Assembly: GCA_021733795.1 (NCBI GenBank)
Contig: JAIPKB010000001.1
Span: forward strand, 22,052-86,051
Source: Akkermansiaceae bacterium
GTDB taxonomy: Bacteria > Verrucomicrobiota > Verrucomicrobiia > Verrucomicrobiales > Akkermansiaceae
Length of the DNA: 64,000 nucleotides
Direction: 5' to 3'
Shown: piece by piece, positions 1-64,000 of the stretch
Position numbering within the stretch: position 1 is the stretch's first letter
How the letters are laid out: each line of letters begins with the position of its first letter
The notes under the pieces: model-generated
Databases searched by the model: none
Seen by the model: the letters and a program-made list of their open reading frames with translations, nothing else
Told to the model about the DNA's origin: nothing
Made by a program: the position numbers and the translations under genes

Positions 1-195
1 CTTACGGATTACGTGAACCGTTGCCGGATCGACTGGGCCAAGCGCGAGTTGTTGCGGCCTGAGGTGCGGATTTCCGAGATTGCCTTCCATGTGGGCTATC
101 AGTCGCTCTCGCAGTTCAACCGGAGCTTTGCCCGGATTGCCGGGGTGTCTCCGTCGAAATTCCGCCGCAGCCGGATCAAGCAAGCGGCCTCCTAG
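1..195 (+). CDS. AraC-family transcriptional regulator, C-terminal end (partial)
   Basis: The frame is open from the first base of the window, so the gene starts upstream. The roughly 64 visible residues form the second helix-turn-helix of an AraC/XylS DNA-binding domain: the stretch 'ISEIAFHVGYQSLSQFNRSF' followed by 'GVSPSKFRR' is the family signature. The regulator would bind promoter DNA. The ligand-binding N-terminal domain lies outside the window, so the effector cannot be guessed. The stop is about 70 bases before the kinase gene on the same strand. The track's start at base 13 is an internal GTG and is not the true start. Confidence 0.85.
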   Translation, partial: LTDYVNRCRIDWAKRELLRPEVRISEIAFHVGYQSLSQFNRSFARIAGVSPSKFRRSRIKQAAS

Positions 196-270
196 GTTGG
201 ATATTTCTGGCGTTGGATGCATTTCGCGGTTGCCAGAGTCCCCGGCACCCGCTAGACCCGGTGCTTGCCA

Positions 271-2949
271 ATGGAAGATCGCTACGAAATCCGCGAGAAA
301 ATCGGTCAGGGTGGCATGGGCTCGGTTTACCGGGCGTTTGACGCCCGCATGAACCGAGAGGTGGCGATTAAGCGCATCCGGCCGGAAGGTGGTGATGCCG
401 GCCTTGGGGAGTCCGCCGCCCAGATTGTGCAGGAGGCGGGCGCGCTGGCCTCGTTGCAGCACCCTAACATTGTCACGGTTTACGACGTGGGAACCGATGA
501 GGAAGGGCCCTACGTGGTCATGGAATTCATCAACGGCCACACCGTGGACGAACTCATCGAGCGGGCTCCGCTCACGTGGCCGGATTTCCGGCAACTGGCG
601 ATCCAGACCCAGGAAGCGCTGATTGCCGCCCAGGAGCGCAACCTCATCCACCGCGATTTGAAGCCGAGCAATCTCATGCTCACCTGGCTGCCCTCCGGCA
701 AGTTTCAGATCAAAGTGGTGGATTTCGGCCTCGCCAAACTGGTGGAGAGCACCACCTTGGGTAACCTGGAGCAGGCGGATTCGGTCTTCGGTTCGATCTT
801 TTTCATGAGTCCGGAGCAGTTTGAACGGGCCACCCTGGATGCCCGTGCGGACATGTATTCGATCGGTTGCGTATACTACCACGCCCTTACCCAGACCTAT
901 CCATTCAATGGCGGGACCGGAATGGAGGTGATGACCGCCCATCTCCAGCATCAGGTCACTCATTTGCAGGAATCGCGGCCGGATCTCCCGGGCTGGGTTT
1001 GCGACTGGGTCATGTGGCACATCAACCGCCAGCCGGCGGACCGCCCCGCAGGTGCCCGCGAGGCCCTGAGAATCTTCTTCAGCAACGATAGCCAACCTCA
1101 GCAACCCCAATCCAATTCGCCACCTGCGACCCAAGCCATGAGCACCGGACCCGCCACTCCCGCCACTGACCCACCCAAACGTCCGCGCCTGATCATTCCC
1201 GGCGCCGCGCCTCCGCCGGCCGCTCCAGCGCCGGAACCCGTTCCGGCTCCGCCTCCGGCCGCTCCGCCCACCGGGATTCCGGAGCCTCCCCGCACCCAAA
1301 CCGCGCCCCAGCCTCTCTTGCCGCCCGAAGGCTCGCTGCCCAGTGTGCATGCATCACCGGAGCCAACGCCCGCTCCCGCCCCACCTCCACCAGCTCCCCC
1401 CGTGGCCGCTCCCGTGGTGCCCGCGCCCCCGCCTCCGCCCGCGCCGCCCGCGCCGCCCGCGCCGCCCGCGCCGGCAGCCGCCTTGTTGCAACCGAGACCC
1501 ACGCAAGCGCCCGCCTCCCCGCTGGCGCTTGGGCCCAGACCGGTTGGCACGCCAGCAGCCGCTCCCATTGGCGGAGCTCCGCATTCGGCACTCAGGCAAA
1601 CTCCGGGCGCCCAACCGGGCGGCTACCAGGCCCAGGGGGGCATGCCGATCACCATGCCCAAACCCGGTCTCAGCAACGGGGCCAAGGTGGCCATGGCGGT
1701 GGTGCTCGGTCTGCTGGTGGTGCTCGCCCTCATCTTCGTACTCGGCAAGAGTGGCTCCAACAAGCAAAACGAGATGTATAACAAACTCGTCGCCCTCGCC
1801 GCCAAGGACGATGCCAAGGAGGTCCCCGTCAGCAAGGCCGAGCTGGAGGTGCTGCTCAATGCCGCCGTGGATGTGGGCTCCAACAAACAACGCGGGACCG
1901 TTTACAAGGCGCTGTGGCTCGCCAAGTCCAGCGACGGCACCAATGTCGATGCCACCATCGCCGAATTCGCCACCAAGCGGCCGATGGCCGACGACATCCG
2001 CGAGGTGCTCATCCGCGACGTGCTCCGCAAGCGCAAGAATCCCAGTGTGGTGCCTGTGCTGATGGAGTTCTGCAAGTCCACCGGCGACACCCGCGCTGCG
2101 ATCGCCGCGATCCAGGCCTGCCGGTTCATGGCCACCGACAAGGAATTCCCCCAATACGTCGATATCATCCAATACAACTCCAACGCCAGCATCCGCCAGG
2201 CCGCCGAGGAAAATATCGGGGAAATCCTCAAGAAAGCGCCCAACCACGAGGAACTCGGCGGGAAAATCATCTCCGCCCAGACCAACGCCGTCAGCGATGA
2301 GGTGAGGTACTCCCTGACCCGCCTGTTAGGTCCCACCGGCGGAGCCAAGGCGGCTGAGGTGGTCAAGAAATCCCTCGCCTCCGAGGACAAGAAGGAACAA
2401 CTCGCCGCGGCCGTGGGCCTCAGCCTCTGGGCCGACGACTCGATGTTCGAAACCCTCATGGATCATCTGAAAAGCTTGGAGGATGAACAACTCCGCGCCC
2501 GCACCTTCGACGCCGCCTATCGTTTCCTCACCCTGCCAGACCGCAAACGCGATGCCGATACCAGCGAGGATTTCTGGAAAATGCTCGCCCGCAGTGCCAG
2601 GAACAAGGAAGAGCAAATGAAGATCATCCGCGGCCTCGCCATCAACGAAACCGATGATTGGGCGGTCGTCGTCGTCGAGTATTTCGTGGATGAGGGGAAA
2701 AACGACGACGTGATCGACCTTGCCGAAAAAGCGCTCGACCGGATGCGTTCCCGCGCCGAGGAAATGAACGGCGACGACGAAAAAGACGCGGATACGGATG
2801 AAGAAAAAGACGCGGACGCGGGTAAGGATACCGACGCCGACGCCGATGCCGATGCCGCTGCCGATGCCGACAAGGACACCGACGCGGATGCCGACGCGGA
2901 TGCCGACGCCGAAGCGGACGCCGAAGCGGACGCCACCGAGGAGGAGTAG
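271..2949 (+). CDS. Membrane-anchored Ser/Thr protein kinase with Pro-rich linker, HEAT-like sensor region and Asp-Ala tail
   Basis: I chose the ATG at 271 (892 residues); the track begins at a TTG two codons earlier. The Hanks-type kinase domain occupies about residues 5-270: glycine loop GQGGMGSVY, Lys34 in VAIKRI, catalytic loop HRDLKPSN and DFGLAK, so it should be active. About 190 residues of Pro/Ala-rich linker follow. A single membrane helix lies near residue 470 (AMAVVLGLLVVLALIFVLG). The region after it is alpha-helical and HEAT-like, and the protein ends in a long Asp/Ala/Glu tail. The kinase should face the cytoplasm with the C-terminal half outside. Substrate and signal are unknown. 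No phosphatase or FHA partner is visible nearby. Confidence 0.88.
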   Translation: MEDRYEIREKIGQGGMGSVYRAFDARMNREVAIKRIRPEGGDAGLGESAAQIVQEAGALASLQHPNIVTVYDVGTDEEGPYVVMEFINGHTVDELIERAPLTWPDFRQLAIQTQEALIAAQERNLIHRDLKPSNLMLTWLPSGKFQIKVVDFGLAKLVESTTLGNLEQADSVFGSIFFMSPEQFERATLDARADMYSIGCVYYHALTQTYPFNGGTGMEVMTAHLQHQVTHLQESRPDLPGWVCDWVMWHINRQPADRPAGAREALRIFFSNDSQPQQPQSNSPPATQAMSTGPATPATDPPKRPRLIIPGAAPPPAAPAPEPVPAPPPAAPPTGIPEPPRTQTAPQPLLPPEGSLPSVHASPEPTPAPAPPPPAPPVAAPVVPAPPPPPAPPAPPAPPAPAAALLQPRPTQAPASPLALGPRPVGTPAAAPIGGAPHSALRQTPGAQPGGYQAQGGMPITMPKPGLSNGAKVAMAVVLGLLVVLALIFVLGKSGSNKQNEMYNKLVALAAKDDAKEVPVSKAELEVLLNAAVDVGSNKQRGTVYKALWLAKSSDGTNVDATIAEFATKRPMADDIREVLIRDVLRKRKNPSVVPVLMEFCKSTGDTRAAIAAIQACRFMATDKEFPQYVDIIQYNSNASIRQAAEENIGEILKKAPNHEELGGKIISAQTNAVSDEVRYSLTRLLGPTGGAKAAEVVKKSLASEDKKEQLAAAVGLSLWADDSMFETLMDHLKSLEDEQLRARTFDAAYRFLTLPDRKRDADTSEDFWKMLARSARNKEEQMKIIRGLAINETDDWAVVVVEYFVDEGKNDDVIDLAEKALDRMRSRAEEMNGDDEKDADTDEEKDADAGKDTDADADADAAADADKDTDADADADADAEADAEADATEEE
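2831..2946 (+). repeat. In-gene hexanucleotide-type repeat (GAYGCN)n encoding Asp-Ala tail
   Basis: The 3' end of the kinase gene is a run of Asp-Ala and Glu-Ala codons, with units such as 'gacgcggatgcc' repeated in slightly varied form. The encoded tail is strongly acidic and could bind divalent cations or simply act as a spacer. Unit variation suggests old expansion, not a perfect slippage tract. All unit changes are multiples of three, so copy-number change would alter length but not frame. Confidence 0.7.
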
Positions 2950-3008
2950 GCTGGGCGACGTGGCGACAGGTCCGGCGGACAACGGGCGCGGATTTCCAAC
3001 TGTGGCTG

Positions 3009-3051
3009 GCGCGGCTCGCGCCATGCCGTCTTGGGGGTGTCTCGCCCCCAA
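3009..3051. terminator. Two small hairpins downstream of the kinase gene, possible terminator
   Basis: Two perfect short hairpins sit about 60-100 bases after the kinase stop: GGCGCG-gct-CGCGCC, then TTGGGGG-tgtctcg-CCCCCAA at 3031-3051. No clear U-run follows, so intrinsic termination is only possible. They may equally be part of the repeat-rich intergenic DNA here. Confidence 0.35.
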
Positions 3052-3160
3052 AAGCTTGGTGAAACTGCCTATGCATGTTCGATCATTCGATCCAGTGGCA
3101 CGCTGGAGTCCTTGAAACCGGAAGGTCTTTGCGAATGAGTCAAGTTTTGAGCGCCCAATT

Positions 3161-3283
3161 GATTGCCGATTGACGATTGATGATTTTTGATTTGGAGCTT
3201 GCCTGGCGCGAACGCTCGTTTCCAAGCTCACTTCAAAAATCAACAATCAACAATCAAAAATCAACAATCGTTAATCATCAATC
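3161..3283. repeat. AT-rich inverted repeat built of 'aatcaaca/tgttgatt'-like units
   Basis: The left arm (about 3161-3201) reads 'gattgacgattgatgatt' and ends in 'ggagcttg'. The right arm (about 3223-3283) begins 'caagctcactt' and continues with several 'caacaatcaa' units. The arms are complementary around a GC-rich centre, so the block can fold into a long imperfect stem. Its composition is far more AT-rich than the flanking genes. Confidence 0.75.
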
Positions 3284-3543
3284 CTCTTCGTATTCTGCTT
3301 GGTCTGAGGCCTGCCTCGCTAGACATCAATGCCCCCTCTTTCACCAAACAGGCTGGAACCCCGTTTTCCAAGACAGGCTGCAAGCCTATCCTGCTCCGCG
3401 ATTCCCTCTGCGATCTCCGCATCTTTGCGTTTCGCTACGATCCAAACCTGCTGAAACACCGGTTGCCCTACCGTTCCGGGAATCGCTTTTCCCGTGGTTT
3501 GCGCTTGCCGGGGTGGGCTGGTGGCGGCAGGGTGGCGGGCGTC

Positions 3544-3651
3544 ATGACCCGCCAAAGCATCGAACTGGCCATCTACGTTTTCCTCGTTTCCCTGGTTTGC
3601 ACCTTCACCTGGGCATTCTACCAGCTCATGGTGCTGGTGGGATGGTGGTGA
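3544..3651 (+). CDS. Possible 35-residue single-pass membrane peptide
   Basis: The 3' end of a longer repeat-derived ORF contains an ATG at 3544 that opens a 35-residue protein. It has a short polar start (MTRQSIE) followed by one long hydrophobic, aromatic helix ending in '...LVGWW'. 'ggcagggtgg' lies just upstream and could serve as a weak ribosome-binding site. Many small Verrucomicrobial membrane peptides look like this, but I recognise no family. The gene is convergent with the exonuclease. It may be a chance ORF. Confidence 0.4.
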   Translation: MTRQSIELAIYVFLVSLVCTFTWAFYQLMVLVGWW

Positions 3652-3663
3652 TGCGCGCCGGGC

Positions 3664-4230
3664 TCAGGTCCAGTCCACATCCACCTGGACAACGCGCTGG
3701 TTGCGGTCCATGTATTTCAAGTGCCCGTGTTGCAGGGCGTATTCGTGCACGCATTTGGTGACCTTCACATCGTAGGAACAGTATTCGGCGATCCGCCGGA
3801 GGGGGGCGAACTCCCCGGTTTTCCTGTGCTCCTGCCACCACCGCAGCGCATCCAGACCGTCGGCGGTCTTGCCGGTGCCGAGGGTGGCGGAGGCCACCGA
3901 GTCGAGCTTGAGCCGGAAGCCGATCCGTTGTTCGAGGTCCGCCATCATGTCGAGATTGCGGGTTTGTTCCTCGAGGGTGGCGATCAGGTAGGACTGGAGG
4001 ACCGGGTAGTCGAATTGGAGGTGATTCCAGCCGATCACCAGATCCGCCCGCATCAGTTCCTCGCCGAGCAGGTGCATCTCGGACTCCGGATAAATTTCGT
4101 AGCTGCCGCGGGCGGTGCTGTAGGTCACGGCCACCGAGACCCCCATCTTGTGTTTATTGGCGGCACCCCCCACTGCGCTGAAACTGCGTTGGGTTTCGAG
4201 ATCGAAATAGACGATGTTTTTGTCGGCCAC
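3664..4230 (-). CDS. DEDD-type 3'-5' exonuclease / RNase H-like fold protein
   Basis: 188 residues. The N-terminal 'VYFDLET' supplies the DxE of exonuclease motif I. 'GWNHLQFDYPVL' is motif II with its Asp, and 'YCSYDVKVT' near residue 160 is motif III of the YxxxD type. This matches DnaQ-like domains found alone or fused to helicases (YprB-like). The expected role is metal-dependent trimming of DNA or RNA 3' ends; the true substrate is not visible. It is encoded opposite to the upstream kinase and in the same direction as panD, about 230 bases away, so an operon is possible but not tight. Confidence 0.75.
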   Translation of the reverse strand: MADKNIVYFDLETQRSFSAVGGAANKHKMGVSVAVTYSTARGSYEIYPESEMHLLGEELMRADLVIGWNHLQFDYPVLQSYLIATLEEQTRNLDMMADLEQRIGFRLKLDSVASATLGTGKTADGLDALRWWQEHRKTGEFAPLRRIAEYCSYDVKVTKCVHEYALQHGHLKYMDRNQRVVQVDVDWT

Positions 4231-4463
4231 GGACCGAGCCTAGGGGGTCCGGGTTCCGGCGTCAACCGCAGGGAACTTCACCGCAGGGAGTTTCAGCAAT
4301 CCGGATGGGGTCGGTCGGGTGTCGCCGGGGCTTGAGCGCCCAATCCCGTCGGTTCAACCCGAATAACAATCACTTAGGGTTGATCGGGTATCAGCAACCA
4401 CGGTTGCCCTGACAACCCGATTTTCTGTGAAGTTCAGAGCATTGGGCTTGAACGCCCTCCCTG
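4231..4463. other. Intergenic spacer between panD and exonuclease
   Basis: No gene seen. It contains the small hairpin 'caaccacggttg' near 4396 and the palindromic phrase 'gggcttgaacgccc' just downstream of panD. Either could slow transcription leaving panD, but neither is followed by a U-run. Confidence 0.35.
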
Positions 4464-4811
4464 CTAGCGGGTGGCGCGGATAATCCGGTTCTGCTCGTCC
4501 AACAGGATTTTTCTGGCAAGCACCGGGGTTTGGGACAGGGCGAAGGCCATGATTGCCACGCGTTCACCCTTTTTGATCCGGTGGGCGGCACCGCCGTTGA
4601 TGACGATTTGGCCGCCGCCGGATGCGCCGGGTTGGACGTAGGTTTCCAGCCGGTTGCCGGAGGTGATGGAGGCCACCAGCACCTTCTCGCCCTCCCACAA
4701 TCCGGCCGCCTCCATCAGATCGACGGGGATTTCAATGCTGCCTTCATATTCCACATCGGCGTTGGTGATCATCGCCCGGTGGATTTTTGATTTGAGAACT
4801 TGGTGGAACAT
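4464..4811 (-). CDS. panD: Aspartate 1-decarboxylase precursor
   Basis: 115 residues, close to the usual 115-140. PanD converts L-aspartate to beta-alanine for pantothenate and CoA synthesis in the cytoplasm. The family pattern is complete: 'KSKIHRA' at residues 7-13, the self-cleavage pair Gly24-Ser25 in 'YEGSIEI' (Ser25 becomes the pyruvoyl group), and 'INGGAAHRIKKGERV' in the second half. No panB or panC is adjacent. The C-terminus is slightly shorter than in E. coli, as is common. Confidence 0.95.
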   Translation of the reverse strand: MFHQVLKSKIHRAMITNADVEYEGSIEIPVDLMEAAGLWEGEKVLVASITSGNRLETYVQPGASGGGQIVINGGAAHRIKKGERVAIMAFALSQTPVLARKILLDEQNRIIRATR

Positions 4812-4967
4812 GCCGGGGCAAGGAAATCCGGGAAGCGAGTTCCGTCAAGCCCCGAAATCATGAGAAAGTGCTTCCGGTGGCAAACCCGCCAGCATCAATC
4901 ACCACTCGAAGCAGGATGTTGGATTGCGGAACGAGCGCGTTCATTCTGAACGCTGGTGTCGCCGGTG

Positions 4968-6149
4968 TCACTGCAACCCGGGTCTGGCGACCTCGCCGCG
5001 CAACTGGGCCTCGCCGCGGTCCTTCTCGTAAACGCCGTAGAAGTTCGACGCGGAGTCGAGCCAGACCGTGATGCGGTGCAACTCCTCCGGGCTCAGTTTC
5101 ACATCATAATGGCCATTTTCAAGGATTTGATAGAGTGTGGCCGCCCTGGCTCTCGGGGAATCCGACTTCCGGCGTAACCCGCTTCACCGGGGCCATGGCA
5201 TCATCGTCAGGGATCCGGGGATCAAACATGATGATTGAGCCATACGCCTGGCCATGATGAGGCGCCGCCGTTTCGATGATCTTCTGGGATCCCGGGACCG
5301 CACGCAGATCCATCTCCATGTCGGCGCGTTTCCCTTTCACTGAAAAATTGCCATGCATCGCACGGGAATCCCGCCCGTTGGGCAATGGGCAGGGATCGAA
5401 GTCGTTGAAGGTCCCGTCGGTCAGTTGGCGCAGATGCACACCCTTGGTCGTGGCCGGGTCGAGCGCAACCTAGAAGTTGTGGTAACAACGCCCCCGCTCC
5501 CAGTGCCCGTTGTGGGCATGATCGAGGTGGTCGATATGCCCGCCGTTGCCGGTGCACTCGACCCACGCGAAGAAAACCGATTTTCCGTCCCACGATAACT
5601 CCGGCGACAGGAAGCTACCGCCCATCAGTGGCTTGCACGCGAGTCTCCCGCTCTCGACCACCGCATGCTCCAGCAGGTCGGAAAGCTGCGGACTCTCGCC
5701 AAACGGGTCGCTCAGCACGAACAACCCGCCACCCGGAACCGCGTTGGTTCCGTAGAATTGGTCACACATGTGGTTGAACGTCGAGCGGTGACGCTTGATG
5801 AACAGGATCTTGTCGTAATCCAGCAGCGGGTTGGAAAACGCAATCCGCCGGCGCAACTCGCAGACTTGGGAAAACAATCCGCACCGCGCCTCCTGGTCAG
5901 CGACCTCCGTCGCCGAGGCGCGGTTTTCGAACTCCACCAACTGCTTGGCCAAATCCCCCATCGCCGGCGCACCCGGCAGGGTCTCGATGTCCTTGAGCAG
6001 TGCGCCGGTTCGGCGCAGGACGATGTCGAGCGGATCGCGGTCCGACTTCGCGATCAACGATGCCGGATGGAAAGTCTCGTCCGGAAACTGGTTGACCTTG
6101 GCGGCGCTCTTGAGGTCTTCCGCAAGGGTGTTGTTAGTGCGATGCCGCC
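4968..6149 (-). pseudogene. Remnant of HzsA-related (hydrazine synthase alpha-like) secreted protein
   Basis: Read right to left, several frames carry ordered pieces of one protein. First comes 'LLDYDKILFIKRH...FNHMCDQFYG...GGGLFVL' and 'GSFLSPELSWDGKSVFFAW'. Then, in another frame, 'LRQLTDGTFNDFDPCPLPNG', joined directly to 'RAMHGNF' and 'TAAPHHGQAYGS'. Finally a third frame has 'LSPEELHRITVWLDS...GVYE' and a stop at 4968. In intact relatives long stretches separate these blocks, so at least two internal deletions plus frameshifts are implied. The 5' end is replaced by the GH106-like remnant. Track ORFs 5119-5439 and 5470-6219 are pieces of it; 5222-5593 is a shadow. The haem-binding role of true HzsA should not be assumed for this branch. 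Confidence 0.7.
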
Positions 6150-6916
6150 CGGTACGATTGTGTCCCGGTTCGAAGTCGCGCCATTGCCGCGGGTCACCCG
6201 ATAGGTGCCGGATTTCCACACTAACACCTCACGCCTGGTCTTGACCTCACAGTCGGGCAATTGCTGAGGCCAGGGTTCCACCAACACCAGTGCGTCACCC
6301 TCCCATGCCTCGAGGCGTTTCGCCCCGCCGTCCGGCAACCGCATCTCCACCAGCAGCTTCTTCCGCGTTTTCGGCGCCGGATCGGTTTCCGCCGATTCGT
6401 TGTTCCCCCGGATCACGGCCAGGCCGCGCGACAGTTCGCCGCGGACCAACGCGGTGACATCCATTCGCCGGGCCGCATCGCCGGGATCACCGTAGGCGGC
6501 GGAGACCACCTGCGGAATCGGTCTCACCGTCGCCACAGTCCGCGCATCCGCCACCGGGATGCCTTTGAGCAGACCGCCGTCAACCGGGTCGCCAGCCGAC
6601 GCCAGCCGGCCAATATATCCGGCGAAATGGGTGTCGGCCCCGGTCGGCGAAAGCTTGTCGCACTCCCACCCGGTTCCCTCAGGTGCGGCCGGACCATTGC
6701 GTCGGCCGGTATTCACATGGCCCCACCGTCCAGTTGCCCGCCGATGAAATGAAACCAGGTCTCGGGATGAACCTCCCGGGCCGGATCGGAAAATGCCGCA
6801 GCGTCCGCCGCGCCGAACGCCGGAGGAGCCGCGCCAGCCGCAGGTAGCGCGAAGACGAGAGCGAATGACAGCCGTGCGAAGGAGTTGCGGCGTGAGCGGG
6901 TGATCCGTGGGATCAT
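6150..6916 (-). pseudogene. Remnant of GH106-like (alpha-L-rhamnosidase-type) secreted glycosidase
   Basis: The 5' piece (6916-6713) has a signal peptide ('FARLSFALVFALPAAGAAPP') and the family-like start 'HPETWFHFIGG', then stops. A second frame picks up at once with 'WGHVNTGRRNG...GTGWECDKLS...HFAGYIGRL', which in intact relatives lies several hundred residues further on. A large internal deletion with frame loss therefore lies near 6730. The remnant breaks off near 6150 and runs into the HzsA-like remnant. Enzymatic activity is not expected. I recognise the family from memory of its motifs, without alignment. Confidence 0.6.
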
Positions 6917-7863
6917 GGATCCGATACGGAACCGATTGGCGGGTTCTCTCGGCCAGAAGCCATTATGTTAGAAGAGGATTGCGGGACCGCGCCCGGTTGG
7001 GAGCACACGAATGCCGCGGTTTGGCAGGCGTGCCGCGCGATGTCTGCCAGCGGTTTCCCGGCCAGCAAACCGGTGACGAGTGCGGCGGTGAAGGAGTCAC
7101 CGGCTCCGACCGTATCGCACACCTTGGTTGGGATGCCGGGTTGGTCGATCATTTCATGGCGAGACAACAGCAGTGTGCCATTCGCGCCACGGGTCAGGGC
7201 GATCACGGCGAGGTCGTAGCGCTCCAGAAGGGCACGCAGCGAAGCCTCCACGCCAGCCATGGTTTGGATTTCACAAGCGGCGGTGACGGTGGGTAGCTCG
7301 TCGTCGCTGAGTTTGAGGATGCTGCACAGGTTAACCGACTCGCGGATCATCGTGTGATCGAAAAACGGTGGGCGCAGATTAACATCGAGCACCCGCGGCA
7401 CGCCGGCCTCGACCGCCACGGCCAGGGCTCGGCGGATGGTGCCGCGGGTCACGGCCTCGCGCTGGGCAAGGGTTCCGAAGTACAGCATGTTCGCCGTGGG
7501 AATGCTCGCGGCGAGTGAGTCCGACCATGCGATGTTGTCCCAGGCGGCACCCTTTGTGATGGCGAAGACCGGCTTGCCGGCGGAATCAAGGCTCACCGCC
7601 ACCGCCCCGGTCGGCAGGTTGGCAACATCCTGAAGCAAGGCGGTATCCACACCCAGTGAGGTTAGGATTTCCCGCGCTTGGCGGCCATAAGCATCCTGCC
7701 CGACCGCGCTGACGATGGAGACCCGCGCCCCCAGGGAGACCGCGTGGCAGGCGAAATTCGCCGGGGCACCGCCGAAACTCGGTCCAGCTGGGAATAGGTC
7801 CCACAGCACCTCGCCCAAACTGATCACCAGAGGTTGCGGATTGCTTGAGGGTTTCATGTTCAT
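6913..7863 (-). CDS. Fructokinase, PfkB carbohydrate kinase family
   Basis: 316 residues from the ATG at 7863. The track's longer ORF (to 8127) runs back into the neighbouring remnant. It starts 'ISLGEVLWDLFP' and continues 'FGGAPANFACHA', the N-terminal sugar-binding PfkB signature of fructokinases. 'DTVGAGDSFTAALVTG' is the C-terminal signature with the catalytic Asp and anion-hole Gly-Ala-Gly. It should phosphorylate fructose with ATP in the cytoplasm. The start overlaps the stop of the GH172-like remnant (ATGA), so translation was probably coupled. The position beside GH32 genes fits fructan catabolism. It is intact despite broken genes on either side. Confidence 0.88.
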   Translation of the reverse strand: MNMKPSSNPQPLVISLGEVLWDLFPAGPSFGGAPANFACHAVSLGARVSIVSAVGQDAYGRQAREILTSLGVDTALLQDVANLPTGAVAVSLDSAGKPVFAITKGAAWDNIAWSDSLAASIPTANMLYFGTLAQREAVTRGTIRRALAVAVEAGVPRVLDVNLRPPFFDHTMIRESVNLCSILKLSDDELPTVTAACEIQTMAGVEASLRALLERYDLAVIALTRGANGTLLLSRHEMIDQPGIPTKVCDTVGAGDSFTAALVTGLLAGKPLADIARHACQTAAFVCSQPGAVPQSSSNIMASGRENPPIGSVSDP

Positions 7864-8339
7864 GGTTTCTCTAACATCACACAGTCGGGGCCTGAGAAAT
7901 ACCTCGCGCCGGTTGAGGCGGCATTGGCGCCGGCGACCTCGGCGCACAGCTTGAACCTGCCGTCGAGTGGCGCGAACACCCCCAGCACGAATGGCTTGGC
8001 CGGCTGCACGGCGTCCGCGTGGCAGTCCAGCATGGCCATGAGCGGCCGGTCGTTGACCCGAAAACGCAGGATGCCGTCGAGGTTGCGCGTGCGGATGAAC
8101 TGGTTCTGGTCGCTGTTGGCGAACCAACCCGGTTGGTCCGGTGCAACCGTGCCGCGGTCGTAGCTGCTGGCCTGCCTGCAGGTGAATTCCGGCTGCGGCC
8201 AGCGCGCGACTGCGCCAAAATCCATCATCTCGACAAGCAGTGAATTCAGGGTGACGTCAGCGTGCAAATGCACGGTTGCGACGACTGCCGCTGAAAATGC
8301 GGCGGTCCCGACTCCTGGCATCGAAAACACGCCTGTCAT
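7860..8339 (-). pseudogene. Internally deleted GH172/DUF2961 protein, frame preserved
   Basis: 159 residues versus more than 500 expected. After a possible signal peptide it has the normal DUF2961 start ('LLVEM', 'ARWPQPEFTCRQASSYDR', 'GWFANSDQNQFIRT'), then jumps straight to what looks like the C-terminal beta domain ('LRFRVNDRPL', 'VQPAKPFVLGVF', 'GARYFSGPDCVMLEKP'). The middle, which holds the catalytic core of the family, is missing, yet the frame stays open. GH172 includes a difructose dianhydride I synthase/hydrolase, which fits a fructan locus. It could be translated as a small beta protein, but catalysis is very unlikely. The stop overlaps the fructokinase start. Confidence 0.65.
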
Positions 8340-8364
8340 CTTTGAAGGAATTGGGAGATTCCGG

Positions 8365-10509
8365 TCAGCGGGGCTTCCACGCCGAGCGCAGTTCGTGAAC
8401 TTCCAGCGAGTTCATTTTCACCGTGCCGCCCTTGGCTTGGAGTCCGAGGGTTAGATCCGCCGCCGGTGGATGGAACGACACCGGCACATAAGTCAGGCCG
8501 TCGCTGGCGAAGACCTCCAGTCCGGTGCGGTCACAGAAGATGGTGAGGCGTTGTCTGCCGTCGCGGAGGGGAGCGGGTGCCCGCAGGCCGTTCACGTTCA
8601 ACTCCTGTTTCCTGGCGTCATAGGAAACCGTCGCGCCGCGGACGGTGAATACCACTTCTTCGGCATCCCCCGGATCGAACTCGGCACGCAGTTCGATCAA
8701 TTCGGCATTCACCTTGGAGAGTGGATTGGTGCCACCGGCCTCCAAGGTGAACGGGCCGGATTTGTGCGACTTCGCGCGCAGCACCGCCAGTTCCTTCACC
8801 GGCGTCCACGTCTGGCGCGGGCCATCAGGAGTGGAAATCAGTTTCAGTTCCTGCGGGATGGACATGGACTGGTTGAACGGCATGCCAGGTGTTTCCGTCC
8901 TCAGCCAGCCTATCTGGATGCGACGGCCGTCGGTTTTGGGGAGGTCGCTGAATGTTTGTGCCGCATAGCAGCAGTTGCCGGAAGGCCCGGGAAGCTTCGC
9001 CGTCTCCGGGGTGAAGCTGGTGCCGTCAAACGACCCGACCATGTATTCGCCACTGGCGGCGGTGAGCACCCATTTCCGGTTCGCGGCATCGCCGTCGACC
9101 GGGAGTTCGTAGAATTCCGGGCATTCAAACAAGCCATCCGTCTTGCTCATGTAGGTCCATGCTTTCAAGTCCGGCGAACTGAGAAAATGGATGGTGTGGA
9201 CGCCGTTCAATTCCACGTAGAGGCACATCACCCATTTCTTCGTCGGTTCATGCCAGATCACTTTCGGGTCGCGGTTGCCGCCGGTGATTTGTTTCACGAT
9301 CGGATTGCCCGCGAACTTGGTGTAGTTGCGGCCATCGGTGCTGTAGGCGAGGCACTGCACCGTGGGATTTCCCGCCGCCGTATAGAACAACACCTGGGCC
9401 GGATGCCCCGGCTTGCCGAAGCCACTGGTGTTGGCCCAATCCACCACGGCACCTCCGCTGAACATCGGCCCGAAGGCGTCGGGTGCGAGTGCGTCGGGCA
9501 GTTCCTGCCAGTGGACCAGGTCACGGCTGACCGCGTGCCCCCAGTGCATGTTGCCCCAGTCCCAGCCATATGGATTGTGTTGGAAAAACAGATGATACTC
9601 GCCATTGAAAAAGACCAACCCGTTCGGGTCGTTGTTCCAACCGCGGCGGGGCGAGAAATGGAACTGCCCGCGGAGGGGTTCACGGTAAAGCTTCTCTGCC
9701 CCCTTGAGCGTGTCGCTTTGCTCAATCATCGCCAGCACCGGGGAGTTCTCCAACAGCTTGTCCACCCGCAACGTCAGGGTCTTCCCCCGCCAGGCGCTGA
9801 CGTCCATAAACGCCCACCAGTCCGGCTCCGCACCCGCCAGTTCGATGACGTTTTTGACCTCGACGCGACCATCCACCAGCACGGTGACCTCATGTTTGCC
9901 CGCGCCCTTTTTGATCGGGATGTTGAGATACCGTTGGGTGATCTTGAATTGGCGTTCCGCGTTCGCGACCAGGCCGGGCTGTTTGCGATCAGTCTGCACG
10001 ATTTGGTCCACATTGAGATGGCCCCAGCCACCGGTGGCCTCATCAACGATCTGGAGAACCGCCATTTTGCCGCTGAATTCGCCCACCTCCCATTGGCCCG
10101 GCTGCAGGCTCTCGCTGCCGCCGGGTTGGGTGTTGGGACCGGTGGCGGTGCGGACGGGGCTGCCGTCCACCAGCAGGTTGATGCAGGTTTTTCCGGGCCA
10201 GCCGCCGCCGCCGATCAGGAAACCGAGGAATTTCCGGGTGATCTTGAACTCGGGCGAGGTGAGCGTGCCAGTGGAGCCATCCCCCTGATGAAAGGAGTTG
10301 ACCAGGCCCTTGCCCTGGAATTCCGCCACTGACATCTGACCTGGCAACGTGCCCTGGGCCGGACCGGAGCCGAAGGCCTCACCGGTGGTTTTCCATGCTC
10401 CGTAGTCCGCCCCTTCGAAATCGGCGATGAGGATGTCATCCGCGGCCCGCAGGCCGGGTGTGGTCAGTGCCGCAAGGCACAGCAAGGTGGTCGATAGTGT
10501 GTTTTTCAT
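8365..10509 (-). CDS. Secreted GH32 fructan hydrolase (levanase/inulinase/invertase type)
   Basis: 714 residues from ATG 10509, chosen because it opens a clean signal peptide (MKNTLSTTLLCLAALTTPGLRA). The N-terminal third holds beta-sandwich modules starting 'DILIADFEGADYGAWKTTGEAF', often fused to Verrucomicrobial GH32 enzymes. The five-blade propeller follows with all three acidic motifs: 'RRGWNNDPNGL' (nucleophile Asp), 'NRDPKV' (stabiliser) and 'FECPEFYELP' (acid/base Glu). The C-terminal beta-sandwich ends the protein. It hydrolyses beta-fructosidic bonds outside the cytoplasm. It is divergent in sequence from the second GH32 in this window. Endo versus exo mode cannot be read from sequence. 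Confidence 0.92.
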   Translation of the reverse strand: MKNTLSTTLLCLAALTTPGLRAADDILIADFEGADYGAWKTTGEAFGSGPAQGTLPGQMSVAEFQGKGLVNSFHQGDGSTGTLTSPEFKITRKFLGFLIGGGGWPGKTCINLLVDGSPVRTATGPNTQPGGSESLQPGQWEVGEFSGKMAVLQIVDEATGGWGHLNVDQIVQTDRKQPGLVANAERQFKITQRYLNIPIKKGAGKHEVTVLVDGRVEVKNVIELAGAEPDWWAFMDVSAWRGKTLTLRVDKLLENSPVLAMIEQSDTLKGAEKLYREPLRGQFHFSPRRGWNNDPNGLVFFNGEYHLFFQHNPYGWDWGNMHWGHAVSRDLVHWQELPDALAPDAFGPMFSGGAVVDWANTSGFGKPGHPAQVLFYTAAGNPTVQCLAYSTDGRNYTKFAGNPIVKQITGGNRDPKVIWHEPTKKWVMCLYVELNGVHTIHFLSSPDLKAWTYMSKTDGLFECPEFYELPVDGDAANRKWVLTAASGEYMVGSFDGTSFTPETAKLPGPSGNCCYAAQTFSDLPKTDGRRIQIGWLRTETPGMPFNQSMSIPQELKLISTPDGPRQTWTPVKELAVLRAKSHKSGPFTLEAGGTNPLSKVNAELIELRAEFDPGDAEEVVFTVRGATVSYDARKQELNVNGLRAPAPLRDGRQRLTIFCDRTGLEVFASDGLTYVPVSFHPPAADLTLGLQAKGGTVKMNSLEVHELRSAWKPR

Positions 10510-10657
10510 GAGGAAGTGGAATTGCCGACGGCAGCACCGCCAGGATACACGGAGCATTCCGGCGGGCCAGTAAAATGATCCTGAGAGAGGAAGACACCCC
10601 GGCGATTCATCCCTCCGCCAACCGGCATCCCGATCGACGGAGGGTGGAGCGCGCCGC

Positions 10658-13600
10658 TCAGGGCAGGATCGCCCGGAGACGCGCGAACAAGCTGCCGCCG
10701 GGGGCGAGGGTGGCGGGGATGTGGACGGTTACCGCGTCGGGGGCGGGACCTTCATCCACTAGGACAGAGACTCCATTGGGATCCACCACGCTGGATTGTT
10801 CAACTGTGACCTCGCTCCAAGGGTCCTCGAGTGTGTCGCTCCATTCGACCGCCAGGGTGGCGATCCCAAGCGAGGTCTCTTCGCGGGTGAAGGTCAGGGT
10901 GAGGCCATCCTGAGCGCTTCCCGCAACCCTGACGAGCGGTTCAGCTTCCGCCGCGAGAGGGTTGCCGCCGAGAATCCATTCCAAACCGTTGTCAATGCCG
11001 TCCAGATCCGGGTCCGCGTCAAACGCCGGATCCTTGCCGGAGGAACCGTCGAGACCTTTTCCGGTGGCCCAGTCGTCATAGGGATCGACAGTGGTGGAGG
11101 TCAGCGTGACACAGGAAAAGTCGGCATAACTCAGGGTGAAGGTATTCGCGCCCACCGTGACCGATGATCCTTCGGGATAGCCGACAAAGGTCCCGGTCAG
11201 GATCGCGCCAGAATAATCCAGGATGATCAGCGGAGGGCTGCCTGCCGGAATGATGCCGACACCCACTTCAGAGAACGAGACGTGGGCACCGCGGATGTCG
11301 ACGTTACCGTAGGCGGACAATTCGTCGGCATTATCGAAGGTGCTGTCGATCTCCAGGACAAGGGTGGAGCCACTCTCGAAGGTGACCGCCCCGGAATAGA
11401 AGACGCCGATCCCGCCGATCCCCGGGGCGATGGCCGCGTCGGCAGCCACGGTGATGGTGGAGGTCTCAAGATTGCCGGTGCCGCCGAGTGCCCCTTCGCT
11501 GACCGTGGTGGGCCCGCTGTAGCTGTTAAAGCCGGTGAGGACCAAGGTCCCGGTGCCGGTCTTGTGAAGTCCGCCGGTGCCGCCGAGGCCACCCCCGAGG
11601 GAAATCGTGTGATCGGCGGTATCGAAGGTCATCGCCTCACCCGAAGCGGTTAGATCCATCGCCATCGAGGAGTTCCAATCGGCCGCCGCCGCGATCGTGC
11701 CGCCAGCCAGATTGATTTCGTAAAGTCCGCTGTTGGAAGTGATGCCGCCGGCACCGATGGTCATCACGCCGCCCGTGAGGGTGTAGGTCCCGGTACCAGT
11801 CGTTGTATTGGCCCCCAAATCCAACTGGCGGGTGTTGATCGTGCCGCCGGTCTGGGTAAGATGGGTGGTGATCGGGCCGAGGGCGAGGGCGAGCCGCATG
11901 TTGCTCATTTCCAGGGTTCCGCCATTGATGTCGTAAGTGGCGGTGGTCGCGGACGACCCGGCGCTGGCACCAATGAACGCGACATCCCGGTTTGGCGGGT
12001 TGTAGGTCACGGTGCCGCCGTTCTGGATCACCGCGCCGCTGCCGCCATCCCGCCCGATCACCCAGGCATCGGCCAATGCGCTGATCATGTTCAACGACCC
12101 GCCGGGTTCGATCGTCAGGCTTGAATCCGCAAACGGGAAATTGCCAATCCAGACGAACGCGCCGGATCCGCCGATCGTGGTGGGACCGGTAATGGTGACG
12201 TTGCCGTTGGTGGTCACCATGCCGACAAACGAATTATCGCCACCCAAGGTTGCGGAGCCGGCGTTGACATTGAGCCCACCACCGGCCGCGATGGTGCCGT
12301 TCAGAGCCAGCGCTCCATCATCGACCACAACGGCGGAACCGAAGGCCGCCGTTCCGTTCAGGGTGAGGGATCCGCTGCCGGACTTGAGCAATCCGCCGGA
12401 GCGTTCAATGGCGCCGACGCCACCGAGGGTGTAGTTCTTCGTGCTGTTGGTGGCGGTGAGTGATGCGGTGGCCACGGTGGCGGGGATGTTCAGCGCCGGC
12501 GAGTCGGAACCGGTGTCGTCGAAGGTCACTGGATCGCCACCAACGAACGCGGTGCCCCCTGCCCCGGCATCCCAGTTGGCGGAGGCGAAATCCCAGTTGT
12601 TGTCAATCGCATCGCCGAGCCAGACCAATTCCCGCCGACTGGTGCCAAACACCACGTCCGACCATGACTGGCCGATGCGGATCTCGTCGTGGGTCACCGT
12701 GCGCCCGTTCACCCACGCCGCAAGGGAAAGGCCGTTGAACGACATATCCGAGGCGGCCAGTTGGGTTAACGTGGCGGTGGCCGGTTCGGTGGCGGAAAGC
12801 GGGTTCTGATAGACATATACGTCGTCATTGCCGGGTTTGAAGTCGATACGAACGACATAGAGATTCACGCCGGTACTGCCGGGGCCGATGAGGGTTTGGA
12901 AGCCTCCGGTACGCAGGTTGACGATGGGGTTCCCGGTGTCGTTGCCGATCCCGCCAATCCGGCCGGGGTCACCTAGCTGGCCGCGGTGGAACTCGAACTC
13001 GTAAAAGTAGCTCGTTCCGTTGGGTTGCTGGAGAAAGCTGACATACAGCGTTTTGCCGTCCGCTCCGATGTTGCCGCTCTCATCGACGTATCCCGCCGCC
13101 CCGATGCGGCCACCGATGGTGGTATCCAACAAGCGTCCGTCCCGTTGTTCGGTGGGGGTGAAGGCGGAGTTGCCGAGGGATTCCGCGTCGAAGCCATTGG
13201 GAGCGTTCGTTCCCGCCTCGAGGTTTCCTGGCTGCACATTGACCCCGCCCGCGTTGATGTTCGTCCATGGCGCGCCCCAGCCGAGGCCTCCGGATTTCCC
13301 TGGCAGGTTGCCGGCTCCGGCATCATAATCAAACCCCTCGTAGACCAGCAAACCCGGCGGCGTTGCCAGCACCACCACATGAGCCGCACCGCTCGTCGCC
13401 GTGTCTTCCGAATTGGTGGCGGTCAGGTGGTAATCGGCGGCGTCCGACAGGTTCACGTTGGTCAGGGTGAGTGTGGCATGGGTTTCCCCATCCATGAGGG
13501 TGTCCCCCTTGAACCACTGGTAGGTCGGCAGCGGTTGGCCGCTGGCAGCGGCGGTCAGCACGATGGTGCTGCTCTCGTAGCTGGTTACGGAGGACCGCGG

Positions 13601-14428
13601 CTGGCTGGTGATGACGGGCGCAGCGATTGGCGGCACGGTGACATCCGCCCACGACTCACCGAGGCGGAGTTCGTCATGCGCCACGGTGCGGCCGTTGTTG
13701 AAGGCACCGAACGAGATGCCGTTGAACGACATGTCCGCAGCCGCCAGCTTGGTCAGCGTGGGAACCCCCGGTTCGGTGGTTGAGGTGGGGTTCATATAGA
13801 CATAAACATCATCATTGCCCGCCTTGAAATCGATTCGCACCACATAAAAATTGACCTCCGTGCTGCCGGCACCGATGACCGTATGGGTGCCGTTGGGAGC
13901 ACGCAGGTTCACATTGTCGCCCCCCTGGTCGTTGCCAATGCCGCCGATGCGGCCGCCATCACCCAGGTCATCGCGATGGAACTCGAATTCGTAGTAATTA
14001 CTCGTCCCGTTGGGCTGTTGCATGAAACTGAGATAGAGCGTGGTGCCATCGGCGCCAATCCGGCCGGCTCCATCGCGGTAACCGCGTGAACCGAACGGAC
14101 CGCTGGCGGAGGTGTCCAGTTTCCGTCCGATCCGTCGTTGGTTTGGCAGGTTGCAACTGTTGCCGAGCGAGCGGAGGTCGTAACCTGCGGGTGCGCTGGT
14201 GCCTGCGGCAAGGCTGGTGGTCACCAGCTCGGCACTGCCGTTGTTGACCGTCTGCCAAACACCGCCCCAACCTGACCCGCCGTTCTGGCCGGATAGAGTT
14301 GCGGTGCCGGTGGGGTAATCGAACCCTTCGTAGGCCATCTGCGCGGCCTGCGAACCGGCGGGGAACAGCAGCAAGCCGACCAGCAGGGCGGCGAATTCTG
14401 CATTGATTCTTGGAGTGGTTTGTTTCAT
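10658..14428 (-). CDS. Large secreted beta-repeat protein with two LamG-like modules, Ig-like domain and autotransporter-associated repeats
   Basis: 1256 residues from ATG 14428, which opens a signal peptide (MKQTTPRINAEF...LLLFPAGSQA). In order: a 'YEGFDYPTG' LamG-like module, an Ig-like domain ('PVITSQPRSSVTSYESSTIV'), a second 'YEGFDYDAG' module about 60% similar by eye, then PATR-type repeats ('LTLNGTAAFGS', 'GTGTLVLTGFNSYSGPTTV'). The end is a thrombospondin-3-like 'DPDLDGIDNGLEWILGG' segment and the tail '...VTVHIPATLAP...FARLRAILP'. No beta-barrel is present, so it is not a true autotransporter. It is probably a surface or extracellular protein binding glycans or cells. It lies between the GH32 and the broken paralogue. 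Confidence 0.8.
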   Translation of the reverse strand: MKQTTPRINAEFAALLVGLLLFPAGSQAAQMAYEGFDYPTGTATLSGQNGGSGWGGVWQTVNNGSAELVTTSLAAGTSAPAGYDLRSLGNSCNLPNQRRIGRKLDTSASGPFGSRGYRDGAGRIGADGTTLYLSFMQQPNGTSNYYEFEFHRDDLGDGGRIGGIGNDQGGDNVNLRAPNGTHTVIGAGSTEVNFYVVRIDFKAGNDDVYVYMNPTSTTEPGVPTLTKLAAADMSFNGISFGAFNNGRTVAHDELRLGESWADVTVPPIAAPVITSQPRSSVTSYESSTIVLTAAASGQPLPTYQWFKGDTLMDGETHATLTLTNVNLSDAADYHLTATNSEDTATSGAAHVVVLATPPGLLVYEGFDYDAGAGNLPGKSGGLGWGAPWTNINAGGVNVQPGNLEAGTNAPNGFDAESLGNSAFTPTEQRDGRLLDTTIGGRIGAAGYVDESGNIGADGKTLYVSFLQQPNGTSYFYEFEFHRGQLGDPGRIGGIGNDTGNPIVNLRTGGFQTLIGPGSTGVNLYVVRIDFKPGNDDVYVYQNPLSATEPATATLTQLAASDMSFNGLSLAAWVNGRTVTHDEIRIGQSWSDVVFGTSRRELVWLGDAIDNNWDFASANWDAGAGGTAFVGGDPVTFDDTGSDSPALNIPATVATASLTATNSTKNYTLGGVGAIERSGGLLKSGSGSLTLNGTAAFGSAVVVDDGALALNGTIAAGGGLNVNAGSATLGGDNSFVGMVTTNGNVTITGPTTIGGSGAFVWIGNFPFADSSLTIEPGGSLNMISALADAWVIGRDGGSGAVIQNGGTVTYNPPNRDVAFIGASAGSSATTATYDINGGTLEMSNMRLALALGPITTHLTQTGGTINTRQLDLGANTTTGTGTYTLTGGVMTIGAGGITSNSGLYEINLAGGTIAAAADWNSSMAMDLTASGEAMTFDTADHTISLGGGLGGTGGLHKTGTGTLVLTGFNSYSGPTTVSEGALGGTGNLETSTITVAADAAIAPGIGGIGVFYSGAVTFESGSTLVLEIDSTFDNADELSAYGNVDIRGAHVSFSEVGVGIIPAGSPPLIILDYSGAILTGTFVGYPEGSSVTVGANTFTLSYADFSCVTLTSTTVDPYDDWATGKGLDGSSGKDPAFDADPDLDGIDNGLEWILGGNPLAAEAEPLVRVAGSAQDGLTLTFTREETSLGIATLAVEWSDTLEDPWSEVTVEQSSVVDPNGVSVLVDEGPAPDAVTVHIPATLAPGGSLFARLRAILP

Positions 14429-14659
14429 GGTTGGTGGTGGAGGGTCGAGATTGGAGTCGCGGCGAGGGAGCGGATACGGAAACCCGGATCGCGCCCCTCG
14501 ATTGAAGAAGCGGCCCCCAGAAGTCGATAATGCCCCGACCGGAACAACGAAATAATGGCAGTGCCTGCTGTTTTCTGTCATGTCAGGTTAGTTGGTGGTC
14601 ATTACAGATTCGCACGGCGACGGGCGCTCTGGCTCGATGCAGCAGGTTCAAAACCCAGT

Positions 14660-16012
14660 TCACGGCAGGGTTGCCCGGAGGCGTGCGAACAGCCTGCCGG
14701 CAGCGCCGTTTGTGGCCGGAATGTGGACGGTGACGGCATCCGGAGTGGCACTCTCATCCACCGTGACCACGACTCCATCCGGATGGGTGCCGCCGTTTTG
14801 ATCGATCGGCACCTCGGTCCAGGTCCTGTCGAGTCCGGTATTCCATTGCACGGTCAGGGTGCTATTGGAGACCTCGCTGCGGGTGAAGCGCAGGGTGAGC
14901 CCATCGGCCTCAGCGGCAGTGACGAGTGCGGCTCCATCCGGAAACAACGGATCACCTCCGAGGATCCATTCAATTCCGTTGGGAATCGCATCCTGATCGG
15001 GATCGGCATCGAACGCGGGGTCCTTGCCAGGCGATCCGTCCAAACCTTGGGCGATGGCCCAGACGGCATATGGAGCCACCCCGACAACCTCCGCCCACGA
15101 ACTGCCGAGGCGAATCTCATCATGCGCCACGGTGCGGCCGTTGAGAAACGCGCCGAAGGAGATGCCATTGAACGACATGTCTGCGGCGGCCAACCGGGTC
15201 AGCGTGGGCACACTCGGCTCGGTCGCAGAGGTGGCGTCGTGATAAACATAAACATCATCGTTGCCCGCCTTGAAATCGATTCGCACAATATAGAAATTCA
15301 CCGCTGTGCTGCCGGCGCCGATCATCTGCCAAGCCCCGGTTCAGCCAGAGCCTCCGTTTTGACCCGCAAGGTTTCCGGAGCCGGCGGGATAATCGAATCC
15401 TTCATAGGCCAGCGGGCCAGCGGACACCGGCGGAACGTCGGCTTTGAGCGTCACGTTGTCCGCGAGGTAGTGCTTTTCGTCATCGCCGATGGCTGCGCTG
15501 ACGGACAAATTGTGCAGGTCGATCACCGCGAACACCTCGGTGCCGACGTCTTCGAGACCGGGCGTGAAGACGGCGAATGCTCTAACCGGGTTTACGTTCG
15601 AAAGCGACGGCAAGTCGGCATCGTCGGCGGTGACCACGCGTGTGCCCGGCATTCCCAACAGCGTGCCCTTGTCACCCGGGACGCCGCCGCTGGCACCTTT
15701 TCTGAACGACAACGTCAACTCGCCGGTATAGGTTTGGTTTCCAGGTCCATCAATGATTCGAGCTCCGAGATCAGCCCCCAAAGTATAGGTTTTTCCGAGG
15801 TCGGTCATGGCGACCCGGCCGATCGATTGGAATACTCCGGCGTTGTTTTCGGTGCTGGTGTTACGGGCCTTCAGTGAGGCTGCGCCGAGGCCGGTGCTCA
15901 TTTCGTACTCGAAGCCTTCGCAGAGCAGCTTGACGCCGGTTTGGCCGGGCAGGTTCCCTCCGCCGACGCGGAACGTGAGGTAGCGCCTGGTGATCGCGAA
16001 TTCCCGCGAGAC
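14660..16012 (-). pseudogene. Broken paralogue of the LamG/beta-repeat protein, fused to a GH32 N-terminal fragment
   Basis: Read right to left. 16012-15910 encodes 'REFAITRRYLTFRVGGGNLPG', which matches the N-terminal module of the nearby GH32 proteins. In the same frame follow an unassigned beta domain ('GKTYTLGADLGAR', 'HYLADNVTLKADV') and 'LAYEGFDYPAGSGNLAGQNGGSG', then a TGA at about 15342 exactly where relatives have Trp (TGG). The frame continues 'TGAWQ' and jumps to 'MIGAGSTAVNFYIVRIDFKAGN', skipping about 130 residues present in the intact neighbour. It then ends with the same thrombospondin-3 segment and C-terminal tail. So it has one nonsense change, one internal deletion and a chimeric 5' end. 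Track ORFs 14660-15325 and 15341-15901 are its pieces. Confidence 0.75.
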
Positions 16013-16088
16013 TCATCTCGCAATCAATTGACAGCCCGCGGGTGTCTGTGCACGATTGCGTCCGTCATCCAGCCATGACAGCTTTCCC

Positions 16089-17210
16089 ATGACCGCGCCA
16101 GTACCCACCAAACACGCCGAGCTTGCCGCCGAGTTGCGCAAAGAGATATCGGCCGGGCGGTACGGCGAAAATGGCCGCCTGCCCAGCGAAATCAAACTGG
16201 TCGAACGCTTCGGAGTGTCGCGTCCGACGGTTGCCCAGGCGCTGCGTACGCTGCGCGAGGAGGGGTTGGTCACGCGCCGGGCGGGCTCCGGCACCTACAC
16301 CTGTTCTCCGCAGTCACCGGACCTCGCGATTGCCACCCGGATGCTGGCCTTGCTGATCCCGGATTTCGGCCATACCGAAGTCTTCCAACTCATTGCCGGG
16401 CATCTGGCCAGCTTGGCCCGGCACCACGAATATGGCCTCGTTTGGGGTGGTTCGACCCTGCCAAAGCTGGATGCCGACACCCGGCTGGAACATGGCGAGG
16501 AATTATGCCAACAGTTTGTCGAAAAGCGGATCGATGGCGTGTTTTTCGCACCCTATGAACTGGTGGAAGGCGGCTATGAGGCTAACCGGAGGATGGTCAA
16601 GCGATTGCGCGATGCCGGGATTCCGGTGGTGCTCGTGGATCATGACCTCACGCCCTTTCCGGAACGCAGCGAGTTTGATCTCGTCGGCGTCGACAACACC
16701 GGCGGCGGCTTCTTGCTGGGGCGCCACCTGATCAAGCTCGGCTGCGCGAAAATCACCTTCGTGGTGCGGCCCTGGTCGGCCTCCACAGTCGATGCCCGGC
16801 ACTCGGGCGTGGGGCAGGCGATCCACCGCTATGGCGACGCCTCCTGCTCGCTGGCTTTCGAACGGGGCGACGTCGCCAACCCGGTGTTCGCCAACAAGCT
16901 CATGGCCGCACGGCCGGACGCCATCGCGTGCGGCAACGATCATACGGCCGCAGTGCTCATCCAGAGCCTGGGCAAACTCGGGATCGCGGTGCCGCGAGAC
17001 GTGCGGGTGGTTGGATTCGATGACGCCGGCTTTGCCAACCTGGTGACGCCACCGCTGACCACCGTCCGCCAACCCTGCCAGGAGATTGCGATTTCCGCTT
17101 TCCGCGCCATGTTGGACCGCTTGGTCGATCCGTCGCTTCCCGCACGGAGCATCAGTCTGACGCCGAGGTTGGTCGTCCGGGAATCCTGTGGCGCCTATGC
17201 GAGGGGGTGA
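16089..17210 (+). CDS. GntR-type winged-helix / LacI-type sensor hybrid transcriptional regulator
   Basis: 373 residues from ATG 16089; the track start is a TTG 11 codons earlier. Residues 1-75 are a GntR DNA-binding domain ('LRKEISAGRYGENGRLPSE', 'FGVSRPTVAQALRTL'). The remainder is a periplasmic-binding-protein fold as in LacI/GalR ('DGVFFAPYE', 'VVLVDHDL', 'PDAIACGNDHTAA', 'VVGFDDAGFANLVTPPLTTVRQP'). This layout is that of AraR-like regulators, which bind operators and release on sugar binding. It is transcribed away from the minus-strand fructan genes and toward the transporter, so it is a good candidate controller of both arms. No operator was identified with confidence. Confidence 0.88.
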   Translation: MTAPVPTKHAELAAELRKEISAGRYGENGRLPSEIKLVERFGVSRPTVAQALRTLREEGLVTRRAGSGTYTCSPQSPDLAIATRMLALLIPDFGHTEVFQLIAGHLASLARHHEYGLVWGGSTLPKLDADTRLEHGEELCQQFVEKRIDGVFFAPYELVEGGYEANRRMVKRLRDAGIPVVLVDHDLTPFPERSEFDLVGVDNTGGGFLLGRHLIKLGCAKITFVVRPWSASTVDARHSGVGQAIHRYGDASCSLAFERGDVANPVFANKLMAARPDAIACGNDHTAAVLIQSLGKLGIAVPRDVRVVGFDDAGFANLVTPPLTTVRQPCQEIAISAFRAMLDRLVDPSLPARSISLTPRLVVRESCGAYARG

Positions 17211-17320
17211 ATCCGCACTTCGGTGGCAGGCTCGTGGGAGAGTGCGGGGTGCTTGGTTGAATCGCCAAAGGGGGTGAAGCTGTCAGGTCTGATTGTGAGG
17301 CGGATATAACGGGTTCTTTC

Positions 17321-18350
17321 ATGGCGGTCAAATCGAGCGTTGTCAAAACGAAAGGGCCCGCAAAGCTTCCGGCACGCATGAATGTGTCAAACCCAACCGC
17401 ACCTGTTCACCCGCTGGAAGAATTGCCACCGGCGAAAATCACCGCCGCCTTGCTAGGGGCGACGCTGGTAGGTGCGTTGGGTGGGCTATTGTTCGGGTTC
17501 GACACTGCGGTCATCTCCGGTTGCCAGGACCAGTTGAAGCTCTTGTTCCAACTCACCGCCAACGAGCAGGGATTCATGACCGCTTCGGCGCTGATCGGAG
17601 CCGCCATCGGTTCGCTGGCGGCGGCCAAGCCGGGTGACCTCTATGGCCGCCGCGATTGCCTGAAAATCGCTGCCGCGTTCTCTTTGCTCTGTGCCATCGG
17701 CTGCGCCGCTGCGGCGGGGCTCTGGATGATGATTGCTGCGCGAATTCTCGGCGGCATCGCGGTGGGTGCCACCTCGGCGCTGGGGCCGATGTATCTTGCG
17801 GAAATGGCCCCTGCCGCCTGGCGCGGCCGGTTGGTGGCGTGCTTCCAGGTCAACATCGTGTTGGGCGTGTTGGTGGCGAATTTTTCCAACGATCTGATCG
17901 GCTCGATGGACCTTGGCGCGGCCGAGTGGCGGTGGATGTTGGGGATCCTAGGCACTGCCTGCGCTGGCGTTTCTGGCGCTCTTGTTCTTCACCCCCCGCA
18001 GCCCGCGCTGGCTGGTGATGAAGGGGGAACACCAGCAGGCCGGGGAGGTGTTGCGCAAGATCGGGCTGAGCCAAGCCGAGGAACACCTCGCGGCCATCCG
18101 CAACTCGGTGCACCTGGAAATTGGCCAGACCTCGGCTCCGCTATTTGTCAGATCCCTCTCCAAACCGATTTCCCTCGCGGTGGCGGTCGCCATGTTCAAC
18201 CAACTCGGCGGGATCAACGCGCTCTGGTACTATGCGAACACCATTTTCGCGATGGCGGGGTTCAGCAAGGATTCCAGCGCGTTGCAGTCGGTCATGCTCG
18301 GGGTGGCCAACCTCATTGCAACCCTGGTGGGCATGGAAAGGAACATTTTC
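17321..18350 (+). pseudogene. MFS sugar transporter (sugar-porter family), frameshifted and truncated
   Basis: The 5' frame encodes helices 1-6 of a sugar/H+ symporter: 'LFGFDTAVISG', 'GDLYGRRDCLK', 'ARILGGIAVGATSALGPMYLAEMAP', 'RGRLVACFQVNIVLG'. Near 17955 the reading frame shifts by one base: the continuation 'ALLFFTPRSPRWLVMKG ... FNQLGGINALWYYANTIF' lies in the +1 frame (track ORF 17982-18416). Homology then stops at 'GVANLIATLVGM' near 18336, so the last four to five helices are missing and the GH172 remnant follows. It would have imported the sugar released by the GH32 enzymes. The frameshift alone could be a sequencing error; the truncation could not. Confidence 0.75.
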
Positions 18351-18399
18351 AGCAGCCGGATGTGCTGGAATTGCTGCTGCCGTTCGTGCCGGGCTTGGA

Positions 18400-18626
18400 A
18401 TACGGCGCTGAGTTGATTCTTGAAATCCCAGCGGAACAGATGGTGATCGAATCGGATCTCCAAGGTCGAGATCCAGAACCAACATGACAATGTCAATCCC
18501 ACGACTCCCGCTGAGGCGGATGACTATATCAGTCTTGCGTTCTGGTATCAGGAGGGGCCGGTGCAAGTCGTTGCATTGCCAACCTTCAAACAGCGCACGG
18601 CACCCGCCTTTTCCACCGACAAATAA
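18400..18626 (+). pseudogene. C-terminal remnant of a second GH172/DUF2961 gene
   Basis: The frame ending at the TAA 18624-18626 reads 'KVEIQNQHDNVNPTTPAEAD', 'DYISLAFWYQEGPVQ', 'VVALPTF', typical of the end of the DUF2961 catalytic domain. Just upstream 'VIESDL' fits the same protein but in another frame, implying a one-base insertion near 18463. Everything 5' of that is absent, apparently lost together with the end of the transporter gene. It is not included in the ORF track because it has no start. The stop lies 15 bases before the next GH32. Confidence 0.6.
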
Positions 18627-18641
18627 GCACCCATCACCACG

Positions 18642-20483
18642 ATGATCAAAACATCCATCTTTCTGGGATTACTAACGGCCTTGCCAATTTGCCCCGCCGG
18701 TGAAACCGCGGTCGGACGCATCGGCGTGGCGGACTATGGCAATTGGAAGGCCACCGGGACCGCGTTTCAAAAGGGCCCTGCCTCCGGCGATTTGCTCGCC
18801 AAACTGGAGATCGAGAACTCCGCCGCCGCCGCCGTCATCAGCAGCGAAATCGACGGCGACAGCCCGGTGGGCACCCTGACCTCCCCCTCTTTCAGCCTCT
18901 CGCGTCCCTATCTTTCATTCCGCATCGCTGGTGGCGACTACGAACGCCACGCCTGCATCAACCTGGTCATCCATGACAGGATTGTGAAAAGCGCCACCGG
19001 CCGCAACAGCGACCGCCTGACGCCCGTCTCATGGGACGTGAGAGAGTTCATGGGCACGACCGCGACCATTCAGATTATTGATGAAGCCGGCGGACAGTGG
19101 GGACACGTCAACGTCGAGGGGATCGTCCAGACAGATGCGCCCGAGGTCATGCCGTTGGCGAAAGGGATACTCTATCAGGAGGCACTGCGGCCGCAGTTCC
19201 ATTTCACCGCCCGCCAGTGGACGATGGACCGGCTGAACCCGGGCATGCGGCAGGAGGGGTGGCTCAACGACCTCAACGGGCTGATCTATTACGACGGGGA
19301 ATACCACCTTTTCGCGCAGCGCTGGAACAAGTGCTGGATCCATGCCGTGAGCCGGGATCTGATCCATTGGCAGGAACTGGAGCCCGCGTTCTGGGAGGAG
19401 AAGCTCGACAGTGCCGTGCAATCCGGCACCTGTGTGATCGACTATCATAACACCTCCGGCCTCTCGCCGGACAACAAGACCCCGCCGATGGTCGCGTTCT
19501 GGTCCCGCAACGAACCCAGCCACTGCCTTTCCTACAGCCTCGACCACGGGCGCACTTGGCAGCATTACCCCAAGAACCCGGTGTTGATATTCCCGGAACG
19601 GGACCCGAAGGTGTTCTGGTATGAGCCGGGAAAACATTGGGTCATGATGATGTACGGCAGCGGCAAATACCATCTCTTCACCTCGCCAAACCTGCTGGAC
19701 TGGACCAACGTGAACCACCCGATCAACGACGCCTTCGAGTGTCCTGACTTTTTCGAACTGCCCGTGGTCGGGAATCCAGCCGTCCGGAAATGGGTGCTGA
19801 TTCATGCGGATGGCAAATACTCCCTCGGCACCTTCGACGGCACCGAGTTCAAGGAGCAAACCCCCCGCTATCCAAGCGACCTCGGCGGCAATAACTTCTA
19901 CGCGACCCAGGCTTTCAACAACACCGACAAGGCCGATGGCCGTCGGATCCAACTCGCCTGGATGCGCGGGTCCGATTTCAAAGACATGCCGTTCAGCCAG
20001 CAGGTATCGTTTCCGTGCGAACTGACGCTTCACCAAACCCCGGCCGGACTCCGGTTGTTCCGCCAGCCGATCCGCGAACTCGAAATGCTCCATCAGACGG
20101 AGAAGCAGTTGAACCACCGCGAGCTGGATGACGGTGAGGAATTGTCACTCGCGCCAGCAGGCGAGTTGTTCCGCATCCAGGCGGAAGTGAGCATCCCGGA
20201 AGGAGCACGGCTGAGCTTCAACCTGCGTGGCTATCCGGTGGTCCTCACGTCCAACACCGCCGAATCGGGCACCGGAGCCCACACCGTTCAGGAGGCGGTC
20301 AGAACGGTGGAAATCCTGATCGACCGCGCCTCGGTGGAAGTCTTCGTCAACCACGGCGAATTATCGATCACCCGCAATTTCCGGGCGCGTCAGGATGGGT
20401 TGTCGGTGACCGCAGAGGGTAGCGGGGTCCTTATCCGGTCCATGGCCATTCATCCACTCATGTCGATCTGGCCGACCCATTGA
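18642..20483 (+). CDS. Secreted GH32 family enzyme with atypical nucleophile motif
   Basis: 613 residues with a signal peptide (MIKTSIFLGLLTALPICPAG). One N-terminal beta module ('VADYGNWKATGTAFQKGPASG') matches that of the other GH32. The propeller keeps 'GWLNDLNGLIYYDGEYH', 'ERDPKVFWY' and 'FECPDFFELP', so the three acidic residues are present, but the usual Pro of the NDPNG motif is Leu and the first blade has a long insert. The C-terminal beta-sandwich contains 'VEILIDRASVEVFVNHGE'. It should act on fructosides, perhaps with altered specificity. It follows the GH172 remnant by 15 bases, suggesting a former regulator-transporter-GH172-GH32 transcript. Confidence 0.9.
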   Translation: MIKTSIFLGLLTALPICPAGETAVGRIGVADYGNWKATGTAFQKGPASGDLLAKLEIENSAAAAVISSEIDGDSPVGTLTSPSFSLSRPYLSFRIAGGDYERHACINLVIHDRIVKSATGRNSDRLTPVSWDVREFMGTTATIQIIDEAGGQWGHVNVEGIVQTDAPEVMPLAKGILYQEALRPQFHFTARQWTMDRLNPGMRQEGWLNDLNGLIYYDGEYHLFAQRWNKCWIHAVSRDLIHWQELEPAFWEEKLDSAVQSGTCVIDYHNTSGLSPDNKTPPMVAFWSRNEPSHCLSYSLDHGRTWQHYPKNPVLIFPERDPKVFWYEPGKHWVMMMYGSGKYHLFTSPNLLDWTNVNHPINDAFECPDFFELPVVGNPAVRKWVLIHADGKYSLGTFDGTEFKEQTPRYPSDLGGNNFYATQAFNNTDKADGRRIQLAWMRGSDFKDMPFSQQVSFPCELTLHQTPAGLRLFRQPIRELEMLHQTEKQLNHRELDDGEELSLAPAGELFRIQAEVSIPEGARLSFNLRGYPVVLTSNTAESGTGAHTVQEAVRTVEILIDRASVEVFVNHGELSITRNFRARQDGLSVTAEGSGVLIRSMAIHPLMSIWPTH

Positions 20484-20606
20484 AACCGGGACGACGGAGC
20501 TCGCAATTTCCGCGTTGAGGAAATGAATGCTTTCCGGATTCATCCCAAAACACCGTAAAATCCGTCGTAATCTTCGCGCCCATCCCCCCGTTCCTATCAC
20601 CCTGCC

Positions 20607-21320
20607 ATGAAAATCTGCTTCCTGATCCCGCTTCTCGTTCTCGCCAATCTCACCGCCACTGCCCAAGGAATCGTCAATCTCGAGAAATACCGCGCCGATT
20701 CCACCAACCGCTGGGAAAAGGACATCGCGAAGCTCGAAGCCCTCGACCAGTCCGAATCCCACCCCGGCAACGCCATCCTCTTCGTCGGCAGCTCCAGCAT
20801 CCGCCGCTGGGACACGATCGTCGACGACATGGCACCCTACCACCCGATCCAGCGCGGCTTCGGCGGCTGCACATGGTCCGACGTCGCGATCTTCGCCGAC
20901 CGGCTCATCACCCCCCACCCGTTCCGCGCCATTGTCTTCTTCGTCGCCAACGACATCACCGGAGGGAGCGATGACAAGACGCCCGACGAAGTCGCCGCCC
21001 TTTTCGCCTACGTCTGGCAGCGCGTCCGCGCCCATAATCCCGACGCCCCCGTCTTCTTCATCCCCGTCACCCCCACCCCCTCCCGCTGGTCCGTCTGGCC
21101 CACCGCCAAGAAGGCCAACTCCGCGATCCGGCAATTCTGTGCCGACAACGACAGCACCTGGTTCATCGGCACCGAAAGCATCTACCTCGATCCGCACGGC
21201 CAACCACGCCCCGGCCTCTTCGTCGACGACATGCTCCACCTCAACCCCGACGGCTACAGCCGCTGGGCCGCCGCCATCAAGTCCCACCTCGACACCATCC
21301 TCAACGGCGCAGGGAGGTAA
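20607..21320 (+). CDS. Secreted SGNH/GDSL-family esterase
   Basis: 237 residues with a signal peptide (MKICFLIPLLVLANLTATAQG). The SGNH blocks are visible in order: 'ILFVGSSSIRRW' (nucleophile Ser), 'QRGFGGCTWSDV' (Gly), 'VFFVANDITGG' (Asn), and 'DDMLHLNPDGY' (Asp and His). It is likely a carbohydrate or lipid esterase such as a deacetylase, acting in the periplasm or outside. It lies on the same strand as the GH32, 120 bases downstream. It has strong C-ending codon preference. A 28-base stretch of its 3' end recurs near 39.66 kb. Confidence 0.82.
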   Translation: MKICFLIPLLVLANLTATAQGIVNLEKYRADSTNRWEKDIAKLEALDQSESHPGNAILFVGSSSIRRWDTIVDDMAPYHPIQRGFGGCTWSDVAIFADRLITPHPFRAIVFFVANDITGGSDDKTPDEVAALFAYVWQRVRAHNPDAPVFFIPVTPTPSRWSVWPTAKKANSAIRQFCADNDSTWFIGTESIYLDPHGQPRPGLFVDDMLHLNPDGYSRWAAAIKSHLDTILNGAGR

Positions 21321-21466
21321 TCCCACGGTGCGCGGAACGCCAGTCCCGCGCCGTTGTCAGCGGTCCAGGGTTTGCTCGCCGGAACCGGAGTGGGATCCAA
21401 GTTGGCGGCCTCAGGCTTCCGGTGGCCGATCATTGGGTTGATGCGCCCGGCAGCCCGGGTGGGTTT

Positions 21467-22225
21467 TTACCGGACCTTGCCGGTGGCCGCCCACTCGGTC
21501 CCGCGCTGGATGAGTTTCGTGACGTTGGGGGTCCGGATTGCGTTGCCGTCGTGGCCGAAGGTTTCGTGAAACACCCGGCCTTGCCCGTATTCCAGGGTGA
21601 AGGCGAGCGGTTCGGTTGCATTGCTCCAGTCCGAGGCCGCGGTCACCAGTACGTGGATCGATGCGTCGCCCTGCAACTTGGCATAAAGTTCGTCGTCGGT
21701 CTGGAAGTCTTCCAGCCCTTGGGTGATCGGGTGGTTCCGGTCGGCGATTTGGGCTTTGAAGACGCTGCGCGGGCCGTGGCCGGACTGGCCCATGACCCAG
21801 TAGCGGCCGCAAAGTTTCTGGAATTCACCCCACTCCTTGAACGACGCACTCGATAGATGGGAGATGCAGAGGCCCTTGCCGCCCTTCACATAGGCCAACA
21901 GGTTCTGTTTGGCCGCCTCAGAGAGCGTAGCGAGCTTGGCGTTGTAGAAGTGAAGGAACACCGCATCGTAGGCCTTGAGCGAACTGGCGGATTCGAAAAT
22001 GCCCGGATCCTCGCTAACGTTCACCTCAAACCGGTTCGTTGCCAGCAAGGCCTCGCGGATCGCCTGGGAGACCTCGTGCCACGGGTGGGCGGCGACGTCG
22101 TCGCCGGTGACGATCAGCACCTTGAGCTTGGGCGAGGCATCGGCCGCAGGGCACGGTGCGATGGAAATGAGGGAGCAGCCAATCAGGGCGGCGAATGACG
22201 CGCGCAGGGTGTTTCGACGGTTCAT
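21467..22225 (-). CDS. Secreted ThuA-domain protein (trehalose-utilisation-type, glutamine-amidotransferase fold)
   Basis: 252 residues from ATG 22225; the track start lies 72 codons too far upstream and translates a GGGAT repeat. The signal peptide (MNRRNTLRASFAALIGCSLI...APCPAAD) is followed by the ThuA core: 'KVLIVTGDDVAAHPWHE', 'YDAVFLHFY', 'YVKGGKGLCISHLSSASF', 'ADRNHPITQGL', 'GQGRVFHETFGHDGNA'. ThuA proteins are linked to sugar metabolism, including 3-keto-glucoside pathways with DUF1080 partners; a DUF1080 gene occurs at 40 kb. It is convergent with the SGNH gene. Confidence 0.85.
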   Translation of the reverse strand: MNRRNTLRASFAALIGCSLISIAPCPAADASPKLKVLIVTGDDVAAHPWHEVSQAIREALLATNRFEVNVSEDPGIFESASSLKAYDAVFLHFYNAKLATLSEAAKQNLLAYVKGGKGLCISHLSSASFKEWGEFQKLCGRYWVMGQSGHGPRSVFKAQIADRNHPITQGLEDFQTDDELYAKLQGDASIHVLVTAASDWSNATEPLAFTLEYGQGRVFHETFGHDGNAIRTPNVTKLIQRGTEWAATGKVR

Positions 22226-22259
22226 GGGATGGGATGGGATGGGATGGTTGGGGGTTGGG
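22223..22259. repeat. GGGAT pentanucleotide tandem repeat at the ThuA gene start
   Basis: The sequence reads 'catgggatgggatgggat' and continues for four near-perfect GGGAT units, then decays into 'ggttggggg' variants. On the minus strand this is the leader of the ThuA gene and begins at its start codon, so copy-number change would alter leader length and possibly the ribosome-binding region. Confidence 0.7.
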
Positions 22260-22353
22260 ATGGTTGGAGGTGGCTGTGCGGTGGGTTGACTAGGTGCTTG
22301 GACGAAACTGCGCCAGCTGCCGGGAAAACCGCACGATGACACAGCCGGCAAGA

Positions 22354-22620
22354 CTACGTCTCGAACCAGCGTTGATCTTTCATCATTGATGCCAGGGGCA
22401 TCAACGTGCCGCGCGCAGCCGGGGCGAGATTTCCGCGGCACTCGAGCGGAATAGCCAGCAGCGGCTTGGGGGTCTTACTCCTGGCTTTATGCTCGCTCGG
22501 GAGTTCGGTGCGGGCCATCCGGTGATTTCCGAGATTGGCGGTGATGATCGGATAGTTGCTACCAAACAACAGGTAACTCGACGGTTCTCGCGCGGGGGCG
22601 TCGTCGCCAGTGGTGAGGAT
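22354..22620 (-). other. Unassigned minus-strand ORF segment
   Basis: A roughly 90-codon open stretch within track ORF 22354-22689, including 'REPSSYLLFGSNYPI' and 'HRMARTELPSEHKARS'. It does not read like a typical antisense shadow, but I cannot name a family. It sits between the ThuA gene and the truncated secreted-protein gene, where other gene fragments occur, so a further remnant is possible. It may be non-coding. Confidence 0.25.
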
Positions 22621-22624
22621 CATG

Positions 22625-23674
22625 CTCTGCGCCACTGACCACCCGCCGGATGATTCGGTCCCGGATTCCTGGAAGGCCTTCTTCGGCATCTCCGCGCAAA
22701 CCGGCGACGACGATCTGGATGAGGGAACGGGCGATGGACTCTACAACGCGGAAGAGTTCGCCTACCAAACGAATCCGACCCTCATCGACACCCTTCGCAA
22801 CAACGGCAGCTTCGAGCTCCTTGGCGGCGCTGCGTCAGCCGCTGGTGCCACTCATTGGGATACTGATCCGGATGGAGACGTTGACAACTGGGCGGTTTGG
22901 AATGCCGCCGTTGGTGGTCCTTCGACCGCGGATAACGACAGTGGAACTTACGAGGGCGCCTTGGCCACCGCGGGCACTCGACTCGCCTTCCTCCAAGGGA
23001 ACAACGCCGCCTACAACATGACCACTCACGTGGTGGCCGCAGGGGACGTCTTCACCTTCACCTGGGACCATTTGAACCGCAACAGCTCCCACACCGTCAG
23101 CCTGGTATATGACGACGGTGGCATGATCACCACGATCGCCGCATCGGCAGTCACCAGCACGGCGGTCGGAAACGGCAAGGGGGCCACCTACACGGTTCTT
23201 GCGGGCGACCCGGCGATTGGCAAGACCATCGGACTGGGGATCGCGAACAACAACTCGAACTACCCGGAAGTGGACAACTTCGTCCTGAGCGTGGTTCCGG
23301 GCACCGGTGGAAATGACACTGACAGCGACAACATGGACGACACCTGGGAAACCACCTACGGCCTGAACGTGGGAGTCGATGACTCCGCCGGTGACCTCGA
23401 CGGCGACGGCACCAGCAACCTGACGGAGTTCCGGCTGGGCCTGATCCCGAACAATGGCAGCTCCAGCTTCGCCGCCACCCGCAGCGCCGCAGGACTCCTG
23501 AGCTGGCCGAGTGTGGAAGGCGTGACATTCACGATCGAACGCAGCCCCACCCTCGCCACGGGAGATTGGACCGTGCTGGAAGCCGCCTACCCTGGCACGG
23601 CTGGCAGCGCCAGCTACACCGATCCCGAGCCCCCCGCCGGCAAGGCATTCTACCGGATCGGATTGAACCCGTAA
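22625..23674 (+). pseudogene. C-terminal stump of a large secreted protein with thrombospondin-3-type Ca-binding repeats
   Basis: About 350 residues without signal peptide. The track's start (22610) is an internal GTG. It opens with 'DDSVPDSWKAFFG', normally an internal linker, then a beta-sandwich ('NGSFELLGGAAS...HWDTDPDGDVDNW ... NYPEVDNFVLSV') like carbohydrate-binding or PEP-CTERM-type modules. Next is 'DTDSDNMDDTWETTYGL' and 'DLDGDGTSNLTEF', Asp-rich calcium-binding repeats. The end 'FTIERSPTLATGDWTVL...AFYRIGLNP' is a typical C-terminal domain of Verrucomicrobial secreted proteins. The missing 5' part suggests truncation; expression from an internal start would leave it in the cytoplasm. 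Confidence 0.6.
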
Positions 23675-23721
23675 TCGGCGCGGCCCAGTCCCACCTATTG
23701 GGAAACGGAGGAAAGACCGGA

Positions 23722-23902
23722 GGCTTGTCTGAAAATCCCTCCGGGCAGGGACCGTCTTCGCCGCTCGCAGTCTTTGGCAGGGACGCGTTTCCGACGCGTC
23801 CGCGCGAATGAACTGAGAATGGAAAAGCCGGATCGGCCGTCCATTCGTCACCCATTCTCCCGGACCGTTCGGAAAACGGTCCCTGCCCTTTTCAGACAGG
23901 CT
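23722..23902. repeat. Inverted-repeat element resembling a REPIN/MITE
   Basis: The outer arms share 'TGTCTGAAAA' and 'GGGCAGGGACCG' in opposite orientation (left 23722-23755; right, reversed, 23876-23902). Inside each arm lies an imperfect palindrome of the form GGCAGGGAC..TTTCCGA..GTCC (23776-23801 and, reversed, 23862-23887), each able to form its own hairpin. No transposase or RAYT gene is visible in the window. It occupies the gap between the secreted-protein stump and the sensor kinase. Confidence 0.65.
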
Positions 23903-23984
23903 TTGAGCCTCTGGTTCGATCCGTGAATTTGGCCTCGAAGTCGGTCGGATTTCCGCTTTACTCGAGTTCGCCGCCAGCACCACC

Positions 23985-25934
23985 ATGCCAATCTCCATCC
24001 GCCATCGCAGCCCGGCGCTCCTCGTGAGTGCGGTGGCGATCCTGTTGTGGACAGTCATGTCCACACCGCTCCAGGCCGATGAGTCACAGGGGTATCTCAA
24101 CCGCTTCTGGCAAACCAGCGATGGCATGCCGAGCAACTCGGTCAACGACATCGGCAAGGACCGGGATGGCTTTCTCTGGATTGCCACCGGCGCGGGGGTG
24201 GCGCGCTTCGACGGGCTGCGATTCGAGGTCTTCTACACCCGCGACGGCCTGCCGGACACGCAGCTCCGGTGTCTCCACGTGGACCGCAGAAACCGCGTCT
24301 GGGTCGGCACGCGGCGCGGCGTCGCCTACCGCGAAAACGGAGCCTGGGTGATCCCCTCCGGGTTTCCGAACGAACCGGTGTTTTCCCTCGGGGAAGGGAC
24401 CGACGGCTCGATCTGGGTGGGCACCTTCATCGGGTGCTGGAAGTGGGACGACGGCGGGTTCACCAAGATCAACCTGGGCGACATCACCCCGGACGTGCGC
24501 TCGTTTCTCGGCGAGGGTGGGAGTGGCATGTGGATTCTGACGCGGGACAACCTCTGCCTTTGGCATCCGGAAACGCCCGGCACGGTGGAGCCGGTCCCCG
24601 GGCCTTGGGAAAACAAGGACCTGCGTGACCTCGCACGCGATCATGCCGGACGCGTCATCGTGTGCGGGACCGGAGTCCTGCTGCGCCGCGAGGGTGATCA
24701 TTGGGAAGACCTCAACCCCATGATCCCAAACGGCGACCAAAACGCGAACCTCGCCTGCGCAGTCGCTGCCGATGACACGATCTGGCTGGCAACCCGGAAC
24801 CACGGACTGACTTTCCTCCATGACGCGGCAACCGGCGTCATCGATTCCACCGGGGACCTCTCGCTCAATGACGTCCGCAGCGTCATGACCGACGCCAACG
24901 GGATGATCATGGCAGGCACCAATGGCGGCGGCATCAACATCCTCCGCCGCCGCCCGTTCGACACCTACTCAACGAACGAAGGGCTCGGCGGCACCGTGAC
25001 CTCAGCGCTCGCCATCGACCGCCAGGGCGAAATCCTTGCTGGCACCGACGGCGGCGGCATCTTCCGCAAGGAGAATGGCAGGTTCCGGCCCTGCTATCGG
25101 AACTCGGGACTCCCCGGAGACGGGCTGATTTGGTCCCTGTGCGTCGGCGTGGACGACAGCATCTGGGTGGGTACCTATCAGGACGGACTGTTCCGCATCC
25201 GGGGCGACCAGGTGGAGAAGATCACCCCAGCCACCGGATTTTCGGGTAACCCGATTCCCGCGCTTGGTGGGACGCGTGACGGAGGGGTGCTGGTCGGAAC
25301 CAGTTCCGAGGGCGTGCGGAAGTGGAAGGGCGGCCAACTTGATCCCGACTTGAGTGGGCCTCCCGGGGAAGGGTTCGTGGTTTATGACGTGCTGGAGGAT
25401 CATCTCGGCCGGATCTGGGTCGCCACCGGCGAGCAGGGCCTCTGGGTGTTTGAAAATGGCGGGTGGCGGGAAACGACGCGGTCGGTTGGAATGCCCGAAC
25501 TCCTTCCCGCAGTCATCCACGAAGGCGGCGATGGAGACCTGTGGGTCGGCTCGCTCGGCCAGGGATTGGCCCGCTACCATGAGAACCAGTGGACCGCATG
25601 GGATGTCCGGGACGGCATGGTCAGCGATACCATTTGCCAGATTCTGGAGGATGATTCCGGCAACCTCTGGCTCGGATCCGACCGGGGGCTGCAGCGGGTT
25701 TCCATCGCGGTTCTAGGCGCATATCACCGGGACGAAAGCGGGTTGCCCATGGAAAGCATGCTTTTCGGACGGACGGACGGACGGATTGCCCACCCCGCAG
25801 TTCAGCGCGGAACACGGCAACCTGGCGGTCCGCGGCGACGATGGTTGCCTCTGGTTTTCGCTGGCCTCGGGTGCGATCCGGGTGGATCCAACAAGGTTTC
25901 CCAAATCCACCCACCTGCCATTCGTCCGAATTGA
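23985..25934 (+). CDS. Two-component hybrid sensor, N-terminal propeller part (frame interrupted)
   Basis: A signal/anchor (LLVSAVAILLWTVMSTPLQA) is followed by a two-component-regulator propeller of about 14 short repeats ('FWQTSDGMPSNSVNDIGKDRDGFLWIATGAGVARFDG', 'RVWVGTRRG', 'NLWLGSDRGLQRVS'). After residue 600 the translation turns into unrelated Arg/Pro-rich residues and stops at 25934, because a (GGAC)n tract shifts the frame. The natural continuation is the next entry. In relatives (BT-type hybrid sensors) the propeller senses a glycan fragment in the periplasm. In the sequenced state only a kinase-less sensor would be made. It may be phase variable or an assembly error. Confidence 0.8.
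   Translation: MPISIRHRSPALLVSAVAILLWTVMSTPLQADESQGYLNRFWQTSDGMPSNSVNDIGKDRDGFLWIATGAGVARFDGLRFEVFYTRDGLPDTQLRCLHVDRRNRVWVGTRRGVAYRENGAWVIPSGFPNEPVFSLGEGTDGSIWVGTFIGCWKWDDGGFTKINLGDITPDVRSFLGEGGSGMWILTRDNLCLWHPETPGTVEPVPGPWENKDLRDLARDHAGRVIVCGTGVLLRREGDHWEDLNPMIPNGDQNANLACAVAADDTIWLATRNHGLTFLHDAATGVIDSTGDLSLNDVRSVMTDANGMIMAGTNGGGINILRRRPFDTYSTNEGLGGTVTSALAIDRQGEILAGTDGGGIFRKENGRFRPCYRNSGLPGDGLIWSLCVGVDDSIWVGTYQDGLFRIRGDQVEKITPATGFSGNPIPALGGTRDGGVLVGTSSEGVRKWKGGQLDPDLSGPPGEGFVVYDVLEDHLGRIWVATGEQGLWVFENGGWRETTRSVGMPELLPAVIHEGGDGDLWVGSLGQGLARYHENQWTAWDVRDGMVSDTICQILEDDSGNLWLGSDRGLQRVSIAVLGAYHRDESGLPMESMLFGRTDGRIAHPAVQRGTRQPGGPRRRWLPLVFAGLGCDPGGSNKVSQIHPPAIRPN
25767..25785 (+). repeat. (GGAC)4.75 tetranucleotide tract that breaks the sensor kinase frame
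   Basis: After 'ttc' the sequence is four GGAC units plus GGA, then 'ttgcccacc'. With four units the frame reads FGRTDGRIAHP and runs to a premature stop. With three units it reads FGRTDGLPTPQF, the expected 'DGLP' motif of reg_prop/Y_Y_Y sensor proteins, and joins the two ORFs into one protein of about 996 residues. The tract is the exact point where the frames switch. Confidence 0.9.
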
Positions 25935-26979
25935 AAGCGCCACCGCAGACGACGGCCCCATCTGGAACTTCGAAGGGCCGGAAACACGCAACGAGATTGT
26001 CCTGCCCCCAGGTGGCGGCACGCTGCGAATCCGCTACACGTCGCCCCAATTCATCGCGCCCGAGCGGGGCCGGTTCCGCTACCGGATGACCGGAGTCGAA
26101 AGGGAATGGCAGGAGGTCGAAGGCGCCCGGGTCGCCAGCTACGCCTCCCTGCGTCCGGGAACCTATCAGTTCGAGGTCTTCGGAGCCACCTCCGACGGAA
26201 CCTGGAATCCGACGCCCGCCCGGATCCGCGTGGTGGTGGAGCCATTCATCTGGCAGACGTTGACCTTCCAATTGAGTGCCACCCTGATCATGCTGGCGGC
26301 CTTGGGCTGGGTGATTCGCACCGGATCCCTCCGCCGGATCCGTCGCCGGATGGAACTCGTCATGCAGGAACACCGGATCGAAAAAGAACGCACCCGCATC
26401 GCCCGCGATCTCCACGACGACCTCGGCGCAAGTCTCACGGAAATCAATTTCCTCGGCACCCTCACCGCCGGCGCGGTTTCCGACAACGCGGTCCGCCAGC
26501 GGATCGAGGGCATGGTGGACCGCGCCCAGCGCATGACCAAATCGCTCGATGAGATCGTCTGGACCGTCAACCCGGCAAATGACTCGCTCTCGTCCACCGC
26601 AAATTACCTCAGCTCCAGGACCCAGGAAAGTCTCGTCGCCGCCGGCATCCGGTGTCGCATGGAGGTGGACGACCCACTCCCGCATACTCCGGTGGATTCG
26701 GACCTCCGCCACCATCTGCTGATGGCGGTCAATGAGGCGGTCAACAATGTGATGAAGCATTCCAAAGCCACCGAATGCACCCTTTCGATCCGATTCAATG
26801 ACCGGATCCTGCTCGTCTCCATCGCGGACAACGGGACCGGCTTCGCCCCCGTCACCTCGCCTGACAGCCGCAACGGCCTTGTGAATCTGCAAAGCCGCAT
26901 GAAAGCTTCGGGCGGCAGCGTCGATATCTCCAGCACCCCACACGGCACCACGGTCACCCTGCGCACGCCATTGCCATGA
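25786..26979 (+). CDS. Two-component hybrid sensor, C-terminal Y_Y_Y + histidine kinase part
   Basis: 397 residues as an ORF, but its 'start' is a TTG inside the natural protein (DGLPTPQFS). It has the last propeller blade ('CLWFSLASGAIRVDP'), then a Y_Y_Y domain ('YTSPQFIAPERGRFRYRMTG...WQEV'), one membrane helix ('LTFQLSATLIMLAALGWVI') and a HisKA_3 dimerisation helix with the phospho-acceptor His ('RIARDLHDDLGASLTEI'). The HATPase domain follows ('HLLMAVNEAVNNVMKHSKA', 'VSIADNGTGF', 'NGLVNLQSRM'). It should phosphorylate the NarL-type regulator encoded 79 bases downstream. Without the upstream part it has no signal peptide. Confidence 0.82.
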   Translation: MPTPQFSAEHGNLAVRGDDGCLWFSLASGAIRVDPTRFPKSTHLPFVRIESATADDGPIWNFEGPETRNEIVLPPGGGTLRIRYTSPQFIAPERGRFRYRMTGVEREWQEVEGARVASYASLRPGTYQFEVFGATSDGTWNPTPARIRVVVEPFIWQTLTFQLSATLIMLAALGWVIRTGSLRRIRRRMELVMQEHRIEKERTRIARDLHDDLGASLTEINFLGTLTAGAVSDNAVRQRIEGMVDRAQRMTKSLDEIVWTVNPANDSLSSTANYLSSRTQESLVAAGIRCRMEVDDPLPHTPVDSDLRHHLLMAVNEAVNNVMKHSKATECTLSIRFNDRILLVSIADNGTGFAPVTSPDSRNGLVNLQSRMKASGGSVDISSTPHGTTVTLRTPLP

Positions 26980-27058
26980 AACCGCCCGGAACCGCTATTC
27001 TACCCAAACGGGGGGCTGGTAAGCACCCTCACCCTCTGCCATTGTCAAACCAATCGTC

Positions 27059-27700
27059 ATGCCGTCATCAATAGTCATCGTGGAGGACAACAACGTGGTC
27101 CGCGAATGTTTGGAGGAAATCGTAAATGCCATTCCCGGATGCGATTGTCTGGCGGCATTCGCCTGTGCGGAAGATGCGATCCGGTTGGCACCACGACTCA
27201 CGCCCGATCTGGTGATGATGGATATCCAGCTCCCCAACCTCTCGGGGATCGAATGCGCCGCCAAACTCAAGGAGATGCTCCCGGAGGTGCTGATCCTGAT
27301 GCTCACTGTTTACGAGGACGAGGAGCGCATCTTTGAGGCGTTTAAAGCTGGTGCCAGCGGCTACATCCTCAAGCGGGCAAGCCCCCGCGAGGTGATCCAG
27401 GCGATCAAGGACATGCTTGAAGGAGGCGTTCCGATGACCCCCACCATTGCCCGGAAAGTGGTGGCGTCCTTCCGCCAGGCTCCTGCCGCAAGCGAGCAGG
27501 GCCCCTCCCTCACCCGCCGGGAAACCGAGGTCCTGCAAAGCCTTTCCAAGGGCTTGAGCAACAAGGAAATCGCCGACCTGCTGAGCGTCACCCTCGAAAC
27601 GGTGCGCTGGCACCTCAAACAAATCTACGAAAAACTGCATGTCCACGGGCGCACCCAGGCCGCCCTCAAGTTCATGAACATGCAGAACTCCAAACGCTGA
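27059..27700 (+). CDS. NarL/FixJ-family response regulator
   Basis: 213 residues. The receiver domain (1-125) has the acidic pocket 'IVEDN', the phospho-acceptor Asp in 'LVMMDIQLPNLSG', and Lys in 'YILKRASPREV'. The LuxR-type helix-turn-helix follows ('LTRRETEVLQSLSKGLSNKEIADLLSVTLETVRWHLKQIYEKLHV'). It is the cognate partner of the split HisKA_3 sensor just upstream and probably activates the GH16 gene 20 bases downstream and its coupled neighbour. It is intact, so it may be starved of phosphate if the kinase is off. Confidence 0.92.
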   Translation: MPSSIVIVEDNNVVRECLEEIVNAIPGCDCLAAFACAEDAIRLAPRLTPDLVMMDIQLPNLSGIECAAKLKEMLPEVLILMLTVYEDEERIFEAFKAGASGYILKRASPREVIQAIKDMLEGGVPMTPTIARKVVASFRQAPAASEQGPSLTRRETEVLQSLSKGLSNKEIADLLSVTLETVRWHLKQIYEKLHVHGRTQAALKFMNMQNSKR

Positions 27701-27720
27701 GACAGCCTCCCCCGATCCTG

Positions 27721-28590
27721 ATGAACCCCACCTTTTCCCTAACTTGCTGGCTGGCTGCCATGACCGCGGCTTCGTGTTTCGCCCAAGCCCCACCCCACGC
27801 GGTCCCCGCCAAGGATGATCGACAACCACCACGCGATCCTTCGTGGAAGCTGGTCTGGGCTGAGGAATTCAGCAAGGACGGGACTCCGGATGGAGCTCGT
27901 TGGGATTTCGAACAGGGCTTCCAACGCAACTCCGAACTCCAGTGGTATCGCCCCGAAAACGCCGTGTGCAGGAACGGGGTGCTGGTGATTGAAGCCCGCA
28001 GGGAAAAGCTCCCCAACCCGGGATTCCGGCAGGATTCCAGAGACTGGAAGCGCTCCCGCAAGTTCGCGGAATACACCTCCGCCTCGCTCATCACCAAACC
28101 CGCACTTGCCTGGACCTACGGACGCTTCGAAATCCGGGCCCGCTTTCCAGCCGAGCCCGGCCTGTGGCCAGCCATCTGGACCACCGGCCACGGGCGCTGG
28201 CCCGAGGGTGGGGAGATCGACATCATGGAGTTCTACCGCGGCCAGATTCTCGCCAATTTTGTCCAGGCTAACAAATCCGGTCGCGACGAGTGGAACTCGT
28301 CCCATCACGACATCGAGAAATTCGGCAAGGACGACTGGGCCGGGAAGTTCCACCTGTGGGTGATGGAATGGGATCAGGATAAGATCACGATCCATCTCGA
28401 CGGCCAACTGCTCAACACCCATGACCTCACCCGTTCCTTCAATGGCAACAACCCGCAGGTGAATCCCTTCCGCGCCCCCCACCGCCTCCGCCTCAACCTG
28501 GCGATCGGCGCGAATGGCGGAGATCCCTCGCACACCGTCTTTCCCAAACGCTACGAAATCGATTACGTCCGGATCTACCAAAAACCATGA
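27721..28590 (+). CDS. Secreted GH16 beta-glucanase (laminarinase-type)
   Basis: 289 residues with a signal peptide (MNPTFSLTCWLAAMTAASCFAQA). The GH16 fold is clear: 'LVWAEEFSKDGTPDGARWDFEQG', 'ELQWYRPENAVCRNGVLVIEAR', 'YGRFEIRARFP', and the catalytic 'EGGEIDIMEF' (ExDxxE: nucleophile and acid/base). It hydrolyses beta-1,3(-1,4)-glucans or related galactans outside the cell; the residues seen fit laminarinase-type members best. It starts 20 bases after the response regulator and its TGA overlaps the ATG of the next gene, so the three are likely one transcription unit. Confidence 0.9.
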   Translation: MNPTFSLTCWLAAMTAASCFAQAPPHAVPAKDDRQPPRDPSWKLVWAEEFSKDGTPDGARWDFEQGFQRNSELQWYRPENAVCRNGVLVIEARREKLPNPGFRQDSRDWKRSRKFAEYTSASLITKPALAWTYGRFEIRARFPAEPGLWPAIWTTGHGRWPEGGEIDIMEFYRGQILANFVQANKSGRDEWNSSHHDIEKFGKDDWAGKFHLWVMEWDQDKITIHLDGQLLNTHDLTRSFNGNNPQVNPFRAPHRLRLNLAIGANGGDPSHTVFPKRYEIDYVRIYQKP

Positions 28591-30809
28591 ACACCAACAG
28601 ATCTCTCCTCATCGCGGCGGCGCTGGGCATCTGCCTGGCGGAGTCGGTCTTGGCACAGGGTGCCAGGGTCCGCAACAACGCCCCCCCGCCCCCACCCGCC
28701 GGTGGCAGCGGCATGTATTTCCAGCTCTGGGCAGACGTGATGACCACCCTGCATCCGGAGCGCGTGGTGGCGGTCTGGATGCGATCGGGCTCGGCGGAAA
28801 TGTTCCGCCCGCGGTCCGAGTTCCCGCAGCCGCAAGTCCCTGATGGCGCCTATCATGTTCCAACGATGGGCAACCCGGGCGCGAAGGAGGGGGGCCCTTA
28901 CACTGGCACGCTGGCTACGTTTAAGCAGTATCGACTGAAGGGGGCGCCGGTCGGATTCGCGCCCGACCCGCGGACCGGCCACGAGTGCGGCGACAGCCGC
29001 TACCTGGCCATCCCGTATCTGGATGCTTGCATGGCCATGCGTCTGCCTGACAAGGGGAGCACGGACCAGACGCTCAAGCCGGTGGACATGAGTCATGCCT
29101 GGCTGGCTGCTCTCGTCGAAAAGGATCCTCAGAACGCGGCTGCCGTGCCAGCGCCTGAGTATCAGGGCAACCCCCTCGAAGCGGTGTGGTTGCCTAATGA
29201 AGCGGTCGCCAAGGCGTGGGTCGAGTACGTCAAAACCGGTGCGGTCAGCGACCCGACCCCACCGCCCGCTCCATTTGACGTGAAAGCGTCGCAGGGCGAA
29301 ACGGGCGTGGTGATCACGTGGAACGCAGCAGCCGACTTTGAGAGCGGCATCCGCAACTTCAAAGTGCTCCGTGACGGCCAGGAGCTGGCCAGTGTGCCGG
29401 AGCAGCCCGTCGGCCGCTTCGGACGTCCGCTGTTCCAGTCCATGACCTATCACGATACGCCCGGTCAACCCCTGCCAGCGATGCGCTACGTGGATCCCTC
29501 GGCCAAGCCGGGCGAAACGCACACGTATGCCGTCGTCAGTGTCAACAGCGTCGGCCTCAAATCCGCGCCGTCTGCGGAGGCATCGCAACCCAAAGAGCCA
29601 TCTCCGCCAACGCCGCCTGCGGCGGCAACCTCGCAGGTGCGCGATTATCGTTTCGACGGAAGCATCTCGCGCCAGGTGCTGGAGAACTACTTGGATCGTT
29701 CCATCTCCTACACCGAGTTGCTCCATGACGATCTGAGCCAGCCGCTCAACAGGAGGGGAGTCGATCCGCGCGACAACCTGCGTTTTATTCGCAACACCGG
29801 CGCCAAGTTCGTCGGCCGGGCCCTGATGTGCTGGGGACGGGAACGCGAACTGGACACGTTGCTCCGCAACGCCAAGACCTTCGCGGCCGAGTTGCATAGG
29901 GCCGACCCGGACATTGTCCTCCAGGGAGCAGCGTTTGAAATCGTGACCCGGGGCGTGGAGTCGGTCGCGATTCCGGAGTACGTGTTCAAGGAGTTCGGTC
30001 TGCCGGTGGTCCAGCGTAACTTCGTCTTTGCCGACATCGGCTATCCCACCGGAACCCACCGCATGGGCAACGGCAACATCCCGGATATGAATCAGTTGGA
30101 AGCCCGCATGTGGTTCTTCTACCTGTGCAGCCAGTATCTCGATGCGGGAATCGAGGCCATCCACTTTGGCCAGATCGGCCTCATGGACCAGAATGACCGA
30201 CAACACGTCGGCTGGGTGGATATGCTCGACCGGGTTCGCGCCTACGCCCACGCGCATGCCCGCCGGCATTTTGTGATTTGCGACGCCCACACGGCCAACG
30301 GCGGTTTCTTAAAAGATGGCAAGCTGCTGTTTGATGTCCACGCCTTCCCGCTGCGCATTGCCCAAGACGGCGAGCAGCCGCTGAAGGGCAAGCTGCAGGT
30401 CGGCTATACGGACGCGCTCTTCCTCAAGAGCAAGGGCGGGATCACTCCCAGCGGCTGGTCCTGCGAACACCTCCCTTACCTGGTCGAGTTCGACAACTTC
30501 GGCGGCCGCAACCAGGGCCAATCGAGCGCGGGTACGATCTTCGTCTGGGGTTATGACGAGATTACCTGGTTCTCGGTCCTACCCGAGGCAGCACGCAACC
30601 AATGGCTGCACTATGCCTGGAAGTGGGTCCAGGAGACCGATCCCAATGGCCACCTGGAGATGCCAGGCAGCCGCGTGATCACTCCGGCGCGGAATAGCGG
30701 CGGGCCGCGCTGGTATTGGGCCAACACCCGCAGCGACGCCTGCCCCAATGGGTCCAATACCGAGCAAACCATCAGGGAGATCTGGGCGGCGGACTCGGCA
30801 AGGAAGTAG
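28587..30809 (+). CDS. Secreted two-part protein: alpha/beta-hydrolase-like piece + Fn3-like linker + putative TIM-barrel domain
   Basis: 740 residues with a signal peptide (MNTNRSLLIAAALGICLAESVLA). Residues 35-220 resemble the C-terminal half of a Planctomycete-type alpha/beta hydrolase ('GMYFQLWADVMTTLHPERV', 'GHECGDSRYLAIPYLDACMAMRLP'). A fibronectin-III-like segment follows ('PAPFDVKASQGETGVVITWN'). The C-terminal 380 residues ('YRFDGSISRQVLENYL', 'GIEAIHFGQIGLM', 'GGITPSGWSCEHLPYLVEFDN') look like a conserved but unnamed glycosidase-type barrel. The hydrolase part lacks a visible nucleophile elbow at its start, so it may be a truncated, non-catalytic module. ATGA overlap with GH16 suggests coupled translation and a shared substrate. 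Confidence 0.65.
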   Translation: MNTNRSLLIAAALGICLAESVLAQGARVRNNAPPPPPAGGSGMYFQLWADVMTTLHPERVVAVWMRSGSAEMFRPRSEFPQPQVPDGAYHVPTMGNPGAKEGGPYTGTLATFKQYRLKGAPVGFAPDPRTGHECGDSRYLAIPYLDACMAMRLPDKGSTDQTLKPVDMSHAWLAALVEKDPQNAAAVPAPEYQGNPLEAVWLPNEAVAKAWVEYVKTGAVSDPTPPPAPFDVKASQGETGVVITWNAAADFESGIRNFKVLRDGQELASVPEQPVGRFGRPLFQSMTYHDTPGQPLPAMRYVDPSAKPGETHTYAVVSVNSVGLKSAPSAEASQPKEPSPPTPPAAATSQVRDYRFDGSISRQVLENYLDRSISYTELLHDDLSQPLNRRGVDPRDNLRFIRNTGAKFVGRALMCWGRERELDTLLRNAKTFAAELHRADPDIVLQGAAFEIVTRGVESVAIPEYVFKEFGLPVVQRNFVFADIGYPTGTHRMGNGNIPDMNQLEARMWFFYLCSQYLDAGIEAIHFGQIGLMDQNDRQHVGWVDMLDRVRAYAHAHARRHFVICDAHTANGGFLKDGKLLFDVHAFPLRIAQDGEQPLKGKLQVGYTDALFLKSKGGITPSGWSCEHLPYLVEFDNFGGRNQGQSSAGTIFVWGYDEITWFSVLPEAARNQWLHYAWKWVQETDPNGHLEMPGSRVITPARNSGGPRWYWANTRSDACPNGSNTEQTIREIWAADSARK

Positions 30810-30878
30810 CCAGAGACGCGCCGACGATGGCGCGGGCACTAAGGAGGATTGCCGCTTCAGAAGTCCCGGAAAGATGTC

Positions 30879-32210
30879 CTAGCAATTGTAGCAACCCAAC
30901 AGCCATTGCCAGACCGGCACGATTTCGATCCCCTGCGGGGTGCGGCTGCCGTGCGGCGCTTCGGTCTCGGTCACCAGCAAGGCCGCCGCATCCGGAAATT
31001 CCCGGCCCGCTTCGGTTAGGGACCGGACTTCCCGCTCGAAGGTCGCCGGAGACGAAATGTCCGCGGCGACCTGGATCAATTGGCGGCGACCCTCGAAATC
31101 CGTGGCGAGGAAGTCCACCTCAAATCCCGCCGCGGTCTTGGCATAGGCCAGATCGCGGCTGACTCGTGACAGTTCGCAGGCGACGAGGTTCTCGATGAGG
31201 CGGCCCCGGTCAAGGCCGGTGACCGGGCTGAATGCCTGGGCCAGGCCGTGGTCGGCCAGATAGAGTTTGCGCGGGTTCACTTGCCGCCGCCGCTCCGACC
31301 GATCGGCCAAGGGCACCGTGAAAACGAGGAAGGCGTCCTCCAGATGGGCCAGGAAAGCCAGCAGGGATTCCTTGGAGACCGCGATGCCCCGCGAGCCGAA
31401 ATCCGCATGGGTTTTACTCACACTCAGCAGGGTTGCCGGATTGCGCAGGAGCTGGCGGACGAACGCACGCAGGGCTGGCAGGTTCGAAACCTGGTGCCGC
31501 TCGGCCACATCGCGAAACAGCACCGTGTCGACGTAGCCTTGCAGCAGCCCGACCCGGTCGCGTGCGTCCGCATAAGCCCCCGCCTCGGGAAAGCCTCCCA
31601 CCTCGAGGAAGGCGTCAAAATGAGCCCGCAAGGCCGAGCGCTCCGCACCCGAAGGCAACTGCTGCGGCACACCCTCGGGCCATTTCCGGCCGCGAAGGAA
31701 TTCACGGAAACTGAACGGCGTGATGACCGTCTCCATCGCCCTCCCGCGCATGCTGGTGGCCACTTCCCGGCTCAACATGCGGGCGGAAGACCCGCTCAGG
31801 AAAATCTCGACCTTCTCGCTGTCCAGCACTCTTCGAACAAAGCGTTCCCAGCCGGGAACGAGCTGGATTTCGTCCAGGCACCAGGTCACCTCGGCTTGGT
31901 GACGGAAGTGTGGGAATTGACGGTAATACTCCTCAATCAATGTGCCAAGTTCTTCAGCCCGTAACCCGCCGAGCCGCTCGTCCTCGAAGTTGAAATAGAC
32001 CAGCCGTTCACGTTCGATTCCGCGCGCCAACCGGTCGGCGAGGCATTGCAGGAGGAAATACGTCTTGCCTGCCCGCCTCATTCCGATGACCGCCTGAGCC
32101 TTGCCCCGCAGTGGGGTCGGCGCGGCGTCGCGACGCACCATCTCCGGAAAGGGCGTCTTGATGGCATCGCCCAGTTTTTGCCGGATCGTTTGCAACAATT
32201 GGTTGTCCAT
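30879..32210 (-). CDS. AAA ATPase with C-terminal DUF4143 domain
   Basis: 443 residues from ATG 32210; the track start adds 38 upstream codons. The Walker A is 'GMRRAGKTYF', Walker B 'WCLDEIQLV', sensor 'IFLSGSSARML'. The second half ('LRAHFDAFLEVGGFPEA', 'RKLYLADHGLAQAFSP', 'ENLVACELSR', 'GFEVDFLATDF') is the DUF4143 domain, which has a PD-(D/E)XK-like fold ending in 'DFL'. These proteins are common accessory genes of unknown function, often variable between strains. It is divergent from the next gene, with a shared 126-base upstream region. Confidence 0.85.
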   Translation of the reverse strand: MDNQLLQTIRQKLGDAIKTPFPEMVRRDAAPTPLRGKAQAVIGMRRAGKTYFLLQCLADRLARGIERERLVYFNFEDERLGGLRAEELGTLIEEYYRQFPHFRHQAEVTWCLDEIQLVPGWERFVRRVLDSEKVEIFLSGSSARMLSREVATSMRGRAMETVITPFSFREFLRGRKWPEGVPQQLPSGAERSALRAHFDAFLEVGGFPEAGAYADARDRVGLLQGYVDTVLFRDVAERHQVSNLPALRAFVRQLLRNPATLLSVSKTHADFGSRGIAVSKESLLAFLAHLEDAFLVFTVPLADRSERRRQVNPRKLYLADHGLAQAFSPVTGLDRGRLIENLVACELSRVSRDLAYAKTAAGFEVDFLATDFEGRRQLIQVAADISSPATFEREVRSLTEAGREFPDAAALLVTETEAPHGSRTPQGIEIVPVWQWLLGCYNC

Positions 32211-32336
32211 GCGGACTGCAATCGCACAAAACCGGTCTTCGCGCAAGACCGAATTCCTCTGTCGGGGCGAATTCTTATTGTCGAGTCGGGCTGAAACGCT
32301 ACGTTGGGCTGCAGCCAACTCCACTTTCGCATTCTT

Positions 32337-33194
32337 ATGCCCGCCACGTCCAAGTGCAATTGTCTAGCAGCCGCCGGTGGCAAGAAAGCCGCCTGGATGC
32401 TCCCGCCGATGCTCGTGCTATTGATAGTGGCTGATTTCATCGGTCTTCCGGCCCGCGATGATCTGGCGGCGGCGCTGGCCTGGCATGAACCGTTTCAGAA
32501 CCAGGTAACCGCCTATTTTGAAGCCCATCCGGAATTGCCCGAAATTGAGAAGATTGCTGTGCTCTCGAAGGCGTTCGACTTCATCAGCATTGCCGCGCTG
32601 GACCAAGGCGCGGAGGCGGCAATCAGGGCGTGTGAAGGGCTCGGCCGATTGAGTTGCGGGTCCCTTCCCGAGAATTTCGACCACGCGCGATTGATGGCCG
32701 CGTTGGGGCCGGAAAGGCTCCGGGCTACCGGCGATGCCGCCGGGTTTCTCAACTCGTGGGCCTGTCACGACCGGGATGCCGCCCTTGCATTCGCCCGGAC
32801 GATGAAACCGCATGGTCCCGAGGTCGGGGTTGGTCTCGTTTCCGCCGTATTCAGTGGGGTGTGCCGGTTGGAAGGAGAAGCCGCCGCCGCCCAATGGCTG
32901 TCCGCCACCGTCGCCAGCGAAGCGCCGGAACAACGCGGCGAACTCATCGCCAGTCTTTATGCGGGCTCTTTCCTTCCTCCCTCCCCCACCACCTTTCGCC
33001 AGATCTACGATGCCCTCGGCGACGAGGATGAGCGGATGGCCTTCGGATCTGGCCTCATCGATCCGCAGCGCGACTGCGATCTGGCACGCACCTATCTGGA
33101 CCAACTCCCGACCATGGACCAGCGGGTGGCGGTGATCGAGGCGGCGGCCCGGCGCTGGGTCGAAGACGCTCCGTCGCCGAGCCATGGCGTCTAA
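32337..33194 (+). CDS. Hypothetical membrane-anchored helical-repeat protein
   Basis: 285 residues from ATG 32337; an ATG at about 32398 is an alternative. A hydrophobic segment near residues 20-37 ('WMLPPMLVLLIVADFIGL') could anchor it. The rest is Ala-rich and helical, with TPR/Sel1-like phrases such as 'NSWACHDRDAALAFARTM' and 'WLSATVASEAPEQRGELIA', typical of large paralogous families in Luteolibacter-like genomes. No catalytic motif is seen. It lies between two AAA/DUF4143 genes; any functional link to them is unknown. Confidence 0.6.
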   Translation: MPATSKCNCLAAAGGKKAAWMLPPMLVLLIVADFIGLPARDDLAAALAWHEPFQNQVTAYFEAHPELPEIEKIAVLSKAFDFISIAALDQGAEAAIRACEGLGRLSCGSLPENFDHARLMAALGPERLRATGDAAGFLNSWACHDRDAALAFARTMKPHGPEVGVGLVSAVFSGVCRLEGEAAAAQWLSATVASEAPEQRGELIASLYAGSFLPPSPTTFRQIYDALGDEDERMAFGSGLIDPQRDCDLARTYLDQLPTMDQRVAVIEAAARRWVEDAPSPSHGV

Positions 33195-33292
33195 AATGCA
33201 GCACTCTGCCGTTTGGTGAAGTGAAGACCGATGCACGCGCCATTAGCCAGAACCCCGTGCGGTTGGGTGGCCAAGAGCAATTCCCTGGCAAT

Positions 33293-34504
33293 TCAGCCTA
33301 ACTGGCTAAGCAACGGCGTGAAGTCATTCCATGGGAGAACGGTGGCCTTTGCGCGGTCCTGGCGGGCGATGCCGCCGTGAATGAGCCAGGGGGTAATGGT
33401 CTGGCGGGAGAGCTTGGCACGCCAGTAATCGAGACCGGTGAAGAAGTCGGAGGCGATGGTTTCACCGGACTTGATTTCAACGGCTTGGAAGGTGTCCGGC
33501 GCGGTCTCAATCAGGGCGTCGATCTCGTGCCCCTCCTTGTCGCGGAGAAAATGGAGGGATGGCTTGAGGCCGAGGTTGGTCTGGGCCTTCAGCAGCTCGG
33601 TCATGACCCAGTTTTCAAACAAGGCTCCGCGTTGCGGGTGGGCGCTGAGGTGGGCGGCGGCACGCACGCCGAGGAGCCAGGCGGCGAGGCCGGGGTCGCA
33701 GAAGTAGAGCTTGGGGGTCTTGATCAGGCGTTTGTTGAGATTGCTGAACCAGGGGCGCACGAGGAACACCAGGTGGCTGGCCTGGAGGACGGACAGCCAG
33801 GACTCGGCCGTGACGCGGGTGATGCCGGTGTCCGCTGCGAGTGAGGTGATGTTGAGAAGCTGCCCGACGCGACCGGCACAAAGCTGGACGAAACGCTGGA
33901 AGGTGGCGAGGTCCTGAATGTTGAGGATCTGCCGCACATCCCGCTCCAGATAGGTGCTGATGTAGTCCTGGAGCCAGAGGGTGGGTTCGACCGGGCGGTC
34001 GTGGATCGGCGGAAAGAGGCCGGCGTGGAGGAGTGCGTCCACGGTGGCAGGGGCGCGTCCGACGGCTTGGAGCTCCGCCAGGGAGAATGGCAGCAGGGTG
34101 AGCATGGAGGACCGGCCGGCGAGGCTCTGAGTGATCGACTCGATGAGTTCGAACTGGCTGGAGCCGGTGAGAATGAAGCGCCCCATCCGGCGGTCGGAAT
34201 CGACAACGCCCTGGAGGTAGGAAAAAAGTTCCGGAGCACGTTGGATCTCATCGAGGATGGCCCCATCGGATGCTTGGCGGAGGAAGGCCCGGGGATCCTC
34301 GGTGGCGAGAGCGCGGGTGTCGGGATCTTCCAGGGAGAAATACGGAAGGTCCGGGGCGAGCAGGCGTGAAAGCGTGGTTTTGCCGGATTGGCGGGGTCCG
34401 GTGATGGTCAGAATCGGGAATCCGGCAAGCCGCTTGCGGGCCGCAACTGCGGCATTCCGGGGAATCGGCTGGTTGGGAAACGATCGGCTCGAAGCACTGG
34501 ACAT
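33293..34504 (-). CDS. AAA ATPase with C-terminal DUF4143 domain (second copy)
   Basis: 403 residues from ATG 34504; the track begins at a TTG two codons earlier. Walker A is 'GPRQSGKTTLSRLL', Walker B 'GAILDEIQRAPEL', followed by 'RFILTGSSQFEL'. The C-terminal DUF4143 domain contains 'ISTYLERDVRQILNIQDL', 'PKLYFCDPGLAAWLLG', 'FENWVMTELLK', 'LHFLRDKEGHEIDALIE' and 'AVEIKSGETI', which carry the PD-(D/E)XK-like Asp and ExK. It is of a different subfamily from the copy at 30.9 kb, so this is not a recent duplication. Function in this family is unknown. Confidence 0.87.
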   Translation of the reverse strand: MSSASSRSFPNQPIPRNAAVAARKRLAGFPILTITGPRQSGKTTLSRLLAPDLPYFSLEDPDTRALATEDPRAFLRQASDGAILDEIQRAPELFSYLQGVVDSDRRMGRFILTGSSQFELIESITQSLAGRSSMLTLLPFSLAELQAVGRAPATVDALLHAGLFPPIHDRPVEPTLWLQDYISTYLERDVRQILNIQDLATFQRFVQLCAGRVGQLLNITSLAADTGITRVTAESWLSVLQASHLVFLVRPWFSNLNKRLIKTPKLYFCDPGLAAWLLGVRAAAHLSAHPQRGALFENWVMTELLKAQTNLGLKPSLHFLRDKEGHEIDALIETAPDTFQAVEIKSGETIASDFFTGLDYWRAKLSRQTITPWLIHGGIARQDRAKATVLPWNDFTPLLSQLG

Positions 34505-34510
34505 GACCAA

Positions 34511-34856
34511 TTGTATAGCCGGGAGATCGTTTGGTCAACTATTTCTGGTGGCGGAATTCTTCCAGCACCTCTGGGGGCTTTGATAGGGGGCATCAACATT
34601 TCCCCGCCACCGTGCCCCTGGTACGACACTATCGATTCCGGGCCGCGTCTCCGGCCCTTCCTTTCCTCGCAACGCCTTTTCTCCCGGTCTCCGAACCGCA
34701 CTTTCGCCCCTCATAGTTGGGAAGCGGAATAGTGGAGCGCCCTCCTGATGGGTTCGCCGGGCCGGCATTGGGGAGCTACTGCCGCCACCGGCTCCTCCCG
34801 CTCGCAAGCGCAAGAAGCCGGACCCTGCCATTCCGGAGATTACAGAGCAACCAGGC
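34511..34856. other. Intergenic region
   Basis: About 345 bases with no convincing gene. The plus-strand frame leading into the next gene is open from 34749 and could encode a Pro/Lys-rich extension ('PPPAPPARKRKKPDPAIPEITEQPG'), but no standard start codon precedes it. No hairpin with U-run was found. Confidence 0.4.
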
Positions 34857-35306
34857 GTGCACATCCTGTGCACGAAGGACTCCGAGATTTCCGCTCAGAC
34901 GAAAGCGTTCGGTGAATGGCTGCCGTTCTTCCGGAAGGGTGGTGTGAATCTCTACGGCTACATCTTCGACCCCGAAGGACCGGGGGACTTGTCCGATGCC
35001 GATCTCAAGCAAATGGGCCACACGCGCGAGGAGATCAAATGCATCCGGCTGTCTGCCACCGACGACTGGCACGATCCCGCCGCCCTCGCCGCCGACCTGC
35101 GCCGCTGCGAGGCGCTGGTTCCGGAAAAACCCCGGAACTCCCGCTCCCGCAAATGGATCCTCCGCGAATTGGAGGACCTCATAGGACTCTGTGACAACGC
35201 CGCGGTTTCCGAACTCAAGGTGCAACTGCTCGCCCCGCCCGCCGATTGCGAGGACGAAGACAATTGGTTCGACGAGGGAGAGGAAGACGACGACGAGGAT
35301 GAGTGA
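34857..35306 (+). CDS. Hypothetical cytoplasmic protein with acidic C-terminus
   Basis: 149 residues from a GTG at 34857. The visible N-terminus 'MHILCTKDSEISAQTKAF' starts abruptly and the open frame extends 36 codons further upstream, so the true start may lie there or have been lost. The middle contains 'GYIFDPEGPGDLSDADLKQMG' and 'RKWILRELEDLIGLCDNAA'. The tail is Glu/Asp-rich. No family is recognised and no signal peptide or membrane segment is seen. The antisense ORF 34776-35381 is a shadow of its acidic codons. Confidence 0.55.
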   Translation: MHILCTKDSEISAQTKAFGEWLPFFRKGGVNLYGYIFDPEGPGDLSDADLKQMGHTREEIKCIRLSATDDWHDPAALAADLRRCEALVPEKPRNSRSRKWILRELEDLIGLCDNAAVSELKVQLLAPPADCEDEDNWFDEGEEDDDEDE

Positions 35307-35560
35307 ACTCAACCATAACCGGATAGAGGAAGCCCCCGGGGAATGAGTGCGCGTGGCGATGGCGGGCATTGGCGACGGCACCGTGGATGCCTGCGCTTGC
35401 CGCCCTCGCTTGCTGGTGGCTGGGCGGCCTCATGATAAGACGACAGACAAATTATTTCACTCATCAACAAGCTCCTCTCATTCGCACCGCCATCCGGCGG
35501 ACAACTGGGCGCGCCCGGCGGTCACGCCCTACCTTTGAGGGGATGGGTCTTGCTCGGCTC
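35307..35560. other. Intergenic spacer, convergent
   Basis: About 250 bases between the hypothetical gene and the end of the Exb operon. I see no gene. The short ORFs of the track here have no recognisable content. Confidence 0.5.
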
Positions 35561-37060
35561 CTATTGCTTGGGCTGCCCGGCCCGCAGGGCGGCATCCTTC
35601 GGGCAGATCAGGAAGCTGAAACCGGTCGCCGCGCCGCCGTTGTTGTCGATCCGGACGACGATGCGGTTCCAACCCTGCCGGAAATTGAAGGCCTCGATGT
35701 GTTCATCGATGTGATACCAGCTCCAGCCCTCGTCGTGCCAGATCTCCCGGTCGTTGATCCACAGCTTGCCGCTGTCGTCGGTGCCGATCGCGACGATCAT
35801 CGTGGCCGGCTCGTCAAAGTATAACTCGGTGTAGGCATAACAAGTGGAGCTGTCGGTGGTGACCGGCACCGTGTTGTGCATCGACTCGCTCTGCATGAAC
35901 TTCCAGCTCAGGGTGCCGTCGAGGAGGGCCTTCTTGCCATGGACGCGCAGGGGACTCGATTCGTTCTCCGCGATGCCGCGGCCGGTCTTGCCGTCGTGAT
36001 AGACGGCGTCGAGGTCGATCCCCTGCTCCGGCGGGTGGGTGATGGAGAAATCGTTGCGACCGTATGATTCCCACGGACCGATCATGTACCAGGTGTTCAC
36101 GTAGAGCCAGCCGCGGCGCATCGTCTCGCGGGAGAAACGACGGCCGGGCAGGGCCTGCGCGGCCACCATTTCCTCGCTCTCGAACTTGGCCTCGTGCGGG
36201 ACATAGGGCTGCCCGGTCAGGCCTGGCGCGCCGTAGCCAGCCTCACCACCATTGCCGGGCCGCTGCGGGCCGTCACCGGCCATCCCCGCGCCCGGCGGCG
36301 GTTTGCGGCCGGCATTGCCCACCATCCCGAGCAGGCGCGACTCGGCGAGGCCGGACTGGCGGCCCGCCTGACCTAACAAATCTCGGTAGCGGTTGATATC
36401 GTCGATCGAGGCGACCTCCATCGAGTTGCCCTCGATGCCATGCTGGGCATTCACCGTTGCGATCAGCTCGCCATACCCGGGCATTTGAGTGGCGGCGAGT
36501 TGCATGGCGCGCAGGGTGTCGGGAAACGAGAGGCCCTCCTTGAGCGCCTTGTTGGCGGCGGCGGTGGCCAGGTGGTCCTGCTGGATGTCCGCCTCGTGCA
36601 CCGCGATGCGTTCGTACAGATCCTTCACCGAGGGCTCGTCTCCCAACGACGGATAGTCGGCGGGGGCCTTGCCGCGGGCCATGGAGGTGTCGTTGATCTC
36701 GCTCGACAAGCCCTCGGGCACCGGCCGCTGGTCGACCTGGTCGAGCAGCACGTCCTCCTTATCGAACGCCTCCTGGGCCATCGCCTCGAAACGTTTGAGC
36801 CGCTCCTTCAATTCCCTTTTCACCAGCACCTCGGACGATTTCATCATCAGCTTCGCATACTCCGCTGGCAGCGGCCGGGTTTTCTTGCGCTCGTCCTTTT
36901 TTTCCCGCTCGCCCGCGGTTTTCTCCGGGGCCTTGAGCTGCCCCTGCACCGGATGCGGCAGCTGCCAAAGCGTGAGCGCCCCGCCCGCGAAAAGCAGGCC
37001 GGCGGCGAGCCATGAGATCACCCGGGCGCGGCGGTCAGTTTCGATTGTAGCTCTCGTCAT
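35561..37060 (-). CDS. Membrane-anchored protein with coiled coil and PA14/galactose-binding-like C-terminal domain
   Basis: 499 residues from ATG 37060 (the track begins six codons earlier). A short cytoplasmic start and one membrane helix ('VISWLAAGLLFAGGALTLWQL') are followed by a charged, coiled-coil-like region (residues 45-130, 'EREKKDERKKTR...KRELKERLKRF'). A Gly/Pro-rich stretch follows, then a beta domain ('GWLYVNTWYMIGPWESYG', 'AIGTDDSGKLWINDREIW', 'FNFRQGWNRIVVRIDNNGG') of the type that binds sugars. It is the last gene of the ExbB-ExbD-ExbD operon and overlaps the second exbD by 26 bases. The topology (N-in, periplasmic C-terminus) resembles TonB/TolA, so it may be the effector moved by the proton channel. 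Confidence 0.7.
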   Translation of the reverse strand: MTRATIETDRRARVISWLAAGLLFAGGALTLWQLPHPVQGQLKAPEKTAGEREKKDERKKTRPLPAEYAKLMMKSSEVLVKRELKERLKRFEAMAQEAFDKEDVLLDQVDQRPVPEGLSSEINDTSMARGKAPADYPSLGDEPSVKDLYERIAVHEADIQQDHLATAAANKALKEGLSFPDTLRAMQLAATQMPGYGELIATVNAQHGIEGNSMEVASIDDINRYRDLLGQAGRQSGLAESRLLGMVGNAGRKPPPGAGMAGDGPQRPGNGGEAGYGAPGLTGQPYVPHEAKFESEEMVAAQALPGRRFSRETMRRGWLYVNTWYMIGPWESYGRNDFSITHPPEQGIDLDAVYHDGKTGRGIAENESSPLRVHGKKALLDGTLSWKFMQSESMHNTVPVTTDSSTCYAYTELYFDEPATMIVAIGTDDSGKLWINDREIWHDEGWSWYHIDEHIEAFNFRQGWNRIVVRIDNNGGAATGFSFLICPKDAALRAGQPKQ

Positions 37061-37457
37061 AGGTCCGTATTCCGACATTGCTCAGGTTGTAGAATTGACA
37101 GGCATCCATCACCTCGACGAAGCGTCCGAACGGGACGTCCTTGTCCATATCGATGCGGATCCGGCGGTCCGGGGCGGTGATACAAAGGTCACGCAACTCC
37201 TCGAGGAGGAAGTTGGTCGAGCAGGGCGCGCCCTCCCAATACAACTGTCCGTCCGGATCAATGCCGACCACCACCTGTTTGTCATCCGGGCGCATCTTCA
37301 CGGCGGCCTCGGATTGCGGCAGGTCGATCGGAATGTCCTTGTTCCTCACCTTGGCCATGCTGGAGACCAGGAAAAAGATCAGCAGCAGGAACACGCAGTC
37401 GATGAGCGGAGCCATCGACACCTCCGGCTCCTCGTCACTTTGTAAGCGGATCTTCAT
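37035..37457 (-). CDS. ExbD/TolR-family biopolymer transport protein (second copy)
   Basis: 140 residues. The single membrane helix with the functional Asp is 'VSMAPLIDCVFLLLIFFLVSSM', followed by a periplasmic domain ('RIRIDMDKDVPFGRFVEVMDACQFYNLSNVGIRT') typical of ExbD/TolR. With ExbB it forms a proton-driven motor in the inner membrane. It overlaps exbD-1 by 23 bases and the next gene by 26 bases. It is divergent from copy 1, so the motor may hold an ExbD heterodimer. Confidence 0.88.
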   Translation of the reverse strand: MKIRLQSDEEPEVSMAPLIDCVFLLLIFFLVSSMAKVRNKDIPIDLPQSEAAVKMRPDDKQVVVGIDPDGQLYWEGAPCSTNFLLEELRDLCITAPDRRIRIDMDKDVPFGRFVEVMDACQFYNLSNVGIRTYDESYNRN

Positions 37458-37899
37458 TTGGCTTTCCTCCCAGTCGGACGCGGGTTTGCATGAACCCGCG
37501 GAGTTGGCACAGGTCGAACACCTCGATCACCCGGCTGACCGGCACGGTCCGGTCCGCGGCGATCTCCAGCGGCAGCTCGACGCCACGGGTCTCGCGCAGG
37601 TTCGCCAGGTAATCCGGCAAATCACCGATCGGTTGATAGATCGTCTCGCCCGAATACGTGTTGCGGCTGACCACCTGATAGACCGATTCATCCGCGCCGA
37701 GGGCGATGATGGCAAGGTCCTCGGCGGATTTCTTCGGCGACAGGCTGGAAGTCATCTCCGGCACGGTGAGCGGAATCTGGGTCTCCCATTTCTTCATCAT
37801 CGTGGTGACGAGGAAAAAGATCAGCAGGAGGAAGACGCAGTCGATCAACGGCGCCATGTCCACCCCGACTTCGCAGTCCTCGTCAACGTCAATCCGCAT
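37435..37899 (-). CDS. ExbD/TolR-family biopolymer transport protein (first copy)
   Basis: 154 residues. The helix 'VDMAPLIDCVFLLLIFFLVTTMM' carries the conserved proton-path Asp. The periplasmic part ends 'PLEIAADRTVPVSRVIEVFDLCQLRGFMQTRV'. The first membrane segment is almost identical to that of copy 2 while the periplasmic domains differ strongly, which suggests a shared channel but distinct outer contacts. It overlaps ExbB by 11 bases. Confidence 0.88.
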   Translation of the reverse strand: MRIDVDEDCEVGVDMAPLIDCVFLLLIFFLVTTMMKKWETQIPLTVPEMTSSLSPKKSAEDLAIIALGADESVYQVVSRNTYSGETIYQPIGDLPDYLANLRETRGVELPLEIAADRTVPVSRVIEVFDLCQLRGFMQTRVRLGGKPNEDPLTK

Positions 37900-39409
37900 C
37901 GGCCGGTTCCTCCTTGCGTGACGGCGGGTGACTCTCCGCCTCCGGTTGGGGTTCCTTCAGATAGATCAGGGTCACGAGTTCCTCGACCTCCACCTCGATC
38001 ACCGCAGCGAAACCCATGATCCGGTTTTTCAGGACGTAAAACACCGCGATGCAGGGCACCGCGATGATCAGGCCGGCGGCGGTGGTGATCAGCGCCTTGG
38101 AGATCGAATCGGAGAGAATGGCGGCACCGCCCTCGTCACCATAGAGCGCCACCAACCCGAAGGCCTCGACCATGCCGATGATGGTGCCCAGCAGCCCCAA
38201 CAATGGCGACAGCGAGGCGATCACCGAGAGCGGATAGATCCGGCTCAGGTGGCCGCGGATATCCCGTCCTGCGATATCGCCCGCCGACTGGGTGACGATC
38301 TGCATGCCCGCGTGGCGGTGTTTCAGGATGAACTTCAGCGCCTCGCCGAGCGTGGACGGATACTCATCGCACTTGCGGATCGCCTCCTCGAACCCGCCGC
38401 GGGCCGAGAGTTCCCGGACCGCCCGGCGCAACGGCACCGGCGCCATGCGGTCGGCGCGCACCGTCAGCAGGCGTTGGATCGCGATCACCATGGCGGCAAG
38501 CCCGGCGAAATACAATGGATACATCATCCATCCGCCGGCTTTGATCTGCGCGCCCCAGTCGATATCCACCGAGGGTTTCGCGGTCTTGTCGGACACCACC
38601 ACACCGCCGCCCGCATTGGGCGGGGCAGGATTCGCCACCTCAACGGCATCCGTCACCTTTGCCTGCAGAACGGGTGCGGCGGGCTTGAATCCTGCCAGGT
38701 CCTTGGCAAAGGCGATCGCATCGATTCCCGCATCGCGGCTGCCCACAGTCAGCGTGATGCCGGTGATGGTGAAATCCCCGAAATCCTTCCACAGGTCGCT
38801 GGTCACCGTTTGCCAACCGCCGCCGAGCGCATCCGAAACCCGCAGCGCGGGTCCGCCGGCCGGGTCGGGCTCGCCGCCCTCGAAGCGGTAATTGTAGCGT
38901 TTGCCCTGTTGATGTTCGCCGTCCTGCGCGGGATCGCGGTCAAGCTGCAGCGAGATCGGCCCGCTCCCCCACTTGCGCCACGCGAAGGAAATATATCGAT
39001 ATTCATTCTCACCGGGATGCTCGCGAATCGGGATGGACAGCCCGGTGATCGCAAGCGGAGTGTCTTTGGACTGCAAATAGAGCCAGGTCGAGCTATGATA
39101 ACCATCGTCGCTGCGAATCGACCTCTCCGAAGGGGTGGATGGCTGCCAATTCAGCCCTTGCGCGAGCTGTTCGTCGTAGACATCGAGCCTGCCGGGTTCA
39201 TTGTTAGTCGCCTGGGCGCCGGTGGGTGGTGCCAAGCTGATCGCGATCAAAGCCAGTCCCAGCCCACTCCAAACGCGGCTTGTGACTCGATGGCCCAACA
39301 AATGGGACAACGAATGCCCCAGAGGATAATCTTGGCGCGCACGGCGATTTCGGTTCCCGTCACCTGGGCGCCGGATGATGATGTTTGCAATGGGGTGGAT
39401 TCTGTTCAT
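37889..39409 (-). CDS. ExbB/TolQ/MotA-type proton channel with secreted N-terminal beta-sandwich domain
   Basis: 506 residues from ATG 39409; typical ExbB is about 220-240. A signal-like helix ('VWSGLGLALIAISLAPPTGAQA') leads to a roughly 180-residue beta domain ('SDDGYHSSTWLYLQSKDTPL', 'YISFAWRKWGSGPISLQLDRD', 'DFGDFTITGITLTVGSRDAGIDAIAFAKD'). The ExbB part follows from about residue 290 ('GGWMMYPLYFAGLAAMVIAI', 'SLSPLLGLLGTIIGMVEAFGLVALYG', 'SKALITTAAGLIIAVPCIAVFYV'). The periplasmic domain fits a ligand- or cell-wall-binding role. First gene of a four-gene overlapping operon. Acidic C-terminal tail. Confidence 0.85.
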   Translation of the reverse strand: MNRIHPIANIIIRRPGDGNRNRRARQDYPLGHSLSHLLGHRVTSRVWSGLGLALIAISLAPPTGAQATNNEPGRLDVYDEQLAQGLNWQPSTPSERSIRSDDGYHSSTWLYLQSKDTPLAITGLSIPIREHPGENEYRYISFAWRKWGSGPISLQLDRDPAQDGEHQQGKRYNYRFEGGEPDPAGGPALRVSDALGGGWQTVTSDLWKDFGDFTITGITLTVGSRDAGIDAIAFAKDLAGFKPAAPVLQAKVTDAVEVANPAPPNAGGGVVVSDKTAKPSVDIDWGAQIKAGGWMMYPLYFAGLAAMVIAIQRLLTVRADRMAPVPLRRAVRELSARGGFEEAIRKCDEYPSTLGEALKFILKHRHAGMQIVTQSAGDIAGRDIRGHLSRIYPLSVIASLSPLLGLLGTIIGMVEAFGLVALYGDEGGAAILSDSISKALITTAAGLIIAVPCIAVFYVLKNRIMGFAAVIEVEVEELVTLIYLKEPQPEAESHPPSRKEEPADAD

Positions 39410-39583
39410 GGCGTGGATCACTTGGGAGCGTGATAGTGAATATTCCGTCGGGGTCCGCTGCCCTGCACCTGAGCAAACTCGTTCGAGAGGCCACGACTAC
39501 ACTGAGGATGAATCATTGCAAGAAATAACTTCATGAAATCACAACCTGTTTATTGTGAACTGATTGCAGCTCCGCCAGGAATT

Positions 39584-39615
39584 CCATCATCCCCCACGTT
39601 TGAGGGGGATGGTGG
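39584..39615. terminator. 12-bp stem hairpin, possible terminator or REP-type element
   Basis: CCATCATCCCCC, loop acgtttga, GGGGGATGGTGG: all 12 positions pair, one of them as G-T. There is no U-run on either side. It lies 175 bases upstream of the ExbB start. Confidence 0.5.
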
Positions 39616-39658
39616 GGCGGAACAGGGTGGATGCCTTGGGTTCCATAGGATTTCCCGG

Positions 39659-39700
39659 CCTCGACACCCTCCTCAACGGCGCAGGGCTCCATGCGGGATG
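39659..39700 (+). pseudogene. Scrap of an SGNH-hydrolase gene 3' end
   Basis: 'cctcgacaccctcctcaacg' and the following 'gcgcaggg' match 27 of 28 bases with the 3' end of the SGNH gene at 21288-21315 and read in frame as LDTLLNGAG. Nothing upstream matches. It is either a remnant of a paralogue or a copied fragment. Confidence 0.5.
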
Positions 39701-39800
39701 ATGAGGCTGGCAACCGGCATGCGGCTTTGGGCGACCGCCCAGGTATCGTAGCCGGAATCATCGATGCCGACGATCAAGCCGTCTTGGGTTTCCCAATCGG
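39673..39800 (-). pseudogene. Possible coding remnant, family unknown
   Basis: The minus strand is open and reads 'FTDWETQDGLIVGIDDSGYD' followed by 'TWAVAQSRMPVASLIIPHG' and a TGA at 39673. The composition is protein-like (WET, DDSGYDTW), unlike the surrounding low-complexity DNA, but no start codon or upstream homology is visible. I do not recognise it. Confidence 0.3.
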
Positions 39801-39852
39801 TGAACCTATCTGCTTCTGTAGTATTTCACAACTTATTGAAATCCAATAATTT

Positions 39853-39886
39853 AAAACGGCCACTTCAGCGGTTCCGAGGCCGTTTT
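39853..39886. terminator. Bidirectional rho-independent terminator downstream of DUF1080
   Basis: AAAACGGCC, 16-base loop, GGCCGTTTT: a perfect 9-bp stem with A-run on one side and T-run on the other. On the minus strand it is followed by 'AAATTATT', so it fits termination of the DUF1080 transcript, whose stop is at 40052. Confidence 0.75.
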
Positions 39887-40051
39887 GGCCCCGTGCCCCT
39901 TTTCACCATTGATTTCTAGCGTTTTGCGAACGGGAAAGCATCAGGCTCCGGCTGGCGATTCCGCTCCATGGCTTTCCGGTTTTTGTCCGGGCCCTGCCGC
40001 TGCGGGGGTGGGGCTCGGGGTTCCCGGGAGCTTGCGGCAAGCCTCCGTTGG

Positions 40052-40771
40052 TTAGAGTGGCCTGACCTTGATATTGCGGAACGAGATGGAGCCGTGGTCG
40101 CCTTGGAGGGCGATCGCGCCGGAGCCGGATTTGGCGAATTCAGGCATGCTGGCGAACTTGCTGGCCGCGACCCGTTTCTTGAAGTCTTCGCTGCCGAGGA
40201 CGTATTCGAAGTAGCGGACGCCGTTGATTTCATGGAAGCACTTGTCCGGGCCGATGACCAGGCGGACGTGGTTCCATTGGCCGGCGGGTTTGGTGGCATC
40301 GAGGATCTTGCCGGTGGCGGGGTCGACCGGCGGTTGATAGAGGCCGTAGAGCCATCCGCAGCGTTGCGGGTCGGCGGCTTTCGCGTTGTCCTCGAGTTGG
40401 AATTCCGGGCCGCTGGCCCAGACGGCGCCGCCCTTTTCGGTGACGTGGAAGATGATGCCGCTGTTGCCGCCCTCGGTGATGTTGTAGTCGAGTTGGAGTT
40501 CGAACCAACCGAATTTGGCGGCGTTGACCAGATCGCCGGCGTTTTTCGGGTCGACGCAGACGAGCTGGCCGTCCTTGACCTGCCAGCCGGGACGGATGGT
40601 GGTGGTTTTGAAATTCGACCAGCCTTTGAGGTCGGTGCCGTTGAACAGGAGCTGCCAGCCTGCGGATTTTTCAGCAGCGGTCAGGGTGTTGGGGGCCGCG
40701 GGTTCCGCCGCACCAGCGGTGGCGAGGACGGCGGCGAAGAGGACGGTGGCGATGAGGTTGGTTGGTTTCAT
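40052..40771 (-). CDS. Secreted DUF1080 (3-keto-disaccharide hydrolase-like) protein
   Basis: 239 residues from ATG 40771 (the track start is 39 codons upstream). Signal peptide 'MKPTNLIATVLFAAVLATAGAAEP'. The DUF1080 pattern is complete: 'GWQLLFNGTDLKGWSNFKT', 'WQVKDGQLVCVDPK', 'FELQLDYNITEGGNSGIIFHV', 'SGPEFQLEDN', 'GQWNHVRLVI' and 'GSGAIALQGDHGSISFRNIKVRPL'. Members have a concanavalin-like jelly roll, and some hydrolyse 3-keto-glycosides. It is followed by a clear terminator, so it is probably monocistronic. Confidence 0.9.
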   Translation of the reverse strand: MKPTNLIATVLFAAVLATAGAAEPAAPNTLTAAEKSAGWQLLFNGTDLKGWSNFKTTTIRPGWQVKDGQLVCVDPKNAGDLVNAAKFGWFELQLDYNITEGGNSGIIFHVTEKGGAVWASGPEFQLEDNAKAADPQRCGWLYGLYQPPVDPATGKILDATKPAGQWNHVRLVIGPDKCFHEINGVRYFEYVLGSEDFKKRVAASKFASMPEFAKSGSGAIALQGDHGSISFRNIKVRPL

Positions 40772-41081
40772 GATGTTGTTTGGATGGTTGTTGGATGGAG
40801 ATGGTGGTCTGGCTGGAGATCGGAGGGGGTCAATCAACCGGGAAGCAGGGAGTGGGACATGGCTGGATGAGATTACTGGATGCCGCAACCATTCATTTCA
40901 ACCTTTGCTCAATCCGGGTGGCTCGATGATCCTGATTGCCGCAACGGGTTCGTCCGAACTCACCCGAATAGGAGTGGAGCATTTTCCAGTGCGGGTGCTG
41001 CGGAAGTCGGCTTCCCGCGTTTCAAACGCCAACTGCCGCCCCGCTCGCAGGATGCGAACGAGGCGGCTTTCAAATCACAGC
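40772..41081. other. Intergenic spacer with TGGATGGT-type low-complexity leader
   Basis: About 310 bases. Next to the DUF1080 start it holds 'tgtttggatggttgttggatgg', reminiscent of the GGGAT/GGTTGG leader of the ThuA gene. No gene is seen in the remainder. No strong terminator for the large beta-repeat gene was found. Confidence 0.45.
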
Positions 41082-44000
41082 TTACTTCAGCGCTTCGAGG
41101 CGACCGAAGAGCTCGGTGTTGGCACCCTTCGGAATCGTGACGGTGATGTCGTCCGGGGCGGCATCGTTTTCGACGATGTCCACTTCGGGGCCACTGCCGG
41201 CGTTGTCCACTCCGATCACCACGTCCGTCCAACCGGCCAGATCCGTGCCGTATTGGAAGAGCAGGCTGATTTCGGCTTCCGATTCATCCGCACGGGTGAA
41301 GCTGAAGACGAGGTTGGCACCGCTGGCATCCAGGGTCGGCAGGATGCCCGGGTCCGAGGCCAGCGGATCGCCACCCAGCACGAACTCAAGCGCATTTGCA
41401 ATGCCATCGTTTTCCGGATCCTGGGTCGGACCGTCGTTGACGCCTGCGGTGAGAAGCTTGGCGGACGCCCAGAGCTGGTATGGGGTGGCGCTGCCGACGA
41501 GGGCGATTTGATTGCCTCCCAGATAATTGTAATCGATCGAGTAGCCGGCTGGCATCCCCGAGGTCGAGGCGAACTCAGCCGGGGTGGCTCCCGTATAGCT
41601 GGCGATGATGACCGTGAGTCCACTGGCGGGGGACAATTCGGTGATGTCCAGTGAGGCGGCGCTCACGTCGAGCGTTCCGTTGGCCACCAGCATATCAGCG
41701 GAGGAACCATCAATCTCGCAGGCATAGGATCCGGAAATCGTGGTGGCTCCCGCAGTGAAGGTGCCGACTGCGGCTGCTCCAGGAGCGATCGCTGCGGAGG
41801 CTTCTACGATCAAGGGGCCTGCGACCGATCCGGTGCCGCCGAGGGCTCCGGCGGAAACCAGAGTCGTTCCGGTGTAGGTGTTGGTGCCCATCAGGCCGAG
41901 GCCGCCGAGGCCGGTCTTGGTGAGACCGCCGCCAAGGGCATCACCGTCGAGCAGTGGCTGACTGATGGCGATGGTTTCACCATTGCTGTCGATGTGGGCA
42001 CCACCGGTCATCACATTGGCCGCGTCGAGGTTGCTCATGAAGTCCAGGTTGGCACCGGGTCCGGCTTGCAGCAGGCCGCCATTGAGGTTGAGCGTGCTGC
42101 TGCCCGAGGTATCGTCACGTTCGGTCACCCGTTTGGTGGTCACGGTGCCGCCGTTGAGGTTGGCCACGGCCACTGCGGTGGTGGTGGGTTCGGTGGTGAG
42201 GTAGAGCGCGTCGCCGGTGATGTTGATCCGGCCGCCATTGACGTTGAGCGTTCCGGTGCCTTGCTCGGCGACCGCGATGGCCCCGTTGGGGCCTTGGGTG
42301 AGGATGCCGCCGTTCATGTTGAAGGTTCCGGTAGCTCCGGGCTGGCGTCCGATGGAGAGCCAGGTCGCCGCATTGAAGGTTCCGTTATCCATGTTGACGG
42401 TGCCGGTGGTTCCACCATTCTTGCCAACAAAGACTTGGTTGTTCGTGGTGACGGTGGCGTTGCCTTGGATGTTGAGCGTGCCATTGGACGTGCCCACATC
42501 ACTGATGTTGAAGTCGCCGCCGTTCTTGGTGAAGGTCGCGTTGTCTTTCACCGTGACGATGCCGGTTCCGTCATTGCCGATGGAGAGCCAGCCGCCGGTC
42601 AGGGTCACGCTGGCGTCGTCCTGGACGGTCAGATTCGCAACGGCGCTGCCATTGAGGGCCATTTGGAACTGGTTCGGCGAGCTGAACGCCGAGGTCCCCG
42701 CGAGGGTCATGTGGGTCGTCGAATCCACTCTCTCGGCAAGCAGGGTCGCGCCATTGTTGACCCACGTGGTGTTGGTCAGCGTGATGATCTGATCGCTATC
42801 GTTGATGCCCGAGTCGCCATCGTATCCGGAGCTGAAGTTGGTGCACTCGATTGCCGAGTCGGTGGCGGTGATGGTGCTGGTGTTCCCGGTGCCGTTGATC
42901 CGGCCCAAGGTGAGCCACCTTGCCACGAAGAGGTCGGTTCCTTGCAGGACCAGGTGACCTCCTGCATCCGGGGTGGAGCCCACCCAAAGTTCGCCATCAA
43001 CGGTGACCGACTGGGTGCCGGTTCCGATCAGCGACAGCGTGCCGTTGGTGATTTCGCTGTTTCCGCCACCCATGAAGTTGGCACCGTCGTTGCTCACGGT
43101 GAAGTTACCCGGGCCGGATTTGAGCAGGCTGCCTGCGGTGCTGTCCATCACGCCGGTGGTGGTCAGATCATTGACCGTGCTGATTCCGCTGTTGTCGCCG
43201 GTGACGGTGAAACCGCGGTCGATGGTGGTGGTGGCTCCGGTGTAGTCGAGCGTGCCACCATTGAAGACGAGGTTCGCCGCGTCATTGGTGGCCGCGCCGA
43301 GCGGGCTTGGCACACCGCCGTCGGTCACGGTGGCGACGCTGGTGATGCCGCCCGAGAGGATGGTGACGCCGGTGTAGTCGTTGGTGGTGTTGATTGCGAG
43401 AGCGCCCGGGTTTTCTTTTTGCAGGCCGGTGGTGCCGGTGATCTTGCCGGTGCCGCTGAGGGTGTAGTCGACGTAATCGCCAGCGAAGGTGACGCCGGAT
43501 CCGCCGGGAGTGACGGTGGTGTTGAGGATCACGTCGCTTAAGCCGGTTACGCGGTCATCGAACATGACCGGGTCGCCGTCGGCATAGGTGGATGCGATTT
43601 CCTGAAGGTCATCCATCCAGTTTTCCTTGGTGGTTTCCCATTCACCGTCCACCGCACCAGTCCAGTAGGCGTCGTTGACGCGGGTGACGTCGAGGGCGAC
43701 CAGGCCGGTTCCGTTGTCGCTGAGAGTGGCTTGAACGCCATCGGGCAGGGTGCCGAGGGCGAAGCTGCCGGTGCCGCTTTTCGGTCCGACGTAGGAAACC
43801 AGCGGGATGATTCCAACGAACGGCCAGGAATCCGCAATATTGACGGTGACAACGCCGTTGAGCGTCGCGGTGCCGGAAAAGTCGAGCGGTGCGTAGAGGG
43901 TGTTGCCGTCAAGGTCACCGAGGTTGATGTCCAGAGTGGTGTCGCCGGTGGTGCCGAAGGTGACGTCCGTGCCAGCGAAAACCTCATCGGTGTTGATCTG

Positions 44001-45632
44001 GGTGACGCCCAGGTCGGTGGCATCCGCGAGGGTGATCGCTCCGGTGGCGGTGGATGCGGTGGTGATCGAGACGCTGCCGCCATCGATGGTGGTGGTGCCG
44101 GCGTAGCTGTTGGCACCCGACAGGTTCAGGTTGCCGCCGCCGGTTTTGACGATCCCGCCGGTGCCCCCGAATACCTGGGGAGCGCCGAGGTTGAAGCCGT
44201 TGCTGTCGAGCAGCAGGCCGCCGGCTTCGATGGTTGCGGTGCCGAAGTAGGCAAGGAATTCGGTGTTGGCGGCCGTGGCGAGGATCTGGGTGCCGTTGAA
44301 GTTGACGGTCGATGTGCCCGGGCCACCGACCAGCTTGCTGGTTTCCAAATTGCCTCCGTCGAAGTTGGCGGTGCCGGTACTGCCGCCCTTTTGAGCCACG
44401 ATGATGTCGTTGGCTAGGAAGGATCCGGTGCCGGAGAGGGTGTAGTCGCAAATGCCCCATTCGGAAATCCAAGTGGTTCCGGTTTGCACGTCGATGACTC
44501 CGCCGGAATGCACGATTGTGGTGGTGGCGCTCGAGCCGAGAAGGCAGTTGCCGCCACCCGTCTTGGTGAAGGTGCCGCCGACCATGTTGAATTCGCCGAT
44601 GCCGCCGCGACCGATGACGATCTCGGCGTTCACGGCGAAGGTGCCAGCGTTCATCGTGAAGGTGCCTTTGTTGGAGCCGCCGCCGGAGGCAACCCAGAAC
44701 TGATCGTTGAGGTTGACGTCGCCGCCATTTAGAATCATTGCACCGGTAGAGTTGTCCTGATCACCGACGATGAAGGCACCGCCGCCGGTCTTGGTGAGGG
44801 TGCCGCCATTCATCGTCAATAGGCCATGACTGCCTCCACGACCGACAACGGTCCAGTTGGTCGTCGTGATTGCGCCGGCATTCAGAGTGAGCGTGCCGTT
44901 GCCGTTGCCGCCTTGGCCGACCCAGAACTCATTGCCGCCAAAGAGGGTGCCGCCATCCATGTTCACGACGCCGGTGCTCTGTTCACCGATGATGAACTGG
45001 CTGTTGCCGTTGAAGGCACCGGACACGAGGTTGAGCGTTCCAGAGCAGCCTGCGCCGTTGTCAGAGCGGCCGATGAAGAGGTTCCACGGCACATTGATTG
45101 AGCCAAGGGTGTTGACGTTAATGGTGCCGACGCCGCCAGCTTGGCTGCCGACCTGCAATTCGCCACCCACATTCATGGTACCGGAGCCTTGGCCGAAGCC
45201 GGTGATGTTGCCACCATCCACCACCGAGGTGTCAGCGAGGTTGTAGACCCCGGTCCCTCCATTGCGTCCCACCACCATCCAGTTGCCGCCACCGGTGTAT
45301 GCGTCACTCGCTTGGTGATCCAGTCTGCCGTTGGTGGCCGCGCCAAGCCCGACGAGGATGTCCTGCGGGGTTTTGGCGAGGTTGCTGGTCGCGATGGTCG
45401 CGATGTTGCCGGTATTGATATTGATAACCGCATTGTCCACAAAGCCGGTTTTTTCTGGAACCCGGCCCAAGCTCCAGTTGGTGGCGTCGTTCCACTCCGT
45501 GCTGGTGGTTCCTGTCCAAAGGTTGTCGGCGGCTTGGCTGGTTGGGGCACCGAAGCAAACGACAATGGCGGTGACAAGGGAGGCTCCAACGGTTTGAGTG
45601 CGGAACTTGGTGGCGTGGTATTTGGATTTCAT
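41082..45632 (-). CDS. Giant secreted beta-repeat (autotransporter-associated repeat) protein
   Basis: 1516 residues from ATG 45632 (7 codons inside the track ORF). Signal peptide 'KFRTQTVGASLVTAIVVCFGAPTSQAA'. It is made of dozens of roughly 22-residue beta turns such as 'GTFNMNGGILTQGPNGAIAVA' and 'GTLTLNAGAITTTNWTVVGRGG', forming a long beta-solenoid, with PATR spacers ('LNLSGANSYAGTTTIDGGSVSI', 'MGTNTYTGTTLVSAGALGGTGSV'). The end is 'DPENDGIANALEFVLGGDPL' and 'DITVTIPKGANTELFGRLEALK', the same C-terminal module as in the 10.7-kb gene. No barrel or LPXTG. Likely surface or biofilm matrix protein. Asn/Gly/Thr-rich, unlike neighbours. Confidence 0.82.
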   Translation of the reverse strand: MKSKYHATKFRTQTVGASLVTAIVVCFGAPTSQAADNLWTGTTSTEWNDATNWSLGRVPEKTGFVDNAVININTGNIATIATSNLAKTPQDILVGLGAATNGRLDHQASDAYTGGGNWMVVGRNGGTGVYNLADTSVVDGGNITGFGQGSGTMNVGGELQVGSQAGGVGTINVNTLGSINVPWNLFIGRSDNGAGCSGTLNLVSGAFNGNSQFIIGEQSTGVVNMDGGTLFGGNEFWVGQGGNGNGTLTLNAGAITTTNWTVVGRGGSHGLLTMNGGTLTKTGGGAFIVGDQDNSTGAMILNGGDVNLNDQFWVASGGGSNKGTFTMNAGTFAVNAEIVIGRGGIGEFNMVGGTFTKTGGGNCLLGSSATTTIVHSGGVIDVQTGTTWISEWGICDYTLSGTGSFLANDIIVAQKGGSTGTANFDGGNLETSKLVGGPGTSTVNFNGTQILATAANTEFLAYFGTATIEAGGLLLDSNGFNLGAPQVFGGTGGIVKTGGGNLNLSGANSYAGTTTIDGGSVSITTASTATGAITLADATDLGVTQINTDEVFAGTDVTFGTTGDTTLDINLGDLDGNTLYAPLDFSGTATLNGVVTVNIADSWPFVGIIPLVSYVGPKSGTGSFALGTLPDGVQATLSDNGTGLVALDVTRVNDAYWTGAVDGEWETTKENWMDDLQEIASTYADGDPVMFDDRVTGLSDVILNTTVTPGGSGVTFAGDYVDYTLSGTGKITGTTGLQKENPGALAINTTNDYTGVTILSGGITSVATVTDGGVPSPLGAATNDAANLVFNGGTLDYTGATTTIDRGFTVTGDNSGISTVNDLTTTGVMDSTAGSLLKSGPGNFTVSNDGANFMGGGNSEITNGTLSLIGTGTQSVTVDGELWVGSTPDAGGHLVLQGTDLFVARWLTLGRINGTGNTSTITATDSAIECTNFSSGYDGDSGINDSDQIITLTNTTWVNNGATLLAERVDSTTHMTLAGTSAFSSPNQFQMALNGSAVANLTVQDDASVTLTGGWLSIGNDGTGIVTVKDNATFTKNGGDFNISDVGTSNGTLNIQGNATVTTNNQVFVGKNGGTTGTVNMDNGTFNAATWLSIGRQPGATGTFNMNGGILTQGPNGAIAVAEQGTGTLNVNGGRINITGDALYLTTEPTTTAVAVANLNGGTVTTKRVTERDDTSGSSTLNLNGGLLQAGPGANLDFMSNLDAANVMTGGAHIDSNGETIAISQPLLDGDALGGGLTKTGLGGLGLMGTNTYTGTTLVSAGALGGTGSVAGPLIVEASAAIAPGAAAVGTFTAGATTISGSYACEIDGSSADMLVANGTLDVSAASLDITELSPASGLTVIIASYTGATPAEFASTSGMPAGYSIDYNYLGGNQIALVGSATPYQLWASAKLLTAGVNDGPTQDPENDGIANALEFVLGGDPLASDPGILPTLDASGANLVFSFTRADESEAEISLLFQYGTDLAGWTDVVIGVDNAGSGPEVDIVENDAAPDDITVTIPKGANTELFGRLEALK

Positions 45633-45823
45633 GTTGTGGCTTTTTGGGTTCAAAATTACGAAGCATTACAAACGTACTCGGAGCAAAAGAATGCTCCGAG
45701 CATTGAGGAATGCGCCATACGGCCGTGGAACCCGACAGAGGATCTGAAGTTTTTTGGAATTCAGGTGTCGGGAGACTGGCTCCGGACGCTTGGAGTGGGT
45801 TGCCGGCTTGGTCGGGGAGGGAA

Positions 45824-48001
45824 TCAGAATTCAAGGGTCAGGGTTCTCGGCCTGGCTTCGTTGGGGAAGCGGAGCCAGAGCAGACCGTCCTGCTTGGTGA
45901 AATCGATCTGGGTGAGCGGCTGGTCGTCGAGAGTGACTTTCCGGGGCGAGGATGGGAGCCGGAGTAACATCACTGCCTGGGTTTGAGCGGCACCTTCCAC
46001 CAAGTAGGAAAGCGTGGTTTTGGTGGATTTGACCGGCAATGGCTTGCAGGCGGCGGCGAGCAGTTGCGGATTCGCCACCGGGGCGGCATCCAGATCGCGG
46101 AGAAAATAGCGGCTGCCGGGGTCGATCCGGACGTCGTGGAGCACCCGCAGTTCCGGGTCGAACAGATTGACGAACCGGCCGTGCAGGGTTTTCGGCTCGC
46201 CGGGGATGGATTCGTCCAAACCGGCGGCGATGACGTAGGGGCCGCGGCGCAGCACCAGCGAATTGGTTTCCCGCCAGTCGAGTTTGGCGGATGCGGCGGC
46301 GTGTTTCACCGCTCCGACCACCACGGCGGCGCCCTCGGCGCTGGCGGCCAGTTGGACCGGGTTTTGGCGCAGCCATCTGACTTGGCCGTGGCCATGCGGC
46401 CACACCGGTTGCTCCGGGTTGTTCGGAGTGGCGTGGGGGAAGCCGAGTTGGGCGAAGAGGGGTTCGCGCGGGGTAGTAAACTTATTCCCATCGCTGTTCC
46501 ACCAATCCTTGACGGCATTGAAGGGGTCGGAATCATCGTCGCAGAAGATCAGTTGGCCACCCTGTTTGACCCACTCGGCGAGGTGGGCATGAACTTCCGC
46601 GTTGAGCGGCTTCATCCCCTGGTAGGTCAACATCAGGATTTTGAAAGCATCGAGGTAATGCGGGACGGTCACGTTTTCGAGTTGGACGGGAGCGACCGGG
46701 ATCCCATGTTTCAGCAAGGGCAATGCCAGGCCATAAACGTGACTCAAGTGCGAATCGCTCGGAGTTGGATCGCCGCGCTGGAACATCAGCGAGTCGCTTA
46801 CCAGTAGACCGATGCCGGTGGTGCCGCAATCCCACTCCACGCGGTCCTGCTTCAAATCGTTGAGCGCATTCATCACAGTCTGCAACTCGGTGGCGTAGCC
46901 GGGCGGGATGGGGATCCGGTTTTCTCGCTTGCCGGACTTCGGGTAGCGGCCGTTGAAGATCCGCTCCGGCCAGGGGGCGACCTCGAACTGCCAGACATCC
47001 GGTTGCAGCAGGGAGGCGGTGAGGGTGGATTCCCAGTTGCGCTGGTAGTCGTTCCAGTCGTGGTTGGGGTTGTCCTCGATCGGGTCGTTCAAATACCAGA
47101 CGCTGCGGCCTGTGGCGCGGACCAGATTCTGCATCGCTCCGTATTCGAGAAAGGCGGTCTCAAATGTCCGCTCCTTGAGTTTCCCCTGGTAGACATTGGG
47201 GGTACGGGCGGTGCCGGTCCAGACCTGGGCGATGTAGCCATCGCAACCCTTGAGTCGGGCGAGGCTGGATTCGGGGCTGACGATGTTCCAGTGGGCATAG
47301 TTGAGCAGGCTGTGGGTGGGGACGTAGCAACGGACCTTGCGACCGCTGCGCTGATTGTAGGCCTGGACGTGATCGAAAACCTGCTGGAGTGCCCGGCGAT
47401 AGAGGAAATACTTCAGCTTGGAGGCCCGCCACTGGGCGTTGACCGAGCTCTGCGGGGCCTGCCAGGGCTCGCCGTAGTACGCTTGCCATTCACGTTTGAA
47501 ACCATCCGAGTATCCCGCGTTGACCCAGAATTCCGGCTCCTCCAGATGGATCGCCTCGGCCCCCGCATCCAGCGCGCGTTGGACGCCGACCGAGAGGAAT
47601 TTCCCGAAATTCACCCCGGGGCACATGTAATAAACATCGCCGCCATGGCTGCTCTTGCGGCCGTCACTGACGGTCTGCGCCTCGTCCTCGTGGTTGATGC
47701 CATCGAAGCGACCGTAGAGGTAGTCCTGATAGTTTCCCCACGACACGCCGGTCATCACGTGAATGCGGTAGCCGTGGTCGCGCCAGGTCTTGATCCGCTC
47801 CGGCAGCTGCGGGTCGATGCCATAGACGATCGCGACGTCCGAACGCAGGTTGTATTTCTCACCCCACGGCGCGCCGGTTTGAAAACAGGTTCGCTCCAGG
47901 GATTGCGCCGGGTCGGCCGCGAACGCCGCCGGTCCGCCCGCCGCGCCCGCTTGAGTGATTGCGGCCAGGACGGCCAGCGGAAGTAAGGATTGAGGTTTCA
48001 T
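45824..48001 (-). CDS. Secreted glycosidase-like protein (TIM-barrel plus glutamine-amidotransferase-like domain)
   Basis: 725 residues with a signal peptide (MKPQSLLPLAVLAAITQAGAAG). The N-terminal half looks like a barrel: 'DHGYRIHVMTGVSWGNYQDYLYGRFDG', 'ALDAGAEAIHLEEPEFWVNAG' (a candidate catalytic 'HLEEPE'), 'VRCYVPTHSLLNYAHW', 'WQFEVAPWPERIF'. The second half has a type-1 amidotransferase-like piece ('ILMLTYQGMKPLNAEVHAHLAEWVKQGGQLIFCDDD'), as in GH42-like enzymes, then a beta domain. I cannot name a characterised family. It precedes GH127 genes and ends 40 bases after the neighbouring GH127 start side, so the two may be co-transcribed (GH127 first). Confidence 0.6.
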   Translation of the reverse strand: MKPQSLLPLAVLAAITQAGAAGGPAAFAADPAQSLERTCFQTGAPWGEKYNLRSDVAIVYGIDPQLPERIKTWRDHGYRIHVMTGVSWGNYQDYLYGRFDGINHEDEAQTVSDGRKSSHGGDVYYMCPGVNFGKFLSVGVQRALDAGAEAIHLEEPEFWVNAGYSDGFKREWQAYYGEPWQAPQSSVNAQWRASKLKYFLYRRALQQVFDHVQAYNQRSGRKVRCYVPTHSLLNYAHWNIVSPESSLARLKGCDGYIAQVWTGTARTPNVYQGKLKERTFETAFLEYGAMQNLVRATGRSVWYLNDPIEDNPNHDWNDYQRNWESTLTASLLQPDVWQFEVAPWPERIFNGRYPKSGKRENRIPIPPGYATELQTVMNALNDLKQDRVEWDCGTTGIGLLVSDSLMFQRGDPTPSDSHLSHVYGLALPLLKHGIPVAPVQLENVTVPHYLDAFKILMLTYQGMKPLNAEVHAHLAEWVKQGGQLIFCDDDSDPFNAVKDWWNSDGNKFTTPREPLFAQLGFPHATPNNPEQPVWPHGHGQVRWLRQNPVQLAASAEGAAVVVGAVKHAAASAKLDWRETNSLVLRRGPYVIAAGLDESIPGEPKTLHGRFVNLFDPELRVLHDVRIDPGSRYFLRDLDAAPVANPQLLAAACKPLPVKSTKTTLSYLVEGAAQTQAVMLLRLPSSPRKVTLDDQPLTQIDFTKQDGLLWLRFPNEARPRTLTLEF

Positions 48002-48040
48002 GATGGGTGAGGAAAAGGTCAGCGCTTGGTGCCGGTGGTG

Positions 48041-50548
48041 TCATTTCACGCTCCACTCGAGGATGCCGCCGGAAAAGCCCGGTTGGAGTTCCACTTCGAG
48101 TCTGAGTGCGGATGTGTTCAGCGGCTTGAATTTCAACTGGTTCCACTGGTCTTTCTCCGCCTTTGAAGAGTTGGCACCGGGGACGGGCTTCCATTCGGCG
48201 GCCGTTCGATAGAGCAGGCGCCAGGACTTGGGTACGCGGCACTGGCCCTCGCCGGTGTCGTCGAACCAATACACGGCGACCGACGACACCTGCCTGGCGT
48301 GGTCGAAGTCAAATTGAACCCATTCGGTGGTGCCGCGGTGGTCCCACCAGGTGAGCCGCGGCACGGAATGATCGTTCGAGGACGCCGGCACCAAGCCGTC
48401 GGCGGGTGCATCGACGGAGTCCTCGGAGAAGCAGTGGGAGGCGCTCACCTTGAAATTCGACGGGTTGGGTTTCGGCGGAGCCACCCATTCATGGGCGCCA
48501 GCGCCCTCGCCGATGACCGGGAAGGCGGAGATCCGCAGGCGGGCCGCGCCCATCGGGATGAGGGTGACGGTTTCCAGCGGCTCGCCGGACACCACCGGGC
48601 TGTCCTGAAGCACCGCGCACAGGCCGTGGCGATCTAGCGACCAGGCGGGAATCTTCTTCGCCTTGGCTTCGATAATGATCGGGGCCGAGTCGGTCTTGAA
48701 CGGGAAGTTGTCAGCCGGCCACTTGCCGGGTTTCACGGTGAAGGAATCGGCCGGGTTTTGCGGGTTGAGCACCAGGCCGTAGTTCCACGGGGTGGTTGGA
48801 TGGATTTCGTAGGACGGCCACTTTGACGGGTCGGCACCCTGCTGCCAACTGGAGTCCCCGATGGCGGTTTGGGTGCTGTCCTGGATGTCGTAGCGCTCGC
48901 CGATCTTGAGCGAGAATGTCAGCGGCCCGTAGTTGACGCTCACACAGCCATGGTTCTCATCCCAGGTCTTGAGGGCAACCTCCATCGGCAGCTTCAGCGA
49001 GACCGTATCGCCGGATTTCCACTCGCGGTCGATCCGGACGAACCTGCCGGACGCCGCTTCGACCGGCACCACCTCGCCGTTGATGGTGATTTGCGGGGCC
49101 TGGCACCACGCCGGGATGCGCAGGTAGAGCGGGAATTCCACCGGAGTGGGGGAGGAAAAGCTGAAATCGATGGTATCCTCGAACGGATAGTTGGTTTTCT
49201 CCGTGAAGCCGACCTCGATTCCCCCGGCCACTTTCACGTTCACGGAGCTGGCGCTGTAGATGGCGGCGCAGACGCCGTTGTCGGGAGTGGCCATCCACAG
49301 GCTCTTGCTGAAATACGGCCAGCCGTGTGAGTGGTTGTGCTGGCAGCAGCGCGAGCTGAAGGGATTCATGGTCATGAACGGGCCGCTGTTCTGGACTCCC
49401 GGCGCGTGGTTCTTGCTATCGCTGACGACCATGTTAGGGGCGGTGAGGTAGCGGAGGGACTTGAAATCCGGCATCACCGCCGCCGGGTAGCTGTTGAACG
49501 CGACTTCCTCGCAGTGGTCGCCCCAGAAAGGATCGCCGGTGATTTGCATCAGCATTTCGTCGGACAGCATTTGCTCGACCATGCCGCAGGTTTCCACCGC
49601 CTGGCGGGGGTCGGCGTAGCCGGGGCGGCAGTTTTCGTCGCCACCGAACATGCCGCCCGGCACCTGGCCGTACCGCTTGCGCACCTCGAGGAAATCGTCG
49701 TAGGTCGCCTTGAGGTCGGCAGGGTTGTGGGATTGGAGGTAGAACTGGGCCGGTTCGCGGAAGCATTGGGCGATGTTCACGTTGTGCCAGTTCGGCAGGG
49801 TGCCCTGCTGGGTCCAATCGGCGGTGCAACGGTGGATTTTTTCCGCCAGCTTGAGCAATTCCGGGTCGCCGTTGCGGTTGTAGAGCCAGTGGATGCTGTA
49901 AAGGTTGTCCCCACCGCGCATTTTCTGCCAATAGTGGGTGAGCATCTGGTCGTCCGGAACCGTCAGTTGGTATTTGAAATACCGCGACATCAACTCAAGC
50001 ACGCGTGGGTCGTTGGCTTGATCGTAATACGATTCCAGGCAGAACAACATGATCATGTTGGCCCAGTAATCGCGGGAGCCGTCTTCAAAATGCTGGTCCG
50101 GACCGAAATCCCCGTCCGGACGCTGGCTGGCGAGTGCCCCCTCCACCCAGGTGTGGACCTCGGCCAGCATCTTCGGATCCTTGAAGATGTAAGCGAGTTC
50201 GATGTAGCCTTTGAACCAATACGGCAGCTCCTCCCAGCCGTATCGGCCTTTGCCATCCTTGCTGAGCCAGGCGTTGTCGTCCTTTTGCAACCAGGCGCTG
50301 ATCTCACCGAGATTGCCGGTCAGTCCTTCCTGCTGGCGCTTGAGAAACTCGCGCAGCCAGCCGGCGGGTTCGACCGAGCCCACCGGCAGGCCGATGAATT
50401 GGCTCGGCTTCAGCGGGGTGCGGTTGCTGACGTAGTTGCGGTTGGTTTGGGTGGTGTCGGGACGCTCGACGACGGTGATTCCAGCATGCAGGGTGGTCGC
50501 GCTCAGGGCCAGACTGGCCAGCCAACAGGTAAGGTGTGTTTGGGTCAT
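48041..50548 (-). CDS. Secreted GH127-type beta-L-arabinofuranosidase with F5/8-type C-terminal domain
   Basis: 835 residues, signal peptide 'CWLASLALSATTLHAG'. The (alpha/alpha)6 barrel domain is clear: 'GWLREFLKRQQEGLTG', 'GWEELPYWFKGYIELAYI', 'ETCGMVEQMLSDEML' and 'SSRCCQHNHSHGWPYF'. The ExC and the Cys pair match the zinc/thiolate site of GH127, where a cysteine is the nucleophile. A beta domain and a discoidin-like tail ('TTEWVQFDFDHARQVSSVAVYWFDD') follow. It removes beta-L-arabinofuranose from plant glycans or glycoproteins. It is the probable first gene of a two-gene minus-strand unit, with the next start 39 bases away. Confidence 0.88.
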   Translation of the reverse strand: MTQTHLTCWLASLALSATTLHAGITVVERPDTTQTNRNYVSNRTPLKPSQFIGLPVGSVEPAGWLREFLKRQQEGLTGNLGEISAWLQKDDNAWLSKDGKGRYGWEELPYWFKGYIELAYIFKDPKMLAEVHTWVEGALASQRPDGDFGPDQHFEDGSRDYWANMIMLFCLESYYDQANDPRVLELMSRYFKYQLTVPDDQMLTHYWQKMRGGDNLYSIHWLYNRNGDPELLKLAEKIHRCTADWTQQGTLPNWHNVNIAQCFREPAQFYLQSHNPADLKATYDDFLEVRKRYGQVPGGMFGGDENCRPGYADPRQAVETCGMVEQMLSDEMLMQITGDPFWGDHCEEVAFNSYPAAVMPDFKSLRYLTAPNMVVSDSKNHAPGVQNSGPFMTMNPFSSRCCQHNHSHGWPYFSKSLWMATPDNGVCAAIYSASSVNVKVAGGIEVGFTEKTNYPFEDTIDFSFSSPTPVEFPLYLRIPAWCQAPQITINGEVVPVEAASGRFVRIDREWKSGDTVSLKLPMEVALKTWDENHGCVSVNYGPLTFSLKIGERYDIQDSTQTAIGDSSWQQGADPSKWPSYEIHPTTPWNYGLVLNPQNPADSFTVKPGKWPADNFPFKTDSAPIIIEAKAKKIPAWSLDRHGLCAVLQDSPVVSGEPLETVTLIPMGAARLRISAFPVIGEGAGAHEWVAPPKPNPSNFKVSASHCFSEDSVDAPADGLVPASSNDHSVPRLTWWDHRGTTEWVQFDFDHARQVSSVAVYWFDDTGEGQCRVPKSWRLLYRTAAEWKPVPGANSSKAEKDQWNQLKFKPLNTSALRLEVELQPGFSGGILEWSVK

Positions 50549-50892
50549 CGTTCAGTGGGGTGGGGCTCCGTCTACGCGCGTTGCTTGCGGAATATTAGCG
50601 GAAACCCGGCTTGCCGAGTCGTTTTGTGGGCCGCCCGATGAGCGCCCCCTTTGTCGGTAGGGTTGGGGAAGATCGGGTTGGCCGGGCCATCGCAAGTGCT
50701 CTTACCTATTAAGCGCCATGGCGGGGCCGAATCCGACAGCGGATCTGTGAAACGTGTTTGATTCCAGAAACTCCGCCCGCCCGGTTGCCTCAGAAACCGC
50801 GCCGTGTGAAGGGATTTCCGAGACCTCCATCCCGGCTATGAGTCAGCTGTGGCTCCGGGGCAGCGCGGTGGCTTTTTGATCCGATTTTGCCG
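50549..50892. other. Divergent intergenic region between GH127 and the ECF sigma gene
   Basis: About 340 bases holding the promoters of both directions. I see no gene. Apart from the candidate promoter at 50893 there is no clear repeat or hairpin. Confidence 0.5.
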
Positions 50893-50920
50893 TTGACATC
50901 CCAAGCAGGGAGCTTACCCT
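50893..50920 (+). promoter_or_regulatory. Candidate housekeeping promoter for the ECF sigma-kinase pair
   Basis: TTGACA (50893-50898), 16-base spacer, TACCCT (50915-50920). The -35 is perfect and the -10 is weak. 'ggagga' follows at 50923, only two bases before an in-frame GTG (50930) and about 30 before the ATG (50960), so the true translation start is uncertain. Confidence 0.5.
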
Positions 50921-50959
50921 CCGGAGGAAGTGAGCAGTAGAGTAACATCGGATCAAGTC

Positions 50960-51496
50960 ATGTCTGAATCATTGGGTTCATCGACAGGCCAGATGCTCAC
51001 CGGCGGCTTGCACCCGCCGCTCTACCGGGAATTGCGCCGGCTCGCTGCGTCCCAGATGGCAAGCGAATCCGCCGGCCAGACGATCCAAGCCACCGAGTTG
51101 GTCCATGAGGCATGGATCCGGCTTTATGGCAACGACGCATGGCAGAGCCCCCAGCATTTTCTCGCCACTGCCGCGCGGACCATGCGGCGGGTTTTGATCG
51201 ACCGCGCGCGCCGGAAATCAAGGGACAAACGCGGCGGCGATCGGATCCGCGTCGGGCTGCCCACTGCCGATGCCGCATCGCCCGAGCCCGTGGACCAGTT
51301 GCTGCTCATTGATGAGGCGCTTGGACGCCTCGAGCAGATCGATCCAGTCCGTGCCCGGGTGGTCATTCTCAAGTTTTTCGGTGACTTGTCGAACAAGGAA
51401 GTGGCGGCGGAGTTGGGGGTCACTGAACGCAGCGTCGAGCGCTACTGGGCCTTCGCCAAGGCTTGGTTGTTCCGCGAGGTGAATCAACAACGCTGA
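50960..51496 (+). CDS. ECF-type RNA polymerase sigma factor (Planctomycete/Verrucomicrobial Ser/Thr-kinase-linked group)
   Basis: 178 residues from ATG 50960; a GTG at 50930 would add ten. Region 2 is seen in 'LYRELRRLAASQMASESAGQTIQATELVHEAWIRLYG' and 'FLATAARTMRRVLIDRARRKSRDKRGG'. Region 4 is 'RLEQIDPVRARVVILKFFGDLSNKEVAAELGVTERSVERYWAFAKAWL'. There is no anti-sigma gene. Instead a Ser/Thr kinase gene starts 26 bases downstream, the hallmark of ECF groups thought to be controlled by phosphorylation. It probably directs transcription of nearby surface or glycan genes. Confidence 0.9.
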   Translation: MSESLGSSTGQMLTGGLHPPLYRELRRLAASQMASESAGQTIQATELVHEAWIRLYGNDAWQSPQHFLATAARTMRRVLIDRARRKSRDKRGGDRIRVGLPTADAASPEPVDQLLLIDEALGRLEQIDPVRARVVILKFFGDLSNKEVAAELGVTERSVERYWAFAKAWLFREVNQQR

Positions 51497-51522
51497 GGCT
51501 GCGGCAACCGCTGATCCGCTGC

Positions 51523-53790
51523 ATGACCCAGACCCCCTACCAACGCGAACAGCGGCTTTTCGACGAAGCCTTGGAGACGCCCCCCGGGTCGGCGAGGGAT
51601 GCGTTTCTCGAGGCCGCGTGCGCTGGCGATTCCGCGCTGCGCAACTCGCTTGCCTCCTTGCTCGCGGCTGATGCCGATGCCGCGGATTTTTTTGATGGTG
51701 GTACCCTGACCCTCGTTCAGTTGGTCTCCTCGCAGACTCCGGAAGAGCCCGCAGCGGGCGTGAATCCGGCGATCGGGACCAGTATCGGCCCCTACCAAAT
51801 CGTCGAACTCATCGATGAAGGCGGTTGCGGGTCGGTCTTCGTGGCGGAGCAAACCCAGCCGATCCGCAGGCGGGTGGCTCTGAAAATCATCCGACTCGGG
51901 ATGGACACCGACGCGGTTATTGCTCGTTTCGAGGCGGAGCGGCAGGCGCTGGCGCTAATGGATCACCCGAATATCGCCCACGTGCTTGATGCCGGGAGCA
52001 CCGCCGCCGGGTTGCCGTTTTTCGTAATGGAATTGGTGCCCGGTTCCAGCATCACCCGCTACTGTGACGACCACAACGTGTCCATCGCCGGGCGCTTGGG
52101 CCTGTTCGTGCAGGTCTGTCATGCCATCCAGCACGCCCATCAAAAGGGGGTGATCCACCGTGACATCAAGCCCTCCAACATCCTCATCACCCTTCAGGAC
52201 GGCAAGCCGGTTCCCAAGGTCATCGATTTCGGGATCGCCAAGGCCACCGATATCCCGCTCACTGAAAACACCCTGCTGACCGACGATCTCCGGATGATCG
52301 GCACTCCGGCCTACATGAGCCCGGAACAAGCCGAACGCGGTGGCCAGGAAATCGATACCCGCAGCGACATCTACAGCCTCGGGGTGGTGCTTTACCAATT
52401 GCTCACCGGCAGTCCGCCGTTCGACCCCAAGGAGCTGGCCCGCTCCGGCATCAGCGAGCTTCTCCGCACCTTGCGGGAAGTCGACCCGCCGCTGCCGGCA
52501 ATGGCACTTTGCAAACTGCCACCCAATCAGCTCACCGCATTGGCCCGCAGCCGCGGCACCGATCCGTTCGGCCTGCTCTCCGCAGTCCGCGGCGATCTCA
52601 ATTGGATCGTCTCCAAGGCGATGGACAAGGATTGCCCGCGGCGCTATGAGTCCGCCCACGGCTTCGCCGCAGACATCGAGAGACATCTGGCCCACGAACC
52701 GGTCGTGGCCCACCCGCCGACCCGCCGCTACCGGTTGCGGAAATTGATCCGTCGTAACCGGGTGGTGTTTGCCTCGGCCATGGTCATGGTGGCGATTCTG
52801 ATCATCGCCACCGGGGTGTCCACCCACCTCTACCTGCGGGAGCGCGATGCCCGGCTGGGCCTCGTCCGCGCCAAACTGGTGCAGACCTCGCTGCACCAGG
52901 AGGCCGAGCGCAGACGGGTGCAAGCGGAGGCCCTCCAGCTCATTGCCGAAACCCGCGAAAGGATCACCCAGGCGGTGGTGTTGTTGCGCGACGGGGATTT
53001 CCCGGCGGCTGATGCGCTGGTCGCCGGGGCCTCGCTGATCCGGCCCACGCCGGAGGGAGCCGAGGTATTCCGCCGCCTGGGCGATTGGCATGCCGTCCAC
53101 GGCCGCTGGGAGGATGCGGCGGCGCGATTCTCCTACCTGATCAAGGTCAACTACCTCGACGGCAGCGACACCCCATCGCTCGACCACTTGCGGGCCGGGC
53201 CGGTCTTGATCGAGTCCGGAGATTTGGCGGGGTTCGAGCGTTTCCGGCGAGCGATGGTCGCCCGCTTCGCCAAGATGCCGGGCGTGCTTTCCGCCGAGCG
53301 CACCGTCAAAGTCGCTCTGCTGGTCCCCGCAGGCGAGGATTTAATGCAGGCCCTCGACCCGCTTATCGACGTCTCCGTGGACTCATTGAGCGGACTCGAC
53401 CAGCAGCCGGTCACCGGCAATGTCGACCATCTCGAGATTTGGCGGATGGACTCGGTCGCGCTGGGCGAATACCGGAGGGGGCGCTTCGACCGCGCCGAAG
53501 CATGGTCCCGGGCATGCCTGGAATTTTCCAAAGACAATTCGTCACGTGAGGCGACCGCCCGGATCCTACTGGCGCTCGCCCTTCACCAGCAGGGGCGGGT
53601 CGGGGAGGCCCGCTCGGAGCTCGCACCCGCCTGTGCGGCGGTCGCAACCACCTTCGGCCAGGAGCTGAGGATTGACTACGCCGGCAGCGCATGGTGGTTC
53701 GATTGGCTGATCGCCCGGATCCTGCTGCGCGAGGCCGAGGAGCTCATTGGCCACCGGTCCGCGACTGGGGACCCGCACGATAAGCCCTAG
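51523..53790 (+). CDS. Ser/Thr protein kinase paired with the ECF sigma factor
   Basis: 755 residues from ATG 51523 (20 codons inside the track ORF). A roughly 90-residue N-terminal region ('REQRLFDEALETPPGSARDAFLEAAC...SLASLLAAD') is typical of this kinase group. The kinase domain follows: 'DEGGCGSVFVAEQ', Lys in 'VALKIIRLG', 'HRDIKPSNILI', 'DFGIAKA', 'GTPAYMSPEQ'. A membrane helix near residue 425 ('VVFASAMVMVAILIIATGV') leads to a TPR-like extracytoplasmic part ('RRGRFDRAEAWSRACLEFSKD'). The loop 'GGCGS' replaces the commoner GGMG. It likely phosphorylates the sigma factor or an associated protein in response to an external signal. Confidence 0.9.
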   Translation: MTQTPYQREQRLFDEALETPPGSARDAFLEAACAGDSALRNSLASLLAADADAADFFDGGTLTLVQLVSSQTPEEPAAGVNPAIGTSIGPYQIVELIDEGGCGSVFVAEQTQPIRRRVALKIIRLGMDTDAVIARFEAERQALALMDHPNIAHVLDAGSTAAGLPFFVMELVPGSSITRYCDDHNVSIAGRLGLFVQVCHAIQHAHQKGVIHRDIKPSNILITLQDGKPVPKVIDFGIAKATDIPLTENTLLTDDLRMIGTPAYMSPEQAERGGQEIDTRSDIYSLGVVLYQLLTGSPPFDPKELARSGISELLRTLREVDPPLPAMALCKLPPNQLTALARSRGTDPFGLLSAVRGDLNWIVSKAMDKDCPRRYESAHGFAADIERHLAHEPVVAHPPTRRYRLRKLIRRNRVVFASAMVMVAILIIATGVSTHLYLRERDARLGLVRAKLVQTSLHQEAERRRVQAEALQLIAETRERITQAVVLLRDGDFPAADALVAGASLIRPTPEGAEVFRRLGDWHAVHGRWEDAAARFSYLIKVNYLDGSDTPSLDHLRAGPVLIESGDLAGFERFRRAMVARFAKMPGVLSAERTVKVALLVPAGEDLMQALDPLIDVSVDSLSGLDQQPVTGNVDHLEIWRMDSVALGEYRRGRFDRAEAWSRACLEFSKDNSSREATARILLALALHQQGRVGEARSELAPACAAVATTFGQELRIDYAGSAWWFDWLIARILLREAEELIGHRSATGDPHDKP

Positions 53791-54138
53791 CGACAGGGGA
53801 GGCTTGAAACGCAAAAAGGCGAATGACTTCGAAAACACACCATCGTTTCGACTCCTCGCGAACCTGTTTGAAGCTCAAACAAGTCGGAACGCCAGGATCT
53901 CCGGTGGCTTATGCGCACGAAAATCCCCGTTGGACGCGCCCGCACGGAAAGATTTTCGATGATTCTCTGTCGGGTATTGCCTGGGAAACGCGCTTCTTAA
54001 TGAGACACCAAAATGCTCCGTCCTCGGCGGTAGGATGGCGCTTGCGCCGTGAATCTGGCCGCGTCCAGCCCCGGGTAGGGGAACCCATGCAACGAATGTC
54101 CGATCGCCAATCCAAACATCCCTGTCCCCAGCAAGCCC
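53791..54138. other. Intergenic region with one small hairpin
   Basis: About 350 bases between the kinase and the GH2 gene. A perfect TGTTTGA-agc-TCAAACA hairpin at 53865-53881 lies 75 bases after the kinase stop and may help end its transcript; it has no strong U-run. No gene is convincing; track ORFs here (53747-53962, 53823-54491) are shadows or chance. The GH2 promoter should lie near 54050-54110. Confidence 0.4.
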
Positions 54139-56046
54139 ATGAAATTCCCGACGCCACCACCCACATCAATCCAACACCCGCCGGGTGGAAAACTCTGGAA
54201 ATGCCTGTTGTGCCTCTCGCTGGGCGGGTTGTCCGCCCATGCGGAGTGGCAACCGGTGGCGGGCGGCATGATGACCGAGTGGGGTCGCCAACTGAAGGCG
54301 GATACGGCATGGCAGGAATATCCACGGCCCCAGCTGGAACGGGCGGATTGGACGAATCTCAACGGCCTGTGGGAATACGCGGTGACCGCCAAGGAGGCCA
54401 AGGCACCGGATTCATGGGCGGGGCGGATTCTGGTGCCGTTTTGCCCGGAGTCGGCCTTGTCGGGCGTCGGACGCCTGATCGAGCCGAATGAGGCGCTTTG
54501 GTACCAGCGCCCGCTCCCCGCACCGCAGCCGGGGAAACGCACGCTGCTCAACTTCGAGGCGGTGGATTATACCACCACGGTCTGGGTCAACGGCAAAATG
54601 ATCGGCAGCCACACCGGTGGTTTCACTCCGTTTTCGTTCGACATCACCCCGGCGCTCAAGGCGGCCGACAATGAATTGCTGGTGCGGGTGGACGACGCGA
54701 CCGAGGGCTTCCAACTCCACGGCAAGCAGAAGCTCAAGCCCGGCGGGATCTGGTACACCCGGGTGACCGGCATCTGGCAGACGGTGTGGCTGGAAAACGT
54801 CAGCCCGCGCTTCATCCGCGATCTGGATTTCACCACCGATATCAACGGTGGCAGGCTGCAGGTCAGGCCGAAACTCTCCGGCAAGGCCCTCGCCGGCGAG
54901 AACGTCCGCGTCACCGCGTCGATCGGCGGCAAGGCAACCGCCGCAAGCACGGGAAGTTCGGCCGTTAACCTGAAGATTCCGGGTGCCAAACGGTGGTCGC
55001 CGAAGGAGCCGAATCTCTACGATTTGAAAGTCGAGTTGCTAGACGGCAAAGGAAACGTCGTCGATCAGGTGAACTCCTATGTGGCCATGCGCGAGTTCGG
55101 CAAGGTCAAAGACAAGGACGGCAACTGGCGCTTCACCCTCAATGGCGAGAGCATCTTCCATTGGGGCCCGCTCGACCAGGGTTGGTGGCCCGACGGGCTT
55201 CTAACACCTCCGTCGGAGGCAGCGATGATCTCCGACATTGATTTCCTCAAGGCCGCCGGATTCAACATGATCCGCAAGCACATCAAGGTGGAACCGCGGC
55301 GCTACTACCATCATTGCGACAAAATCGGGATGTTGATCTGGCAGGATCAGGTCAGCATGGGGTATGGTCCCCAATCCGAGCCGAAAGACTCGAATCCGCC
55401 ATGGACCCGGATGGATCGGAACCCCAAGGATGGCGTTTGGCCCGACGCCGCGCACGACCAATTCGTCACCGAATACGTGCGGATGGTCGATCACCTGCGC
55501 GACGTCCCCTGCGTCGCCGTCTGGTCGCCGTTCAACGAAGCCTGGGGCCAGCACCGCACGCTGGAAATCGGCAACATGGCGGTCGCCTGTGACAAGACCC
55601 GCCCCGTCAACATCGCCAGCGGCGGAAATTTCTGGCCGGTCGGCGACATCGCCGACTCCCACCAATATCCAGAACCCGGCTTCCCGTTTGACGACCAGCG
55701 TTTCGACGCCTACATCAAGGTTGTCGGTGAATTCGGTGGCCACGGCATGCCGGTCGAGGGTCACTTGTGGAACAAGAACAGCCCGAACTGGGGCTACGGC
55801 GGCTTGCCGAAAGACCTCAATGAATGGAAACAGCGCTACACCCGCTCGATCCAGATCCTCGCCGACCTGCGCAAGCGCGGGATTTCCGCCGGGATTTACA
55901 CCCAGACTACCGACGTCGAGGTGGAGATCAACGGCCTGCGGACTTACGACCGGGTGAACAAGGTCGATCCCGCCTGGCTCAAGCCCCTGTCCGAGATGTT
56001 GCTCAACACGCCGGACGTGGCTAACACCGGGGCTCCGGCCAATTGA
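54139..56046 (+). CDS. Secreted GH2 family glycoside hydrolase
   Basis: 635 residues, signal region 'KLWKCLLCLSLGGLSAHAE'. The sugar-binding jelly roll ('YPRPQLERADWTNLNGLWEYAV', 'LNFEAVDYTTTVWVNGKMIGSHTGGFTPFSFDIT'), an Ig-like beta domain and the TIM barrel are in the usual order. The acid/base Glu is in 'VWSPFNEAWGQHRT' and the nucleophile Glu in 'VVGEFGGHG'. The protein is short for GH2 (three-domain type). Members include beta-galactosidases, beta-glucuronidases and arabinosidases; specificity cannot be told. It is the first gene of a plus-strand run with GH127/146, DUF4965 and another GH2. Confidence 0.9.
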   Translation: MKFPTPPPTSIQHPPGGKLWKCLLCLSLGGLSAHAEWQPVAGGMMTEWGRQLKADTAWQEYPRPQLERADWTNLNGLWEYAVTAKEAKAPDSWAGRILVPFCPESALSGVGRLIEPNEALWYQRPLPAPQPGKRTLLNFEAVDYTTTVWVNGKMIGSHTGGFTPFSFDITPALKAADNELLVRVDDATEGFQLHGKQKLKPGGIWYTRVTGIWQTVWLENVSPRFIRDLDFTTDINGGRLQVRPKLSGKALAGENVRVTASIGGKATAASTGSSAVNLKIPGAKRWSPKEPNLYDLKVELLDGKGNVVDQVNSYVAMREFGKVKDKDGNWRFTLNGESIFHWGPLDQGWWPDGLLTPPSEAAMISDIDFLKAAGFNMIRKHIKVEPRRYYHHCDKIGMLIWQDQVSMGYGPQSEPKDSNPPWTRMDRNPKDGVWPDAAHDQFVTEYVRMVDHLRDVPCVAVWSPFNEAWGQHRTLEIGNMAVACDKTRPVNIASGGNFWPVGDIADSHQYPEPGFPFDDQRFDAYIKVVGEFGGHGMPVEGHLWNKNSPNWGYGGLPKDLNEWKQRYTRSIQILADLRKRGISAGIYTQTTDVEVEINGLRTYDRVNKVDPAWLKPLSEMLLNTPDVANTGAPAN

Positions 56047-56159
56047 TTGCGGTCATGAAGTGGAATCCAGCCACGACATTCCTCCGACGCGATGATGGAT
56101 CTTCCGACTTCGGTAGTCCTCCAGCGCCCGGCACACCAATCCCCTCCCCCATCCGGAAA

Positions 56160-58517
56160 ATGACCTCACCACGATCTCACAACAATGCCGCCGCCGCTTT
56201 GCTCGCCACCCTGCTGGCCGGTTCGCCGGTCCACGGTGCCGGGGTGCCGCCCGTCGCCGTCAGTCCGCTCGCGGCACCATTCGCCCTGGGCGATGTTCGC
56301 CTGCTCGACGGTCCGTTCAAGGATGGACAGGACATTGCGGTGAAATACCTGCTCAGCCTGGAGCCTAACCGTTTTCTCGCCGATTTCCGCAGGGACGCCG
56401 GCCTGGTGCCGAAGGCAAAACAATATGGTGGCTGGGAGTCGATGGGAGTCTGCGGACACAACGGTGGGCATTATCTCAGCGCCTGCTCGCTCGCCTACGC
56501 GTCCACCGGCGACAAACGCTTCCTCGAGCGGGTGAACTACTTTGTTTCCGAGCTTGCCGAATGCCAGCGGGCCAACGGCACCGGCTATGTGGCCGGCATT
56601 CCCGATGGCAAGCGCGTCTACGCCGAGATCGCCGCCGGCAACATCCGCTCCGAAGGGTTCAGCCTGAACGGTTGCTGGGTGCCCAACTACACCATGCACA
56701 AAATCTTTGCCGGGCTGCGGGATGCCTACCGTCACTGTGACAGCAAGCAGGCGCTCGAAGTCGCCAGGGGCTTGGCCGATTGGTTCGGGAAGATCCACGC
56801 AAATCTATCCGAAGAGCAGATGCAGAGGATCCTCGCCTGCGAACACGGCGGACTGAACGAGACATTCGCGGATCTCTACGCCGATACCGGCGAGGAACGC
56901 TACCTCAAGCTGGCCCGGCGCTTCCACCACCAGGCCATCCTCGATCCGCTCACGCGCGGCGAGGAAATCCTGCCGGGCAAACATGCCAACACCCAGATCC
57001 CGAAGCTCGTCGGCCTGGCCAGACTCTACGAAATCGCCGGTAACCCGGATGATCGCGCGGCTGCCGGCTTCTTCTGGGACAGGGTGGTCAATCACCACAG
57101 CTATCTAACCGGCGGTCATTGCGATCACGAGCATTTCGGCGAGCCGGACAAATTGAACGACCGGCTCAGCGATGACACCACCGAGACCTGCAATGTCTAC
57201 AACATGCTCAAACTGACCGAACACGTATTCGGATGGAACCCGGATGCGGCGGTGGCGGACTTCTACGAGCGTGCCTTGCTGAATCACATCCGCGGCAGCC
57301 AGCACCCGGACGGACGGGTGGTTTACAATCTGACCCTGAAGCCCGGCGGAGAGAAACACTACCAATCGCTCTACGACTCGTTCACCTGCTGCGTCGGCAC
57401 CGGCATGGAAAACCATGTGAAATACGGTGAGGCAATCTATTTCCATGATGCGGACGGCCTGTGGGTGAATCTGTTCATGCCCTCCGAACTCAATTGGAAG
57501 GAACGCGGATTGCGGGTTCGTCAGGAGACGAAATGGCCGATGGGGGATACCACTACGCTGGCCTTTTCCTCGGCAACGCCCCAGGAGTTCACCCTGCGGC
57601 TGCGGCACCCGCAGTGGGCCGTGAACGGGGTCCGGGTGACAGTCAATGGCGAGGTGGTGCCAGGCGACAGCAAGCCATCCAGTTATGTGGAAATCCGCCG
57701 CACCTGGAAATCCGGCGACCGGGTGGAAATGAAATTCCCAATGTCGCTGCGAACCGAGGCCATGCCGGATAATCCCAAGCGCATCGGCATCTTCTACGGG
57801 CCGACCCTGCTCGCCGCCAAGCTCGGCGCAGCGGACGAATCCGCCACCGCCAAGTCAGGTGAGGTGCCGGTGGTGGTGGTGGATGGCAAACCCGTCAGCC
57901 AGTGGGTCAAGCCGGTCGCGATTTCCAAATTGAACTTCAAGACCAGCGGGGTTGGCAGACCTCACGATGTGGAATTGGCGCCGTTTTTTGCGATTCATGA
58001 CCGGCGCTACACGGTTTTTCTGGATGTCTTCACCGCGGCGGACTGGATGCGGCGTGAAGCCGGAATTCTAGCCGACCGCGAACGCGAGGCGCGACTTAAA
58101 GCCCGCACCGTCGATGTGCTGCGCACTGGCGAGCAACAACCCGAAAAGGATCATAATCTCCAGGGCGAACACACCGGTTCCGGCGATTCCGGCGGCCGCA
58201 AGTGGCGTCACGCCACCGATGGCGGTTGGTTCTCGTTCGAGATGAAGGTGGACCCCGCCATGCCCGGCGAACTGCAGCTGACCTACTGGGGCGGTGAAAC
58301 CGGCAACCGGAATTTCGACATTCTGGTGGACGGCCGGAAAATCGCCAGCCAGAGGCTCCAGCAAGATAAACCCGGGGAGTTTTTCGATGTCATCTATCCG
58401 CTGCCAACCGAATTGACCCGGGGCCGGTCCGCGGTCACGGTCAGGTTGCAGGCACAGCCCGGTGCCTGGGCCGGCGGCCTGTTCGGTGCCAAGACCCTCC
58501 GCCGCGAAACCCCCTGA
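56160..58517 (+). CDS. Secreted GH127/GH146-type beta-L-arabinofuranosidase
   Basis: 785 residues from ATG 56160, opening 'AAAALLATLLAGSPVHGAG'; the track start is 39 codons earlier. 'FALGDVRLLDGPFKDGQDIAVKYLLSLEPNRFLADFR', 'GGWESMGVCGHNGGHYLSA' and 'NYTMHKIFAGLRDAY' are typical. The metal/thiolate site is 'TTETCNVYNMLKL' and 'DSFTCCVGTGMENHVKYGE', with the Glu-x-Cys and the Cys pair conserved. C-terminal beta domains (DUF4986/DUF6805-like, 'WFSFEMKVDPAMPGELQLTYWGG') follow. It differs strongly from the GH127 at 48 kb, closer to GH146, so the two probably cut different arabinose linkages. Confidence 0.9.
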   Translation: MTSPRSHNNAAAALLATLLAGSPVHGAGVPPVAVSPLAAPFALGDVRLLDGPFKDGQDIAVKYLLSLEPNRFLADFRRDAGLVPKAKQYGGWESMGVCGHNGGHYLSACSLAYASTGDKRFLERVNYFVSELAECQRANGTGYVAGIPDGKRVYAEIAAGNIRSEGFSLNGCWVPNYTMHKIFAGLRDAYRHCDSKQALEVARGLADWFGKIHANLSEEQMQRILACEHGGLNETFADLYADTGEERYLKLARRFHHQAILDPLTRGEEILPGKHANTQIPKLVGLARLYEIAGNPDDRAAAGFFWDRVVNHHSYLTGGHCDHEHFGEPDKLNDRLSDDTTETCNVYNMLKLTEHVFGWNPDAAVADFYERALLNHIRGSQHPDGRVVYNLTLKPGGEKHYQSLYDSFTCCVGTGMENHVKYGEAIYFHDADGLWVNLFMPSELNWKERGLRVRQETKWPMGDTTTLAFSSATPQEFTLRLRHPQWAVNGVRVTVNGEVVPGDSKPSSYVEIRRTWKSGDRVEMKFPMSLRTEAMPDNPKRIGIFYGPTLLAAKLGAADESATAKSGEVPVVVVDGKPVSQWVKPVAISKLNFKTSGVGRPHDVELAPFFAIHDRRYTVFLDVFTAADWMRREAGILADREREARLKARTVDVLRTGEQQPEKDHNLQGEHTGSGDSGGRKWRHATDGGWFSFEMKVDPAMPGELQLTYWGGETGNRNFDILVDGRKIASQRLQQDKPGEFFDVIYPLPTELTRGRSAVTVRLQAQPGAWAGGLFGAKTLRRETP

Positions 58518-58615
58518 AAACCGAACCATTTATGCAACTTATGAAAATGAACCAACACCCCCCAACCGCGAATCCCCGGTTGCGATTTATTGATAGAGAT
58601 GAACCGTCCGCATCC

Positions 58616-61201
58616 ATGTCCAAGCCATCCGGACTGTGCAAGGTGCTCGGAATCGGGGCGGTGGCCCTGACCGTGATCAGTCCTGGTCTGCGGGCCCAGG
58701 CGGACTCCGACGCACTGCTGCGTCCACCGTCCGTGCCGCTGGTGGCGCACGATCCGTATTTCAGCATTTGGTCCCCCGGTGACAAGTTGACGGATGTCGA
58801 CACCACCCACTGGACCGGCAAGCCGCACCGGCTCAACAGCATCGTGAGCATCGACGGCAAGCCATTCCGAGTGATCGGCGCCGAGCCCTCCGATACCCCC
58901 GCGCTGCCGCAAACCGGCGTGGTGGTTTTACCGACCCGGACAATTTACTCCTTCGAAGGATCGGGGGTGGCGCTGAAGCTGACGTTTCTCACGCCGGCAC
59001 TGCCCGGCGATATCGATCTGCTGTCCCGTCCGCTCACCTATCTGACCTATGAATTCGCCGCCACCGATGGGGCCAGCCACAAACTGGATTTCAACTTCGA
59101 CGCCTCCGCGGAACTCACCGTCAACCAGGGGGAGCAGAAGGTCGATGGCTCGCTCATCCAGCTAAACACCCAGGCAGGGAGACTGGTCGGAGTGAAAGTC
59201 GGCTCGGTCGACCAGCAGGTGCTGGCGAAAAAGGGTGACGACATCCGGATTGACTGGGGGCACCTCTATCTCGCCGCGTCCGAGGCCGTGGCAAAGCCAA
59301 GTTACCACCTGCGGGGCCAAAACCCGGCAAACACGGCGCCGCAGGGCGCGGCCGGTGACACCGCGGTGGCGTCGCTTGCCTTCAGCAGCTTCCAACTAGC
59401 CGGCAAGCCGGTTTCGCGGATGTTGATGCTGGCGTATGACGACGAGTATTCGATCCAATATATGAAGAAGAACCTGCGGCCGTATTGGCGCCGAAATGGC
59501 TGGGATGCCGACGATCTCCTAAAGGCCGCAGCCATGGAATACGCATCGCTACAAATGCGCTGCGTGGCGTTTGACACCGGGTTGATGGCGGATCTCACCA
59601 AGGCGGGTGGCGAAAAATATGCGAAGATCTCGGCGCTGGCGTATCGCCAGTGTTTCGCGGCGGGCAAGTTCGTCGCGGATACCAACGGCCAGCCGATTTC
59701 CTTCTGCAAGGAGAACCACTCGAACGGATGTATCGGCACGTCCGACGTGTTCTATCCGATGGCACCCCAGTTCCTGTTGTTCGGGCCGTCCGTGGCCAAG
59801 TCGTTCATCGTCCCGTTCATGAATTATGCGGCAAGCTCGCGCTGGAAATTTCCGTTTGCACCGCACGACATCGGCACCTATCCGCACGCCAACGGCCAGG
59901 TCTATGGCGATGGCGAACGCGGTGTGAACAACCAGATGCCGGTCGAGGAAAGCGGCAACCTGCTGATCCTCATGGCCGCCGTCGCGGAAATGGAAGGCAA
60001 TGCCGATTTCGCCGGCCGGTATTGGAAACAACTCGAACAATGGGCCGCATACCTGAAGGAGAAGGGGTTTGATCCGGAAAACCAGCTTTGTACCGATGAT
60101 TTTGCCGGACATCTCGCACACAATGTGAACCTCAGCGTCAAGGCGATCTGCGGTCTCGGGTCGTTCGCCAAACTCTGTGAAATGCGCGGCGACAAGACGC
60201 ACGCCGAGGCCTACTTCAAGCTCGCCCGCGAATTCGCCGCGCGCTGGGTAAAGGAGGCCGACGACGGTGAGAAATTCCGTCTCGCGTTCGACCGCTCCGG
60301 CACCTGGAGCCAGAAATACAACCTGATGTGGGACCGGATTCTCGACCTGAAGCTGTTCCCGCTCGAGGTCGCACGCAAGGAGATGGATTACTATAAGAAG
60401 ATCCAGAACAAATACGGATTGCCGTTGGACAACCGCCAGCCCTATACCAAGTTGGACTGGATCCTGTGGACGGCCACCCTGACCCAGGATCGGGCCGACT
60501 TCGAGGCCCTGGTGGATCCCGTGTTCCGCTTCCTCAATGAAACCGGGGATCGCTCGCCGATGACCGACTGGTATCAAACGAAAGACGCCAAAAAGGTCGG
60601 ATTCACCGCCCGCCCGGTGGTCGGCGGCGTGTTTGCCCAGATGCTCTACAACAAAGGGGTTTGGAAAAAGTGGGCCGCACAGGACACTACCAAGGCGGCC
60701 GGCTGGGCTCCCATGCCGACCCCTCCGAAGATCACCGTGGTCGTGCCCGCCGCAGACACCAAGGCCGCCACCTGGCGTTACACCACCCGCCAGCCGGCGA
60801 CGGCTTGGGCGGCCCCTCAGTTCGATGACTCGGGCTGGAAATCCGGCCCGTCCGGATTCGGCACCCAGGGAACTCCAGGCGCGGTGATCGGCACGGTTTG
60901 GAATACTCCCGACATCTGGCTGCGTCGTGAAATCGAAGTACCATCCCTGCCGCAGGGCGAGCTTCAGTTCTGGATGAAATATGACGAAGCCGCCGAGGTC
61001 CATGTGAACGGCGTGCTGGCACTCAGCACCACCGGTTGGATCGACGATTATCAGGCGATTCCGATGTCAACGGCCGGTCGCGCCGCCTTGAAACCCGGCC
61101 GGAACACGATCGCCGTGCACTGCCACCAGACGGTCAACGGACAATATATCGACGTCGGCTTGGTCACCGTCACCCCCGGCAAGCCGAGCGCACTGCCTTG
61201 A
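58616..61201 (+). CDS. Secreted DUF5127/DUF4965/DUF1793 (glutaminase A-like) protein
   Basis: 861 residues from ATG 58616, chosen for its signal peptide ('KVLGIGAVALTVISPGLRAQA'); three earlier in-frame ATGs (58532, 58541, 58547) are possible. Hallmarks: 'PPSVPLVAHDPYFSIWSPGDKLTD', 'HWTGKPHRLNSIVSIDGKPFR', 'KENHSNGCIGTSDVFYPMAPQFLLF', 'FAPHDIGTYPHANGQVYG', 'MPVEESGNLLILMAA', 'DRSGTWSQKYNLMWDRI'. A jelly-roll tail ('WRYTTRQPATAWAAPQFDDSGWKSGPSGFG') follows. Despite the glutaminase label, the family commonly sits in glycan loci with GH127/GH2, as here, and has an (alpha/alpha)6 barrel; a glycan role is likely. Confidence 0.85.
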   Translation: MSKPSGLCKVLGIGAVALTVISPGLRAQADSDALLRPPSVPLVAHDPYFSIWSPGDKLTDVDTTHWTGKPHRLNSIVSIDGKPFRVIGAEPSDTPALPQTGVVVLPTRTIYSFEGSGVALKLTFLTPALPGDIDLLSRPLTYLTYEFAATDGASHKLDFNFDASAELTVNQGEQKVDGSLIQLNTQAGRLVGVKVGSVDQQVLAKKGDDIRIDWGHLYLAASEAVAKPSYHLRGQNPANTAPQGAAGDTAVASLAFSSFQLAGKPVSRMLMLAYDDEYSIQYMKKNLRPYWRRNGWDADDLLKAAAMEYASLQMRCVAFDTGLMADLTKAGGEKYAKISALAYRQCFAAGKFVADTNGQPISFCKENHSNGCIGTSDVFYPMAPQFLLFGPSVAKSFIVPFMNYAASSRWKFPFAPHDIGTYPHANGQVYGDGERGVNNQMPVEESGNLLILMAAVAEMEGNADFAGRYWKQLEQWAAYLKEKGFDPENQLCTDDFAGHLAHNVNLSVKAICGLGSFAKLCEMRGDKTHAEAYFKLAREFAARWVKEADDGEKFRLAFDRSGTWSQKYNLMWDRILDLKLFPLEVARKEMDYYKKIQNKYGLPLDNRQPYTKLDWILWTATLTQDRADFEALVDPVFRFLNETGDRSPMTDWYQTKDAKKVGFTARPVVGGVFAQMLYNKGVWKKWAAQDTTKAAGWAPMPTPPKITVVVPAADTKAATWRYTTRQPATAWAAPQFDDSGWKSGPSGFGTQGTPGAVIGTVWNTPDIWLRREIEVPSLPQGELQFWMKYDEAAEVHVNGVLALSTTGWIDDYQAIPMSTAGRAALKPGRNTIAVHCHQTVNGQYIDVGLVTVTPGKPSALP

Positions 61202-61264
61202 CCGGCGCAACGGGCGTGGGAATGATTCATGGCAGAAAGGGATTGGCGATGAAGTAGAATCAAC

Positions 61265-64000
61265 ATGACCCGACCCTCGTTGCATCATGCCGTCCTCGGG
61301 CTGGCCCTGGCCGCCAGCCTGAACTCATCCGTCCGCGCCGCCGCACCGGCGTTTGCCTGGCTCGAAGGCGAGGCGGCCGAGACCGCGTTCAAGACCAGCA
61401 TCGGCGACTGGGGGCGGCCGCAGTTCTTGTCCGGCGGCAACTGGCTCCACATCAGCGTGGAGGAGGGCAAGGTAGAGCAGGAGGTGCCGGAGGGCGGCAT
61501 CCTGCTGGATTATGCCTTCCCGACCTCGAAGGCGGGCCGTTACGAGGTCTGGAACCGCGTCGGGTTCGAGTTCGTACGGTCGCCCTTCGAGTGGCGTCTC
61601 GACGAGCAACCGTGGCGGGTGGCCTCGCCGGAAGACCTTACCACGGACCTGATGGAAATGGGGTTCTGGTGCGAGGTAGCGTGGCTGAGAATGGGCGAGG
61701 AGGATTTGCAGGCGGGCGAGCATCGGCTCCAGATCCGCCTCCGGAAAACCAAGGATGAGCAAGGGAAATGGCAGCGGGTGCTGTACGCCTCCGACGCAAT
61801 CTGCCTCCACCAGGGGCCATTCCACCCGAACTCAGGATTCAAACCCGGCGAGTCCGGACGCGACGCGGCCGACGAGGCGGCCGCGAAAGTGGTGTTCCAG
61901 CTTCCCGAGGCAAAGCCGTCCGAACGCGCCAGCGTGAGTCTCGATGGGGTCTGGGAAATTGCGCGCGACGACGAACAGCTCCCGGGAGCGGTCGCCGAGC
62001 CGATCAAGGAGCTGCCGCAGAACCCGGTCTGGCGCGCCATCCCGGTGCCCGGCGACAAGAACAAGGTCCGCGAAGACCTGATCTTCGCCCATCGTCTCTG
62101 GTATCGCACGCGCCTCGCGGTGCCGGCCTCAATGGCGGGCAGGGCATTCTACGTCGATTTTCCCTACAACAACCTCAACACGACGGTCTATGTGAACGGC
62201 GTCTACTGTGGCTTCGGCAAAAATCCGTTCGCCCCGCTCCAGGTGGACGTAACCAAGGGCATCAAGGCCGGGCAGGTGAACGAGGTTTGGGTGGGCCTCC
62301 GTGACTCGTGGTACGGCCGCTCCGCCGACCCGCAGCGGCCCATGAAGCTGCGCAAGACGTTCAACTATCCCATCGGTCTCTTCAGCCAAGGCTTCCAGGA
62401 CATGGACTACCCGGTGTGGAACTGCCCGCAGGCGGGCATCCTCGCCACCCCGACCTTCGTGGCGGCGGGCGGCGGCGTGTATGCCGCGGACCTATTCGTC
62501 AAGCCGTCGGTCGCGCGGAAGAGGCTCGAGGCGGAAGCCACGTTGAACAACGCCACGGCGGGCGAAGCCACCGGCGAGATCCGCTGGCAGGCGGTGGATG
62601 ACCAGTCAGGCCAGGTGGCACACACCTTCAAGGCGCAGCCGTTCAAGGTCGCTGCGGGCCAGCAGCTGACCCTCCCGCTCTCCGACGCCTGGACCAATGC
62701 CAAGCTGTGGTGGCCGGACACGCCGCACCTCTACCGCCTGCGCACGACCGTCGTCGTCGACGGCAACCCCTGCGACGTGAAGGAAACGCTGTTCGGCTTC
62801 CGCGAATGGCGCCGGGAAGGGACCCAGTTCACCCTCAACGGCGTGGTCTGGCACATGTGGGCCGACCTCATCGGCGAGAACCGTTCACCGCAGAAATGGC
62901 TGGCGGCCTACCAGCGCACGAACCAACGCACCATGCGCCTGTGCACCGCCGGCCAGGCCGGCCACGAGTCGCGCTGGCTCGGGTTGGAGCCGGAGGCGGC
63001 GCTGGAATTCTGCGACCGCAACGGCGTGGTCGTGCGCCGCAACACCACGATCGACGGCGAAACCATCGGCTACCAGTTTAGCGAGAGTGATCCGGAGACG
63101 CGCAAGCAACAGGGCGGATCGGAACTCAAGCTGGCCCTGATGAGGAACTGGCGCGACCAGTGCGTGGCGCAGGTCAGAGGCGAACGCAACCATCCATCGA
63201 TCCAGATCTGGTCGATCGAGAACGAGTTCTCCTACATCAACCTGATCAACCTGCTCGGCAACTCGCCAAACATGGACCAATACGAGGCGGAGATCACCAA
63301 GACCCACGACGCCGTGATGGAGGCGGACCCGACGCGCTCGGCGATGACCGACGGCGGCGGTGCGATGAAGGACAACACGCTGGGCGTGGCCGGCGACCAC
63401 TACGTCGCCACGCTCGATGCGCGGTATCCCGATCTGGCCTACGACCCGTTCGTCGAGGGCGGCGGGCGCGGGCGGTGGAAGTGGGACCAGCAGCGGCCGC
63501 GATTCATCGGCGAGGATTACTATGCCACCGGCATGAACCCGGCCGATTTCGCGATGTGGGGCGGCGAGGTAGCCTTCCAGGGCAAGGCCGCCACCCGCGA
63601 CGCGATGGCCCTGTGTTACCGGATGCTCACCGAGGGCTACCGCTGGGGGGGCCACTACGCGGCGTGGCACTTGTGGATCGGCAGCGAAGGCGGGCCCGCG
63701 CAGTGGGGCGCGAACGATCCGCGCGCCGCGCTGGTGCGGCAGTGGGACTGGACGTTCGGTGCCGCGCAGAATGTGAAGCGCACCTTCGGCGTCTTCAACG
63801 ACACGCCGTACGCGGAGCCGATCACCTTCACCCGCCGGCTCACGATCGACGGCAGGGAGGCCTACGCGAGGACCACCACCCACAACGTCGCGCCGGGAAC
63901 CGCAGAGAAGTTCGACGAGGAGATCGCGATGCCTTCCGTCGCCGCGCGGCAGGAGGGCGAGCTGAGCCTGGCGTTGAGCGTGGGGGGCAAGGAGATCTAT
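61265..64000 (+). CDS. Secreted GH2 family glycoside hydrolase with N-terminal beta module (partial, runs off window)
   Basis: Absent from the ORF track because no stop occurs before the window end; the frame from ATG 61265 is open for 912 codons. Signal peptide 'LHHAVLGLALAASLNSSVRAA'. An N-terminal module ('FAWLEGEAAETAFKTSIGDWG', 'GRYEVWNRVGFE') resembles a carbohydrate-binding domain. Then come the GH2 jelly roll ('ASVSLDGVWEIARDDEQLPG', 'DFPYNNLNTTVYVNGVYCG'), an Ig-like domain and the barrel with acid/base 'IQIWSIENEFSYIN' and probable nucleophile 'RFIGEDYYATG'. It is larger than the GH2 at 54 kb. It follows the DUF4965 gene by 63 bases and completes a four-gene hydrolase run. Confidence 0.88.
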   Translation, partial: MTRPSLHHAVLGLALAASLNSSVRAAAPAFAWLEGEAAETAFKTSIGDWGRPQFLSGGNWLHISVEEGKVEQEVPEGGILLDYAFPTSKAGRYEVWNRVGFEFVRSPFEWRLDEQPWRVASPEDLTTDLMEMGFWCEVAWLRMGEEDLQAGEHRLQIRLRKTKDEQGKWQRVLYASDAICLHQGPFHPNSGFKPGESGRDAADEAAAKVVFQLPEAKPSERASVSLDGVWEIARDDEQLPGAVAEPIKELPQNPVWRAIPVPGDKNKVREDLIFAHRLWYRTRLAVPASMAGRAFYVDFPYNNLNTTVYVNGVYCGFGKNPFAPLQVDVTKGIKAGQVNEVWVGLRDSWYGRSADPQRPMKLRKTFNYPIGLFSQGFQDMDYPVWNCPQAGILATPTFVAAGGGVYAADLFVKPSVARKRLEAEATLNNATAGEATGEIRWQAVDDQSGQVAHTFKAQPFKVAAGQQLTLPLSDAWTNAKLWWPDTPHLYRLRTTVVVDGNPCDVKETLFGFREWRREGTQFTLNGVVWHMWADLIGENRSPQKWLAAYQRTNQRTMRLCTAGQAGHESRWLGLEPEAALEFCDRNGVVVRRNTTIDGETIGYQFSESDPETRKQQGGSELKLALMRNWRDQCVAQVRGERNHPSIQIWSIENEFSYINLINLLGNSPNMDQYEAEITKTHDAVMEADPTRSAMTDGGGAMKDNTLGVAGDHYVATLDARYPDLAYDPFVEGGGRGRWKWDQQRPRFIGEDYYATGMNPADFAMWGGEVAFQGKAATRDAMALCYRMLTEGYRWGGHYAAWHLWIGSEGGPAQWGANDPRAALVRQWDWTFGAAQNVKRTFGVFNDTPYAEPITFTRRLTIDGREAYARTTTHNVAPGTAEKFDEEIAMPSVAARQEGELSLALSVGGKEIY

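Follow-up and report, generated by a model that had tools for sequence, protein, structure and literature searches.

In an Akkermansiaceae genome, the gene for a propeller-type sensor kinase is divided into two overlapping open reading frames (ORFs) exactly where it carries a perfect tetranucleotide tract. With a probability of roughly 0.65, the break is a recent strand-slippage frameshift in a lineage-specific repeat, which would have left an OFF or null allele, a scar able to revert, and not an evolved contingency locus. The judgement between switch and scar is made from one assembled allele, which lies in the 64,000-nucleotide stretch of DNA analysed here (the window).

Domain architecture of the sensor system and its neighbourhood

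As the original prediction had it, the two ORFs encode the propeller and kinase halves of a sensor, Pfam placing Reg_prop repeats in the first and Y_Y_Y, HisKA_3 and HATPase_c domains in the second (Table 1). The last ~49 residues of the N-terminal product are out of frame; the C-terminal product contains one apparent membrane helix and H-, N- and G-box motifs that look intact by eye. Together with the intact regulator gene that follows, which is 78–81% identical to its counterparts in the three closest orthologous loci, these elements supply every domain of a Reg_prop/Y_Y_Y sensor kinase with an adjacent NarL-type partner.

Among PDB entries, the propeller half matches the Bacteroides sensors 3v9f and 4a2l; for the second half, 4a2l is matched again, together with DesK. 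The order of a Reg_prop propeller followed by Y_Y_Y is that of the Bacteroides hybrid two-component sensors; unlike these, the window gene has neither a receiver nor an HTH in its chain, and its HisKA_3 kinase, which is DesK-like, is paired with a NarL-type regulator on a gene of its own. The receiver and output domains that an HTCS carries on its kinase chain are thus not found there, Pfam detecting only the three domains named above in the C-terminal half. Since the chain contains no receiver domain and the Response_reg-GerE protein is encoded separately, the system is of the NarL type, with its propeller sensor and its regulator on two genes, and the earlier designation of the kinase as "hybrid" was wrong.

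The closest orthologous loci keep the sensor/regulator pair without the GH32, GH16 and transporter genes that surround it here; the corresponding neighbours there include a GH2 beta-galactosidase (G019), a beta-helix protein (G019 and G174) and BipA (G186). Because the glycan-related neighbours are not conserved, the description of the sensor as "glycan-sensing" stays inferential. About 6 kb upstream of the sensor, a pseudogene of a sugar porter is a sign of gene decay, although it is part of another gene group and has no direct bearing on the sensor. The remnant is cut off near 18330, and the stretch that follows it, to about 18625, ends in residues that, by eye, resemble the C-terminus of a different protein (DYISLAFWYQEG...), which suggests that a deletion fused two gene remnants. 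Just past the sensor region, two AAA_14/DUF4143 ATPases lie close together on the minus strand (30879–32324 and 33293–34510).

Table 1. Features of the window and, in the last row, repeat arrays elsewhere in the same genome
Feature	Position	Strand	Evidence and remarks
Sugar-porter (MFS) pseudogene	17321..18487	+	frame change near 17960-17970; 3' truncation
GH32 glycoside hydrolase	18642..20483	+	Pfam; not conserved in orthologous loci
N-terminal ORF (649 aa): Reg_prop propeller repeats, preceded by a putative signal peptide (by eye)	23985..25934	+	PF07494, E 6e-32; PDB 3v9f, 4a2l
(CGGA)5 perfect tetranucleotide tract at frame junction	25766..25785	+	5 units, out of frame
C-terminal ORF (397 aa from TTG): Y_Y_Y, HisKA_3, HATPase_c	25786..26979	+	Pfam; DesK, 4a2l
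Intact NarL/LuxR-type response regulator (Response_reg-GerE), partner of the sensor	27059..27700	+	Pfam; conserved pairing
GH16 glycoside hydrolase, adjoining the regulator	27721..28590	+	Pfam; not conserved in orthologous loci
Heptanucleotide arrays	L089:7275-7360, L098:11240-11334, L107:5379-5457, L092:500-571, L077:16377-16441

A frame break on a CGGA tract

The tract, an exact (CGGA)5 that can equally be written as GGAC x4.75 at 25767–25785, divides the sensor kinase gene (23985–26979) into two ORFs that overlap by 149 nt, the first of which enters the repeat in one frame and the second of which leaves it in another. The last stop before the frame of the C-terminal half is at 25714 and that frame is open from just after it, so that the tract can be read through in either frame. 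Upon removal of one CGGA unit, the two ORFs become a single 996-aa protein, as originally predicted (~996 residues), that reads SMLFGRTDGLPTPQF at the junction, a reading also given as FGRTDGLPTPQF for one unit fewer. When other unit numbers are simulated, full-length products are obtained only with 4 or 7 units (996 or 1000 aa); 5 and 8 units lead to a stop at 649 and 653 aa, and 3 and 6 units to a stop at 698 and 702 aa. The locus shares one feature with contingency loci, a coding repeat whose unit is not divisible by three sitting at a frame junction. The coordinates and arithmetic of the original prediction (tract, ORFs and unit numbers) were right, its three or six ON units being 4 or 7 CGGA units if whole GGAC units are counted.

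Relatives of the gene are unbroken and repeat-free at this site. Eight orthologs from other species of the same family, with one genome per species (G174, G186, G019, G028, G182, G138, G147 and G148), are each a single ORF, the best being 73% identical at the DNA level, with 57–77% amino-acid identity across the junction region. Their alignment places the frame junction exactly on the tract; the 4-unit form of the window gene aligns with all eight without gaps, whereas the 5-unit form does not, which upholds the view that the two ORFs are one gene parting at the tract. At the site, the orthologs read F/L-[SNG]-R-[EP]-D-G-L-P-T-P-Q-F in ordinary codons (for example TTC AGC CGT GAG GAC GGG CTG CCC), and a tandem repeat at the junction is absent from 8/8 of them.

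On a broader scale, a 204-residue probe identified, by count from the match table, more than 110 sensors spanning the junction in one frame in 254 same-family genomes, and none besides the window's own copy is split there. The break is accordingly confined to one lineage with intact orthologs elsewhere, as in a recent indel or null allele, and is not conserved in homologs, as it would be in a programmed frameshift; the possibility that all relatives share the split, named in advance as damaging to the prediction, is not what was found. A scan of genome contigs matched only distant kinases, mostly from Bacteroidota and at most 33% identical. A related propeller sensor (G038:C79:32705-35647, L008) contains one in-frame TGA.

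The uniform single-ORF state of the relatives also bears on a functional split, in which the kinase half would be started separately, from TTG 25786 or GTG 25882, or be reached by a ribosomal frame shift at the tract. Both frames are open through the long overlap and the kinase half is conserved, as such an arrangement would have it; but TTG and GTG are the only in-frame starts and neither has an obvious ribosome-binding site, ordinary stop-start coupling involves overlaps far shorter than this one, a kinase half made separately would have its Y_Y_Y domain but no signal peptide for it, and the site, which is not conserved, has no slippery heptamer. We consider a functional split very improbable.

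Both halves show purifying selection

Comparison of the C-terminal half with four intact genes (G174, G186, G019 and G028) yields dN/dS values (NG86) of 0.17–0.22, close to those among the four genes themselves (0.15–0.20 excluding G019–G028, and 0.13 for that near-identical pair). The N-terminal half gives comparable values, so that purifying selection is seen in both halves, with dN/dS at about 0.2; relaxed constraint downstream of the break is not observed, and neither an additional stop nor a second indel was found in the C-terminal half. Since both halves are still constrained, the break is recent or reversible. As far as sequence can tell, either it happened recently or cells still produce the full-length protein at times; the constraint excludes an old pseudogene, but a very young break would show it too, and so, to the same degree, would a gene that flips.

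The tract is an outlier in its genome

No exact tetranucleotide array in a 0.98-Mb (977 kb) sample of this genome (62% G+C) is longer than the tract, and no other one exceeds 16 nt. Arrays of at least 16 nt number 4 in these 977 kb against 0.0 in 5th-order Markov simulations, and GGACGGACGGACGGAC occurs once in the entire 6.07-Mb assembly. Under the codon usage of the genome, the probability of a perfect repeat given the peptide GRTDG is 7e-4, which suggests that the tract was made by slippage or duplication and not by codon choice. Seeds of the type GGACGGAC are found at 10.5 per 100 kb in propeller sensor ORFs versus 4.0 in the genome's ORFs, an enrichment of ~2.6x, from 5 occurrences, that perhaps reflects the Asp-Gly-rich propeller fold. 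The 19-nt GGAC-type pattern is present in 3/254 family genomes; in the two others no sensor context was found for it at L141, the one resolved among L140, L141 and L143.

An extra unit could also stem from an assembly or consensus error, or the assembler could have picked up a minor variant, with most cells carrying the gene in frame. The source is a fragmented draft (318 contigs, 86% complete), and a single homology-confirmed frameshifted gene is often a sequencing error (PMC3711429). Short reads, to judge from the contig sizes, nevertheless cover 20 bp easily and seldom gain 4-nt units, and the tract is perfect with unique sequence on both flanks; an artefact of this kind seems improbable.

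Recent slippage or evolved switch

The recent frameshift that we favour may be pictured as follows. Going by its protein families, the gene would encode a membrane sensor kinase in which a periplasmic propeller (Reg_prop, Y_Y_Y) precedes a HisKA_3 kinase, and which works with the adjacent NarL-type regulator. A short CGGA tract would have arisen in this lineage at the conserved F-x-R-x-D-G-L-P segment, and the five assembled units put the gene out of frame by one unit (+4 nt); translation is then predicted to stop 49 codons later and to release a propeller fragment lacking membrane anchor and kinase, so that the regulator would be left without its kinase and function presumably lost. A downstream half that has kept both its frame and its constraint implies that the break is young or only intermittent. 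Loss of one unit or gain of two restores the protein, and reversion is thus possible in principle; a high switching rate, or selection for one, is unsupported, hence our preference for a null allele over an evolved switch. The four-unit ON allele is itself hypothetical, and the five-unit tract could have come from a non-repeat ancestor in one complex event. Against a null allele speaks that the tract stands out strongly within its genome and, with five units, falls exactly at the published cut-off for tetranucleotides.

That cut-off, five or more units, applies to phase-variable tetranucleotide loci (PMC5953494), and phase variation would operate here by slipped-strand mispairing: tracts of 4 or 7 units would leave the gene ON and those of 5, 6 or 8 would yield the truncated OFF form, giving a mixed population in which the downstream regulon is on or off. 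The position of the tract exactly on the frame junction, the ON states at 4 and 7 units, the excess over Markov expectation, the constraint on both halves and the length at the cut-off all agree with it. On the other side, none of the orthologs (0/8) has the tract, which is private to one genome and known from a single assembled allele; the presumed ON form, with four units, would fall under the cut-off; the 0.98-Mb sample holds no further exact tetranucleotide array above 16 nt; the GGAC-type pattern is rare in the family and, in the other two genomes, showed no sensor context where read; and a decayed transporter gene lies nearby. Evolved phase variation is thus unlikely, and so is the specific idea that an environmental bacterium flips a periplasmic propeller sensor, and hence a NarL-type regulon, by tetranucleotide slippage. 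Of the "switch (or scar)" first proposed, the scar fits better; the switch is weakened by the repeat-free orthologs, the four-unit ON form, the lack of any other split sensor in the family and the broken gene nearby.

A review of phase variation requires reversible, high-frequency switching before selection for a locus to be called phase variable (PMC11868660). By other published criteria, which favour the scar, a lone frameshifted gene points to an indel mutation or sequencing error, phase variation being called for clusters of at least 5 (PMC3711429). The window gene resembles such singleton indel pseudogenes in having a homology-confirmed break in one genome only, but differs from them in that its break falls on a tandem repeat and is thus potentially reversible. 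With the tetranucleotide contingency loci of Haemophilus influenzae, Neisseria and Moraxella it shares a coding tract in which unit changes shift the frame (PMC2651432, PMC5953494); those loci are strain-polymorphic and often longer, whereas the present tract has five units in one genome.

A precedent for slippage switching of a sensor kinase is BvgS of Bordetella pertussis, in which a C6/C7 homopolymer produces a frameshift and six versus seven C is decisive (PMC1891110, citing Stibitz et al. 1989). There, as in the window gene, a short coding tract turns the kinase off when it is longer by one unit, full-length and truncated forms following from repeat number; since BvgS switches on only six C, short tracts can matter. 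BvgS has a mononucleotide tract in a true hybrid kinase, with both alleles observed in mixed cultures, as opposed to a tetranucleotide in a non-hybrid gene seen as one allele. The Verrucomicrobia phase-variation literature includes a phase-variable Akkermansia capsule, and our search found no paper that describes a phase-variable propeller or HTCS sensor. The statement that none had been described for a propeller-type sensor therefore stands uncontradicted by that search, but a slippage frameshift in a sensor kinase is known from BvgS.

Were the switching true, it would extend repeat-based phase variation, mostly known from host-associated pathogens and commensals, to an environmental bacterium and its nutrient-type sensor, and the variation would lie in a regulator and not in a surface antigen. 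If the break amounts to no more than a recent null allele, the mutation is an ordinary one, yet even then it would indicate that the DG-rich codons of propellers (GAC GGN) can seed slipping GGAC tracts.

Other repeats in the genome

No clear second case of a repeat-split gene emerged from 163 scanned arrays and Pfam searches on ten candidate pairs in this genome. At L086:17940-17947, a C8 run lies between the frame of a GH38 C-terminal domain and an overlapping fn3-domain frame; this weak candidate is possibly a second repeat-split gene, or simply two neighbours. Heptanucleotide arrays of 9 to 14 units (Table 1) occur far above Markov expectation, mostly outside long ORFs, and 7-nt tandem repeats seem to be abundant in this genome. 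Finally, the longest pentanucleotide array of the sampled genome, (ATGGG)4.8, is found in the window at 22224–22247; on the minus strand its CCCAT repeats run into the likely ATG of a ThuA-domain gene (21467–22441), so that unit changes could alter the start region of that gene.
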